Shown here: positions 1 through 40,728 of the stretch, in pieces | Layout: each line of letters begins with the position of its first letter | Position numbering within the stretch: position 1 is the first letter of the stretch | NCBI GenBank assembly: GCA_020431405.1 | Contig: JAGQIK010000245.1 | Span: forward strand, 1-40,728 | Direction of reading: 5' to 3' | DNA length: 40,728 nucleotides | Source: Myxococcales bacterium | Lineage (GTDB): Bacteria; Myxococcota_A; Polyangia; GCA-2747355 | Translations under genes and position numbers: made by a program | Notes under the pieces: model-generated | Database searches by the model: none | The model's input: only the letters and a program-made list of their open reading frames with translations | What the model was told of the DNA's origin: nothing

Positions 1-1
1 A

Positions 2-664
2 GCCGAATGGCTCGATCGTCCCGTGCAGGTGAGCACGGCCACGTACGGCACGCGGATGCACGCGCTCATCGAGGAGCTCAACAAGGTGCGCAGCTCCGGC
101 GGGTGGCCCGAAGTGCGCGTCAGGCCTCTCTTGCACAGGCTGCAGTTCGAGCTCCGCTGTCATATCGTTCCGCAAGCCCTACAGCCCTCGATCTTCATCA
201 TCGATGCCGATAGCTTGACGCACCCCGCCGCAGTGTTGAACGCAGCGAAGGTAGCGATGAACCACTTCCTCAGTCGCCGCCGCGCGCTACGTTACCTCGA
301 GCACGGCCAGCGCCCGATCGCCGTCGAGCTGCACCCTGAGCTCTGGGCGGTCGTCTGCACGTGGCAAGAGACGCAGAACGACGCGCCGGTGCCGTGCCGC
401 TTGCACTACACCGCCGGCCTCGACATCGGCCGAGCGGCGTTCCACGCGACAGCCATTCGTGTCGTGGACGAGGGCGAAGCTGGTGGGCAACAGCCCTTGC
501 AGAACAAGCTCGGCGCAGGCAATCCGCTGCTCGCGCAAGAGGTAGAAGCCGACCTCGACAAGCTGTCCGAGCTCTCAGGCGCCGACTGCAGCCCCTTCGA
601 GACCACGACCATCGACGGCTTCGAGGGTGACTGGGTCATCTTCATCGTTCCCTTCAATACCTAA
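2..664 (+). CDS. Hypothetical protein, 5' end cut by window edge
   Basis: The frame is open from base 2 with no upstream stop, so the gene probably begins outside the window; a GTG at 23 is a possible internal start. At least 213 residues are coded, ending in TAA at 662-664. The C-terminal part is acidic and ends in a hydrophobic strand-like segment (DWVIFIVPFN). I recognise no family. It precedes a cysteine-cluster gene and is separated from it by a repeat-flanked hairpin, so it may be the end of its transcription unit. Codon use looks like its neighbours. Confidence 0.6.
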   Translation, partial: AEWLDRPVQVSTATYGTRMHALIEELNKVRSSGGWPEVRVRPLLHRLQFELRCHIVPQALQPSIFIIDADSLTHPAAVLNAAKVAMNHFLSRRRALRYLEHGQRPIAVELHPELWAVVCTWQETQNDAPVPCRLHYTAGLDIGRAAFHATAIRVVDEGEAGGQQPLQNKLGAGNPLLAQEVEADLDKLSELSGADCSPFETTTIDGFEGDWVIFIVPFNT

Positions 665-713
665 GATAGGTACACTGGGGGGCTGGCGACAGCCCCCCGA
701 AAGGATAGGTACA
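665..713 (+). repeat. Direct repeat GATAGGTACA flanking a GNRA-loop hairpin
   Basis: GATAGGTACA occurs at 665-674 and again at 704-713. Between the copies, 677-685 (GGGGGGCTG) pairs perfectly with 690-698 around a GCGA tetraloop, a 9-bp stem. There is no T-run after the stem, so it is not a textbook terminator. The second repeat ends 5 nt before the next start codon at 719. It could be a terminator for the upstream gene, a translational operator, or a protein-binding site. Confidence 0.6.
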
Positions 714-718
714 TTTAA

Positions 719-1462
719 ATGCGATTCTCCACTCACGTGGCCAGCGTGGAAGACTTCTGCCTCGCGCTGCTGCAAATCCCAGCCGGTTCGCTGTTTCGCC
801 ACAACGACGCGGGAGACCTCCCCGCCCTGGGACGCCCGCAGCGCTGGCTGCTGACCAACCGCGAGCAGGGCAAGACTGGCAAGAGCTATCGCTCGCGCAC
901 GTCGCGCGGTAGCTGTCCCGCAGACTGCCTCATCTACCCCATCTGCTACGCCAGCGTCGGGCCCATCTCCTGGCACTGGAAAGCCCTCGGCAAGTGGTTC
1001 AAGCGCGGCGCCAAAGCGATGGACTGGCGCGCCGTGCTCGAGATGGCGAAAGCCACGTCGCATCTCGTGTCGTGGACCTATACGCACTGGGACTGGCGCC
1101 GGTACCGCAAGACGTTGCTCCGAGCCAACGCGCTCGGCATGACGATCAACGTCTCGACCGAGGACCCCGCCGAAGCCGTCAAGGCCTTTCGAGCCGGCCT
1201 GCCCGTGACCCTCGTGGCGCCGCCCACGCAGCGCCGCCCGCTTGACCTCGATGGCATCCCTGGCTACATCTGCCCAGCGCTGCTGCAAGAGGGCTTCACC
1301 TGCGACGACTGCGGCAACGGGTCGCCATTGTGCGCTCGAGCTGATCGACACTTCATCGTGGTGTTCCCTGCGCACGGCAGCCGCGCCAACAAGGTCTGGT
1401 CGCTCATCAAGCCGCTGTGGGAGCACTGGTGGTCCAGCCGCGGCGAGCAACCTCCGTGTTGA
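719..1462 (+). CDS. DUF7227-like cysteine-cluster phage protein
   Basis: The 247-residue product has an N-terminal cysteine group at residues 66, 70 and 76 in CPADCLIYPICYA (C-x3-C-x5-C). A second C-terminal group follows (CDDCGNGSPLC) just before a hydrophobic strand. The layout resembles phage DUF7227 proteins and faintly resembles Fe-S or radical-SAM barrels, with alternating helices and strands in between (VSWTYTHW, MTINVSTE). The biochemical role is unknown; metal binding is inferred from the cysteines only. The ATG at 719 follows AAGGA at a rather long distance. The stop overlaps the next start (TGATG), so it heads a small cluster with the next two genes. Confidence 0.6.
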   Translation: MRFSTHVASVEDFCLALLQIPAGSLFRHNDAGDLPALGRPQRWLLTNREQGKTGKSYRSRTSRGSCPADCLIYPICYASVGPISWHWKALGKWFKRGAKAMDWRAVLEMAKATSHLVSWTYTHWDWRRYRKTLLRANALGMTINVSTEDPAEAVKAFRAGLPVTLVAPPTQRRPLDLDGIPGYICPALLQEGFTCDDCGNGSPLCARADRHFIVVFPAHGSRANKVWSLIKPLWEHWWSSRGEQPPC

Positions 1463-1638
1463 TGGCGAAGGCGCCGTTCAAGCGGGTCTATAGCTGCACC
1501 ATCAAGAAGCGCTTCAAGACCAAGAACGCCGCCAAGAACCACGCCGCCAAGTACGAGACGCCCACGTGGCCCTATCGCTGCGAGTTCTGCGGTGGGTGGC
1601 ACCTAACCAAGAAGAAGCCAGAGAGGCCAAAGAAATGA
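1462..1638 (+). CDS. Small zinc-finger-like protein
   Basis: A 58-residue, very basic protein. It has one cysteine near the N-terminus (VYSC) and YRCEFCGGWHLT near the C-terminus, a short phage zinc-ribbon pattern (CxxCGxWHLT). Binding of nucleic acid is likely from charge and the knuckle, but the target is unknown. The ATG overlaps the preceding TGA by one base, indicating translational coupling. The last residues are a lysine/arginine tail. Confidence 0.6.
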   Translation: MAKAPFKRVYSCTIKKRFKTKNAAKNHAAKYETPTWPYRCEFCGGWHLTKKKPERPKK

Positions 1639-1802
1639 CCCGCTATCGATTCAAGGTCATCGATCAGGGCTTTGACCCGGGCGACCCCAACGAGTGGGGC
1701 GAGTACGTCGTGACCGAGTCCTCGATCGAAGCCGCTCGCGATAGAGCCGCCCTCGAGCTCGAGGACCCCGAGGTGAACGGTCCAAAGCGGCCGAGGGACT
1801 GA
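1635..1802 (+). CDS. Hypothetical small protein
   Basis: A 55-residue protein starting at an ATG that overlaps the previous TGA (ATGA), so probably co-translated. It starts with a strand-like MTRYRFKVIDQG and has an acidic helix (SSIEAARDRAALELED). It is not recognised. Base use and coupling argue that it is real rather than chance. Confidence 0.5.
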   Translation: MTRYRFKVIDQGFDPGDPNEWGEYVVTESSIEAARDRAALELEDPEVNGPKRPRD

Positions 1803-1805
1803 CGC

Positions 1806-2480
1806 ATGACCGCGAAAAGCAAGCACGACGTGGGCACGCTGCTCGAGCGCGTGCGGCGGCAGGTGGCGGGCGAGGCGAAAGACCACGAGCAGGCGGCCAA
1901 CGATCTGCAGCCGACGGATGGGCGCCGCATCGACGAGATATCACGGCACGGACTCGTTGCGAGCACGTACCGAAGAGCCCTCCGCATCCTAGACGCCGCC
2001 ATCGCTGAGGCCAACGCCGCGGGCCGGGCGCCGGAGCGGGAGACATTGCAGGTTGGCGATCTCGTTGGGGGTGGACTTCGACGGCAATATCGTCGCGTCA
2101 AACGAGCGAGCTGCGCTGCTCGGCGAAGCGATGGCGGAGACTGTGGCGCAGCAACTCAGTGCAGCCATCAACGCCCCGGCCATCGCAACGCGGGGAGACT
2201 TCCTTCGTGCAGCCATGTCCATCGATGGTGTGATCGACGCGGAGATCGTGGACCCACCGCACCACGGGATCACTGGCGCGGTAGACTTGCGCATCAGGGT
2301 GCATGGCGGGCCGCAAGATGCACGAAACACAGCAGCGCAACTGCAGTCTGTTCTGAATGGGCGCACGCCTGTCGGCGCCACGGTGCACCTTACCGTGGAT
2401 TACGGCAACCGAGGCGCGGGAGGCGGCGTCACGCGAACCGTTGTAGGCTGACCATGTGCCGCTGTGGCTGCCCGGAATAG
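1806..2480 (+). CDS. Hypothetical protein, probably frameshifted near 2045-2075
   Basis: The first roughly 85 residues (from ATG 1806) look like a normal helical protein. From about 2060 the same frame becomes rich in Arg, Cys and His and resembles an off-frame reading. Meanwhile frame +1 from 2053 onward reads as a good protein to 2451. A five-G run at 2067-2071 lies at the changeover. The simplest reading is that the gene runs 1806 to about 2070 and continues in the next frame to 2451, by indel, sequence error or recoding. Otherwise the true product is short-lived or artefactual beyond 2070. Function unknown. Confidence 0.45.
   Translation: MTAKSKHDVGTLLERVRRQVAGEAKDHEQAANDLQPTDGRRIDEISRHGLVASTYRRALRILDAAIAEANAAGRAPERETLQVGDLVGGGLRRQYRRVKRASCAARRSDGGDCGAATQCSHQRPGHRNAGRLPSCSHVHRWCDRRGDRGPTAPRDHWRGRLAHQGAWRAARCTKHSSATAVCSEWAHACRRHGAPYRGLRQPRRGRRRHANRCRLTMCRCGCPE
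2053..2451 (+). CDS. Hypothetical protein (or 3' part of a frameshifted gene)
   Basis: 132 residues if begun at TTG 2053, with GGGAG about 10 nt upstream; a GTG at 2071 is an alternative. The body alternates helices (AALLGEAMAETVAQQLSAA) with strands that look like a small alpha/beta domain, ending in a glycine-rich tail. It may be a separate gene with a weak start or the second half of the gene starting at 1806. It precedes the terminase, which would suit a small terminase or head accessory protein, but no signature supports that. Confidence 0.55.
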   Translation: MAISLGVDFDGNIVASNERAALLGEAMAETVAQQLSAAINAPAIATRGDFLRAAMSIDGVIDAEIVDPPHHGITGAVDLRIRVHGGPQDARNTAAQLQSVLNGRTPVGATVHLTVDYGNRGAGGGVTRTVVG

Positions 2481-3838
2481 CTGAGCCCATCTCGCCCCTC
2501 GTCGGTGAGGCGTGGCACCTGTACCCCTATCTCGAGCACGTCATCGGCGCGATAGAGCGCGAGCTCGCCAAGCCCAACGGGCGGATCATCGTCAACACGC
2601 CGCCGCGGCACGGTAAGTCGACCACAACGTCACACTGGCTGCCCGTCGCGTTCCTCGAAGCCTTCCCCCAGCGCAAAGTCATCCTCGCGAGCCACACGGC
2701 AAAGGCTGCGTCCGAGTGGGGGCAGAAGGCCAGGGACACGTTCGCCATTCCCGAGTTGTGCACGGAGGTGCGCCAGGACAAGAGCGCCATCGATGACTGG
2801 CAAACGACAGAGGGCGGCGGCATGCGTACCACGGGCGTGGGCGGGCCGATTACCGGAAAGGGCTTCCACCTCGGGATCATCGACGACGTCACGAAGAACG
2901 CTGAGCAAGCCTACAGCCCGGTCTTTCAGCAGAAGACGATCGACTGGTTCAACTCGACCTTTTACACGAGGGCTGAGCCGGGCGGCTGCATCGTCGTGAA
3001 CATGACCCGCTGGCACGAAAACGACCTGACGGGTTGGTTGCTGCGCGAGCACTCCGACGACTGGACGCACATCGTGCTGCCGGCGCTCGCCGAGGACGAC
3101 GACCAGATCGGCCGCGCGCCAGGCGAGGCGCTCTGCCCTGAGCGCTATGACGCCGAAGATCTGCAGCGCATCCGCACGGCGGTTGGCTCGTGGGTCTGGG
3201 CTGGCCTCTATCAGCAGCGCCCGCGGCCGGCCAGCGGCGCCATCATCAAGCGGCACTGGCTGCGCTACTACGATCAGCTGCCCGATGGTGCGCGGCTCGT
3301 GGGGCTCAGCGTCGACGCGACGTTCAAGGATACGGACGGCAGCGACTACGTCGTAATCCAGGCATGGGCGCGGCGCCTCGCGGAGTTCTACCTGGTCGAC
3401 CAGATCCGCGAACGGATGGACTTTCAGGAGACCTGCGTCGCGCTGCTCAATATGATCGAGCGCTGGCCCGGCGCTCTGTCGCGGTGGATCGAGGATAAGG
3501 CGAACGGGCCCGCCATCATCTCGGCGCTCGAGTCGATGGTGCCGGGGCTGATCGCCGTCGAGCCGATGGGCAGCAAGGAAGCCCGCGTGCGCGCCGTGTC
3601 GCCACTGTTCGAAGCCGGCAACGTGTTCCTGCCGCGTCACGCGCCGTGGCTCGGAGCGTACGAGGCCGAGCTTTGCGCCTTCCCGAGCGCGCCCCACGAC
3701 GACCAGGCGGACGCGACGAGTCAGGCCCTGCTGAAGATGACCGAGAGCAGCAAGCCGCTGCAGCCCGGCGATGTCAAGACGGTCGCGGCGCGGCGCTTCG
3801 AGTCGCGCGGGACGGGGCGCAACTGGGGCGGATACTAG
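2456..3838 (+). CDS. terL: Terminase large subunit (ATPase/nuclease)
   Basis: This 460-residue protein is the DNA packaging motor. The N-terminal ATPase has a Walker A at residues 49-56 (PPRHGKST) and a Walker B near 141-144 (GIIDD). The C-terminal RNase H-like nuclease begins at about residue 277 with SVDATFKDTDGSDY, and a late acidic cluster DDQADA fits the third metal ligand. Length is normal for the Terminase_6 group. It starts at GTG 2456; no SD is visible, but TAGGCT sits exactly 6 nt before the start. No small terminase subunit is recognised upstream; one of the small genes at 1635-2451 may serve. Confidence 0.93.
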   Translation: MPLWLPGIAEPISPLVGEAWHLYPYLEHVIGAIERELAKPNGRIIVNTPPRHGKSTTTSHWLPVAFLEAFPQRKVILASHTAKAASEWGQKARDTFAIPELCTEVRQDKSAIDDWQTTEGGGMRTTGVGGPITGKGFHLGIIDDVTKNAEQAYSPVFQQKTIDWFNSTFYTRAEPGGCIVVNMTRWHENDLTGWLLREHSDDWTHIVLPALAEDDDQIGRAPGEALCPERYDAEDLQRIRTAVGSWVWAGLYQQRPRPASGAIIKRHWLRYYDQLPDGARLVGLSVDATFKDTDGSDYVVIQAWARRLAEFYLVDQIRERMDFQETCVALLNMIERWPGALSRWIEDKANGPAIISALESMVPGLIAVEPMGSKEARVRAVSPLFEAGNVFLPRHAPWLGAYEAELCAFPSAPHDDQADATSQALLKMTESSKPLQPGDVKTVAARRFESRGTGRNWGGY

Positions 3839-3869
3839 TGTTGACTTCGCGGTGCCGCGCTGTCAGCAT
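3838..3869 (+). promoter_or_regulatory. Dyadic promoter/operator copy A
   Basis: GTGTTGAC, 16 nt, GTCAGCAT. Read as a promoter this is TTGACT, 17 nt, CAGCAT. Read as an operator it is an inverted repeat of TGTTGAC, with an inner GCGG/CCGC dyad. The same arrangement occurs at 10891-10922 and on the minus strand at 37264-37295. It begins on the last base of the terminase stop codon. The -10 ends 7 nt before the ATG at 3876, so the transcript would be leaderless. Confidence 0.65.
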
Positions 3870-3875
3870 GGGCGC

Positions 3876-4286
3876 ATGACGAAGCTGCGAGACATCGTGT
3901 TCACCAATCCAATATCAGGTCAGGCTCAGGCGGCGGTTGATCGGGTCTGCGCAGAGGCCAAGGCAGAGAGGGCCACCCCATCTCAGACGATGGCGCACCT
4001 GTTAGAGACGCTGCGCGCTGGCATCTCCGACGAGTCCGATGATGCGCTGGTTGTGCTCGCCGTTGTGGTCGAGCGCGCCGTCGAGCGCATGATGGACGCT
4101 TGCGCGGTGTTCGAGGACTTCATGGTCAAGGATGGCGTAGACCCGTCAGCCGCGGTGAGCGTGTCAGACCTGGTGAACAGACCGGACATACGGCGCGAGG
4201 CGCGGCGCTACGGCGTGTCCGCCGAGGCGTACGTCAGGCACAACTACTTCGACCTGATCAAGGATCCCAGCGAGGTGCCTAAGTGA
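3876..4286 (+). CDS. Hypothetical protein with scaffold-type C-terminal motif
   Basis: A 136-residue, mainly helical protein starting at ATG 3876, directly behind promoter copy A and without an SD. Residues 102-128 align without gaps to residues 370-396 of the capsid protease/scaffold protein (14 of 27 identical: RPD-x3-EA-x3-GV-x-AE-x-Y-x3-NY-x2-LI), and both copies lie at the extreme C-terminus. Scaffold C-termini commonly dock on coat protein, so this protein may enter or bind the procapsid; that is inference. The stop overlaps the next gene's start (GTGA). Confidence 0.65.
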   Translation: MTKLRDIVFTNPISGQAQAAVDRVCAEAKAERATPSQTMAHLLETLRAGISDESDDALVVLAVVVERAVERMMDACAVFEDFMVKDGVDPSAAVSVSDLVNRPDIRREARRYGVSAEAYVRHNYFDLIKDPSEVPK

Positions 4287-5026
4287 AAATCCCCACCCCC
4301 TACCTCGTCATCGTCTACCGCGGCGGCTGCCGCCCGCGTGCCTACGCCTGCGCCGTGCGCGACGCGGCAAACGGGCTCGTCGGCGCGAGCGGCAAGATCG
4401 ACAAGGGCGCCATCTGGGAGCAGCGCGCACGCTACGCCACGCACTTCCTCGAGCAGTCTCCGCAGCAGTGGATGCTCTTCGTCGACGGCGATCTCGAGTG
4501 GCGCGAGGACATGATCCCCACGCTCGGCAGCATCGTCATGGAGACGCGCGGCGTGGTCGGCTGCGTCGTCAGCAAGGACAGCTTCGGCGCGGGCTGCGCG
4601 ACGTCGCCACCGATGGGGCGACACGAAGGGATCGGCGACGGGTCGCGGCGCTACGTCGACGTCGAGCACGGCATCGGGGCGCCGATGGCGATCCACCGCG
4701 ACGCGCTGGCGAAGATCGTCGAGGCGGCTCCGTTCTTCAACGCGCCAAGCGATCTTGAAGAGCTGACGCTAGACCGCGTCGAGATCGACAAGACCGGCGA
4801 GCGCTACTGGACCTTCTTCCAGCCGTACAACAGAGCGTGGATGCCGACGCGATACGAGGGCAAAGAGCCGCTCATGCAGCACCGCCACGACGACACAGCG
4901 TTCTGCGACCGCGCCCTGGCCGCTGGCGCGCGCATCAGCGTGGCGCTCGGGCCGCGCGTGCTGCACTACGGCGAGTTCGGCTTCTCGCCAGAGACGTCGG
5001 TGCGCGAGGACTTGGTGGGGCTATGA
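4283..5026 (+). CDS. Glycosyltransferase, GT-A-like
   Basis: This 247-residue protein has a DXD-type site DGD at residues 68-70 after a hydrophobic strand (WMLFVDGDLEW). A later HDDTAFCDRALAAG segment followed by a strand and a His (VLHYG) is typical of GT2/Anp1-like phage glycosyltransferases. It would transfer a sugar to an unknown acceptor: modified DNA, virion protein or host envelope. GTG 4283 overlaps the upstream TGA. A glycosyltransferase between terminase and portal is out of place for the head module and suggests an acquired moron. Confidence 0.75.
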   Translation: MKIPTPYLVIVYRGGCRPRAYACAVRDAANGLVGASGKIDKGAIWEQRARYATHFLEQSPQQWMLFVDGDLEWREDMIPTLGSIVMETRGVVGCVVSKDSFGAGCATSPPMGRHEGIGDGSRRYVDVEHGIGAPMAIHRDALAKIVEAAPFFNAPSDLEELTLDRVEIDKTGERYWTFFQPYNRAWMPTRYEGKEPLMQHRHDDTAFCDRALAAGARISVALGPRVLHYGEFGFSPETSVREDLVGL

Positions 5027-5174
5027 AAGTCGAAGTCCTCGACAACTGGCCGCCGCAAGCGCAACCCTTTCCGCAGCACAGGCACGGCAGCTGGCCGACG
5101 TGTGCGACGACATCGCGGCGCAGCTGACGCAGATGGCGCACGAGGGCGAGGCGCTATCGCGGAGGTTCAGGTGA
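5023..5174 (+). pseudogene. Frameshifted remnant of a small early gene paralogue
   Basis: ATG 5023 overlaps the glycosyltransferase stop (ATGA), but its frame ends after 34 codons at 5127. One frame over, 5046-5174 encodes LAAASATLSAAQARQLADVC and continues to a TGA at 5172-5174. That frame matches the minus-strand gene at 39338-39610: 21 of 31 residues identical over the segment RQLA...C.D.AAQL..MAHE.EAL.RRF. Restoring one base near 5043-5046 would join both parts into a roughly 50-residue protein. So this is a truncated, frameshifted paralogue or a sequencing indel. Confidence 0.6.
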
Positions 5175-5191
5175 TGGTGTAGGCTCACCTC

Positions 5192-5683
5192 ATGGCCGAG
5201 ATTGTACTGACAAAGTCCCTCGTCAAGCGCTTCTGGGCTAAGGTCGACGTGCGCGACCCTGGCGTGTGCTGGCCGTGGATGGCATCGCGGACAAGGAGCG
5301 GTGGCTACGGTCAGATCAGCAACGGCCCTGCGCCAGTCCGTGCGCATCGAGTCGCGTACGCGATAGCCCGCAGCGACCCTGGCGGCCTGTGTGTGCTTCA
5401 CCGTTGCGACAACCCTCGATGCGTCAACCCGGCGCATCTTTTTCTCGGAACGCGCGCCGACAACAACGCAGACATGCGATCAAAAGGTCGAGATGTCGTG
5501 CATGGGAAAGGTGGCCGCAAGGGGTCGCTGCATTCCCAAGCCAAACTCGTCGAGGACGACATCTGGGCGATCCGTGAGTTTGCTGCGTGCGGGATCGGGT
5601 TCGCCGCGATAGGCGCGATGTTCGGTGTTTCGCGAGCCACGGTGCGCGACGCAGCCACAGGGCGGACATGGGGGCATGTTTGA
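5192..5683 (+). CDS. HNH homing-type endonuclease with C-terminal HTH
   Basis: 163 residues. The N-terminus has the usual free-standing homing layout (FWAKVDV...CWPW...GGYG). The HNH_3 core follows: RAHRVAY, then LHRCDNPRCVNPAHLFLGT and DNNADM. The C-terminal 45 residues (IWAIREF...IGAMFGVSRATVRDAATG) form a helix-turn-helix for site recognition. It nicks or cuts DNA to spread itself; HNH genes beside terminase and portal can also assist packaging, but the full AHR...CDNP set favours homing. It sits beside a broken gene. TAGGCT lies 6 nt before the ATG and there is no SD, and the stop overlaps the portal start (TGATG). Confidence 0.88.
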   Translation: MAEIVLTKSLVKRFWAKVDVRDPGVCWPWMASRTRSGGYGQISNGPAPVRAHRVAYAIARSDPGGLCVLHRCDNPRCVNPAHLFLGTRADNNADMRSKGRDVVHGKGGRKGSLHSQAKLVEDDIWAIREFAACGIGFAAIGAMFGVSRATVRDAATGRTWGHV

Positions 5684-7086
5684 TGTCCGCTCGTTATCGG
5701 AGGTTTGTGCCCGAGGAAAAGCGGCGCCCGAGGAAGCCTCGCGAGGGGGTGATTATTGGGTCGTGGCGTGATGATTACGACGTCGACACCGGGCGCAAGA
5801 ACCTCGACCCCGCCAAGCTAGGGCGACTGCTGCGCCGAGCCGACCAGGGCGACCACCGCGCGCAGCAAGAAGCCTTCTCAGCCTGTCTCGAAGATCCCCA
5901 CGTCCACACCGTCGTCAGCAAGCGCATCCGCCGCGTGCTGTCGCGGCAGTTCACCATCACCGCCGCAGTCGAAGACGACGCCGCTGCAGAGAAGGCCGCC
6001 GAACTCTGCCGTTCGGTCGTGCTCGGCGAGGGCGGTGAGGGCTACGGGATCTGCAACTGGCGCGAGGCGCTGTGGCACCTCGGCGAGGCCGTTGCCCGCG
6101 GCTTCGCGTTGAGCCAGATCGTCTGGGACCACGACGGCTCGCTGTGGCGCCCGGTCAAGCTGAAGCGCTGGATGGCGCGAGACACGCAGCTCGGCGATCC
6201 GCGCGACCCCGGCATCGGCGCCGATCGCGACGTCGACGAGATCCGAATCCTCACCGCGGCTGCGTCGTGGGAGGGCGAGCCGCTCGACCCCTACCAGTGG
6301 ATCGTGCACGTGCGCCGAGCTCGAAGTGATGCGCTGGCCAAGTGCGCGCTGCTGCGCATGTGCGTGTGGTGGTGGCTCTTCAAACACTTCAGCGCGAAGG
6401 ACTGGGTGATCTTCGCCGAGCGCTACGGCATGCCGCTGCGCCTGGGCAAGTACCCGCTGCACGCCGGCCAGACCGAGCGCGACGCGCTGCTCGATGCCGT
6501 TATCACGTTGGGGAAAGACGGCGGCGCCATCATGCCCGAGGGCGCGATGATCGAGCTCGTCGAGGCGGTCGTGCGTGGAGAGGTGCCCTACCAGCCGCTG
6601 ATCACGACGGCCGACGCGCAGATCAGCAAGGCCGTGCTCGGGCAGACACTGACGACGGAGGCGGGCACGCGCGGCGCGCGCTCGCTCGGCGAGGTGCACC
6701 AGGACAGCGAGAAGGACATCGCCAACGACGACGGCATTGCGCTGGCCGAGACGATTCACCGCTGTCTGCTGACGCCCATCGTGCGCTTCAACATGCCCGA
6801 GGGGACACTGGTCCCGTCGTGTGCATTCCTCGAGAGCGAGCAGGAAGACAAGCTGGCGAGAGCTCAGCGCGACAAGATCCTGATCAAAGACATCCGGCTC
6901 CCCGTGGGCGAAAAGTACCTGTACGAGACCTACGACATTCCGCCGCCGGCCGATGGTGAAGCCCTGGTCAATCCGCCCGCAGATCCGCCGCCGTTCGGGG
7001 GCAAGCCCGGCGATGGCGGGCAGGACCCGCAGCAGGACAGCGAAGACCCGCCTGGGGACTCAGAGGACCCGAAGCAAAACGAGTGA
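5683..7086 (+). CDS. Portal protein, Mu gp29-like (DUF935)
   Basis: 467 residues; ATG 5683 overlaps the HNH stop codon. The protein forms the dodecameric head vertex through which DNA enters. Conserved DUF935 features include the N-terminal LRRADQGDHRAQQEAFSACLEDPHV helix and the RIRRVLSRQFTI strand. The WREALWHLGEAVARGFALSQIVW core and the SAKDWVIFAERYGMPLRLGKY segment also fit. The C-terminus is a low-complexity Asp/Pro/Gly tail from about residue 425. Position between terminase and protease fits Mu order. Confidence 0.9.
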   Translation: MSARYRRFVPEEKRRPRKPREGVIIGSWRDDYDVDTGRKNLDPAKLGRLLRRADQGDHRAQQEAFSACLEDPHVHTVVSKRIRRVLSRQFTITAAVEDDAAAEKAAELCRSVVLGEGGEGYGICNWREALWHLGEAVARGFALSQIVWDHDGSLWRPVKLKRWMARDTQLGDPRDPGIGADRDVDEIRILTAAASWEGEPLDPYQWIVHVRRARSDALAKCALLRMCVWWWLFKHFSAKDWVIFAERYGMPLRLGKYPLHAGQTERDALLDAVITLGKDGGAIMPEGAMIELVEAVVRGEVPYQPLITTADAQISKAVLGQTLTTEAGTRGARSLGEVHQDSEKDIANDDGIALAETIHRCLLTPIVRFNMPEGTLVPSCAFLESEQEDKLARAQRDKILIKDIRLPVGEKYLYETYDIPPPADGEALVNPPADPPPFGGKPGDGGQDPQQDSEDPPGDSEDPKQNE

Positions 7087-7115
7087 TTGGCGCTTGGCCC
7101 CGCTTCCGGTATAAG
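7087..7115 (+). promoter_or_regulatory. Sigma70-like promoter for the head operon
   Basis: TTGGCG (7087-7092), a 17-nt spacer, and TATAAG (7110-7115), directly after the portal stop codon. The -10 ends 8 nt before ATG 7124 and no SD lies between, so the mRNA would begin at or next to the start codon. It would drive the protease, scaffold and capsid genes. Confidence 0.6.
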
Positions 7116-7123
7116 CTTGGGCC

Positions 7124-8326
7124 ATGGGCGCGCGACGCAGCTGGTACACGTTCACGGCGAAGGCGGGCGGTGAAGACGCCGAGGTCTTCCTGTACGACGT
7201 GATCGGCTACTGGGGCGTCACGGCCAAGAGCCTGATCGACGAGGTCAAGGCCGCCGGCAAACTCGAGCGCATCACGCTGCGGATCAACTCCCCTGGCGGC
7301 GAAGTGTTCGACTCGCTAGCCATCTACAACTACCTGAAGGGCCATGCCGCCGCGATCGACGTCGTGATCGACGGGCTTGCTGCGTCTGGCGCCTCGGTGG
7401 TGGCGATGGCCGGCGATACGATCTCGATGCCCGAAAACGCGCTGATGATGGTCCACAATCCGGCTGGGCTGACGTGGGGCACCGCATCCGACTTCCGCGA
7501 ATACGCTGACCGTCTGGACAAGATGCGCGACAACCTGCTGACGATCTACGCCGACCGCACGGGCCTGGAAAACGAGCGCCTGATCGAGCTCCTCGACGAC
7601 GAGACCTGGATGAACGCCGCCGAGGCGCGCGATCTCGGATTCGTCGACGAGGTCACCGAATCGGTGGACATGGCGGCCAGCGCGGGGTTCAATCTGGCAC
7701 GCTATCGCAACGCACCACAGATCGCCGCGGTCACCGACCGTCGCGCGCCGCAACCGAAGGATGAGGCCATGAACGAAGAGCAGCTCAAGCGCATGCGCGC
7801 CGCACTCGGTCTCGGCGAGACCGCGACCACCGAGGACATCATCACCGCGACCGTGGCCACGCAGGAAGACGCCGGCGCCACGATCCAGATCGCCGCCGCG
7901 CTCGGCTGCGACGAGGGCGCCAGCGTCGAGACGCTCGTCGAGGCCGCCGCCAAGCTGCGCAAGGCCGCCAACGACGAGAGCGCCGCGCTGCGCGAGGTCC
8001 GCGAGTTGCGCGCCGAGGCTGCCGTGGCGCGCGCCACCAAGGCCGGCAAGATCACCGCGAGCAATCGCGCGTGGGCGACGGCGCTGGCGGCGAAGGACCC
8101 CGAGGGATTCGCGGCCTGGGAGCAGTCGGCGCCGAAGGTCGTGCCGATCGACGTCAAGACGCCGGCGACGGCCGCCGACAACCTCGGCGACAGCGAGCCG
8201 AGCGACGAGCAGATCGCCGCGCTGGCCAAGCGCCCCGACGTGGTCGCCGAGGCCAAGGCGCAGGGCGTCAAGGCCGAGACGTACGCCAAGGTCAACTACG
8301 AGGAGCTGATCGCCGAGGTCGCCTAG
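7124..8326 (+). CDS. Capsid maturation protease (ClpP/S14 type) fused to scaffold
   Basis: 400 residues. The N-terminal roughly 200 residues are a ClpP-like serine protease: INSPGGEVFDS, then catalytic Ser in GLAASGASVVA, His in MMVHNP, and the WMNAAEARDLGFVDEV end typical of phage S14 head proteases. From about residue 216 a charged, Ala/Glu-rich helical scaffold follows. The protease trims capsid and scaffold after assembly, and the scaffold guides shell formation. The C-terminus (370-396) shares a motif with the gene at 3876. A start inside the gene at 7769 likely makes free scaffold. Confidence 0.92.
   Translation: MGARRSWYTFTAKAGGEDAEVFLYDVIGYWGVTAKSLIDEVKAAGKLERITLRINSPGGEVFDSLAIYNYLKGHAAAIDVVIDGLAASGASVVAMAGDTISMPENALMMVHNPAGLTWGTASDFREYADRLDKMRDNLLTIYADRTGLENERLIELLDDETWMNAAEARDLGFVDEVTESVDMAASAGFNLARYRNAPQIAAVTDRRAPQPKDEAMNEEQLKRMRAALGLGETATTEDIITATVATQEDAGATIQIAAALGCDEGASVETLVEAAAKLRKAANDESAALREVRELRAEAAVARATKAGKITASNRAWATALAAKDPEGFAAWEQSAPKVVPIDVKTPATAADNLGDSEPSDEQIAALAKRPDVVAEAKAQGVKAETYAKVNYEELIAEVA
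7769..8326 (+). CDS. Nested in-frame scaffold protein
   Basis: ATG 7769 lies in frame within the protease gene, preceded by the purine-rich GAAGGATGAGG about 2-8 nt upstream. The resulting 185-residue product begins MNEEQLKRMRAALGLGETAT, just after the protease domain and a proline linker. Nested scaffolds made this way are known for lambda C/Nu3 and Mu I/Z. The SD and the domain boundary coincide, which is why I list it separately; translation from this start is inferred. Confidence 0.55.
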   Translation: MNEEQLKRMRAALGLGETATTEDIITATVATQEDAGATIQIAAALGCDEGASVETLVEAAAKLRKAANDESAALREVRELRAEAAVARATKAGKITASNRAWATALAAKDPEGFAAWEQSAPKVVPIDVKTPATAADNLGDSEPSDEQIAALAKRPDVVAEAKAQGVKAETYAKVNYEELIAEVA

Positions 8327-8378
8327 CGCCACGGTCCACACGCGACGCCGCTAGGGCGCGCACAAGGGAGTCGACGAC

Positions 8379-9134
8379 ATGACCGCACTTTCCGCCGATC
8401 GCAAAACCGTGTTCAACGCGGGCGACGTATCCAGCTACGGCGCGGCGCAAGACATCATCTACCTCGGCGCGCTGGTCGGCCTCAACTCGAGCGGCTACGC
8501 CGATCCCGTCCCGGCCAACTGGGTCGAGTTTCTCGGCGTCAGTCAGGAGACGGTCGACAACAGCGGCGGCAGCGCGGGCGATCTCGACGTCCAGGTGCGC
8601 AAGACCGGCGTGCGCCAGTTCGCGTCGTCTGGCCTGGCGATCACCGACATCGGCAAGGCGCTGTTCGCCAGCGACGATCAGACCGTCACGCTGACGCCGA
8701 GCGGACCGCCCATCGGCATCCTCGATTCGTTCGAGTCGGCCACCGTCGCGCCCGTGCGAATCCAGCCCGGCATCAAAGTCGGCGCGCCGTTCACGCTCGT
8801 CGTCTCGCGCGCGACGGCCGTCCCGACGACCACCGCGGCGCAGAACGCGCTGCAGGACTACGAGCATCCGACGCGCTTCATGGTGCTGTCGGGCTTCGCC
8901 AACGCCACCGTGGCTCCGGGATCGGGCGTCAACCTCGACATCACGCTGACCAACGGCACGACGTCCAACGACTCGGTGGTGCAGATCGCAGGGACCGCCA
9001 CGAAGGGCGAGAACAAGACGATCAACAAGATCTACGCCGCGGCCACCGATCTCGACGTGACGATGGCGCACGACGCCACGGGTGGCGCCGCCGAAGACAT
9101 CGTCTGCGTGTTCAACTGCATCGCGCTCGGCTAG
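8379..9134 (+). CDS. Head decoration / capsid cement protein (DUF2190-like)
   Basis: 251 residues with a good SD (AAGGGAG) 8 nt upstream. The N-terminal half is beta-rich with a DUF2190-like character (IIYLGALVGLNSSGYADP, then VRKTGVRQFASSGLAITDIGKALFASDDQTVTLT). The C-terminal roughly 100 residues form an extra, Thr/Ala-rich beta domain (FMVLSGFANATVAPG to FNCIALG). Placed between scaffold and major capsid protein, it probably trims the shell exterior. The second domain may be surface-exposed. Confidence 0.75.
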   Translation: MTALSADRKTVFNAGDVSSYGAAQDIIYLGALVGLNSSGYADPVPANWVEFLGVSQETVDNSGGSAGDLDVQVRKTGVRQFASSGLAITDIGKALFASDDQTVTLTPSGPPIGILDSFESATVAPVRIQPGIKVGAPFTLVVSRATAVPTTTAAQNALQDYEHPTRFMVLSGFANATVAPGSGVNLDITLTNGTTSNDSVVQIAGTATKGENKTINKIYAAATDLDVTMAHDATGGAAEDIVCVFNCIALG

Positions 9135-9141
9135 CGCCGAG
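9126..9141 (+). terminator. Small hairpin over the decoration gene stop
   Basis: CTCGGC (9126-9131) pairs perfectly with GCCGAG (9136-9141) around TAGC, which contains the stop codon. It lacks a T-run, so it is more likely an mRNA-stabilising or processing hairpin than a strong terminator. Confidence 0.3.
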
Positions 9142-9182
9142 GAACCCGCGGCCAGCGCGCCGCACAGCTGAGGAGCTGAGCC

Positions 9183-10082
9183 ATGTCCGTTGCCAACATC
9201 CAAACCCAGCTGACGCGCGCCAATCGCGGCTATCGGGCGGCGTTTTACGAGCAGCTCGAGTCGACGCGCGCACGGTGGGACCCGATCGTCAACGCCGTGA
9301 CCATGCAGGTAGCGAGCACCGGGTCGTCGGAGGAGTACAACTTCACCGACGGTGTGCCGCGCATGGCCCAGTTCAAGGGCGAGCGCAACGTGAGCCGTCT
9401 CGGCGTGCAGGGCTTCACCCTGACGAACGTCGAGTACGACAACGGCATCGAGATCCGCCGCAAGGATCTGATGGACGACAAGCTCGGCCTGTACATGCCG
9501 CGCATCCGTCAACTCGCCGAGATGGGCTACCTGCTGAAGCTGCAGCTCATCCGCGACCTGATCAACGGCGGGTTCACCTCCAACGGCTACGACGGCACGG
9601 TGTTCTTCGGCAACAGCCACCCGCTGGCCGACTCGTCGAGCGTCAACGACAACCTGACGACCGGCGCGCTCGCCGAGGGCACCTTCGAAGCGGCGTTGCT
9701 GCTGCTCGCGCAGATGAAGGACAGCTACGGCGAAGAGATGGGCCTGATGGCCACGCACCTGCTGTACGGCTCCGACAACATCGTCAATGCCAAGACGCTG
9801 CTCGGCCAGCGCACGCTCGCCACCGGCGAGGAGAACCGATGGTTCGGCGCCGTGACCCCCGTCCAGATCCCCGGCCTCACTGCCGGCTACTGGGTCCTGG
9901 CCGACCTGTCCAAGCCGCTCAAGCCCTTCGTGCTGCAGGAGCGCGAGGCGCTTTCGTTCACCTCGGTCGAGTCGGCCGATCACCCCGACGTCTACAATCG
10001 CAAGGTGTTCAACTACGGCGCCGACTGGCGCGGCGCGGCCGGCTACGCCTTCCACGAGCTCATGGTCGGCAGCACCGGCTAA
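9183..10082 (+). CDS. Major capsid protein, Mu gpT-like
   Basis: 299 residues of the Mu gpT family, HK97 fold. The N-terminus (ANIQTQLTRANRGYRAAFYEQLES) and the IEIRRKDLMDDKLGLYMPRI helix region are typical. The segment FFGNSHPLADSS and the C-terminal FNYGADWRGAAGYAFHELMVG also fit. It is the shell subunit. The SD GAGGAG at 9170-9175 lies in the loop of a small CAGCT/AGCTG hairpin (9165-9178), which may tune translation. Confidence 0.93.
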   Translation: MSVANIQTQLTRANRGYRAAFYEQLESTRARWDPIVNAVTMQVASTGSSEEYNFTDGVPRMAQFKGERNVSRLGVQGFTLTNVEYDNGIEIRRKDLMDDKLGLYMPRIRQLAEMGYLLKLQLIRDLINGGFTSNGYDGTVFFGNSHPLADSSSVNDNLTTGALAEGTFEAALLLLAQMKDSYGEEMGLMATHLLYGSDNIVNAKTLLGQRTLATGEENRWFGAVTPVQIPGLTAGYWVLADLSKPLKPFVLQEREALSFTSVESADHPDVYNRKVFNYGADWRGAAGYAFHELMVGSTG

Positions 10083-10131
10083 GCCTCAGCAAGCTACACC
10101 CAGGGGTAAGGTCGCTGTCCCCCGACGCAAC

Positions 10132-10164
10132 GGCCGGCGCTGCGAGCGACACGCGGCGCCGGCC
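10132..10164 (+). terminator. Strong hairpin after the major capsid gene
   Basis: 10132-10144 pairs with 10152-10164: 12 Watson-Crick pairs plus one G-U, with a 7-nt loop (AGCGACA). It is followed by ACTTTA. It lies 50 nt past the capsid stop and may terminate part of the capsid mRNA or protect its 3' end. Confidence 0.6.
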
Positions 10165-10184
10165 ACTTTACCGCGAGGCCAGCC

Positions 10185-10880
10185 ATGGCGAAGACCGCCG
10201 CACAGAAAAAGCCCGAAGCCAAGCCGCTGTCGCCCGCCGAGGCTGCCAAGGCCGCGCAGGAGCAGCAGCGCGCCGCAGCTGCCGCCGACGAAGAGCGCCG
10301 CGCCGAGCACAAGGCCGCCGAGGCCGACGCGCGCCAGGCCGAGAAGGCCAGGGCCGATGCGCAGGCCGCCATCGTCGCCGAGGCGCAGGCCGAAGCGCTC
10401 GCGCACGCCGAGCAGCAGATCGGCCGCACCGTCGTCTTCACCACGCTGGACGGGCGCAAGCGCGCCGCAGCGGTGACCCTCGCCGACGCCAAGGGCTTCG
10501 GGCTCAGCGTGCTGTGGCACGACGAGGACAAGCTCAGCCGACGCGTGCCCGCGCGCGTGCAGTACGACGAGAGCGGGCGTCCCAACACGTTCCGCTTCGC
10601 GCCGAACACCGCGGTGGGCGGCGGGGCGCTGTCCGACCGCGCCATCGCGCAGCTTCACAGCAGGCTCGACGCGCTGACCGACTCGCTCCGAGGGCAGGGT
10701 GCTAGGATCGGCGAGTCGCTGTCCGCGATCGAAAACGCGGTTGCCGCGCCGCTTGCCGCCATGGAGGCTCGCTTGAGCGAGATGGAACGGTCGGCGGGTG
10801 CGCTTCTTGGCAAAAACATGGCTGACGCACAGTCAAAAGCCGCAGAGCCCGCGCCCGAACCCGCCAAGAAGTCCAAGTAG
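10185..10880 (+). CDS. Coiled-coil protein of unknown function
   Basis: 231 residues. The first roughly 85 are an Ala/Glu/Lys/Arg-rich continuous helix or coiled coil. A compact central domain follows (VVFTTLDGRKRAAAVTLADAKGFGLSVLWHDEDKLSRRVPARVQYDE), then a second heptad region (AIAQLHSRLDALTDSLRG...) and a basic tail. No family is recognised. Position after the major capsid protein suggests a head-associated or internal protein. The ATG follows CGAGG at a sensible distance. Confidence 0.65.
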   Translation: MAKTAAQKKPEAKPLSPAEAAKAAQEQQRAAAAADEERRAEHKAAEADARQAEKARADAQAAIVAEAQAEALAHAEQQIGRTVVFTTLDGRKRAAAVTLADAKGFGLSVLWHDEDKLSRRVPARVQYDESGRPNTFRFAPNTAVGGGALSDRAIAQLHSRLDALTDSLRGQGARIGESLSAIENAVAAPLAAMEARLSEMERSAGALLGKNMADAQSKAAEPAPEPAKKSK

Positions 10881-10890
10881 CGCCCATTCT

Positions 10891-10922
10891 GTGTTGACAG
10901 CGGCTCGCCGCTGGGTCAGCAT
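10891..10922 (+). promoter_or_regulatory. Dyadic promoter/operator copy B
   Basis: GTGTTGAC, 16 nt, GTCAGCAT; as a promoter, TTGACA, 17 nt, CAGCAT. The spacer itself contains AGCGG/CCGCT inverted. It matches copy A and the minus-strand copy C in both arms and in spacing. A transcript would start near 10929 and run through the hairpin at 10951 to the gene at 11010. Confidence 0.65.
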
Positions 10923-10950
10923 CCAATCAGCCCCAGGTCGCAACTGGAAA

Positions 10951-10979
10951 CCCCGGCAGGGCTCGCTACCTTGCCGGGG
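10951..10979 (+). terminator. Leader hairpin between promoter B and the next gene
   Basis: 10951-10961 pairs with 10969-10979 (CCCCGGCA and complement; 10 Watson-Crick pairs plus one G-U) around CTCGCTA. It lies downstream of promoter B and upstream of the SD at 10998, so it is a terminator for upstream reading or an attenuator-like leader element. No T-run follows. Confidence 0.5.
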
Positions 10980-11009
10980 CTGGCTATTCACCAACCACGG
11001 AGGCTGATT

Positions 11010-11231
11010 ATGGCAATGGACCTTTCCCAGAAGCACTATCGCGAAAACGGCACGCTCGAGCGCGTGGTGGGCGGCGGCGGCGCCGTCGAACACTACGACA
11101 TCCTCGGCAAGTTCGTGGAGCGCATCGAGTGGCCCAACGGCGCTGTGGCGTTCTACGCGCCGCCCGAGGGACCTGGCAACGCCAAGAACGGGCGCGAGGT
11201 CCGATTGGAGTGGCCCGAGCAGCGCCGCTAG
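11010..11231 (+). CDS. Hypothetical small protein
   Basis: 73 residues with a strong SD (ACGGAGG about 7 nt upstream). A second ATG at 11016 is possible. The sequence looks like a compact beta protein (GAVEHYDILGKFVERIEWPNGAVAFYAPPEG). It has its own promoter and leader hairpin, so it may be expressed separately from the structural genes. Function not recognised. Confidence 0.65.
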   Translation: MAMDLSQKHYRENGTLERVVGGGGAVEHYDILGKFVERIEWPNGAVAFYAPPEGPGNAKNGREVRLEWPEQRR

Positions 11232-11315
11232 CAGGGCATGCACCCCGGCCCGGCAGGGGTTCGGCCGCCAAGCTGGGATAGCTGCAGGCATGCAGTGAAG
11301 CAAGGCGGCGATTTT

Positions 11316-11383
11316 GGCGAGTCCGCACACGGGGTAACGCCCATTGCAGCGGAGGCGTTGCGGGTTCGATTCCCGCGCTCGCC
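11316..11383 (+). tRNA. tRNA-like cloverleaf, non-canonical
   Basis: 68 nt. The acceptor stem is 7 bp (GGCGAGT with GCTCGCC, one G-U). The T arm is perfect (GCGGG, TTCGATT loop, CCCGC at 11360-11376). A short D-like hairpin and an ACGCC/GGCGT stem with a 12-nt loop lie between. No canonical 5-bp/7-nt anticodon arm forms; forcing one gives anticodon TGC (Ala) with 3 of 5 pairs, or GCA (Cys) with fewer. CCA is not encoded. It may be a degenerate tRNA, an attachment site derived from a host tRNA, or a tRNA mimic. Confidence 0.4.
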
Positions 11384-11492
11384 GGATGGAGTGTGGCGAC
11401 TCCGCAGGCGAAAGCCGAAGCGAACTGGGGATCGGAAGGCGCCAGGACCCGGCAAGTAAACCGGCCGCGCTGCAAACGTAGCCGGCGCCCTG

Positions 11493-11520
11493 GCCCCGTG
11501 GGGCAGCCAGAACACGGGGC
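11493..11520 (+). terminator. Hairpin before the tail/connector operon
   Basis: GCCCCGTG (11493-11500) pairs perfectly with CACGGGGC (11513-11520), an 8-bp stem with a 12-nt loop, followed by ATTTGCT. It could end the structured RNA just before the -10-like TATGCT at 11527. Confidence 0.5.
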
Positions 11521-11526
11521 ATTTGC

Positions 11527-11532
11527 TATGCT
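11527..11532 (+). promoter_or_regulatory. -10-like TATGCT, leaderless start
   Basis: TGC followed by TATGCT (an extended -10 look) lies exactly 6 nt before ATG 11539. There is no SD before that ATG and no clear -35, so a leaderless transcript for the connector and tail genes is proposed. Confidence 0.45.
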
Positions 11533-11538
11533 CGCTGC

Positions 11539-12018
11539 ATGGGCACCTACCTGGCCGACGCGACCGCGCTCGACGGACCGATCCCAACCCGCAAGCTGAT
11601 CGGGCTGACCGACGACGAGGCGCTCGCCGACGCCAACGGCACGCTCGCCGCAGCCATCACCGCCAACAGCGCGATCGACACGCGCATCCTGCGCGCCATC
11701 ACCGACGCCGAGGCGCAGGTCAACGGCTACCTGCGAAAGCAGATCGCGACGCCAGTCTCGCCCGTGCCCGATCTGGTCGTGCGCCTGACCGAAGCGGTGG
11801 CCGTCTACAACCTGTTCCGACGTCGGCGCACCGAGTACAGCGAGATCCCCAAGGCCGTCAAAGCGGACTACGACGACGCCATGACGACGCTGCGTGATGT
11901 TTCACGTGGAACAATGGACCTTGGCGAAGCCACCCCGCCGGCGGACTCGCCGCTGATCGTGGCCACCACAGGCGGCGAGGATCGCGCGTTCACGGCCACG
12001 ACGCTCGAGGACTACTGA
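11539..12018 (+). CDS. Head-tail connector / completion protein (DUF1320, Mu gp36-like)
   Basis: 159 residues, helical, with the DUF1320 arrangement: an N-terminal TRKLIGLTDDEALADANG, then a helix containing TRILRAITDAEAQVNGYLRKQI and the LVVRLTEAVAVYNLFRRRR core. These proteins join portal and tail after packaging. No SD is present; the -10-like TATGCT suggests a leaderless start. The stop overlaps the next ATG (TGATG). Confidence 0.82.
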   Translation: MGTYLADATALDGPIPTRKLIGLTDDEALADANGTLAAAITANSAIDTRILRAITDAEAQVNGYLRKQIATPVSPVPDLVVRLTEAVAVYNLFRRRRTEYSEIPKAVKADYDDAMTTLRDVSRGTMDLGEATPPADSPLIVATTGGEDRAFTATTLEDY

Positions 12019-12419
12019 TGCAGGTCAGCGTCCAGGTCGATATGTCGCGCGTGCGCCAGAGCTTCGACCGGGCGCACCGGCGCGCGAAGGACATGCGGCC
12101 CGCGTGGCAGCAGGTCTCGCGTCTCGTGCTGCAGTCGATCCAGCGCAACTTCGCCGAGGGTGGGCGCCCGAGCCGATGGGCGCCGCGCAAAGACAACCTG
12201 CCGCACCCTCTGCTGATCAAGTCGGGGCGCATGCTGGCGTCGCTACGCGCGCGCAGCGGGAGCAACTTCGCCGAGGTCTCCGAGCGCGCGCCGTACGCGA
12301 TCTATCACCACACGGGCACGGGGCGCATGCCAGCCCGCAAGTCGGTGCTACTGCAGCCCGAGGATGAACGCGAGATCGTCGAGGTGCTCGAACAACACAT
12401 CCTGCGTCCGCTGCTGTAG
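12018..12419 (+). CDS. Virion morphogenesis / tail completion protein (Mu gpG-like)
   Basis: 133 residues with the phage virion morphogenesis signature. RNFAEGGRPSRWAPRK is followed by LLIKSGRMLASLRARSGSNFAEVSERAPYAIYHHTG and a C-terminal helix EREIVEVLEQHILRPLL. It probably acts at the tail terminus or neck. ATG 12018 overlaps the previous TGA. Confidence 0.85.
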   Translation: MQVSVQVDMSRVRQSFDRAHRRAKDMRPAWQQVSRLVLQSIQRNFAEGGRPSRWAPRKDNLPHPLLIKSGRMLASLRARSGSNFAEVSERAPYAIYHHTGTGRMPARKSVLLQPEDEREIVEVLEQHILRPLL

Positions 12420-12428
12420 GATCGCGGC

Positions 12429-13157
12429 ATGCGGTTTGGTGGAGAAACCCAGTTCGGCCGAGGGCGCTACGGCGGCGTCGGCACCGGCAAGCCGATCGGC
12501 TACATCATCCGGCGCATGATCGCCGCGATGGAGCAGTTTCGCTACGACCCCGACACCGGCACCGGCTCGCTGCGCACGCTCGAACGCCTCACCGGCAGCA
12601 TCCGCGACAAGGCCACGTGGGACATCATCGCCAGCCGCGGCTTCCCCGCCGTGCTCGTGGCCTACGCCGGCGGACCGTTCGTCAAGCCGAAGACGATGGA
12701 CGGGGCACAGGTCACGCAGGCCAAACGCATCCATGTCGTCTGCATCGCCGACAGCTTGCAGGGCAAGCGGATCGACCGACTCGAAGGCAAGCGCCGCAAC
12801 CTCTACGAGCCCGGCCTCGACAACATCACCAGCTGGGTCGTGCGCTACATGGGGCGCGAGTTGCTGAATCTGAACCTCGCCGGCTTTCAGCCCGTCGACG
12901 AGGACGTGTTCGCCTTCGACACCAACGCCTTCGCGTCGATCATCGAGTGGCGTGTCGAGGCGACCATCGATCTATACGACGATCCCGAGTCCGACAACGA
13001 GTTCACGCGGCTCGGCATCACGCACACTCCGAAGGACTTCAACAACCTGTTTGAGTCCGATAACATCACCCCGAAAACGGACTCGCCCACATCCCCCGCG
13101 ACGGGGTATGCTGACCTGGACGACGACACGAGCACCGCGCCGGTCTACGAGGAGTAG
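12429..13157 (+). CDS. Mu gp37-like protein (DUF1834)
   Basis: 242 residues; the IASRGFPAVLVAYAGG region and the LYEPGLDNITSWVVRYMGRELLNL segment match the DUF1834/gp37 family of Mu-like phages. The C-terminus is an acidic, low-complexity tail. The role is probably tail terminator or completion. TAGGAT lies 6 nt before the ATG, the TAG being the previous stop; no SD is present. Confidence 0.8.
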   Translation: MRFGGETQFGRGRYGGVGTGKPIGYIIRRMIAAMEQFRYDPDTGTGSLRTLERLTGSIRDKATWDIIASRGFPAVLVAYAGGPFVKPKTMDGAQVTQAKRIHVVCIADSLQGKRIDRLEGKRRNLYEPGLDNITSWVVRYMGRELLNLNLAGFQPVDEDVFAFDTNAFASIIEWRVEATIDLYDDPESDNEFTRLGITHTPKDFNNLFESDNITPKTDSPTSPATGYADLDDDTSTAPVYEE

Positions 13158-13162
13158 CGCTC

Positions 13163-13354
13163 ATGGCAGAAAAAACGCTTCGGGTCACGCCAGAGGGCGA
13201 CACCCCGATCCGCTACGAGGGCAAGCGCAAGCAGTGCATCGCCCCCGGCGAGGTGGCCATCGTGCCGCGCACCGCGTACTATCTGCGCCTACTGGGCCGC
13301 GGGCTGCGTGAGGTCGAAGAGCCGGCGCGCAAGACGACCAAGGCGAAGGACTAG
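13163..13354 (+). CDS. Small protein, DUF2635 / Mu gp38-like
   Basis: 63 residues. The pattern RVTPEGDTPIRYEGKRKQCIAPGEVAIVPRTAYYLRLLGRGLREV corresponds to the short DUF2635 proteins between gp37 and the sheath in Mu-like phages. Function is unknown. The tail is Lys/Thr-rich. It lies 5 nt after the gp37-like stop. Confidence 0.7.
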   Translation: MAEKTLRVTPEGDTPIRYEGKRKQCIAPGEVAIVPRTAYYLRLLGRGLREVEEPARKTTKAKD

Positions 13355-13357
13355 GCC

Positions 13358-14863
13358 ATGGCGATCAAGTTCACCGAGATCGGGCAAACGCTCGTCCCGA
13401 CCGTCGCGGTCGAAACCAACCTCAACGCCGCGCGCATCAGCCTGCCGTCTCTGGCCAAGCGGCTGCTGCTGATCGGCTACGCGACGACGGCGGGCACCGG
13501 AACAGTCGGCACGGTCTATCGGATCACGAGTCTCGATCAGGCCGTGACGCTGTTCGGCAAGGGCTCCCAGCTCGCCGTCATGGTCGAAGCCGCGATGCGC
13601 GTCTCGACGCAGATGGAACTCTACGCCATCGAGTACGCCGAGAGCTCGGGAGGCAGCGCGGCGGCGGCGGCGCAGACCGTCACGATCGCCACCACGGCGA
13701 CAGGTCCGGGCGTCGTGACCGTCTGGGTTGCGGGGCGGCGCTTCGACGTCGGGATCGAGAGCGGCGACACGGCCACCGTCATCGGCGACGCGATCGAGAC
13801 CAAGGTCAACGCGCACCCGAACCTGCCCGTCACGGCGAGCAACTCGAGCGGCACGGTCACCTTCACATGCCGACAGATCGGCACCGAGGGCAACTCGATC
13901 GGCATCCGATCCGAGATCACCGCCGGCATCGCCACCACGTCAACGGACGGCGGCGCCACGCTGGCCTCTGGCGTCGACGGCAGCTCGGGCGGCGATCCGA
14001 CGTCGGTGCTCGCCAGCATCGCCGGCATGCGCTTTCACATCATGTGCCTCGGCACGAGCGACGACACGCGTGCGGGCGTGCTGCAGACGCACGTTGACAC
14101 CTACTCGACGGCGCTTGAGCAGAAGTGGGCGCGCGGCTACGTCGGCACGTGCGAGGCGGTCGGCAGCGGCGCCAGCACGCTCGCCGGGGCGCTCGACTCT
14201 TACCGCATGACCGTCGCCTGGCAGGAAGCCGGCGAGGTCGGAGAGGCCGAGCTCGCGGCGGCGTTCGCGGCGCGCCGTGCGGCGCAGTTCAACCGCAACG
14301 AAAACCTCGACGACGCTGTGCTCCCCGGCATCCCCGCGCAGTACAGCAAGAGCGTCTGGCCGCTGCGCTCAGAGCTTCAGGCGGCGCTCGAGGCCGGGCT
14401 TTCGCCGGTCGCGCCCCACGAGAACGGCACGGCGTTCATCGTGCGCGAGATCGTCTCTCGCACCACAGACCCGGCCTACCTCGATCCCGAGGAGTGCGAG
14501 ATCAGCGACTACGTCGACGAGGACCTGATCACGAACGCCAAGCGGCTGTTCCGTGGCCAGGCGCTCAAGTCGCTCTCGCCGGCCGGCACGTCGGGCGTGC
14601 TCACCCCGTCGCGGTTTCTCGCCTTCCTGCGCGGGCGTATGCTCGTATGGGACGAGGAACTCGACTACACCGAGGGGGCGCGCGCCGACTTCGAGAGCGA
14701 CAGCTACAAGCCCGTCGCGCAGATCAACGCCGCCGATCCCAAGTCGCGCATGGACGCCGGCTACATGTTCCGGCCGGTCGGACAGGCGCACGTCATCGCC
14801 ATCCGCAAAGACTACCTGCTGCCGACGCAGACCGATCCGCGCACGGTCAGCGTGCCGATCTAG
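13358..14863 (+). CDS. Tail sheath protein (Mu gpL-like)
   Basis: 501 residues; the contractile outer tube. The N-terminal strand is FTEIGQTLVPTVAVETN, and RLLLIGYATTAGTG leads to the conserved VTLFGKGSQLAVMVEAAMR. The C-terminal part has the typical SDYVDEDLITNAKRLFRG and DAGYMFRPVGQAHVIAIRKDYL. A domain of about 120 residues (about 105-210) is an insertion that would lie on the sheath surface. The SD AAGGA is well placed. Confidence 0.92.
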   Translation: MAIKFTEIGQTLVPTVAVETNLNAARISLPSLAKRLLLIGYATTAGTGTVGTVYRITSLDQAVTLFGKGSQLAVMVEAAMRVSTQMELYAIEYAESSGGSAAAAAQTVTIATTATGPGVVTVWVAGRRFDVGIESGDTATVIGDAIETKVNAHPNLPVTASNSSGTVTFTCRQIGTEGNSIGIRSEITAGIATTSTDGGATLASGVDGSSGGDPTSVLASIAGMRFHIMCLGTSDDTRAGVLQTHVDTYSTALEQKWARGYVGTCEAVGSGASTLAGALDSYRMTVAWQEAGEVGEAELAAAFAARRAAQFNRNENLDDAVLPGIPAQYSKSVWPLRSELQAALEAGLSPVAPHENGTAFIVREIVSRTTDPAYLDPEECEISDYVDEDLITNAKRLFRGQALKSLSPAGTSGVLTPSRFLAFLRGRMLVWDEELDYTEGARADFESDSYKPVAQINAADPKSRMDAGYMFRPVGQAHVIAIRKDYLLPTQTDPRTVSVPI

Positions 14864-14884
14864 CGCGCCGAAAGGACACGCCAC

Positions 14885-15262
14885 ATGGCCACCGAGTTTG
14901 TCAGCCGCGCGTTTCTCGACATCGAGGGGCAGATCGTCGTCTGCGAGTCGCTCAACTTCCGCATGACGACGAACACCGAGCCCGCCAAGGAGATGACGCA
15001 GAACAACCGCTCGCGCGGCTACATGGATGGCGTCCCCGAGTGGGAGGGCAGCGCGAAGGTCAACCGTCCACTCGGTGGCTTTCCGGTCGACTTCAACAAG
15101 CTGGCGCGCGACCGCACCGAGTTTGTTTCGACCAAGGTGTTTCAGGACGGCACCACGCAGAGTTACCTGCGCTGCCGCATCACCGAGATCAACGACTCGA
15201 GCGAGGCCGGCTCGTCGAGCAACGTCGAGCTGACGATCAAGGCCCTCGACAGCGACCCGTAG
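14885..15262 (+). CDS. Tail tube protein (Mu gpM-like)
   Basis: 125 residues, beta-rich, directly after the sheath. It carries FLDIEGQIVVCESLNFRMTTNTEPAKEMTQNNRSRGYMDG and a central strand pair typical of myovirus tube subunits. It forms the inner tube that is pushed through the envelope. SD AAAGGA precedes the ATG. Confidence 0.88.
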   Translation: MATEFVSRAFLDIEGQIVVCESLNFRMTTNTEPAKEMTQNNRSRGYMDGVPEWEGSAKVNRPLGGFPVDFNKLARDRTEFVSTKVFQDGTTQSYLRCRITEINDSSEAGSSSNVELTIKALDSDP

Positions 15263-15265
15263 GCG

Positions 15266-15811
15266 GTGGACGTCAGCCGATACCGCCTCGCCGCCCCGCA
15301 GCTTCGCCGCTTCCCCGGCACCCGCCAGCCCGTCTCTCTTCGCCCGCTTCCGCAAAACACGCTCGACAAGGCCCGCGCTGGCGTCGAGGCGCTGTTCGGC
15401 TTCGAGGGACTGCCTTGCGAGGGGGGCGCCTTCGACAGGGCCGTAGCGCTCGCCGTGCTGCGTCTGGCGACGGGTGAGACGTTGGAGCACATCACGCTGC
15501 GCCAGGCCGCTGAGCTTTCGGCGCTGTGGGTCGACGTGCAGGACGCGAGCACGCTCGACGATGATGCGCTCGACCGGCTCGACGCCGAGATCGAGCTGCA
15601 GATCGCCGAGGGCAAAGGGATCGCCGCCGGCGACGCCACGGCTGCGGCGCAGTGCCCCACCCCGCAGGACTTCTACGGGCGCCACGCACTAGACCTGACC
15701 GATGGTCAGCTGCTTTACTACCTGAGCCTGCGCGCAGTGCACGCGCGCGTCTACGGCGAGGAGGAACGATGCGTGAGCCTGGAGGAGCTTCGGAGGCGAG
15801 CCGGACGATAG
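15266..15811 (+). CDS. Tail assembly chaperone-like protein
   Basis: 181 residues from GTG 15266, mostly helical, with an acidic middle (DVQDASTLDDDALDRLDAEIELQIAEGKG). Its place between tube and tape measure, and the overlap of its end with the next gene in the -1 frame, are those of the Mu gp41/gp42 (lambda G/T) chaperone pair. Family assignment rests on context. It would coat the tape measure before tube polymerisation. Confidence 0.65.
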   Translation: MDVSRYRLAAPQLRRFPGTRQPVSLRPLPQNTLDKARAGVEALFGFEGLPCEGGAFDRAVALAVLRLATGETLEHITLRQAAELSALWVDVQDASTLDDDALDRLDAEIELQIAEGKGIAAGDATAAAQCPTPQDFYGRHALDLTDGQLLYYLSLRAVHARVYGEEERCVSLEELRRRAGR

Positions 15812-16296
15812 GCGACTACAAGTCGCAGCGGCGCCACGTCGAGCAGGTCAACTGGCCCGGCACCGAAAAGCCGGTCTGGGTGCTCTACCTCAGCGTCGAC
15901 GAGATCCAGCAAGCCACGTTCGCCGCGCGCGTCTACTTCGACACGAAGGCGCAGCGCATCGATCCAGCCAACGAAGTCATTCTCGATCGCGAGATCGAGT
16001 ACCAGATGCTTCAGCGGATGATCCTGCGCAGCGAAGACCCGAAGGCCAAGCTGTTTCCGCGCGTCGAAGACCTGCGCCCCGCCCTGTCCGTCAACGAGTG
16101 CCAGTATTTCATGGACGAACAGGAGCGCATCAAGATCGCCGAGTGGACGTCGTGGTTTGCCGAACTTGATCACCCCGCGCTGCGCCAGATCGCGCGCGTG
16201 CTCGACCTGCCGATGACGACAACCCCGACCGAGCTCGCCGAGGCCGTGCAAGGGCTGAGAGAGACTGCCGAAGCGCTGACAGAAGCGCTAAAGTAG
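15769..16296 (+). CDS. Second tail assembly chaperone-like protein
   Basis: 175 residues. ATG 15769 has an excellent SD (GAGGAGG about 5 nt upstream) and lies inside the end of the previous gene (43-nt overlap, -1 relative frame). Content is helical with RVYFDTKAQRIDPANEVILDREIEYQMLQRMILRS. It may be translated independently from its SD, by -1 frameshift from the upstream gene, or both; I saw no good slippery heptamer. It precedes the tape measure. Confidence 0.65.
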   Translation: MREPGGASEASRTIGDYKSQRRHVEQVNWPGTEKPVWVLYLSVDEIQQATFAARVYFDTKAQRIDPANEVILDREIEYQMLQRMILRSEDPKAKLFPRVEDLRPALSVNECQYFMDEQERIKIAEWTSWFAELDHPALRQIARVLDLPMTTTPTELAEAVQGLRETAEALTEALK

Positions 16297-16300
16297 AGTC

Positions 16301-18100
16301 GTGGCCGAGACCGTCTCCATTCGCCTCAACGAGACCGGGTCGTCGCGCGTCGCCGGCGGCTTCGACCGCGTCGGCCGGGCGATGGACCGGACCGGGCAGA
16401 CGGGCAAGCGCGTTGCGCAGACCATCACGCGCAACTGGCAGTCGCTCTACAATGTCGGCTCGCGACTCGTCGGCGTGTTCAACGGCCTCGGCGCTGGGCT
16501 GAGCGCGAAGAAGATCCTCGACTTCGACGACGCCCTCGGGCAGCTGCAGGTCGAGACCGGCAAGAGCAACGCCTACATGATGAACCTGCGCAACAACGTC
16601 CTCGCGACGGGTGCGCAGTACGGCGTGAGCAAAGACAAGATCGCCGAGTTCATCCAGATCTTGCAAGACCAAGGCGGCCACTTCGATCTCGCGACGCGCC
16701 TGATGAAGCGCGCGACGATGATCAGCAAGGCCACTGGCGCCGAGATGAGCAACCTCGCCAGCATCGCTGCGGCGCTCAAGAACAATCTCAACTGGTCGGA
16801 CTCGCGCATCCTCGACTACTTCGCGCGCCTCAACGCGCAGGCCATCTCGGGCACACTCAACTTCAAAAAGATGAGCCAGGTCGCCGCCCCGCTGATCGGC
16901 GCCGCTGCCAACACGAACCAAGACGTGGGCAAGCTCGGCGCCATGATGCAGACGGTCGGCAACGTCTTCGGTGGAAAGCAGAACCAAGCGCGCACGGCCG
17001 TCGTCGCGATGCTCGACCAGCTGCAGATGAAGTCCGACAAGATCAAGAAGACGCTCGGCGTCGACATCTTCGCGGGCATCGATCCGAAGACGGGCAAGAA
17101 GAAACTGCGCGACGTCGAAGCGATCCTCATCGACATCTTCAAGAAGACGAAGGGCGACGTCGGCGGCAAGAAGGGCCTCGCGCAGATCTTCAGCCGGTCA
17201 TCGCTGAAAGCGATCACGGCGCTTTCGGGGTCATTCGACTTCAAGACGGGCCGCTTTGGCGGGCAATACAAGAAGTCCCTCGACGCCTACAATGACGTCG
17301 AGAAAGGATCGATGAAGACGCAGCTTCAGCGCCGGCAGACCGGCATCGCCGCCGAGAGCGAGCGGCTCAAGCGCGCCATGGCGTCGCTCGAGCAGAAGTT
17401 TCAGACCCTCGGCAAGAAGCTGGCCGTGTGGGTCAGCCAGAACCTTGGCAAAGCGCTCGGCATCGGCGCGGCCGGGCTCGCCGCCTATAAGCTGGGGCCG
17501 AAGCTGCTCGGATGGATCGCGGGCAAGTTCGCCGGCGGTGGCGCAGCGGGTGGCGCGGGCATGCTCGGCGTGCAGAAGGTCTGGGTCATGAATCCCGGCT
17601 TCGGCGGCACGCCGGGGGCGCCAGGGGCGCCAGGCGCTGGAACGGCGGCCAAGGTGTTCGGCGGGATCGCCGCGGGCGCCGCGGGCTACGCCGCTGGCAC
17701 GTACCTGGATCGCAAGCTGGGCCTCAGTGACAAACTGAGCGACACGGCGCGCGGAGGACTGCGCGGCGCGGCTAGCGCGGTAGCGGTGCAGCGACACACC
17801 GACAACGTCGCCATCGGCACGATCCAGCGCCAAGCGGCCACGTTCGCCGCCATCGCACAGCGCGCGCAGGCAGGCGGGCGACAAACGTTTCAGTACACTG
17901 GCGCCGGTGGGCAGGTGCAGACGGCCGCGGCGACGCAGGCAGGCGCCGCGCAAGCGCTACAGGCCGCCGCGAAGAAAGAGGGCGTGCAGCTTTCGACGGC
18001 CGACGCGCTCAAGATCATCGCGCAGAATATCAAGGTGGAGGTCAACGCGTCCGGCCTCGACAAGCCGAGTACGCAGGTCACGCGAGGCACGCCGCAATGA
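16301..18100 (+). CDS. Tail tape measure protein
   Basis: 599 residues from GTG 16301, with TAAAGT exactly 6 nt before it and no SD. The N-terminus (SIRLNETGSSRVAGGFDRVGRAMDRTGQTGKRV) and the following helix with FNGLGAGLSAKKILDFDDALGQLQVETGKS match TP901-type tape measures. Two glycine/alanine-rich hydrophobic stretches around residues 385-475 fit membrane insertion segments. It sets tail length and is short for the family, so the tail should be modest. Confidence 0.9.
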   Translation: MAETVSIRLNETGSSRVAGGFDRVGRAMDRTGQTGKRVAQTITRNWQSLYNVGSRLVGVFNGLGAGLSAKKILDFDDALGQLQVETGKSNAYMMNLRNNVLATGAQYGVSKDKIAEFIQILQDQGGHFDLATRLMKRATMISKATGAEMSNLASIAAALKNNLNWSDSRILDYFARLNAQAISGTLNFKKMSQVAAPLIGAAANTNQDVGKLGAMMQTVGNVFGGKQNQARTAVVAMLDQLQMKSDKIKKTLGVDIFAGIDPKTGKKKLRDVEAILIDIFKKTKGDVGGKKGLAQIFSRSSLKAITALSGSFDFKTGRFGGQYKKSLDAYNDVEKGSMKTQLQRRQTGIAAESERLKRAMASLEQKFQTLGKKLAVWVSQNLGKALGIGAAGLAAYKLGPKLLGWIAGKFAGGGAAGGAGMLGVQKVWVMNPGFGGTPGAPGAPGAGTAAKVFGGIAAGAAGYAAGTYLDRKLGLSDKLSDTARGGLRGAASAVAVQRHTDNVAIGTIQRQAATFAAIAQRAQAGGRQTFQYTGAGGQVQTAAATQAGAAQALQAAAKKEGVQLSTADALKIIAQNIKVEVNASGLDKPSTQVTRGTPQ

Positions 18101-18966
18101 GTTGGGATGACGGCGATCTAGTCCAGGCCAGCTTTCGCGGCTTCGCGTTCGCTGTCGAGCGCGTCTCCGACAGCATCGACCGGCGCGTGATCGAGCACGA
18201 GTTTCTTTACCGCGACGGCGCCAACCTCGACGACACCGGCCGGCGCGCGCGGCCGTTTCGCTTCACCGCGTTCTTTCTCGGCCCGGGCTACCTCGCCGAG
18301 CTCACCGCGTTCATGCGGATCTGCGACGAGGGCAAGACCGGCACGCTCGTGCACCCGCTGTTCGGGCAGTTTCAGGCAAAGTGCGTCAAGTGCGATCCGT
18401 CGCACAGCCACGAGCGGCGCAACCACGCCTCGCTCGAACTCGAGTTCAAAGAGGACGGCACCAACACGCGTCAGGCCATCATCCAGACGGCCAAGTCGGC
18501 GGCGCAGTCGCTTTCCACGACGCAGTCGCAGGCGCAAACCGATCTCGATGGCCTCGGGCTGTCTGCCGACGACACGACCGCCACGCAGGCAGCCATCGAC
18601 AACGCAGGCACGTTCGCTGACGACATCGAGGCGACCCCAGACGATCTGAGCGCGCGCTACGACGAGCTGCGCAAGTCCGTCGATGAAGCCGTCGACGAGC
18701 TCGAAGCGATCGATCCGACGACCACTTGGCAGGTGGCGCAAGGCGTGCGCGACATGCTCACCGATGCGCAGACGCTCAAGGAGGCGGTCGAGACCGTCTC
18801 GCGCCAAGTGCTTGCCCGCCCCGTGCCCTCGGCGTTGACGCTGCGCCTGCTCGCGCTCGATCTCTACGACGATCCCGAGCGCGACATCGACCTGTTGCGG
18901 CTGAACAAGGTGCGCAACCCCTTCATGATCCCGGCAGGCGCCGAGCTGCTGGTCTACAGCGAGTAG
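18097..18966 (+). CDS. Baseplate hub protein, DNA circularisation N-terminal (Mu gpN-like)
   Basis: 289 residues. The N-terminal roughly 100 match the circularisation/gpN family (ASFRGFAFAVERVSDSIDRRVIEHEFLYRDGANLDDTGR). A Cys/His stretch (AKCVKCDPSHSHERRNHASLELEF) follows. The C-terminus is helical and ends in NKVRNPFMIPAGAELLVYSE, a LysM-like hub end. ATG 18097 overlaps the tape measure stop (ATGA). Confidence 0.85.
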   Translation: MSWDDGDLVQASFRGFAFAVERVSDSIDRRVIEHEFLYRDGANLDDTGRRARPFRFTAFFLGPGYLAELTAFMRICDEGKTGTLVHPLFGQFQAKCVKCDPSHSHERRNHASLELEFKEDGTNTRQAIIQTAKSAAQSLSTTQSQAQTDLDGLGLSADDTTATQAAIDNAGTFADDIEATPDDLSARYDELRKSVDEAVDELEAIDPTTTWQVAQGVRDMLTDAQTLKEAVETVSRQVLARPVPSALTLRLLALDLYDDPERDIDLLRLNKVRNPFMIPAGAELLVYSE

Positions 18967-18970
18967 CGTC

Positions 18971-20179
18971 GTGGCCCGGTCTGAGGTGCGCTTGTTCGTC
19001 GACGGCAACGAGCTTCAGGCGTCGGAGTGGAGCATCGAGAGCGATCTGCTGCAGCCCGCCGATGCCTTTGAGGTCACCGTACCGAACCCGCAGGGAAGGC
19101 TCTCGTACCTCGCCGATCTCATGCTGCCCGGCTGCTCGGTGCTCGTTGACGACACCGTGCAGATGACGGGCTACGTCGACAGCGTGACGCAGGATGGCCA
19201 GCCCGGCACCGGCAACGTGTTGCGCTTTTCAGGCCGCGATGCGTTTGGGCAACTCGTCGACTGCGCCGCCGCACCTCAGTCGCTAGCAAATCACGACGTG
19301 CTCATGATGGCGATCAAGCTGGCCGGCGCGTTCGTGCCCGACTGGATCGTTGACAACGAGGCCAACCGGCTCAAGCTGCAGCGCGCGCGCCGGCAGTACG
19401 CGCGGATCGCCAAAGAGGTCAAAGACGACGCGCTGACGTTTCGCGCTGACAACCTATCGCCGTCGTTCGCCGAGACCGCGAAGAGCGTTAGTCGGCTCAA
19501 TCAGAAGCGCCTCGCCATCGCCAAAGCCAACCTCGCGGCCATCCGTGCGACAGTCTTTCCCCGCGTCAAGATCGAGCCCGGCGAGTCGATCATGGACGTA
19601 CTAACGAAGGCGGCCAAGAAGACGGGCATGCTCGTGTGGCTCGCAGCAGACGGGACCGGGGTTATCGCCAAGCCGCACTACGACCAGGCGGCGCAGTACG
19701 AGATCCACCTGCACAAGCCATCGAGCCCGCTGAAAGACCGCAACAACGTCAAGGGCTACAGCCACACGCACACGCACAACACGCGCTATCAGACGTGGCG
19801 ACAACTCGGGTGGTCACCCAACACCAAGAGCACGGCGGGCCAGGGCTCGCGCCACGCCGTCACGATCACCGACAGCGACATCACGTTGCCGCGCCTGAAG
19901 ATCTTTCCGCGCAGCACGCAGAGCCGAAAGCACGCCAAGAAGACGATCCGCCGAGAGTACGAGCGCTCGCTGTTCGATGCGGTCCAGCTTTCCTACACCG
20001 TCGAAGGGCACACGCAGAACGGACTGCTGTGGCAGATCGACACGCTGTGCTCGGTGGACGACACCGTCACCGGCCACCAGGACACCTACTACGTCACGCG
20101 GCGCCGCTTCTCGGGCAGCCTGAGCGGAAGCCAGGTCACTGAGGTAAGCTTGCGTCGAAAGGGGCTGCTGCTGCCGTGA
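18971..20179 (+). CDS. Baseplate hub protein (Mu gpP/gp44-like, gpD superfamily)
   Basis: 402 residues from GTG 18971. Signature segments are VRLFVDGNELQASEWSIESDLLQPADAFEVTVPNPQGR, GCSVLVDDTVQMTGYVDSV and RFSGRDAFGQLVDCAAAP. The C-terminus holds LWQIDTLCSVDDTVTGHQDTYYVTRRRFSGS. It forms the gp27-like ring on which the spike sits. The stop overlaps the next GTG (GTGA). Confidence 0.88.
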   Translation: MARSEVRLFVDGNELQASEWSIESDLLQPADAFEVTVPNPQGRLSYLADLMLPGCSVLVDDTVQMTGYVDSVTQDGQPGTGNVLRFSGRDAFGQLVDCAAAPQSLANHDVLMMAIKLAGAFVPDWIVDNEANRLKLQRARRQYARIAKEVKDDALTFRADNLSPSFAETAKSVSRLNQKRLAIAKANLAAIRATVFPRVKIEPGESIMDVLTKAAKKTGMLVWLAADGTGVIAKPHYDQAAQYEIHLHKPSSPLKDRNNVKGYSHTHTHNTRYQTWRQLGWSPNTKSTAGQGSRHAVTITDSDITLPRLKIFPRSTQSRKHAKKTIRREYERSLFDAVQLSYTVEGHTQNGLLWQIDTLCSVDDTVTGHQDTYYVTRRRFSGSLSGSQVTEVSLRRKGLLLP

Positions 20180-20757
20180 TTGATGCTGTGCGCCGCATGA
20201 TCGACTCCGCGCGCGACGAGCTCTCGCAGCTCATCCGCCGCGGCCTCGTGAGCCTCGGGCAGTCGGACAACCAAGTCACGCTCGAGGGCTACGACGGCGA
20301 GGCGTTCCCCGACGCGGAGATGTGGCAGCAGTTCGGGCTGGTATCGATGCCGCCGGCCGGCGCTGAGGCGCTGTTCTGCGTCATCGATGCGGACGGCATC
20401 CACCCTATCTGCTTCGCCACCAACGTGCGTGACGAGCGCCCGACCGGGCTAACGTCGGGCGACGCGATGCTGTACGCCAAGAAGAGCGGCAGCGACCGCG
20501 CGAGCGTGCACTGCAAGGCTGACGCGTCGGTGGCGATCGGCGGAACGAAGCTGGGCACGTACGGCGCGACGCCGGTAGCACAACAAAGCGTCAACACACT
20601 GACGGACTCGACCACGGGAACACCAGGCAGCACGATCGGCCCTGCAGTGGGTGCCGGCAACTGCGACGCCACGGCCGTCAACAACAATTTCGCCACGGTC
20701 AACGCCAAGCTGAACGAGATCCGCACCGTGCTCGTCAACCTGGGACTGCTGTCGTGA
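20176..20757 (+). CDS. Baseplate spike protein (Mu gp45-like)
   Basis: 193 residues. An N-terminal OB-like domain (GLVSLGQSDNQVTLEGYDGEAFPDAEMWQQFGLVSMPPAGAEALF) is followed by a repeated beta-strand region (CKADASVAIGGTKLGTYG) suited to a trimeric spike, then an asparagine-rich end. It punctures the outer membrane or envelope. GTG 20176 overlaps the hub gene stop. Confidence 0.85.
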   Translation: MIDAVRRMIDSARDELSQLIRRGLVSLGQSDNQVTLEGYDGEAFPDAEMWQQFGLVSMPPAGAEALFCVIDADGIHPICFATNVRDERPTGLTSGDAMLYAKKSGSDRASVHCKADASVAIGGTKLGTYGATPVAQQSVNTLTDSTTGTPGSTIGPAVGAGNCDATAVNNNFATVNAKLNEIRTVLVNLGLLS

Positions 20758-22148
20758 CATTGACGCTCGTCAAGTCGTTTACGGCGTACAACGAAAGCGG
20801 GCTGACCATCTCACCCGCCGGCGGCGTCAATGCCTCAACATGGTCGAGCGGCCTCGACGCCGACAGCACACCCAAGGATCTATGGACCGGCGGCGCGCTG
20901 ATCGGCCATCGCATCTACGCTGCCCTTGCCAACTATATCGCTGGGACAGTCGCCAATCAGCGATTCATGGTCGAGATCCCGTTCCCCGGTGACACCGATC
21001 TGCACTGGCTCGACCCGTTCTGGACCACCAATGTATTCCGTCACGGCCTCGCGCTGTTCACCGACGACAGCAACGGCTATCTGGTCGAGTACGGCCAGGA
21101 CGGCGCCAAGCTGTGGATCTATCGCGTCGACGCGGGTGTGCTCACCGAGCTGTGGAGCTACGGCGCGACGCAGTCGGGCTACCCGAACGCCGACCCGTTG
21201 CGCATCTACTTCAACGGCAGCGCCGACGCGTGGACGCTGCCCGAGACGGGCGACCCGTCGCTTGCGGCTGGATACGTCGGATTGGTCTGCGACGACGGCG
21301 CCGGCAATATCGGACTGCGCGTGCAGGAGACATGGACGCCATCGGGCGATCCGGTTTACGTCGGCGAGTATACGCGCAACCCGATTCCTGGCTTCGCGAG
21401 CCAGTACGGGTGGGTGTCGATCCCGAGCCTGGACATCTATCAGGAATTCGACACGCCACAAACTGACTTTTCGCCGACGATTATTCGCCGCATCACTGGG
21501 GAAGTGCTGATTTTCACCTTCAGCAACACGACTGCGGTGCTTGACGTCACGAGCATGTCGATTGGCGGTGTCCCTGCAGTTTCCGGCAACGCGATCAATC
21601 GCAGCTATTTCTCTGGCGAGGTTTCGCAGGGCGCCTTGACGACGACCGTTACACTTGTTCCCCTTAGGAACCATTGGGGTGCGACGCGATCGGTCACATG
21701 GAACGTGACGCTAGATAATGGCGCATCGCACGCGCTATCGGGAGGGTTGCTGATGTTGCCCACGAGACAAACGACGGGCGACGCGATCCTGATCAATGAC
21801 GATCTCAACTACGAGGTGGACGACGCCGGGCACCTCAAGCGCGACAACACCCCCGAGACCCGTGACCGGCTGCGCATCCGCGGAAAGCGCGGGCGTTGGA
21901 TCGGCAACCCCAACTTCGGGATGCGCGCCCCGCCGAAGCTCACGAAGAATGCGCAGAAGGCGCTCGAGAACAACATCCGCGAGGCGCTTCAGCCGCTGCT
22001 CGATGACGGCACCTACACTGACATCAGGTTCGGGGGCTTCGCTGTCGATCGCCGAGGTGGCATAATCGGGATCGCCTACATGCCCGTGCTCGCCAGCGGG
22101 CGCGTGTTGTCTCTCGTGGCGCCGCTTGCCGGCCAAGGTGTGCTGTGA
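20754..22148 (+). CDS. Baseplate wedge (Mu gp46-like) fused to N-terminal adhesin-like domain
   Basis: 464 residues. The last roughly 130 are a GP46/gp25-like wedge protein (TGDAILINDDLNYEVDDAGHL, then RIRGKRGRWIGNPNFGMRAPPKL and ALQPLLDDGTYTDI). The first roughly 330 are a beta-rich domain resembling a concanavalin/jelly-roll fold, an unusual extension for this small wedge protein. DNA at about 21430-21770 looks less GC-rich than its surroundings, suggesting acquisition. An internal SD and ATG at the domain border (21753) could release the wedge part alone. GTG 20754 overlaps the spike stop. Confidence 0.8.
   Translation: MTLTLVKSFTAYNESGLTISPAGGVNASTWSSGLDADSTPKDLWTGGALIGHRIYAALANYIAGTVANQRFMVEIPFPGDTDLHWLDPFWTTNVFRHGLALFTDDSNGYLVEYGQDGAKLWIYRVDAGVLTELWSYGATQSGYPNADPLRIYFNGSADAWTLPETGDPSLAAGYVGLVCDDGAGNIGLRVQETWTPSGDPVYVGEYTRNPIPGFASQYGWVSIPSLDIYQEFDTPQTDFSPTIIRRITGEVLIFTFSNTTAVLDVTSMSIGGVPAVSGNAINRSYFSGEVSQGALTTTVTLVPLRNHWGATRSVTWNVTLDNGASHALSGGLLMLPTRQTTGDAILINDDLNYEVDDAGHLKRDNTPETRDRLRIRGKRGRWIGNPNFGMRAPPKLTKNAQKALENNIREALQPLLDDGTYTDIRFGGFAVDRRGGIIGIAYMPVLASGRVLSLVAPLAGQGVL
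21753..22148 (+). CDS. Nested standalone gp46-like wedge
   Basis: ATG 21753 is in frame in the preceding gene, with GGAGGG 6 nt upstream. It begins MLPTRQTTGDAILINDDLNY, exactly where the gp46 domain starts, and gives a 131-residue protein, the usual size of gp46. Whether both the long and short forms are made is unknown; the position of the SD is the evidence. Confidence 0.5.
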   Translation: MLPTRQTTGDAILINDDLNYEVDDAGHLKRDNTPETRDRLRIRGKRGRWIGNPNFGMRAPPKLTKNAQKALENNIREALQPLLDDGTYTDIRFGGFAVDRRGGIIGIAYMPVLASGRVLSLVAPLAGQGVL

Positions 22149-23659
22149 CGCTGACCCCTCCAACCCGAACGCAACTGCTCTCACAGTACCAGGGGGCCGT
22201 GCGCTCGCTGTGCGAGGCCGCCTCGATCCCCATCGTCGTCACCGAGGATAGCGACGTCGGGATCAAGGGCGTCGCGCTCATGGAGGCGATCTATGGGCTG
22301 CACTACTGGCTCAGCGTCATCGAGAAAGACATCTTCGTCAGCGGCGAGACGTCCACCGCGGCGCTCGACAAGCACGCAGACGCCAAGCTTGAAGGGGGCC
22401 GCAAGGGCTCGACGTACGCCAGCGGCACCGACGCGCTGACCATCACCGGCACGAACGGCAGCACCTTCGCTGCCGGTGAGTCGCTGACCGGCGACGACGG
22501 CACGGAGTACGAGCTCGCGAGCGGCGGCACCATCGCCAGCGGGACCGCTACAGCTGACGTGGTGGCCACGACGCGTGGCAGCGCGGGCAACCGCGCCGTG
22601 GGCGATACGCTGACGTTCAACTCCCCGCCGAGCGGCATCGACGCCGCGGCCACGATCGCGGTGGCCATGACGGACGGAGAGGACGCCGAGACCGATGGCG
22701 AGCTCGCCAAGCGGCTGCTCGACGCCTACCGCAACCCGCCCGCCGGCGGCCGCATGAGCGACTATCGGCAGTGGGCCACGGCCGTCGAGGGCGTCTACAC
22801 GGCATACGTCTACGGGCCGAGCCGCTACGCGCAGAACGGGCGGCGGGGCCTCGGGATCGTCGACGTGGCGATCCTCGGGCGCGGCAGTGGCTCAGCGCGT
22901 GTTCCGTCGACGACGGTCGCCGACAACGTCGATGATGCGATCTACGCCAAACGCCCCGCGACGGTCAAAGAGCACAGCGTACTGCGCCCAACGGCGGTGA
23001 CCCAGGCCGTCGAGGCGGTCATCACGCCGTTCAAAGAATACCAGTATGACTGGGAAAAACAGGCCGCTGTCACGGTGGACGCGGCAACAACTGACGCGCG
23101 CACGATCATCGTCGACGACGAGATCGCCGACTTCGCCACGTCCGCGCGGCCACTGAAGGCGGGCAGCCGCGTCCTGATCGCCGGCGAGCTCGCGACGGTC
23201 AAGAGCGTGACCGACAACACGCCGAGCGCGAAGGCCACGGTCGTGCTCACCGCAGACCTGGTCGGCGGCACGCCATCGGGTGGCGATTCGTTCTGGCCCG
23301 CAGGTCCGCTGACTGCAGCCCACCTCGCCGTGGTACAAAAGCTGTTCGATCAGCTCGGGCCAGCGCGCGGCGAGTCTGTCGGCTCGAGCACGAGCGCCGC
23401 GGATGGCGGCTACGACCGCGAGCAGACCGGCTGGGATGACACGCTGCGCCTTAACGCGCTTCACCGCGCGCTGCGCGGCGGCGGCGTGTTAGATCTCGAG
23501 CGCGACGACAACGACAAGCTGCTCGCGCTCGGCGTGCAGGATGCAACGATCTCGACGCCAAGCGCCAACGTTGAGCCTGACGACAACGCCCTAACAACGG
23601 GCGATGTAGAATTTCTGATCGCCGGCGAGCTAACGATCCGCCCGGCGCTGACCACGTAG
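22145..23659 (+). CDS. Baseplate wedge protein J-like (Mu gp47)
   Basis: 504 residues of the gpJ family: DSDVGIKGVALMEAIYGLHYWLSVIEKDIF, ALDKHADAKLEGGRKGSTYASGTDALTITG and DAETDGELAKRLLDAYRNPPAGGRMSDYRQWATAV with VYGPSRYAQNGRRGLGIVDVAILG. It forms the wedge inner ring with the gp46-like protein. A loop domain (about 310-430) is enlarged relative to compact homologues. GTG 22145 overlaps the previous stop. Confidence 0.9.
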   Translation: MTLTPPTRTQLLSQYQGAVRSLCEAASIPIVVTEDSDVGIKGVALMEAIYGLHYWLSVIEKDIFVSGETSTAALDKHADAKLEGGRKGSTYASGTDALTITGTNGSTFAAGESLTGDDGTEYELASGGTIASGTATADVVATTRGSAGNRAVGDTLTFNSPPSGIDAAATIAVAMTDGEDAETDGELAKRLLDAYRNPPAGGRMSDYRQWATAVEGVYTAYVYGPSRYAQNGRRGLGIVDVAILGRGSGSARVPSTTVADNVDDAIYAKRPATVKEHSVLRPTAVTQAVEAVITPFKEYQYDWEKQAAVTVDAATTDARTIIVDDEIADFATSARPLKAGSRVLIAGELATVKSVTDNTPSAKATVVLTADLVGGTPSGGDSFWPAGPLTAAHLAVVQKLFDQLGPARGESVGSSTSAADGGYDREQTGWDDTLRLNALHRALRGGGVLDLERDDNDKLLALGVQDATISTPSANVEPDDNALTTGDVEFLIAGELTIRPALTT

Positions 23660-23669
23660 GAGCGCGAAG

Positions 23670-24260
23670 ATGACCGTACCTCCGACCACAGCATTCGATG
23701 CGTCCCTGACGACGGCGGCGCTGGTGCAGACGCTTCTCGGCGGCATCGCCAAAGAGAACGAAGAGCCGGTACACGACGCGCTGAAGGACATCGACGCCAA
23801 CGACTGGAATCAGATCGTCTATGCGGTGGCCGAGTGCGTGAAACGTCTGCGACACGGCAACATCGTGCCGGTCTGCTGGGAACTTGAGAACGTGCCCGGC
23901 ACGGCGACCACTGCGATGGTGCAGCCCGGATCGGCGACAGCCGAGGAAGGGCAAATGCTCTTTAAGGATGCGACGCTCGTTGCCATCGTGCTGCGCCTCA
24001 ACGACACATGGACGGCCGGCACGCTCACCGTGCAGCCGAAGCACGGCGGCACGAACACCGATCTGTCGCTGGCGATCAGCAGCGCCGTTTCGGCTGCGCG
24101 CGCCTATCAGGTGGTCGCTGACGCGGGTGCTGACGATCTCTACGACGCCAGTGCGCTCGAAGATATCGCGGTCGACATCATCACGAGCGGATTCACCCCG
24201 ACGACGGCCGATGCGCAGGTCTGGCTCTTCTACAACGTTGGCGAGGAAGAGGCTATCTGA
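23670..24260 (+). CDS. Baseplate-region protein of unknown function
   Basis: 196 residues with SD GGAG. The N-terminus is helical (DASLTTAALVQTLLGGIAKENEEPVHDALKDIDANDWNQIVYAVAECVKRLRHG); the C-terminal 130 residues form a beta sandwich-like domain (ATLVAIVLRLNDTWTAGTLTVQPKHGG). It lies between the gp47-like and gp48-like genes, where no standard Mu gene occurs. It resembles a fibre or carbohydrate-binding attachment, but no family is recognised. Confidence 0.6.
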   Translation: MTVPPTTAFDASLTTAALVQTLLGGIAKENEEPVHDALKDIDANDWNQIVYAVAECVKRLRHGNIVPVCWELENVPGTATTAMVQPGSATAEEGQMLFKDATLVAIVLRLNDTWTAGTLTVQPKHGGTNTDLSLAISSAVSAARAYQVVADAGADDLYDASALEDIAVDIITSGFTPTTADAQVWLFYNVGEEEAI

Positions 24261-24266
24261 GCCGCC

Positions 24267-25502
24267 ATGGCCAAGTTCGGAGGTTGGTCGAAGTTCGGCG
24301 GAGGGTCGCGCTACGGTGGACGCGACTCGTGGTGGCACTCGTGCTACAGGCAACTGAAGGGCATCCTCGTCACGGCGGGGTTCTGGTCTGACGACGACGA
24401 GAAGCTGATCAACTACATCCTCCGCGGAGAGGCGCAGCTTGTCGCGCACGGCCATATCTTCGCCGAACGCCTCGAAGCCGAGATGTTCCCGCAGGGCGCA
24501 GATGAAGCGCTCGCGCGCTGGGAGCGGTTTCTCAACGTCGTGCCCAAAGATGGCGCCACGATCACAGAGCGCCGCGACGCGGTGGTCGCGCGCTGGCGCG
24601 GCGGTCAAGGCTCGTCGTTGCCCGAGATCCGGCGCGCGCTCTACCCGCTACTGCGCCCGTCGACGGCGTGGCGCGACGACTTCGCCGATGAGTCACTATC
24701 GTATCGATGGACGTCGAGCGGCAACGGCACGCGCACCGAGAGCGGCAGCGACTTGACCATGGTCGCCACGGCGGCGGTCAACTGCGAGCTCGACGGCGTC
24801 ACCGACAACGGCAACATGATCCGTCGTCGCGTGCACGATCCCAACGACGATTTCACCGTGACACTCGACGTGATGAGTGTGTCCATCGGCGGCGGCGGCG
24901 CAGCGGGCGTCGGCATCTTTGGCGACTTCGACAACATGATCGCGATCGTCTTCGGCGACAGCAGCGACATTCGTGTCGATCAGATCATCGAAGGCACGCT
25001 CACCGAGGATGTTGGCAGCGCGGCCGACGCGGCGCCGAGCGCGCCCGAGTATCTGCAGATCGAAAAGGTCGCCGGCGAGTTGGTCTTTCGCTACGGCGAT
25101 GACCTGACGGCGCTCACCGAGCTTCACCGTCTGAGCACGCCGCGCACGATCAAGACGCGCGAGGTCTGCGCCTACGTGCGCAACACGGCGCCGGGCCTGA
25201 ACGCGTCGAGCATGGCCATCGACATGATGCAGCTCGTGCACGCGACGCCGCACAACAACGTCGAGATCATCGAGCGCACGGCGGCAGCGCTGGACGTGCG
25301 CGGGGCGCCGTACGAAGACCTGCTGATCGCCTTCGTACACCGGCGCCCCGACGATCCCGGCGATTACAACCTCGCCGAGGCGCAGCGCCTTGCCGACAAG
25401 GCGCGGCAGGCGCACACCCTGCTGCTGGTTGGCGAGTCCGACGTGTTCAAGGCAGGCGACCCGTACAGTCTGTGCGGGCGTGATATTCTAGGCCCATCAT
25501 GA
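24267..25502 (+). CDS. Mu gp48-like (YmfQ/DUF2313) baseplate protein with lectin-like insert
   Basis: 411 residues. The N-terminal roughly 130 contain the YmfQ core (GADEALARWERFLNVVPKDGATITERRDAVVARWRGGQGSSLPEIRRAL). Residues about 135-315 look like a concanavalin-type sandwich (WRDDFADESLSYRWTSSGNGTRTESGSDL to SSMAIDMMQLVHATPHNNVE). The last part returns to the gp48 style (YEDLLIAFVHRRPDDPGDYNLAEAQRLADKA). The lectin-like part seems inserted into or appended to the wedge cap that normally holds tail fibres. Confidence 0.72.
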   Translation: MAKFGGWSKFGGGSRYGGRDSWWHSCYRQLKGILVTAGFWSDDDEKLINYILRGEAQLVAHGHIFAERLEAEMFPQGADEALARWERFLNVVPKDGATITERRDAVVARWRGGQGSSLPEIRRALYPLLRPSTAWRDDFADESLSYRWTSSGNGTRTESGSDLTMVATAAVNCELDGVTDNGNMIRRRVHDPNDDFTVTLDVMSVSIGGGGAAGVGIFGDFDNMIAIVFGDSSDIRVDQIIEGTLTEDVGSAADAAPSAPEYLQIEKVAGELVFRYGDDLTALTELHRLSTPRTIKTREVCAYVRNTAPGLNASSMAIDMMQLVHATPHNNVEIIERTAAALDVRGAPYEDLLIAFVHRRPDDPGDYNLAEAQRLADKARQAHTLLLVGESDVFKAGDPYSLCGRDILGPS

Positions 25503-26104
25503 CCAGCTTTCCCTACGATACCAAGGCAACAACATTTGCTGAGGGTAGCCCCGTTCCGCCGGCAACGCTCAACGCGATCCAGGATGCAGGGATCGATGTC
25601 GTCGGCGCGCATACGACGCGCGGCCATCTAGGGCACGCCATTTTCGCAGACAACAGCGGGGCCATAGGGTGGGCGCTCGATGTAAGCAATCCTGAAAGTG
25701 GGGCCAAGTGCCTATCTGGGCTCGCTGGCGATGTGGCGATCCCTATCCCAGCGCGGCAGGGCAGCCGCATCAACACGATCAAGGTCAAGGTGTACACGGT
25801 CACGAGCAGTCAGCCCGTGGCCACGTTGTACAAAAAGACGGCGTACCTTGACACTGCCGCTACTGCACCATCTCTTGGGTCTGCTGTCGGAGATGACACG
25901 GCTGCATCTGGCTCAGATAACTGGCAGGTTCTCACCATCCAGCCTGGCGTTGTTGGAGGATCGGGGACTGCAACCTATAGCGAGCTGGGCAACGACGAGG
26001 AGTTCGTGCTTCACATCGACACGTTCAGCACCAACGATCGCATCGCAGCCATCGAGGTGCTCTGGGATCGATACCTCACTGCCACCACCGAGATCACGGT
26101 CTAG
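25499..26104 (+). CDS. Putative tail fibre / receptor-binding protein
   Basis: 201 residues; ATG 25499 overlaps the previous TGA. The N-terminal roughly 40 (TKATTFAEGSPVPPATLNAIQDAGID) are helical. The rest is a jelly-roll-like beta domain (GSRINTIKVKVYTVTSSQPVATLYKKTAYLD and NDEEFVLHIDTFSTNDRIAAIEVLWDRYL). Lower GC than neighbours suggests receptor-domain exchange. Role inferred from location after the wedge. Confidence 0.6.
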   Translation: MTSFPYDTKATTFAEGSPVPPATLNAIQDAGIDVVGAHTTRGHLGHAIFADNSGAIGWALDVSNPESGAKCLSGLAGDVAIPIPARQGSRINTIKVKVYTVTSSQPVATLYKKTAYLDTAATAPSLGSAVGDDTAASGSDNWQVLTIQPGVVGGSGTATYSELGNDEEFVLHIDTFSTNDRIAAIEVLWDRYLTATTEITV

Positions 26105-26112
26105 GAGACGCC

Positions 26113-26442
26113 ATGTCAGCACTTACATCAACGGCCGTCATCGAAATGCTCCTATGCGGAACGCCAACGCTGGGCGACGGGCAGGTCGTCAGCTTCGATT
26201 CGAGCGTCGCATCGAGCAGCGCGCTCGCCGCCGGCGTGCACCGCATCTCGGCCACCGAGGACTGTTGGTATAAGGTCGCCGCGTCGCCCACGGCTGCAGC
26301 CAATGAAACGTCAGCCTTTCTCAAGGCCGGCGCGATCGATTTCGTGCCGATCCCCGTCGGCGACGCCTACAAGATCGCGTTTATCAAAGACACAACAGCC
26401 GGCAAAGCGTCGATCCAGAAGTACGAGGTAAAGGGGTCTTGA
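26113..26442 (+). CDS. Small virion-associated protein, unknown
   Basis: 109 residues with SD GGAG 6 nt upstream. Short strands (DGQVVSFDSSVASSS, AGVHRISATEDCWYKVAASPTA, DAYKIAFIKDTTAGKASIQKYEVKG) look like a compact beta barrel as found in small decoration or fibre-accessory proteins. The next gene's TTG start overlaps its stop. Confidence 0.55.
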   Translation: MSALTSTAVIEMLLCGTPTLGDGQVVSFDSSVASSSALAAGVHRISATEDCWYKVAASPTAAANETSAFLKAGAIDFVPIPVGDAYKIAFIKDTTAGKASIQKYEVKGS

Positions 26443-27299
26443 GTAGGTATCGCGCCATAGCGGCGGCGATGCTGCGGGGGCGGATCCTTGGTCCGAGGGC
26501 TGGATCTCGGGTAGCCCCCTATGCGCCGATCGTCCTTCCCGTCGTGGCCAACATCAACGAGACGCTGGCCTGGCCCACTGTCCGCTATCGCGGAGATGAG
26601 GCTGACGGAACCGCCAAGACGTGGGTGGCCAACTACTACGGCCCGGATCTTCAGCAGACCGTCAGCGGCCCAGAGCCGACCTATGACGCCGCCATGGCGG
26701 ACTTCGTCGCGCCTGCGGCCATCGGCGTCGATTACAACGGCGGACGCTATCTCTACGCAGCCGACGGGGGGGCAGATGGCGATCCCGCGGCGTCGGCGAG
26801 CGACGTGCTCAGCATCATCGCGTTCAAGTTCGACGGCGGTACGACGCAGCGGTTTCTCGGCGGGAAAAACAACTGGACAGGCGCCGCGCCCAACTACAAA
26901 GGCTGGGGCTGGTGGGTCGACACGGGACGGCAGCTCAAGTTCACCTATTACGACGGGACCGTTGGTAACACGCTTGTCAGCACCAGCCTCGGTGCGACGC
27001 CGCGGGAGGTCTTCGCCTGCGCGGTGATCGACGCGACGGAGGCGACGGCTGCCAACGCGAGCCGCATCTACGTCGATGGGGCCGATGTAACCAGTGCGGC
27101 CGTGAGCTTTGCCGGCATCGGAGACGTTAGCAATGGATCCAACATGGCGATCGGTGGGGCTGTCGGCGCGAACGTGTACACCGATATCATCTCGTTTCTC
27201 TCTACCCACTTCAAAGCGGGATGGTTCGCAGGCGGTGCAACAAACAACACGCAGTGGGACGCGTTCGTCGCGAGCAACTACGCACTGGTGGCCCCCTGA
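26439..27299 (+). CDS. LamG/concanavalin-like fibre protein
   Basis: 286 residues from TTG 26439 (overlapping TGA; AAGGGG close upstream). After a basic N-terminus, the domain from about residue 75 is lectin-like: ASDVLSIIAFKFDGGTTQRFLGGKNNWTG, KGWGWWVDTGRQLKFTYYDGTVGNT and ASRIYVDGADVT with an N-GSNMAIGG turn. LamG/laminin-type sandwiches bind sugars, so host glycan binding is plausible. It is followed by an esterase gene. Confidence 0.65.
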   Translation: MSRYRAIAAAMLRGRILGPRAGSRVAPYAPIVLPVVANINETLAWPTVRYRGDEADGTAKTWVANYYGPDLQQTVSGPEPTYDAAMADFVAPAAIGVDYNGGRYLYAADGGADGDPAASASDVLSIIAFKFDGGTTQRFLGGKNNWTGAAPNYKGWGWWVDTGRQLKFTYYDGTVGNTLVSTSLGATPREVFACAVIDATEATAANASRIYVDGADVTSAAVSFAGIGDVSNGSNMAIGGAVGANVYTDIISFLSTHFKAGWFAGGATNNTQWDAFVASNYALVAP

Positions 27300-27922
27300 T
27301 GGAAAACATCGTCGTTTTGGGTGATTCGATCACATGGCACCCCATCGTTGGCGGCCTGTGGTGCGCCGAGCGCGGCATGGCCGCGAGCGATGTCGCGCTC
27401 GACTGGTTCAACCTGATCGAGGCGGCCCACCCCGAGTACACCTGGTACTGCCCGACGCGCGATCAGGCCAGTTTTGACTTCGTTCAGATCGCGGCGCAGT
27501 TGCCGACGCTATACGCCGCTGTTGACGTGCGTTGCGTGATAGTACAGGCGGGCGAGCACGGATTGGCTGCAACGACGGGGCTGCGCAACGACGCTGAGAT
27601 CGCGTCGTGGTTGGAGGTCGTGGGCAACTTCTGCCGCGCCAAAGGGGCCCACCTCGCGGTGCTGTCGCGACTCATCGCGCCCGCGCCGCCATACGATCCA
27701 GACACCGGCGTCGGGCTCATCGATCGGTTGTTCCGTGAGGCCACAGCGTATCAGCGTGGCTCTTGGATCGATCTGAGTTACACGGTGAATATCGACGCAG
27801 GGAACAAGGGCGACGATCCGTGCAATGACCCTGAGCTCGGCGCAGTACAGGGACACCCCAACGACGCCGGGCATCAGGCGGTCGCCGACACCGTCAGTGC
27901 CTGGGTGAGCGCGGTGCTATGA
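27299..27922 (+). CDS. SGNH/GDSL hydrolase, putative tail esterase
   Basis: 207 residues. Block I is GDSITW with Ser at residue 10; block V is HPNDAGH with Asp189 and His192 (DxxH). The usual GxND block III is replaced by AGEHG (residues 84-88), so oxyanion support is altered. It would remove acetyl or other acyl groups from surface polysaccharide during adsorption. ATG overlaps the previous TGA and the stop overlaps the next ATG, placing it firmly in the fibre operon. No signal peptide is seen, fitting a virion component. Confidence 0.8.
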   Translation: MENIVVLGDSITWHPIVGGLWCAERGMAASDVALDWFNLIEAAHPEYTWYCPTRDQASFDFVQIAAQLPTLYAAVDVRCVIVQAGEHGLAATTGLRNDAEIASWLEVVGNFCRAKGAHLAVLSRLIAPAPPYDPDTGVGLIDRLFREATAYQRGSWIDLSYTVNIDAGNKGDDPCNDPELGAVQGHPNDAGHQAVADTVSAWVSAVL

Positions 27923-28668
27923 CTCGCGAAGCACTCGAGTTCGACGATCGCGCCAGCGTGATCATCCCGCGACGTCTCGTCGCTTCCGAGCCCGCGCCGG
28001 CCATGGTCCGCGTCAGCGCGCGTACCGGCCGCGGCCCAGACGGCGATTGGCGCATTTTCCAGGCAGGGCTGCGTGTTGACGGTGCGCTGGTTCTCGACGG
28101 CGGGAGCAAAGCCGAGCACGGCGTCGAATTGCGTGGCATCGGCGGCGCGCGCCAGGCCGGAGACTTCGGCCCGCTGAAGGTCTGGGGCTGCACGCAGTGG
28201 AGCGTCGCGGCTACCGACTGCATTGGCCTGCGCCTCGCGGGACTTTCGCTGTGGCACCGCGGCGTACTGCTGCGCGGCTGCAACGGAGCGAGCCTGCGCG
28301 GCGTCTACGGCTACGGATGCGATGGGCCCCTCGTGCGCGTCGAGCCCGGAGAGCGCGTCAGCGGGGCCGGCGTGAAGCTCTACGACGTCATCAGCGAGGG
28401 CGCCAAAGGCGGCGCGCTGAGCGTGCACGGCGCGAGCGTGGACGTATATGGCCTGTGGTCAGAAACGGTGAAGGGTGCTGGCGATCTGGTCGTCGAGGCG
28501 ACTGCTGGCGCTCGCGTGCACATCTGGGGCGGCCGAGTCGCCAGCACGCCGGGCAGCGTGGCGTTCATGGGGCGCGCGGGCTCGCGCATCGTGCTGCACA
28601 GCGTCGACGAGCGCTACCCGACTGAGGACGATTGCGACGCGGCGAGCAGCGTGGAGCGGGTTCCGTGA
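27919..28668 (+). CDS. Beta-helix-like fibre or appendage protein
   Basis: 249 residues. Glycine-rich, roughly 20-residue strand-turn repeats (GVELRGIGGARQAGDFGPLKVWGC, GIGLRLAGLS-like, GVLLRGCNGASLRGVYGYGC, GALSVHGASVDVYGLWSE) resemble a right-handed beta-helix or pectate-lyase-type fold, common in tail spikes. Catalytic residues cannot be read. It is coupled to the esterase. Confidence 0.55.
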   Translation: MTREALEFDDRASVIIPRRLVASEPAPAMVRVSARTGRGPDGDWRIFQAGLRVDGALVLDGGSKAEHGVELRGIGGARQAGDFGPLKVWGCTQWSVAATDCIGLRLAGLSLWHRGVLLRGCNGASLRGVYGYGCDGPLVRVEPGERVSGAGVKLYDVISEGAKGGALSVHGASVDVYGLWSETVKGAGDLVVEATAGARVHIWGGRVASTPGSVAFMGRAGSRIVLHSVDERYPTEDDCDAASSVERVP

Positions 28669-28865
28669 GTCACGAGGTCAAATCCGCCAGCGCCGCCGTC
28701 GAGGACGACGCGTGGGTTGACGGCGTCGCTGCCGATCTGGCCGACCAGCGTGAGCTGCTGGAGAACGTGCTCGACGTGGTGCGTGGCAACCGAGCCATGC
28801 TCGTCGAGCTCCGCGCCGAAGTGGACAAGTTGCGCAAGCGCCGCTGGTGGCGGTTCGGCCGGTGA
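28665..28865 (+). CDS. Small coiled-coil protein
   Basis: 66 residues from GTG 28665 (GTGA overlap). An acidic start is followed by a heptad helix (LADQRELLENVLDVVRGNRAMLVELRAEVDKLRKRRWW) ending in an aromatic/basic tail. It leads directly into the REC-domain gene by another GTGA overlap. No family is recognised; it might pair with the coiled coil of the next protein. Confidence 0.55.
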   Translation: MSHEVKSASAAVEDDAWVDGVAADLADQRELLENVLDVVRGNRAMLVELRAEVDKLRKRRWWRFGR

Positions 28866-29659
28866 CTCGGCGGTGCGTCCTGTTCGTCGACGACGAGACC
28901 ACGCTGCTGCGCGGCTGGCAGCGCGCGGTGCGCGACCTCTGCGTCGTGCGCACGGCGGCGACGTACGAGGACGCGTGGCGGATCCTGCAAGAGCACACCG
29001 TGCACGTGGCCGTCGTCGACGTGAAGCTAAATGGGCGCACAGGAGTGGATCTGCTCGAGCGCATGCGGTCGTCGCACCCGCGCACCGTGCGCGCGCTCAT
29101 CACGGCCGGCGAGATCGAGCCCGATCACGTCACGCGCGCGCGGCCGCGCTTCGCCGTCCACAAGCCAGACATCGGCATGCGAGACGCCGTGAGGAAACTC
29201 GTGCAAGAAGCGCTTGACGAGGTCGACCGCCTGACCGACGACCACCCCGCCGTACCGCCCGCCGCGCCGACGTGGGAGCAGCAGTCGACGCCGACCGTCA
29301 AGCTCGACGCGTCGGCACCTCTGACAGAGGAGCGCGCCAAGCAGATGCCTCTGACGGCTGGCCTGCTGATCGCGCTAGTATTGATGGTGGGCGGCGCCAT
29401 CGCGGCGTGGCTCGTGCTCGAGGGGCGGATCGACGCGAAGGACAGCAAGGCCGTCGCCGGGCACGAGAGCAAGTCGTTTCGAAGGGCGCACGAGGACGGC
29501 GCGCGCCGGCTTGACGACTTGCAGAAGTTCGTGAAAGAAGCCATCGACAAGCAGCGCAGCGAGACGCGCACCGCGATCGAGGCGCAGAACGCCGCCGTCG
29601 GTAAGCAACTCGACGAGTTCAAGCGCTGGTTACGGCTCGCGCTGAGGAGACGACGATGA
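28862..29659 (+). CDS. Response-regulator receiver (REC) domain fused to membrane and coiled-coil segment
   Basis: 265 residues. Residues 5-118 form a full CheY-like REC domain: acidic pair D10/D11, phospho-acceptor D53 in AVVDVKLNG, T81 in LITAG and K101 in HKP. A proline-rich linker leads to one membrane helix (about 164-186, PLTAGLLIALVLMVGGAIAAWLV). A roughly 75-residue charged coiled coil (DLQKFVKEAIDKQRSETRTAIEAQNAAVGKQLDEF) follows. There is no DNA-binding or enzymatic output domain. The TM-plus-coil half has the layout of an inner-membrane spanin. It sits between fibre and endolysin genes; GTG 28862 overlaps the previous TGA. Function is inferred, not known. Confidence 0.82.
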   Translation: MTRRCVLFVDDETTLLRGWQRAVRDLCVVRTAATYEDAWRILQEHTVHVAVVDVKLNGRTGVDLLERMRSSHPRTVRALITAGEIEPDHVTRARPRFAVHKPDIGMRDAVRKLVQEALDEVDRLTDDHPAVPPAAPTWEQQSTPTVKLDASAPLTEERAKQMPLTAGLLIALVLMVGGAIAAWLVLEGRIDAKDSKAVAGHESKSFRRAHEDGARRLDDLQKFVKEAIDKQRSETRTAIEAQNAAVGKQLDEFKRWLRLALRRRR

Positions 29660-30243
29660 CGACCTGGGGTAAATGGCTGTTTGCATTCGCCGCGCTGTGC
29701 CTGATTGGCACCGTGACGATCCTGCTGTTCGGCGACACGTCGCTGCACGACTGGGCCAAGTCGCTCGGCGGGCTCGCCGTTGGGACGATCCTCGGCGGCT
29801 CGTCGCGCACGCGCACCGACGAGGCGGCCAAGCCGCCCAGCGCGCCGCCGAGCGCCGGCACGGGTGGCGGGTCGCGCCCCGGCGGTGGAGGCGTCGAAGT
29901 GCTTGGCGAGGCCGTAATCCGCAAGCGTGTCGCGGTGAGTCCCGTCGCGATTCACCTGGCCACGGTCAACGATCCGTCCCGGCTGCGCACGTCGCTGAAG
30001 GTGCTGATGGTCGCCTTCGTGCTGGCGTCGAGCGGTATGGCGCTCGTGGTGCATTCGGCCGGCTGCAGCCCGCGCACGCGCGCCGAAATCGTCAGCGGCG
30101 CCCTGGCGGACCTGGCCCGCGCGGCGTGTCGGCCAGCGCTCGACCGCTGCAAGGCGGCCAACCTCAACCCGTGCGCCGAGCTCACGGCGTGCCAGGCGAA
30201 GCGGCGTCAGGCGTTCTCGCTGATGCGCGAGGTGGTCAAATGA
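29656..30243 (+). CDS. Membrane protein of the lysis region
   Basis: 195 residues with SD GAGGAG. It has an N-terminal membrane helix (WLFAFAALCLIGTVTILLF), a Gly/Pro/Ser-rich linker, and a second hydrophobic segment (about 115-135: LKVLMVAFVLASSGMALVV) ending in a lipobox-like HSAGC. A Cys-rich helical tail (CRPALDRCKAANLNPCAELTACQ) follows. It may be a holin-like protein, or a fusion or nested pair with a lipoprotein (internal ATG 30007 after AAGGTG). Position before the endolysin supports a lysis role; neither function is certain. Confidence 0.6.
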   Translation: MTTWGKWLFAFAALCLIGTVTILLFGDTSLHDWAKSLGGLAVGTILGGSSRTRTDEAAKPPSAPPSAGTGGGSRPGGGGVEVLGEAVIRKRVAVSPVAIHLATVNDPSRLRTSLKVLMVAFVLASSGMALVVHSAGCSPRTRAEIVSGALADLARAACRPALDRCKAANLNPCAELTACQAKRRQAFSLMREVVK

Positions 30244-30425
30244 TCGCGAAGGGACTGATCGCCGCGCTCGAGTTGGTCAGCGAGCTGTGGAAGATGGCCA
30301 AGCCCGAGGACATCACCGCCGAGGTCAAGGCCGCCGTGCGCAACGCGTTCGCCGTGGTCAACCTCGACGAGATCGAGGTCAACGAGCAGCGCGAGCTCGA
30401 CGCGGCCGTGCCGCCGAAGGGGTAG
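30240..30425 (+). CDS. Small hypothetical protein
   Basis: 61 residues; ATG overlaps the previous TGA. It has an amphipathic N-terminal helix (AKGLIAALELVSELWKMAKPEDITAEVKAAVRNAFAVV) and an acidic end. It is too polar for a clear membrane helix. It could be an endolysin accessory protein; not recognised. Confidence 0.5.
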   Translation: MIAKGLIAALELVSELWKMAKPEDITAEVKAAVRNAFAVVNLDEIEVNEQRELDAAVPPKG

Positions 30426-30728
30426 ATGATCACGCAAGTCACATTCCCGGGATGCAGCTACTGCGGTTGCCCGACCGGGGAGTGCCGTCGAGGCGGACCC
30501 AACGAGATCGCTATCACCCTGCCCAGCCGCCCAAGCGGATACGCTCCGATCTTCGAACGGCCACGCGGCCCCGTTGGTCACTGGCTGCGCAACTGCGGCC
30601 CGGTACTGGACGACATGCTGCCGCCGGCGCCACCGCAACGGCAGCGCCTTCCCGATCTTCACATCGTGCCAGCCGAGGCAATCGGGGCACGACATCAGCG
30701 CTTCACCTGCGGCGCGAGAGGTCGCTAG
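30426..30728 (+). CDS. Small cysteine-rich protein
   Basis: 100 residues starting directly after the previous TAG. Cysteines cluster at the N-terminus (CSYCGCPTGEC), a knuckle-like motif followed by a Pro/Arg-rich body. It is listed with moderate trust: its codon use is compatible, but composition is biased. Function unknown; it is within the lysis operon. Confidence 0.45.
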   Translation: MITQVTFPGCSYCGCPTGECRRGGPNEIAITLPSRPSGYAPIFERPRGPVGHWLRNCGPVLDDMLPPAPPQRQRLPDLHIVPAEAIGARHQRFTCGARGR

Positions 30729-30730
30729 CG

Positions 30731-31450
30731 ATGCCTGAGGTCCCCGCCAAGCGCACCACGTGGCCGTCGCGCGCCGCGTTTGCCCGCGACGTACACGCAG
30801 CCGCCGTGATGGGCGGGCTCGACCCGCTGCCGGCGGCCATCCTGACGGCGCAGTCAGCGCATGAGACAGGGTGGGGCGGCAAGGTCTACAACTTCAATAT
30901 GGCCGGCCTGAAGGCGCGCGAGGGCTGGCGCAAGTCGCGGCCATACACCGTGCTCGGCGGCAGCGAGTGCATCGACTGCAAGCCCGGCGAGGAGCCGTCG
31001 CCAGAGTGCCCGCCGGGGCAGCGGCTGAAGGGCGAGCGGATGTTCTGGCGCGCCTACGACTCGCTACGCGAGGGCGTCGACGGCGTTCTGGCGCTGCTGC
31101 AAGCCGACCGCTACGCCAAGGCGCGCGCATGCTTGCGGGCGGGCGATCCGTGGTACTTCGTCCAGGTGGGAGAGGACGGCTGGTTTAGCGCCGGCCAGGA
31201 CGTCTACCTCTGGGCGTGCAGCCACCACCTCGCGATGGTCTGCGCCACTGTGGGCGTCGATCCCCCGTTGGCGGCGCGACTGACGACGCCGGACGGCCGC
31301 GCCGAACTCCTCGCCGAACTGCGCTACGGCAGTGTGCGTGAGATGCAGCAGCAACTGCTCGGCTTCACCGGCCGGGATGCTGACGGCGACTACGGCAAGG
31401 CGACCCACTTCGCGCTGCTGAAGCTGCTACGCGGGCCGGGCGCGGGCTAG
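30731..31450 (+). CDS. Endolysin, glucosaminidase (FlgJ/GH73-like)
   Basis: 239 residues. The GH73 core is clear: FARDVHAAAVMGGLDPLPAAILTAQSAHETGWGG with catalytic Glu45, and VYNFNMAGLKA after it. A disulfide-rich insertion (CIDCKPGEEPSPECPPG) sits between strands. It cuts peptidoglycan glycan chains at lysis. There is no signal peptide or SAR segment, so release should depend on a holin from the upstream membrane genes. The stop codon shares the GCTAGCTAGC palindrome with the opposing gene. Confidence 0.85.
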   Translation: MPEVPAKRTTWPSRAAFARDVHAAAVMGGLDPLPAAILTAQSAHETGWGGKVYNFNMAGLKAREGWRKSRPYTVLGGSECIDCKPGEEPSPECPPGQRLKGERMFWRAYDSLREGVDGVLALLQADRYAKARACLRAGDPWYFVQVGEDGWFSAGQDVYLWACSHHLAMVCATVGVDPPLAARLTTPDGRAELLAELRYGSVREMQQQLLGFTGRDADGDYGKATHFALLKLLRGPGAG

Positions 31451-31455
31451 CTAGC
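31446..31455. terminator. Palindrome at convergent gene ends
   Basis: GCTAGCTAGC spans the plus-strand TAG and the minus-strand TAG, which lie back to back. It is the whole intergenic space between the two convergent operons. No stronger terminator is present, so transcripts may overlap as antisense. Confidence 0.35.
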
Positions 31456-31774
31456 GCGAGTCATCCTCCGCGGCCTGCGCCGCGATCATGTCATCGCACG
31501 CCAGCGTGCGCACCTCAGTCGCGGTCAGCTCGACGCCCACCCCGATGGCCGCCGCGCGCACGATGCGCTGGTGCGGCGTGCCTCCGCTGCGGCGCGGAGT
31601 CGAGCACTTCGCACATAGCCACCCAATGTGCGAGTAGCGCCAGCCGCGGGACGAGAAGTCAGCACGCGCAGCCGCACGGCTAACATTCCGAGGCTTCGTC
31701 GCAAGCCGCGCACATGCAGCGCAGTCGATGCGCCATCCCACGGTGGCCTGCGTGATCTTTCCGTCCAGGCTCAT
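31451..31774 (-). CDS. Small zinc-finger-like protein
   Basis: 107 residues; start chosen at 31774 with GGAGGTG close upstream and ATGA overlap with the preceding gene. It has two CxxC pairs (CAAC at about residue 18 and CAKC near residue 59) with aromatic residues between (RGWRYSHIGWLCAKC), a zinc-ribbon look. The C-terminal roughly 45 residues are helical. It could regulate or bind DNA. It is the last gene of the leftward operon. Confidence 0.6.
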   Translation of the reverse strand: MSLDGKITQATVGWRIDCAACARLATKPRNVSRAAARADFSSRGWRYSHIGWLCAKCSTPRRSGGTPHQRIVRAAAIGVGVELTATEVRTLACDDMIAAQAAEDDSR

Positions 31775-31941
31775 CCCTGCACCTCCCCGTGGAATGCGTC
31801 CAGCCCGAAGCCCACGCTGCGCGGCGTAAGTCCGGGGTAGCGCGCGGCGGCGCAGATGGCCGCGAGCAACGGGCACGTGGTGCGCTCGTTGGCGTGCACG
31901 GTTCGCCCGTGGCCCGTCAGCACGACGCGGTAGATCCTCAC
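31771..31941 (-). CDS. Small hypothetical protein
   Basis: 56 residues from GTG 31941, coupled at both ends (GTGA with the methyltransferase stop, ATGA with the next gene). Sequence RIYRVVLTGHGRTVHANERTTCPLLAAICAAARYPGL suggests strand-helix packing. Not recognised, but perfect coupling argues that it is translated. Confidence 0.5.
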   Translation of the reverse strand: MRIYRVVLTGHGRTVHANERTTCPLLAAICAAARYPGLTPRSVGFGLDAFHGEVQG

Positions 31942-32861
31942 AGCAGCGACTGCTGCGCCGGGCCGCGCTCCTCGCCCGCCAGGTTGCGTGCGGCCTGCTC
32001 GAAGTAGCTGCCCTTGAGCTCGGCTCCGACGAACCGGCGCCCCTGCTCGAGCGCCACCACGCCCTCGCTGCCGATGCCTGCGAACGGGCTCAACACGATG
32101 TCGTCGGGGTTGCTCCACATGCGCAGACACCGCCGGATGACTTCGAGCTGAAGCGGGCAGATGTGCCGCTCGTCGTCATGCTCGCGTGCGCTGCGGTATT
32201 GCAGCGTGTCGCTCGGATCGATGTCCATCCAGACCGGCGAGGCATAGTTCTGCCAGACTTGCACGGGGAACGTCTCGTTGGTGTGCGAGACAGGCTCGGG
32301 GTTGTCGCCCAGCTTGCGCATCGTGACCACCTTGTCGGGCAGCCCCTGGCGCGACATGCAGCTGTCTTTCTTCAGTTGCTTGTGCAGTAGCCCGAGCGCC
32401 TTGGTGCGCTGCATCGCCGTGACGGGGTCCTTCCAGATGCATACCTCCGAGTGGTAGACGAAACCAGCGCGCTCCATCGCTCGAATCAGGTCACCCGGGA
32501 AGTCACGCACTCCGATGAACCCATCACGGCTCTTGCTGCTCGGCATCGGCATGCAGTGCATCGACACGAGCCGGCCGGGCGCCAGCACACGATGAAGCTC
32601 GGCGGCGACGAAGGCAAAGTGAGCGAAGAAATCCGCATCATCCTTGCAGTTGCCGAGATCGCGCATGCTGGCCGAGTAGGTGTAGAGCGACGCGAAGGGC
32701 GGCGAGAAGATCGAATAGCCGATGCTGCTATCGGGCAGTCCGCGCATTACCTCGACACAGTCGCCGCGGTAGATCGCGAAACGCTCACTCAGGCGCTGAT
32801 CTTCGACTCGAACATCCACGCGGGTAGCTGCATCGACTGGCGTGGATCGTAGCGGTTCCAT
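31938..32861 (-). CDS. DNA methyltransferase, N4-cytosine/N6-adenine type
   Basis: 307 residues. Motif IV SPPF is at residues 53-56 and the AdoMet motif I SPFAGIGSEG at about 258-267; this order (IV before I) marks the beta class. SPPF is more typical of N4-cytosine enzymes. It has no restriction partner visible, so a protective or regulatory solo enzyme is likely. SD GGGGAG lies about 8 nt before the ATG at 32861, which lies 73 nt inside the end of the helicase gene. Confidence 0.88.
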   Translation of the reverse strand: MEPLRSTPVDAATRVDVRVEDQRLSERFAIYRGDCVEVMRGLPDSSIGYSIFSPPFASLYTYSASMRDLGNCKDDADFFAHFAFVAAELHRVLAPGRLVSMHCMPMPSSKSRDGFIGVRDFPGDLIRAMERAGFVYHSEVCIWKDPVTAMQRTKALGLLHKQLKKDSCMSRQGLPDKVVTMRKLGDNPEPVSHTNETFPVQVWQNYASPVWMDIDPSDTLQYRSAREHDDERHICPLQLEVIRRCLRMWSNPDDIVLSPFAGIGSEGVVALEQGRRFVGAELKGSYFEQAARNLAGEERGPAQQSLL

Positions 32862-34156
32862 CGGGAGTGCTCCCCTTTGATCATGATGTGGTTAACGAGC
32901 TCGCGGCCCATGCGCTCGGCCTCGTCGCGCTTGCGCTGAAGGTTGGCCGTGACGTGCTGCTCGCCCCACGCCTCGCACGTGCGCACGATGACGGGGCGCT
33001 TTTGACCGAAGCGCCAGCAGCGGCGCACTGCCTGGTATGTCTGCTCGTAGCTGTGCGACGGGGCGACGAAGTAGACGCGCGCGCAGTGCTGCCAGTTCAT
33101 GCCGAATCCGCAGATGCTGGTCTTGCTGACCATGACGCGGTGTTTGCCGTCAGTGAAGCCGAGGAGTCGCGATTCCTTCTCCTCGCGCGTGTGGTTTCCG
33201 CGCACTTCGACAGCGCCCTCGATGGCTTTGGTCAGTGCTTCGCTCTCGGCGTTCAGTTCGCACCACACGAGAGCGGGCTCGTTGGGCTCGTCGGCGATGG
33301 CTGATGCGATGGCGTCGACGCGCTCTGTCAGTGTCTCACGGCGCAGCTTGCGCTGGTCTGATAGCGAGATCGCCTCGACCCCGAATAGCGTCTGCCCGTT
33401 CTCCACCAGTGCATCGATCGGCAGCGCTTCGTGCACGAGGTCGGGTAGCGCGAACCCTTCGTCGCTGTAGCCGAGGTCTGACGGCCGCTTGACCATCGCG
33501 GCCCATAGTGAGACCCATCGCCAGAACGCGTCTCGAGCGTGGCCCTTCAGCCGCCACTCCGAGGTGCGCGCGCCGTCATGCACGAAGAATTCAGCCAACA
33601 TCTCGGCGCGCGACTTGACGCCGAGAAACTCCGCGTGGTTTCCAAGCTCGGTATGGTCATTCGGTGCCGGCGTGGCCGTGCACGCGAGCCGATATGGGGT
33701 GCGCGCGAAGGCTTCGATGATCGTCGTTCGCGTCTTGCCGTCGTAGGCCTTGAGAATGCTGGACTCGTCGAGCACGACGCCCGCGAACTTGCACACGTCA
33801 AATGCTTTCAGCATCTCGTAGTTGGTGACCACGATGTCAGCGCCCGTATCCTCGCGGCAATACTCGGCGCGGATGCCGAACTTCGCAGCTTCACGCACAG
33901 TCTGCGTGGCCACAGCGAGGGGTGCGAGCACGATCACGCGGCCATGCTGGGCGACCTGCTGAGCCCAAGAGCATTGCATCAGTGTCTTGCCGAGGCCGGT
34001 ATCGGCGAACAGCGCGGCGCGCCCGCGGTCGAGCGCCCATTCCACTAGGTCGCGTTGAAAGTCGAATAGCCGATCTGGCAGCGGGTCAGCCCGCGGCACG
34101 GAGTGCGCGGCCAGCTCGCGCTCGCGCTCGGCGAGCCATGCGGCGTAGGTAGTCAT
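32789..34156 (-). CDS. SNF2-type DEAD-like helicase
   Basis: 455 residues from ATG 34156 (an upstream ATG at 34192 would add 12). Motif I ADTGLGKT (51-58), motif II LDESS (129-133), motif III TATPAP (about 160-165) and the C-terminal QTYQAVRRCWRFGQKRPV motif VI are all present. It is a double-stranded-DNA translocase, typical of phage replication or recombination modules. It overlaps the methyltransferase, so the two are expressed together. The role could be replication, recombination or anti-defence. Confidence 0.88.
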   Translation of the reverse strand: MTTYAAWLAERERELAAHSVPRADPLPDRLFDFQRDLVEWALDRGRAALFADTGLGKTLMQCSWAQQVAQHGRVIVLAPLAVATQTVREAAKFGIRAEYCREDTGADIVVTNYEMLKAFDVCKFAGVVLDESSILKAYDGKTRTTIIEAFARTPYRLACTATPAPNDHTELGNHAEFLGVKSRAEMLAEFFVHDGARTSEWRLKGHARDAFWRWVSLWAAMVKRPSDLGYSDEGFALPDLVHEALPIDALVENGQTLFGVEAISLSDQRKLRRETLTERVDAIASAIADEPNEPALVWCELNAESEALTKAIEGAVEVRGNHTREEKESRLLGFTDGKHRVMVSKTSICGFGMNWQHCARVYFVAPSHSYEQTYQAVRRCWRFGQKRPVIVRTCEAWGEQHVTANLQRKRDEAERMGRELVNHIMIKGEHSRWNRYDPRQSMQLPAWMFESKISA

Positions 34157-34214
34157 TGAAGGTCCGGGGGAAGGGTGGGCGCGTCGGGCCATTGGTGTTG
34201 TCTTCCTCGATCAT
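34086..34214 (-). CDS. Possible small basic protein overlapping helicase start
   Basis: 42 residues from ATG 34214 (ATGA with the preceding gene): MIEEDNTNGPTRPPFPRTFN, then an Arg-rich helix. It overlaps the helicase start by 71 nt in another frame. Coupling supports it; the Arg/Ala-rich end is a warning that part is off-frame reading. Confidence 0.35.
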   Translation of the reverse strand: MIEEDNTNGPTRPPFPRTFNDYLRRMARRARARAGRALRAAG

Positions 34215-34651
34215 CAGCCTCGCCTTCCTTCCGAGCGCAGCGGCGGCATGTGGTCGCGGATCACCCTGCCGTGAATGCTGAGCGCCGCTTCGAGTTGCTT
34301 GACCCGCTCGCCCATCGCCAGCAGCGCCCGCGTCGTGTCCACCAGCTGGCGCCGCAGCAGCCGCGACTCGAGTGCAGCCGCCCCGCCAGGCGCCGCCGCG
34401 AGGTAGCGCACGGTGCCGTCCGGGGCGAAGTGCTCGACGATCCACCCGCCGTCGATGGCCTGCGCGATGGCCTGCTCTGCCGCCTTGCGCCACGCGGTGC
34501 GCGTTTCGTCTTCCGACGCATCGACGCTCGGCGGCGTGACGTGCGCGGCGAAGTCGGCGCGCGTGAAGACGCGACCCTGCTCCATCGCGAAGCGGTGCGC
34601 CTGGTGCCAGTTGACGAGGGCGGCGGTCACTATGGCCACCTGTTGGAGCAT
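34214..34651 (-). CDS. Hypothetical protein, DNA-metabolism operon
   Basis: 145 residues from ATG 34651, overlapping the preceding gene by 22 nt. The N-terminus (VTAALVNWHQAHRFAMEQGRVFTRADFAAHVTPP) and the following WRKAAEQAIAQAIDGGWIVEHFAPDGTVRYLAA look like a winged-helix arrangement; a coiled coil (LVDTTRALLAMGERVKQLEAALS) ends it. No family is certain. It may bind DNA. Confidence 0.5.
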   Translation of the reverse strand: MLQQVAIVTAALVNWHQAHRFAMEQGRVFTRADFAAHVTPPSVDASEDETRTAWRKAAEQAIAQAIDGGWIVEHFAPDGTVRYLAAAPGGAAALESRLLRRQLVDTTRALLAMGERVKQLEAALSIHGRVIRDHMPPLRSEGRRG

Positions 34652-35178
34652 GAGCAGCCGCCGTTGTGGACGCGCGGCATGCATACGCCCCACACGATGC
34701 CGTTCACGGCGAGGTTGACCGTCTCGCGGTCGCTTCCGGCAAGTATCGCCGCGCCGGACTGGATCAGGATACGCGCGGCTTCTTGACCGATGATCGGATC
34801 GTCGCCCTGCGGCTCTGCGTCGGGCACCGCGATGAGCTCGCTCCCCGGCTCGACGACGAAGCGCTTGGCAGCGCGCCGCAGTCGCGCGTTGCGCTTTCGG
34901 CCGCCGTCGTAGCGACACCCGCATGGCGCATCATCGATCAGGTCCACGACATGGCGGACCCCGATGAAAGAGCGCGCTGCTATCTCGTCGCTGACATCAA
35001 CACGACGCGGTGTGCCCTTGGCGAAAAAGCGCCGCTCGGCATCGGCGCGGCCAAGGATTGCCCAGTCCTCGGCGATAAAGTGCCCTAGCCCGACAAACCG
35101 GCGCCCGCAGAGCCGCGCGTCTACCGGGTATCCGGCGTGTGAGCGCATCAGGTCGCGTATGGCGTGCGCTGTGATCAT
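34630..35178 (-). CDS. Hypothetical protein
   Basis: 182 residues; ATG 35178 overlaps the ERF gene stop (ATGA). Features include DAPCGCRYDGGRKRNARLRRAAKRF in the middle and a Cys-bearing C-terminus (CMPRVHNGGCSCSNRWP). It looks like an alpha/beta protein with a possible metal site. Not recognised. Confidence 0.5.
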   Translation of the reverse strand: MITAHAIRDLMRSHAGYPVDARLCGRRFVGLGHFIAEDWAILGRADAERRFFAKGTPRRVDVSDEIAARSFIGVRHVVDLIDDAPCGCRYDGGRKRNARLRRAAKRFVVEPGSELIAVPDAEPQGDDPIIGQEAARILIQSGAAILAGSDRETVNLAVNGIVWGVCMPRVHNGGCSCSNRWP

Positions 35179-36830
35179 GGCACCTTCTCCCCGCAGAACC
35201 CGCAGGTCCCGTCCTTGCGCCGAGCGCTGGCCTCGTGTCGGCACCGCATGCACGTCGCACACGTTCCATCAGGCATCGGCGCGCCCGGATGGCAGCACTC
35301 CGCAGGCTCGTTGCAATACACGCAGCGTCCTTCGTACGCGCCCGCGCTGTGGTCGCACGGCCCGTCTGTCGGTCCCGCGGCGCACTGCTCGGCCTTCGCC
35401 TTGCGCCCGCGCTTTGGCGCCTTGGCGCCGCCCCCGTGGCGCGCTTCGAGCTCGGCCAGGCGCTTCGACCACGCCTGCCCGCTCAGCGCGAACTGCGGCG
35501 GCAGGCGCTTGTCGTTGCGGTTCGTGTCGCTCGCGCCTTCCCACAGCGCGTCGAGATCGGCCGACTCAACCATCGTCGCTGCCTTGTAGTCTCCGATCAG
35601 CTGCCCGGCCCAGCCCTTCTTGAGCCGCCGCTTGCCGTCGTCGTCCTGCTGCCCCGCCGCCGTGATGGCCTTGCTGAGATCTTCGCGCCAGCGGTTGAGC
35701 GTCTGCACGTCCCAGGCTGCGGGCATGCGTCGGAGGCAGTGGTATTCCATCGTCTGCAGTCGCCGCACCTGGCGGTCGGTGGCCTCGTCATCGCGCACCT
35801 CGCCCGTCTCGGGGTCGTAGTCGATGGCGCCGGCCGCTTCAGCTCGCTCTGGCGGTGGGTCAGCAGCGGCCCGATCTGCGGCGTCTACAGCGTCGGCGGC
35901 TTCGCGCGCGAGCGCCTTGCCGCGCCGCTCACCACTTGTCGATGACGCGCTGCCGGATGTCGCCCTCGGCGTCGGCATATCCTCCGGAGTGTCGCCGAAA
36001 GGGATGTCGTCGTCGCTCCCGGACGGTGGCGTGTCGTCTGGCGGCGGCTCCTGCAGCATGCCGCGCGCTTGGTCGATGCGGGCCTGCGCCTTCTCATAGG
36101 TCAAATCGGCGGCGTTGTCGGCAGCCCAGCGCAGCCAGTTGCTCGCGGTCTCGGGGCAACCGGGGTGATCGGCGATCTCGCGCATCTCGTCGCGCTGTGC
36201 GTTGGTTGCCAGCAACGGCTCACGATCGGGCGGTTCGGGCTCGCGCTGCGCGGCGGGCTTGGCCGGACGGGGTGGCGGCGTGGCGCTGCGCCCGTCGTCG
36301 TCGTGTTCGAACACGCTCAGGCCGCACGCGGCGAGCAGTGTGTAGCGCTGCAGGTATGTCACTGTGCTGGCGATTTGCTGGATCGTGTTCTTGTTGCCGC
36401 TCGTGTCGGGCGGCGCGATCAGCGTCACGCTCTCGGAATGGCCGTCGACGTGTGTCAGGGTGCACGTCACAGCGATAGACCCCTTGGGCTGATCGACCGT
36501 CCACGCGTGCGAGATGCCGACACTGGCGAGGCTGGCAATCACCGCATCTGCGACTGCGCCAAGCGTGGCGTGCCAGTAGCTCGTGGTGCCGAAGCTGACC
36601 TTCTTGTCTTTGATGATCGCTGGCGGGTTGGCCTTGAAGGCGGCCATGGCGCGCGCGTACGCCTTGCGCGCCTCGTTGGCCTCCCACTGCAGCTTGAGCT
36701 CAAGTAGCTTGCTCAGCTTGTCGATGTCCGCGCCCTTGTCGACGGCGAGCGCGATCAGAGAGTCGATGGACGGCGCTGGCTCGAGCGCAACGTCGGATGG
36801 CTGACGGCGGATGACGGCTGTGTCGGTCAT
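35175..36830 (-). CDS. ERF-type single-strand annealing recombinase with zinc-ribbon tail
   Basis: 551 residues. The N-terminal ERF domain is seen at about residues 20-175 (ARKAYARAMAAFKANPPAIIKDKKVSFGTTSYWHATLGAVADAVIASLASVGI and SGNKNTIQQIASTVTYLQRYTLLAACGL). A Pro/Glu-rich linker and a helical middle follow. The C-terminus has many CxxC pairs (CDHSAGAYEGRCVYCN, CATCMRC, CGFCGE), giving two or three zinc knuckles. It anneals homologous single strands, for replication-linked recombination. It is much longer than typical ERF proteins (about 200-300), the extra part being the linker and zinc tail. The ATG at 36830 is just past a weak GAGG. Confidence 0.85.
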   Translation of the reverse strand: MTDTAVIRRQPSDVALEPAPSIDSLIALAVDKGADIDKLSKLLELKLQWEANEARKAYARAMAAFKANPPAIIKDKKVSFGTTSYWHATLGAVADAVIASLASVGISHAWTVDQPKGSIAVTCTLTHVDGHSESVTLIAPPDTSGNKNTIQQIASTVTYLQRYTLLAACGLSVFEHDDDGRSATPPPRPAKPAAQREPEPPDREPLLATNAQRDEMREIADHPGCPETASNWLRWAADNAADLTYEKAQARIDQARGMLQEPPPDDTPPSGSDDDIPFGDTPEDMPTPRATSGSASSTSGERRGKALAREAADAVDAADRAAADPPPERAEAAGAIDYDPETGEVRDDEATDRQVRRLQTMEYHCLRRMPAAWDVQTLNRWREDLSKAITAAGQQDDDGKRRLKKGWAGQLIGDYKAATMVESADLDALWEGASDTNRNDKRLPPQFALSGQAWSKRLAELEARHGGGAKAPKRGRKAKAEQCAAGPTDGPCDHSAGAYEGRCVYCNEPAECCHPGAPMPDGTCATCMRCRHEASARRKDGTCGFCGEKVP

Positions 36831-37135
36831 GACGAAGCCTCGTTGTGGTCCCCGCGTCGTTCTCCTTTCACCTGGGAGCCAGCGGCACGAGGCGACACCG
36901 GTGGCTCTGCGTTGTCGGATATCTTGTGCCATGAGGACTGGGTCCAGCCTTGGCGATTGGTGTCGACATGTACGCGGTAGCCGAAGTGTCGCGCGACCTC
37001 GCATGCCGAGTGCGCAATGGACGCCATCATGTCGGCTACGGCTACACCGCAGTCGTCTGGCCGCTGGAGTATCTTGGCACCGGCGGCAGTCGCGGTCTCC
37101 ATGAGGCCAATCAGATCGAGCATCGGACCGGACAT
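36827..37135 (-). CDS. First gene of the leftward recombination operon, unknown
   Basis: 102 residues; start 37135 chosen because GGAGG is 7 nt upstream and because an earlier ATG (37276) lies inside promoter C. An amphipathic N-terminal helix (MSGPMLDLIGLMETATAAGAKILQ) and EVARHFGYRVHVDTNRQGW follow, then a basic tail. The gene overlaps the ERF ATG (ATGA), so it is co-expressed. Confidence 0.55.
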   Translation of the reverse strand: MSGPMLDLIGLMETATAAGAKILQRPDDCGVAVADMMASIAHSACEVARHFGYRVHVDTNRQGWTQSSWHKISDNAEPPVSPRAAGSQVKGERRGDHNEASS

Positions 37136-37263
37136 TCGTCCACCTCCGCAAAGGTAGCCCGCTGCGACAGCAAGCGCCGTCGAGACCGACACGCCACGCA
37201 GGCGCGGTGAGCGCTGGCGCAGCGGGCAAAGGTGTGTCGCGAAGTTCGCGGCGTGTCGAGTCA

Positions 37264-37295
37264 ATGTTGACGGCATGCGGCGCCGTAGTCAACAC
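37264..37295 (-). promoter_or_regulatory. Dyadic promoter/operator copy C
   Basis: On the minus strand: GTGTTGAC, 16 nt, GTCAACAT, the most symmetric of the three copies. As a promoter it is TTGACT, 17 nt, CAACAT, with a start near 37257 and a roughly 120-nt leader to ATG 37135. It is the only clear promoter for the recombination operon. The central CGGCGCCG is also palindromic. Confidence 0.7.
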
Positions 37296-37335
37296 GAAAG
37301 CACAGAGAATCGACGTGTCACAGGGACCGCAAAAA

Positions 37336-37350
37336 TGGTCACACTGACCA
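37336..37350. promoter_or_regulatory. 15-bp perfect dyad, operator candidate
   Basis: TGGTCA, CAC, TGACCA: two perfect 6-bp arms with a 3-bp centre, next to an A-run. It lies about 40 bp upstream of promoter C's -35 and between it and the DnaA boxes, a suitable place for an activator or repressor dimer. Confidence 0.5.
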
Positions 37351-37373
37351 CCCCGCACTGCCTGTTATGAACC

Positions 37374-37382
37374 TGTGGATAA
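37374..37382 (-). promoter_or_regulatory. DnaA box (perfect TTATCCACA)
   Basis: TGTGGATAA on the plus strand is the exact complement of TTATCCACA, the strong DnaA site. It faces the near-perfect site at 37440. Confidence 0.6.
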
Positions 37383-37439
37383 ACCGTTGACGAGCAGCTT
37401 TTATCGCAGGCGGTGCACGCACTTAGAAAGTCGTGGCAG

Positions 37440-37448
37440 TTATCCACT
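37440..37448 (+). promoter_or_regulatory. DnaA box, one mismatch
   Basis: TTATCCACT differs from TTATCCACA only at the last base. It is 57 bp from the inverted perfect box. A third, weaker copy (TGTGGATAT, one mismatch on the minus strand) lies at 37999-38007. Confidence 0.5.
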
Positions 37449-37709
37449 GGACAGGCCTAGCTGGCATGAGGTTGCAATACGCGTAGACGCCAACGCACAC
37501 TCCCTGTCCCCCTTCCGCCGCTCATCGCAGCACGGGGCACATCGCCAGGTCAGTGCAATCCGCACAGGCTGGCGAGGGGCGGGGTTCGGGTTGGCGCCCG
37601 GCCGGTCCTCGGCGACGCATCAGCGCCCAGCAGCAGCACCCGCAGCCGGCCGCCGCGCCCTCGGGCAGTGCGCGCGCTGCGCTGCGCTCGAGCGCTGGCT
37701 AGGCTTCCT

Positions 37710-37724
37710 GACGCCTTCGGCGTC
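37710..37724 (-). terminator. GACGCC hairpin downstream of small operon
   Basis: GACGCC-TTC-GGCGTC, a perfect 6-bp stem, 46 nt beyond the stop of the minus-strand gene at 37771. It could end that operon, though no T-run follows. Confidence 0.45.
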
Positions 37725-37770
37725 GGCTCGGCGGGTCGTCGGGGTGCAGTGGGCGGCAGGGGCGAGCGGG

Positions 37771-37965
37771 CTACTCGTGGTCAGGCTCTGGCATTCCGTT
37801 CGTGACGGCTTCGATCATCAGGTCGAGCACCTTGTGGCTCGACGCGTATTCGCAGCGGTAGAGCTTGCCGTGCACCTCGAGCCACAGGCTGGCGTCGCTG
37901 ACGGTGAGCCCGCCGGACGGACGGGGCTTGCCCTGGTGTAGCGTGATGGTCGCGATCTTCGGCAT
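37771..37965 (-). CDS. Small hypothetical protein
   Basis: 64 residues from ATG 37965 with AAGGTGA upstream. Strand-rich (PKIATITLHQG, SLWLEVHGKLYRCEYA) followed by a helix (SHKVLDLMIEAVTNG). Not recognised. It is the most downstream gene of the right-hand operon. Confidence 0.55.
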   Translation of the reverse strand: MPKIATITLHQGKPRPSGGLTVSDASLWLEVHGKLYRCEYASSHKVLDLMIEAVTNGMPEPDHE

Positions 37966-38085
37966 CGTCGTCACCTTTCGCGGGCTGTCAGCACCCGCTG
38001 TGGATATGTGGGCAACCGGCGGCCCGCGGAGACCAGATCGCACGGCCCGGCTCAGCGGCGGGGAAGCCGCGCCCCTGCTGCGACG

Positions 38086-38172
38086 TCACAGCCGCACACT
38101 CCGCGCGATGGCGCTAAAGCGCAGGCCGGCGTAGGTGCCGCGCGGGTCCACGTAGAGGGCAGCAACGGTTCT
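38086..38172 (-). pseudogene. Protein-like continuation beyond the in-frame stop
   Basis: Downstream of the TAA at 38173-38175 the same frame reads RTVAALYVDPRGTYAGLRFS and ends in TGA at 38086-38088. The sequence has a normal strand/turn composition. Together with the gene above it would make a 90-residue protein containing one stop codon. Alternatives are chance, or stop-codon readthrough. Confidence 0.35.
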
Positions 38173-38358
38173 TTATGGCATCGTCTCCACAGCCCACCCG
38201 TGCGCCAACGCGCGGCGCAGCAGCTTGACCGGGCGCACCGGCGGGGTATCGCAGCGCGGCTCGCGCACGGAGCGCAGCACGCGGCTGAGGTGTGCTACCC
38301 GGCGGGCAGCGAGGCGCCAGGCGGTCGCGGCGCGCTCGAGCGGCTCAGCGGTCGTCAC
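38173..38358 (-). CDS. Small protein ending at an in-frame TAA, possibly truncated
   Basis: 61 residues from GTG 38358, overlapping the upstream gene by 14 nt. Arg/Leu-rich helices (TAWRLAARRVAHLSRVLRSV) end with GWAVETMP and TAA. Immediately after the TAA the same frame continues as protein-like sequence for 28 codons (see next entry), so the stop may be a nonsense mutation or a recoding site. Confidence 0.45.
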   Translation of the reverse strand: MTTAEPLERAATAWRLAARRVAHLSRVLRSVREPRCDTPPVRPVKLLRRALAHGWAVETMP

Positions 38359-38809
38359 GCGGCGGGAGGAGCAGGATGCCCTCGGGCGGGACCTTGCCAC
38401 CGTCGTCGTGCGGCTTCTTGGGCGCGATGCTGCGCATGTCGACGCCGTCGATGCTCGGGCAGCACGACGAGAAGCGCTCGGCGCGCACGACGCGCGGCAG
38501 CGGACTGCCCGCGAGCCGGCGGGCTTCGGCGGCGGCGTTTCGCATTCGCTCACCGTTGCTGTGTTCGATGTCAGACCACTTAGCCCACGCGACATCGCCG
38601 TCGCTGTTGAGAATTCGCTGCTCGCTGCCCTCGTACTGCTCGGCCAATCCGTCGAACGTCTCCGCCAGCTGCGCCAGTGCCGCGCCGCGCAGTGCACCCT
38701 GCTCATCCGCCTCACGCTCGGTCACCGCCAGCGTGCCGGGCGGCAGCACCTCGCCTGCGTCGTCGCACACGGCCGCGTCCAGCGCGGCGCGGATGGCGTC
38801 TACGATCAT
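38345..38809 (-). CDS. Hypothetical protein, early accessory operon
   Basis: 154 residues from ATG 38809, with ATGA overlap to the preceding gene. It has an N-terminal helix (VDAIRAALDAAVCDDAGEVLPPG), then AALAQLAETFDGLAEQYEGSEQRILN. A short AWAKWSDIEHSNGERMRN segment and a basic end follow. It is mainly helical. No family is recognised. Confidence 0.55.
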   Translation of the reverse strand: MIVDAIRAALDAAVCDDAGEVLPPGTLAVTEREADEQGALRGAALAQLAETFDGLAEQYEGSEQRILNSDGDVAWAKWSDIEHSNGERMRNAAAEARRLAGSPLPRVVRAERFSSCCPSIDGVDMRSIAPKKPHDDGGKVPPEGILLLPPRDDR

Positions 38810-39105
38810 GGGAGCACCACGCTTTCCCACCACGCATATCCAAGCTTCGTACATGCTTCGATCAGGCGGTCACGCACGTCGCTCCCGCCGATGTCCACCT
38901 CGACCATGACGCCTACGCGTGCGCACGCGACGGCTGCAATCGCATCGTGCGCCCCCGGCTTTCGTTGCAGCGCTTGTGCAGTTAGGTGTGCAAGAACGGA
39001 CAGGCGACGAGACTCAACGGCGCCCATGGGACATATCGGGATTGTGTAAGTGTCCGCCGGCTGCGGAATCGTGTCCTGTGGCGGCATTCCGTACAACATG
39101 ATCAT
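38806..39105 (-). CDS. Hypothetical protein
   Basis: 99 residues. The start at ATG 39105 is chosen for AAGGAG 6 nt upstream. The N-terminal 30 residues are Pro-rich (YGMPPQDTIPQPADTYTIPICP); the rest is an alpha/beta unit with VGVMVEVDIGGSDVRDRLIEACTKLGYAWWESVVLP. Function unknown. Confidence 0.55.
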   Translation of the reverse strand: MIMLYGMPPQDTIPQPADTYTIPICPMGAVESRRLSVLAHLTAQALQRKPGAHDAIAAVACARVGVMVEVDIGGSDVRDRLIEACTKLGYAWWESVVLP

Positions 39106-39116
39106 CGTTGTCTCCT

Positions 39117-39338
39117 TCACGGTGACCCAGCTTCGATCACCGTCGACAGCTTGACCGGATCGGCGCACCGCAGCTCGCCGCAGCGGCGCAGGAAGCGCAA
39201 AGTTCTGGCCGTCAGGTTGACCTCGGCCGGCGAGCCGGGGTTGTACCCAACGTGCCGCATCAGCGCGTGAACCTCCCAGCGGTCGGCCTCGGCGAGGGCG
39301 CGGCGCACGAGCTCGGTCAGGGTGGGCTCGCCGAGCAC
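39117..39338 (-). CDS. Small helical protein
   Basis: 73 residues from GTG 39338, sharing a base with the previous stop (TAGTG). TELVRRALAEADRWEVHALMRHVGYNPGSPAEVNLTARTLRFLRRCGE resembles a winged-helix or HTH arrangement and may regulate transcription. Not recognised. Confidence 0.5.
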   Translation of the reverse strand: MLGEPTLTELVRRALAEADRWEVHALMRHVGYNPGSPAEVNLTARTLRFLRRCGELRCADPVKLSTVIEAGSP

Positions 39339-39610
39339 TATCGGGCCTTCGCCGGCATGATCGCGCAGCCGTCAGCGTCGACTTCCCAGCCGAGCAGGTC
39401 GGCCACGGCCTTTGTTGACTCGCGGGTCGTCCGCGGAAATCGCCGTGCTAGCGCCTCGTCCTCGTGTGCCATCTCGCCGAGCTGTGCCGCGAGGTCTTCG
39501 CACATTGTGGCCAGCTGGCGCGTCGTGGCGCCGGACCGCCACAGGGCGTACAGCGCAGCCTCGAGCTTGGCGCGGATGTGGGCGGCCTGGTCGGGCTTAC
39601 TCGCCGGCAT
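39338..39610 (-). CDS. Helical protein with paralogous remnant at 5023-5174
   Basis: 90 residues from ATG 39610. All-helical: DQAAHIRAKLEAALYALWRSGATTRQLATMCEDLAAQLGEMAHEDEALARRF. The second half of that stretch is 21/31 identical to the broken reading at 5079-5171. This intact copy indicates that the gene is functional here. Function unknown; the helices could dimerise. Confidence 0.6.
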   Translation of the reverse strand: MPASKPDQAAHIRAKLEAALYALWRSGATTRQLATMCEDLAAQLGEMAHEDEALARRFPRTTRESTKAVADLLGWEVDADGCAIMPAKAR

Positions 39611-39803
39611 CGTCGCTCTCCTCGGCGCCCGGCGCCGGCTCGGGTTGGGCGGCCCGCTCTCGCAGGGCCTGGACGGTCAGCGACAGCGCGGTGATGCGCC
39701 GCCGCATGGATTCGCGCTCGGCAACTAGGCGCGCGTTCTCGGCGCGCAGCCGGCGCAGTTCGCGGTGCAGTGGGGCGTTGGAGTCGTTCACGATGACGAG
39801 CAT
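39597..39803 (-). CDS. Coiled-coil protein
   Basis: 68 residues from ATG 39803. After a short strand (VIVNDSN) a long coiled coil (HRELRRLRAENARLVAERESMRRRITALSLTVQALRERAA) is followed by an acidic tail. It overlaps the REC gene's end and the next gene's start, so is likely co-translated. It could dimerise with the neighbouring REC or helical proteins. Confidence 0.55.
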   Translation of the reverse strand: MLVIVNDSNAPLHRELRRLRAENARLVAERESMRRRITALSLTVQALRERAAQPEPAPGAEESDDAGE

Positions 39804-40159
39804 AGCGCAGCCGCCAGCGCCTTCAGCGCGTCGTAGTCAAGCTTGGGCCACAGCGCGCGCCCACCGCGGTCCAGGTGCCGCTCGCAGACGCTGGCCTTGC
39901 TCGTGTGCAGCACGTACGTCTCGCGCTCGCGCAGCGTCAGGGCCTGCCACACGGTCTCGCTGTCGCCGCCCGGCATCTCGTGGTCGCAGAGGATCGCGGC
40001 GTACGGCTCGCCGACCTGCAGAGCCTGGCGGACCTCCTCGATCCCTGTGGGTGCGTCTGGTGCGTGGTGCACCTCGCAGCCCGCGCGGTGCAGGACGCGG
40101 GCGGCGCAGCGGGCGACGGCTGGGTCGTCGTCGATTATCAACACGCGGGGTTTCGTCAC
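39788..40159 (-). CDS. Stand-alone response-regulator receiver (REC) protein
   Basis: 123 residues from GTG 40159, overlapping the preceding stop. Acidic D10/D11/D12 in VLIIDDDP, phospho-acceptor D59 in AILCDHEMP, T86/S87 in YVLHTSKA and K106 in LWPK complete the REC set. The usual K-P dipeptide is reversed (PK). There is no output domain. CheY/Spo0F-like single-domain regulators act by docking on partners. No histidine kinase is in the window, so phosphate would come from a host kinase. Confidence 0.82.
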   Translation of the reverse strand: MTKPRVLIIDDDPAVARCAARVLHRAGCEVHHAPDAPTGIEEVRQALQVGEPYAAILCDHEMPGGDSETVWQALTLRERETYVLHTSKASVCERHLDRGGRALWPKLDYDALKALAAALCSSS

Positions 40160-40443
40160 GGCAGCACCTCGTCGAACGGGTCGCAGCGGTCCGCCAGCGC
40201 CACGAGCCGCTCGCGCTCCTCGGGCCCCCACAGCCCGCCGCCGTGCAGCGCGGCAATGGCGGACGTGCGGCGCCAGCACTGCCAGTACTGGTCGTAGAAC
40301 GACACCTCGCACGTGTCGTCGTGGAACGTTGGCGCGTAGTCCGGGCGCACGACAGCGGCGCGGTCGTCCTCGGGCTCGTCGGGCTGCACACCGTTGTCCA
40401 GCGCGTGGTCGATGTCGGATGGGGCGAAGTCGCGGAAGGTCAT
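40156..40443 (-). CDS. Hypothetical protein
   Basis: 95 residues from ATG 40443. Acidic with an aromatic core (APTFHDDTCEVSFYDQYWQCWRRTSAIAALHGGGLWG) and a helical end. Its stop overlaps the REC gene start (GTGA), so the pair is probably translated together. Not recognised. Confidence 0.55.
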   Translation of the reverse strand: MTFRDFAPSDIDHALDNGVQPDEPEDDRAAVVRPDYAPTFHDDTCEVSFYDQYWQCWRRTSAIAALHGGGLWGPEERERLVALADRCDPFDEVLP

Positions 40444-40445
40444 GG

Positions 40446-40682
40446 CTACAGTCCTCGATCTCGTTGACGACCGTCGATCTCAATGGCTTCGTGAAGGCAC
40501 TTTGCGTGCACGAGCGCCCCATCATCCTCGGCGTAGTGCGGCGTCTCGTAGCCGATTTCGAGACCGCAGTATCTGCACGGCTGCGAAGCCTGCGTTCGCG
40601 TTGCACTGCAGTCGATGTGACTGCACGCGTTGGGGCAGGGTCCAAGCGGCGTTCCTGGTGCCGGCAGTGTTGCGTGTGCCAT
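40446..40682 (-). CDS. Small zinc-finger protein
   Basis: 78 residues from ATG 40682. It has a CPNACSHIDC cluster and a CRYCG pair followed by HAKCLHE, suggesting two zinc sites. It lies 2 nt upstream of the next gene. A regulatory or nucleic-acid role is possible but not shown. Confidence 0.55.
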   Translation of the reverse strand: MAHATLPAPGTPLGPCPNACSHIDCSATRTQASQPCRYCGLEIGYETPHYAEDDGALVHAKCLHEAIEIDGRQRDRGL

Positions 40683-40684
40683 GG

Positions 40685-40728
40685 CTACATCTCCACCCCG
40701 CCGTTGTCGCGGCTTAGGTCGGTCTCGC
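40685..40728 (-). CDS. 3' end of a gene entering from outside
   Basis: The minus-strand frame ends in TAG at 40685-40687 after ETDLSRDNGGVEM. GGTGGAG in its last codons also serves as the SD for the gene at 40682. Only 13 codons are visible, so the call rests on operon continuity. Confidence 0.35.
   Translation of the reverse strand, partial: ETDLSRDNGGVEM

Follow-up and report, generated by a model that had tools for sequence, protein, structure and literature searches.

A phage late-operon membrane protein with a receiver domain, a candidate regulator of lysis

Why would a phage place a signalling domain of bacterial type on a membrane protein close to its endolysin gene? The question is raised by the window, the whole stretch of 40,728 bases analysed here, which is one whole contig from an 11.2-Mb draft genome and encodes a little-known contractile-tailed phage assembled with a large-genome bacterium (Table 1). 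A preliminary description of this DNA had reported a receiver (REC) domain followed by a proline linker, one membrane helix and a coiled coil, located in a lysis cassette, and had offered as one model a lysis-timing or superinfection protein whose state is set by a host histidine kinase. We refer to it as the REC-TM protein.

Table 1. Features of the phage contig discussed in the text
Feature	Coordinates	Strand	Remarks
Terminase, Mu-type portal, ClpP-like head protease, major head protein		+	
Sheath, tape measure, baseplate, then fibre-like genes, REC-TM region, endolysin		+	
66-aa soluble helical protein, basic-aromatic tail	28665..28865	+	sequence; coupled upstream of REC-TM gene
REC-TM protein, 265 aa	28862..29659	+	PF00072, AF2 model, Foldseek, hydropathy; REC aa 3-126, proline-rich linker 127-162, TM helix 163-186, helix/coil ~204-265
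195-aa membrane protein	29656..30243	+	N-terminal TM 8-26; Pro/Gly-rich linker; second hydrophobic segment 114-132
61-aa protein	30240..30425	+	ATG overlaps preceding stop; no family match
100-aa Cys-containing protein	30426..30728	+	between membrane genes and endolysin
Endolysin-like glucosaminidase-fold protein, 239 aa	30731..31450	+	PF01832, phrog_3513
Methylase, helicase, ERF annealing protein, replication-type genes		-	leftward (divergent) operon
Stand-alone REC protein, 123 aa	39788..40159	-	leftward operon with ERF, helicase and methylase genes

The coordinates given earlier for the gene (28862-29659) and its key residues proved exact, and the REC-TM protein holds all five catalytic residues of a receiver, D10, D11, D53, T81 and K101. 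The claim of a complete CheY-like receiver was borne out by profile search, with Pfam PF00072 (Response_reg) covering residues 6-88 (E = 1e-12, 48.6 bits against a curated cut-off of 30.2). Aligned with ten other RECs from its own and related genomes, V9, D10, D11, D53, K101 and P102 were invariant and T81 was in place. The closest solved relative by sequence was the HupR receiver 2jk1 (1.5e-9). The AlphaFold2 (AF2) model, built with no alignment and of low confidence (mean pLDDT 55), showed strands and helices in the order typical of a REC, with one helix at 163-186 and a long one at 204-264; it lends support to the fold and the pattern of helices in the protein, not to the details. When this low-confidence model was submitted to Foldseek, the top matches were all receivers, again led by 2jk1 (E = 3.3e-8), so that a (beta-alpha)5 REC fold was recovered. 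With HupR-type receivers the protein has in common the sequence and fold over residues 5-123 and the full catalytic set. Unlike them, it carries a transmembrane (TM) helix and coil in place of a DNA-binding, ATPase or HD-GYP output. It also differs at position 57, with N where P57 is usual, and in the alpha-4/beta-5 region, where the T81-K101 stretch lacks about 2-3 of the usual residues.

Beyond the receiver, the proline-rich linker and the single membrane helix were found as described. The TM segment, with a KD19 of 2.73 at residues 168-186, is the most hydrophobic among the window's predicted genes. The C-terminal tail is mostly charged and helical with a basic end, RLALRRRR; its coiled coil, which the preliminary description had stated outright, is predicted from the low-confidence helix and a heptad-like hydrophobic spacing. 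The charges flanking the TM segment are balanced and do not settle the topology. With ~125 residues and no signal sequence, the receiver is expected to remain in the cytoplasm, so that the protein should be oriented N-in/C-out, with its tail in the periplasm.

The gene is coupled on both sides. Its GTG start at 28862 overlaps the TGA (28863-28865) of the upstream gene, and its TGA stop (29657-29659) overlaps the ATG (29656) of the downstream gene; the REC-TM gene is therefore integral to the late operon, whose genes from 27919 to 30425 are linked by GTGA or ATGA overlaps. The upstream 66-aa gene likewise begins with a GTG that overlaps the preceding stop, and its product had no family match. 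Its end, LRKRRWWRFGR, resembles the basic amphipathic end of the REC-TM protein (KRWLRLALRRRR). For the downstream 195-aa protein, no family was found at a useful E in Pfam, PHROGs or NCBIfam. Its second hydrophobic segment ends in a lipobox-like HSAG followed by C (Cys codon at 30064), the single lipobox match within the predicted coding frames; with Ser at -3 the motif is not canonical, and a lipoprotein from this ORF is predicted to need an internal start. The ORF has four further Cys, and one frame possibly gives two products.

We then considered whether the region deserves its description as a lysis cassette. On sequence grounds the label rests on the endolysin-like gene, which lies ~1 kb downstream of the REC-TM gene and whose product matched PF01832 at 2.1e-6, slightly below the curated cut-off, and the PHROG endolysin phrog_3513 at 7.9e-5. 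No holin, spanin or lysis-regulator family was matched by the REC-TM or the 195-aa protein in Pfam, PHROGs or NCBIfam. The endolysin-like protein has neither a signal peptide nor a TM segment, and therefore a holin is expected. The closest homologue of this protein that was found (49%) is encoded on another contig of the same assembly (L072, 6676-7380; G000:C689), which supports, without proving, the organism of the assembly as the phage host. That homologue stands alone, flanked by metabolic genes and a gene for a protein kinase, on a chromosome-like contig without recognisable phage genes nearby.

When 51 predicted genes were scanned for Kyte-Doolittle hydropathy, only the REC-TM protein and its 195-aa neighbour showed strong membrane segments; the next scores were 1.64-1.76, among them those of the head protease and ERF genes. 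Because the predicted genes include no other strong membrane protein and a holin is expected, this pair should, by elimination, supply the holin and/or spanin; the 195-aa protein is a candidate for the holin, for the carrier of an o-spanin-like lipoprotein, or for both. With its neighbour as the sole other predicted protein that strongly spans the membrane, a lysis role for the REC-TM protein is likely. No overlap was found between the two contig ends, and the phage may therefore be incomplete; the statement that these are the only membrane genes is valid for the assembled part, as the contig may miss part of the phage.

Taking these results together, we give an about even chance to the REC-TM protein being a regulated lysis-membrane protein that acts with its 195-aa neighbour. 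It would be a late phage protein with a cytoplasmic receiver, a flexible linker, one inner-membrane helix and a periplasmic helical tail, and the two proteins would together make up the membrane part of the lysis machinery, the REC-TM protein as a regulated holin/antiholin or as an inner-membrane spanin-like partner. A host histidine kinase would phosphorylate D53, or the unphosphorylated receiver would bind a partner, and the state of the receiver would bias the assembly of the REC-TM protein and, in one direction or the other, the time of lysis. The idea that this timing is set by a host kinase is reasonable and unproven. We think it improbable that a host phosphorelay directly gates lysis, with the receiver fused to a membrane effector setting the time post-translationally and an early second receiver adjusting that signalling. 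The arrangement, together with the second receiver, suggests that the phage may listen to host signalling when deciding how to lyse. If true, the lysis decision would have a cytoplasmic input, a receiver carried by a lysis-region membrane protein and using host two-component signalling. To our knowledge, signal-responsive lysis timing is known in few systems, notably T4-type lysis inhibition, where the signal is read in the periplasm.

The architecture can be compared with known lysis proteins. The preliminary description had assigned the membrane and coil half the topology of an inner-membrane spanin. The TM helix and helical tail are consistent with this, but they equally fit class III holins, as N-in, one TM and C-out is common to both classes, and the lysis timing of the class III holin T of phage T4 is regulated by signals (PMC9636201, PMC11413866). 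The REC-TM protein has one TM, as T does, and is predicted to share its N-in orientation and periplasmic C-terminal part; in T, however, the cytoplasmic N-terminus is small and the periplasmic part is a folded domain, where the REC-TM protein has a REC head and a helical tail, and T gave no sequence match to the REC-TM protein. A proper inner-membrane spanin, whose C-terminal coil would pair with the internal-start lipoprotein of the 195-aa ORF (Cys at 30064) and fuse the membranes, with the REC as an added cytoplasmic module, seems to us rather doubtful. As in lambda Rz, the inner-membrane subunit of a two-component spanin, a TM segment is followed by a presumably periplasmic helix near an endolysin gene, and the next gene carries the sole lipobox in a coding frame and thus a possible lipoprotein. 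However, the REC-TM protein differs from Rz in its cytoplasmic REC head, and its partner is putative, its weak lipobox lying inside a longer ORF with an N-terminal TM of its own. Lambda-type i-spanins have a longer helix than the one predicted here, which has just ~60 residues and spans at most ~9 nm. Spanin genes commonly lie side by side, overlap or are nested one in the other (PMC9636201), but the profile searches returned no match to spanin families (Pfam, PHROGs, NCBIfam), and the literature searched held no spanin with a ~160-residue cytoplasmic head.

The contig holds another receiver, which bears on a different reading. An all-frame scan with the REC profile found the stand-alone REC gene in the leftward operon. 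Its product matched PF00072 at 5.9e-8 (33.3 bits against a cut-off of 30.2) and, by its sequence, has D10, D11, D59, T86 and K106; its model is poor, and the leading Foldseek matches were response regulators at E ~1e-3. Its GTG overlaps the stop of the gene before (GTGA). Directly downstream, overlapping the end of the gene, 39597-39803 on the minus strand encodes a 68-aa coiled-coil-like protein. Recent duplication as the origin of both receivers was ruled out, as there is no useful similarity between them. Two receivers in a phage of this size look unusual; none of 46 portal-related viral records, which are classed as linear and are possibly fragments, had any REC. A second REC in the same contig points to a tie to host two-component signalling more than to accident, and suggests that the phage has a broader stake in that signalling.

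Accordingly, the main rival to the lysis reading is a phosphate-sink or host-signalling role, which we regard as unlikely though clearly possible. Both receivers would drain phosphate from host histidine kinases or act as decoys for them, and the membrane tether would keep the late receiver close to these kinases; the same role would cover superinfection control and the blocking of host stress or development responses. It is favoured by the pair of RECs in one phage, one of them standing alone without an output domain, by the richness of the host genome in REC genes and by precedents for phage proteins in host two-component signalling (PMC7289586, PMC8228385); yet it leaves unexplained the helical tail and the coupled position beside a membrane neighbour and the endolysin, and would make the 195-aa ORF the sole holin candidate. 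That the REC is a mere fold for dimerisation or docking, without phosphotransfer, we judge improbable: a purely structural domain would not need the five catalytic residues that are all kept, although N at P57, the shortened alpha-4/beta-5 region and the absence of a recognised cognate kinase or Hpt among the window genes scanned would suit it. These estimates overlap, in that the spanin and structural readings are partly special cases of the regulated lysis-membrane protein. An anti-defence role was set aside after a PADLOC search without a match.

The preliminary description had called RECs normally bacterial signalling modules, but they are not foreign to phages. Phage-encoded receivers are on record as PHROG 731 and 5982, CDS-30 of Alteromonas phage V22 is a CheY-like receiver protein (PMC7289586), and Alteromonas phage R8W carries PhoB (PMC8228385). 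Their likeness to the REC-TM protein is that of a REC domain in a phage genome: they are annotated as CheY-like, as DNA-binding regulators or as auxiliary genes, and none was found membrane-tethered beside an endolysin. In phages, receivers are known as soluble or regulatory proteins. A report on Yersinia entomophaga describes a PhoB-like regulator that controls a phage-derived lysis cassette (PMC10101115); the likeness is a response-regulator-type protein tied to such a cassette, whereas the regulator described there is separate from the cassette and here the REC is inside a cassette membrane protein. In the open-licence literature searched, we came across no report of a receiver forming part of a lysis-region membrane protein. 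The earlier remark that no phage spanin- or holin-like protein with a REC is known fits this result, and also that of the sequence collections searched.

Full-length relatives of the REC-TM protein were found neither in the viral contig collection nor in annotated phages (one REC-only match), plasmids or 59 related genomes (REC-only matches in both). Matches to its C-terminal half in 379 genomes were weak, and the five inspected had no REC and resembled chance TM or low-complexity matches. A broad REC consensus run against phage records gave many matches that resemble host chromosome fragments and was not used as a count. With the portal, baseplate, endolysin and terminase as anchors, no relatives of the phage were found in the genome contigs, and a clean profile found no REC downstream in distant Mu-like prophages of other genomes. 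By these searches the phage is nearly an orphan, and the REC-TM architecture is an orphan in the collections covered. Portal profiles did reach two relatives, L083 (44%) and L084 (39%), which have head and tail genes in common with the phage and both end before the lysis region. At 14307-15779 of L084, an IMG/VR relative, the tail sheath homologue aligns over its full length, with an open frame only from 14595, which suggests an in-frame stop.
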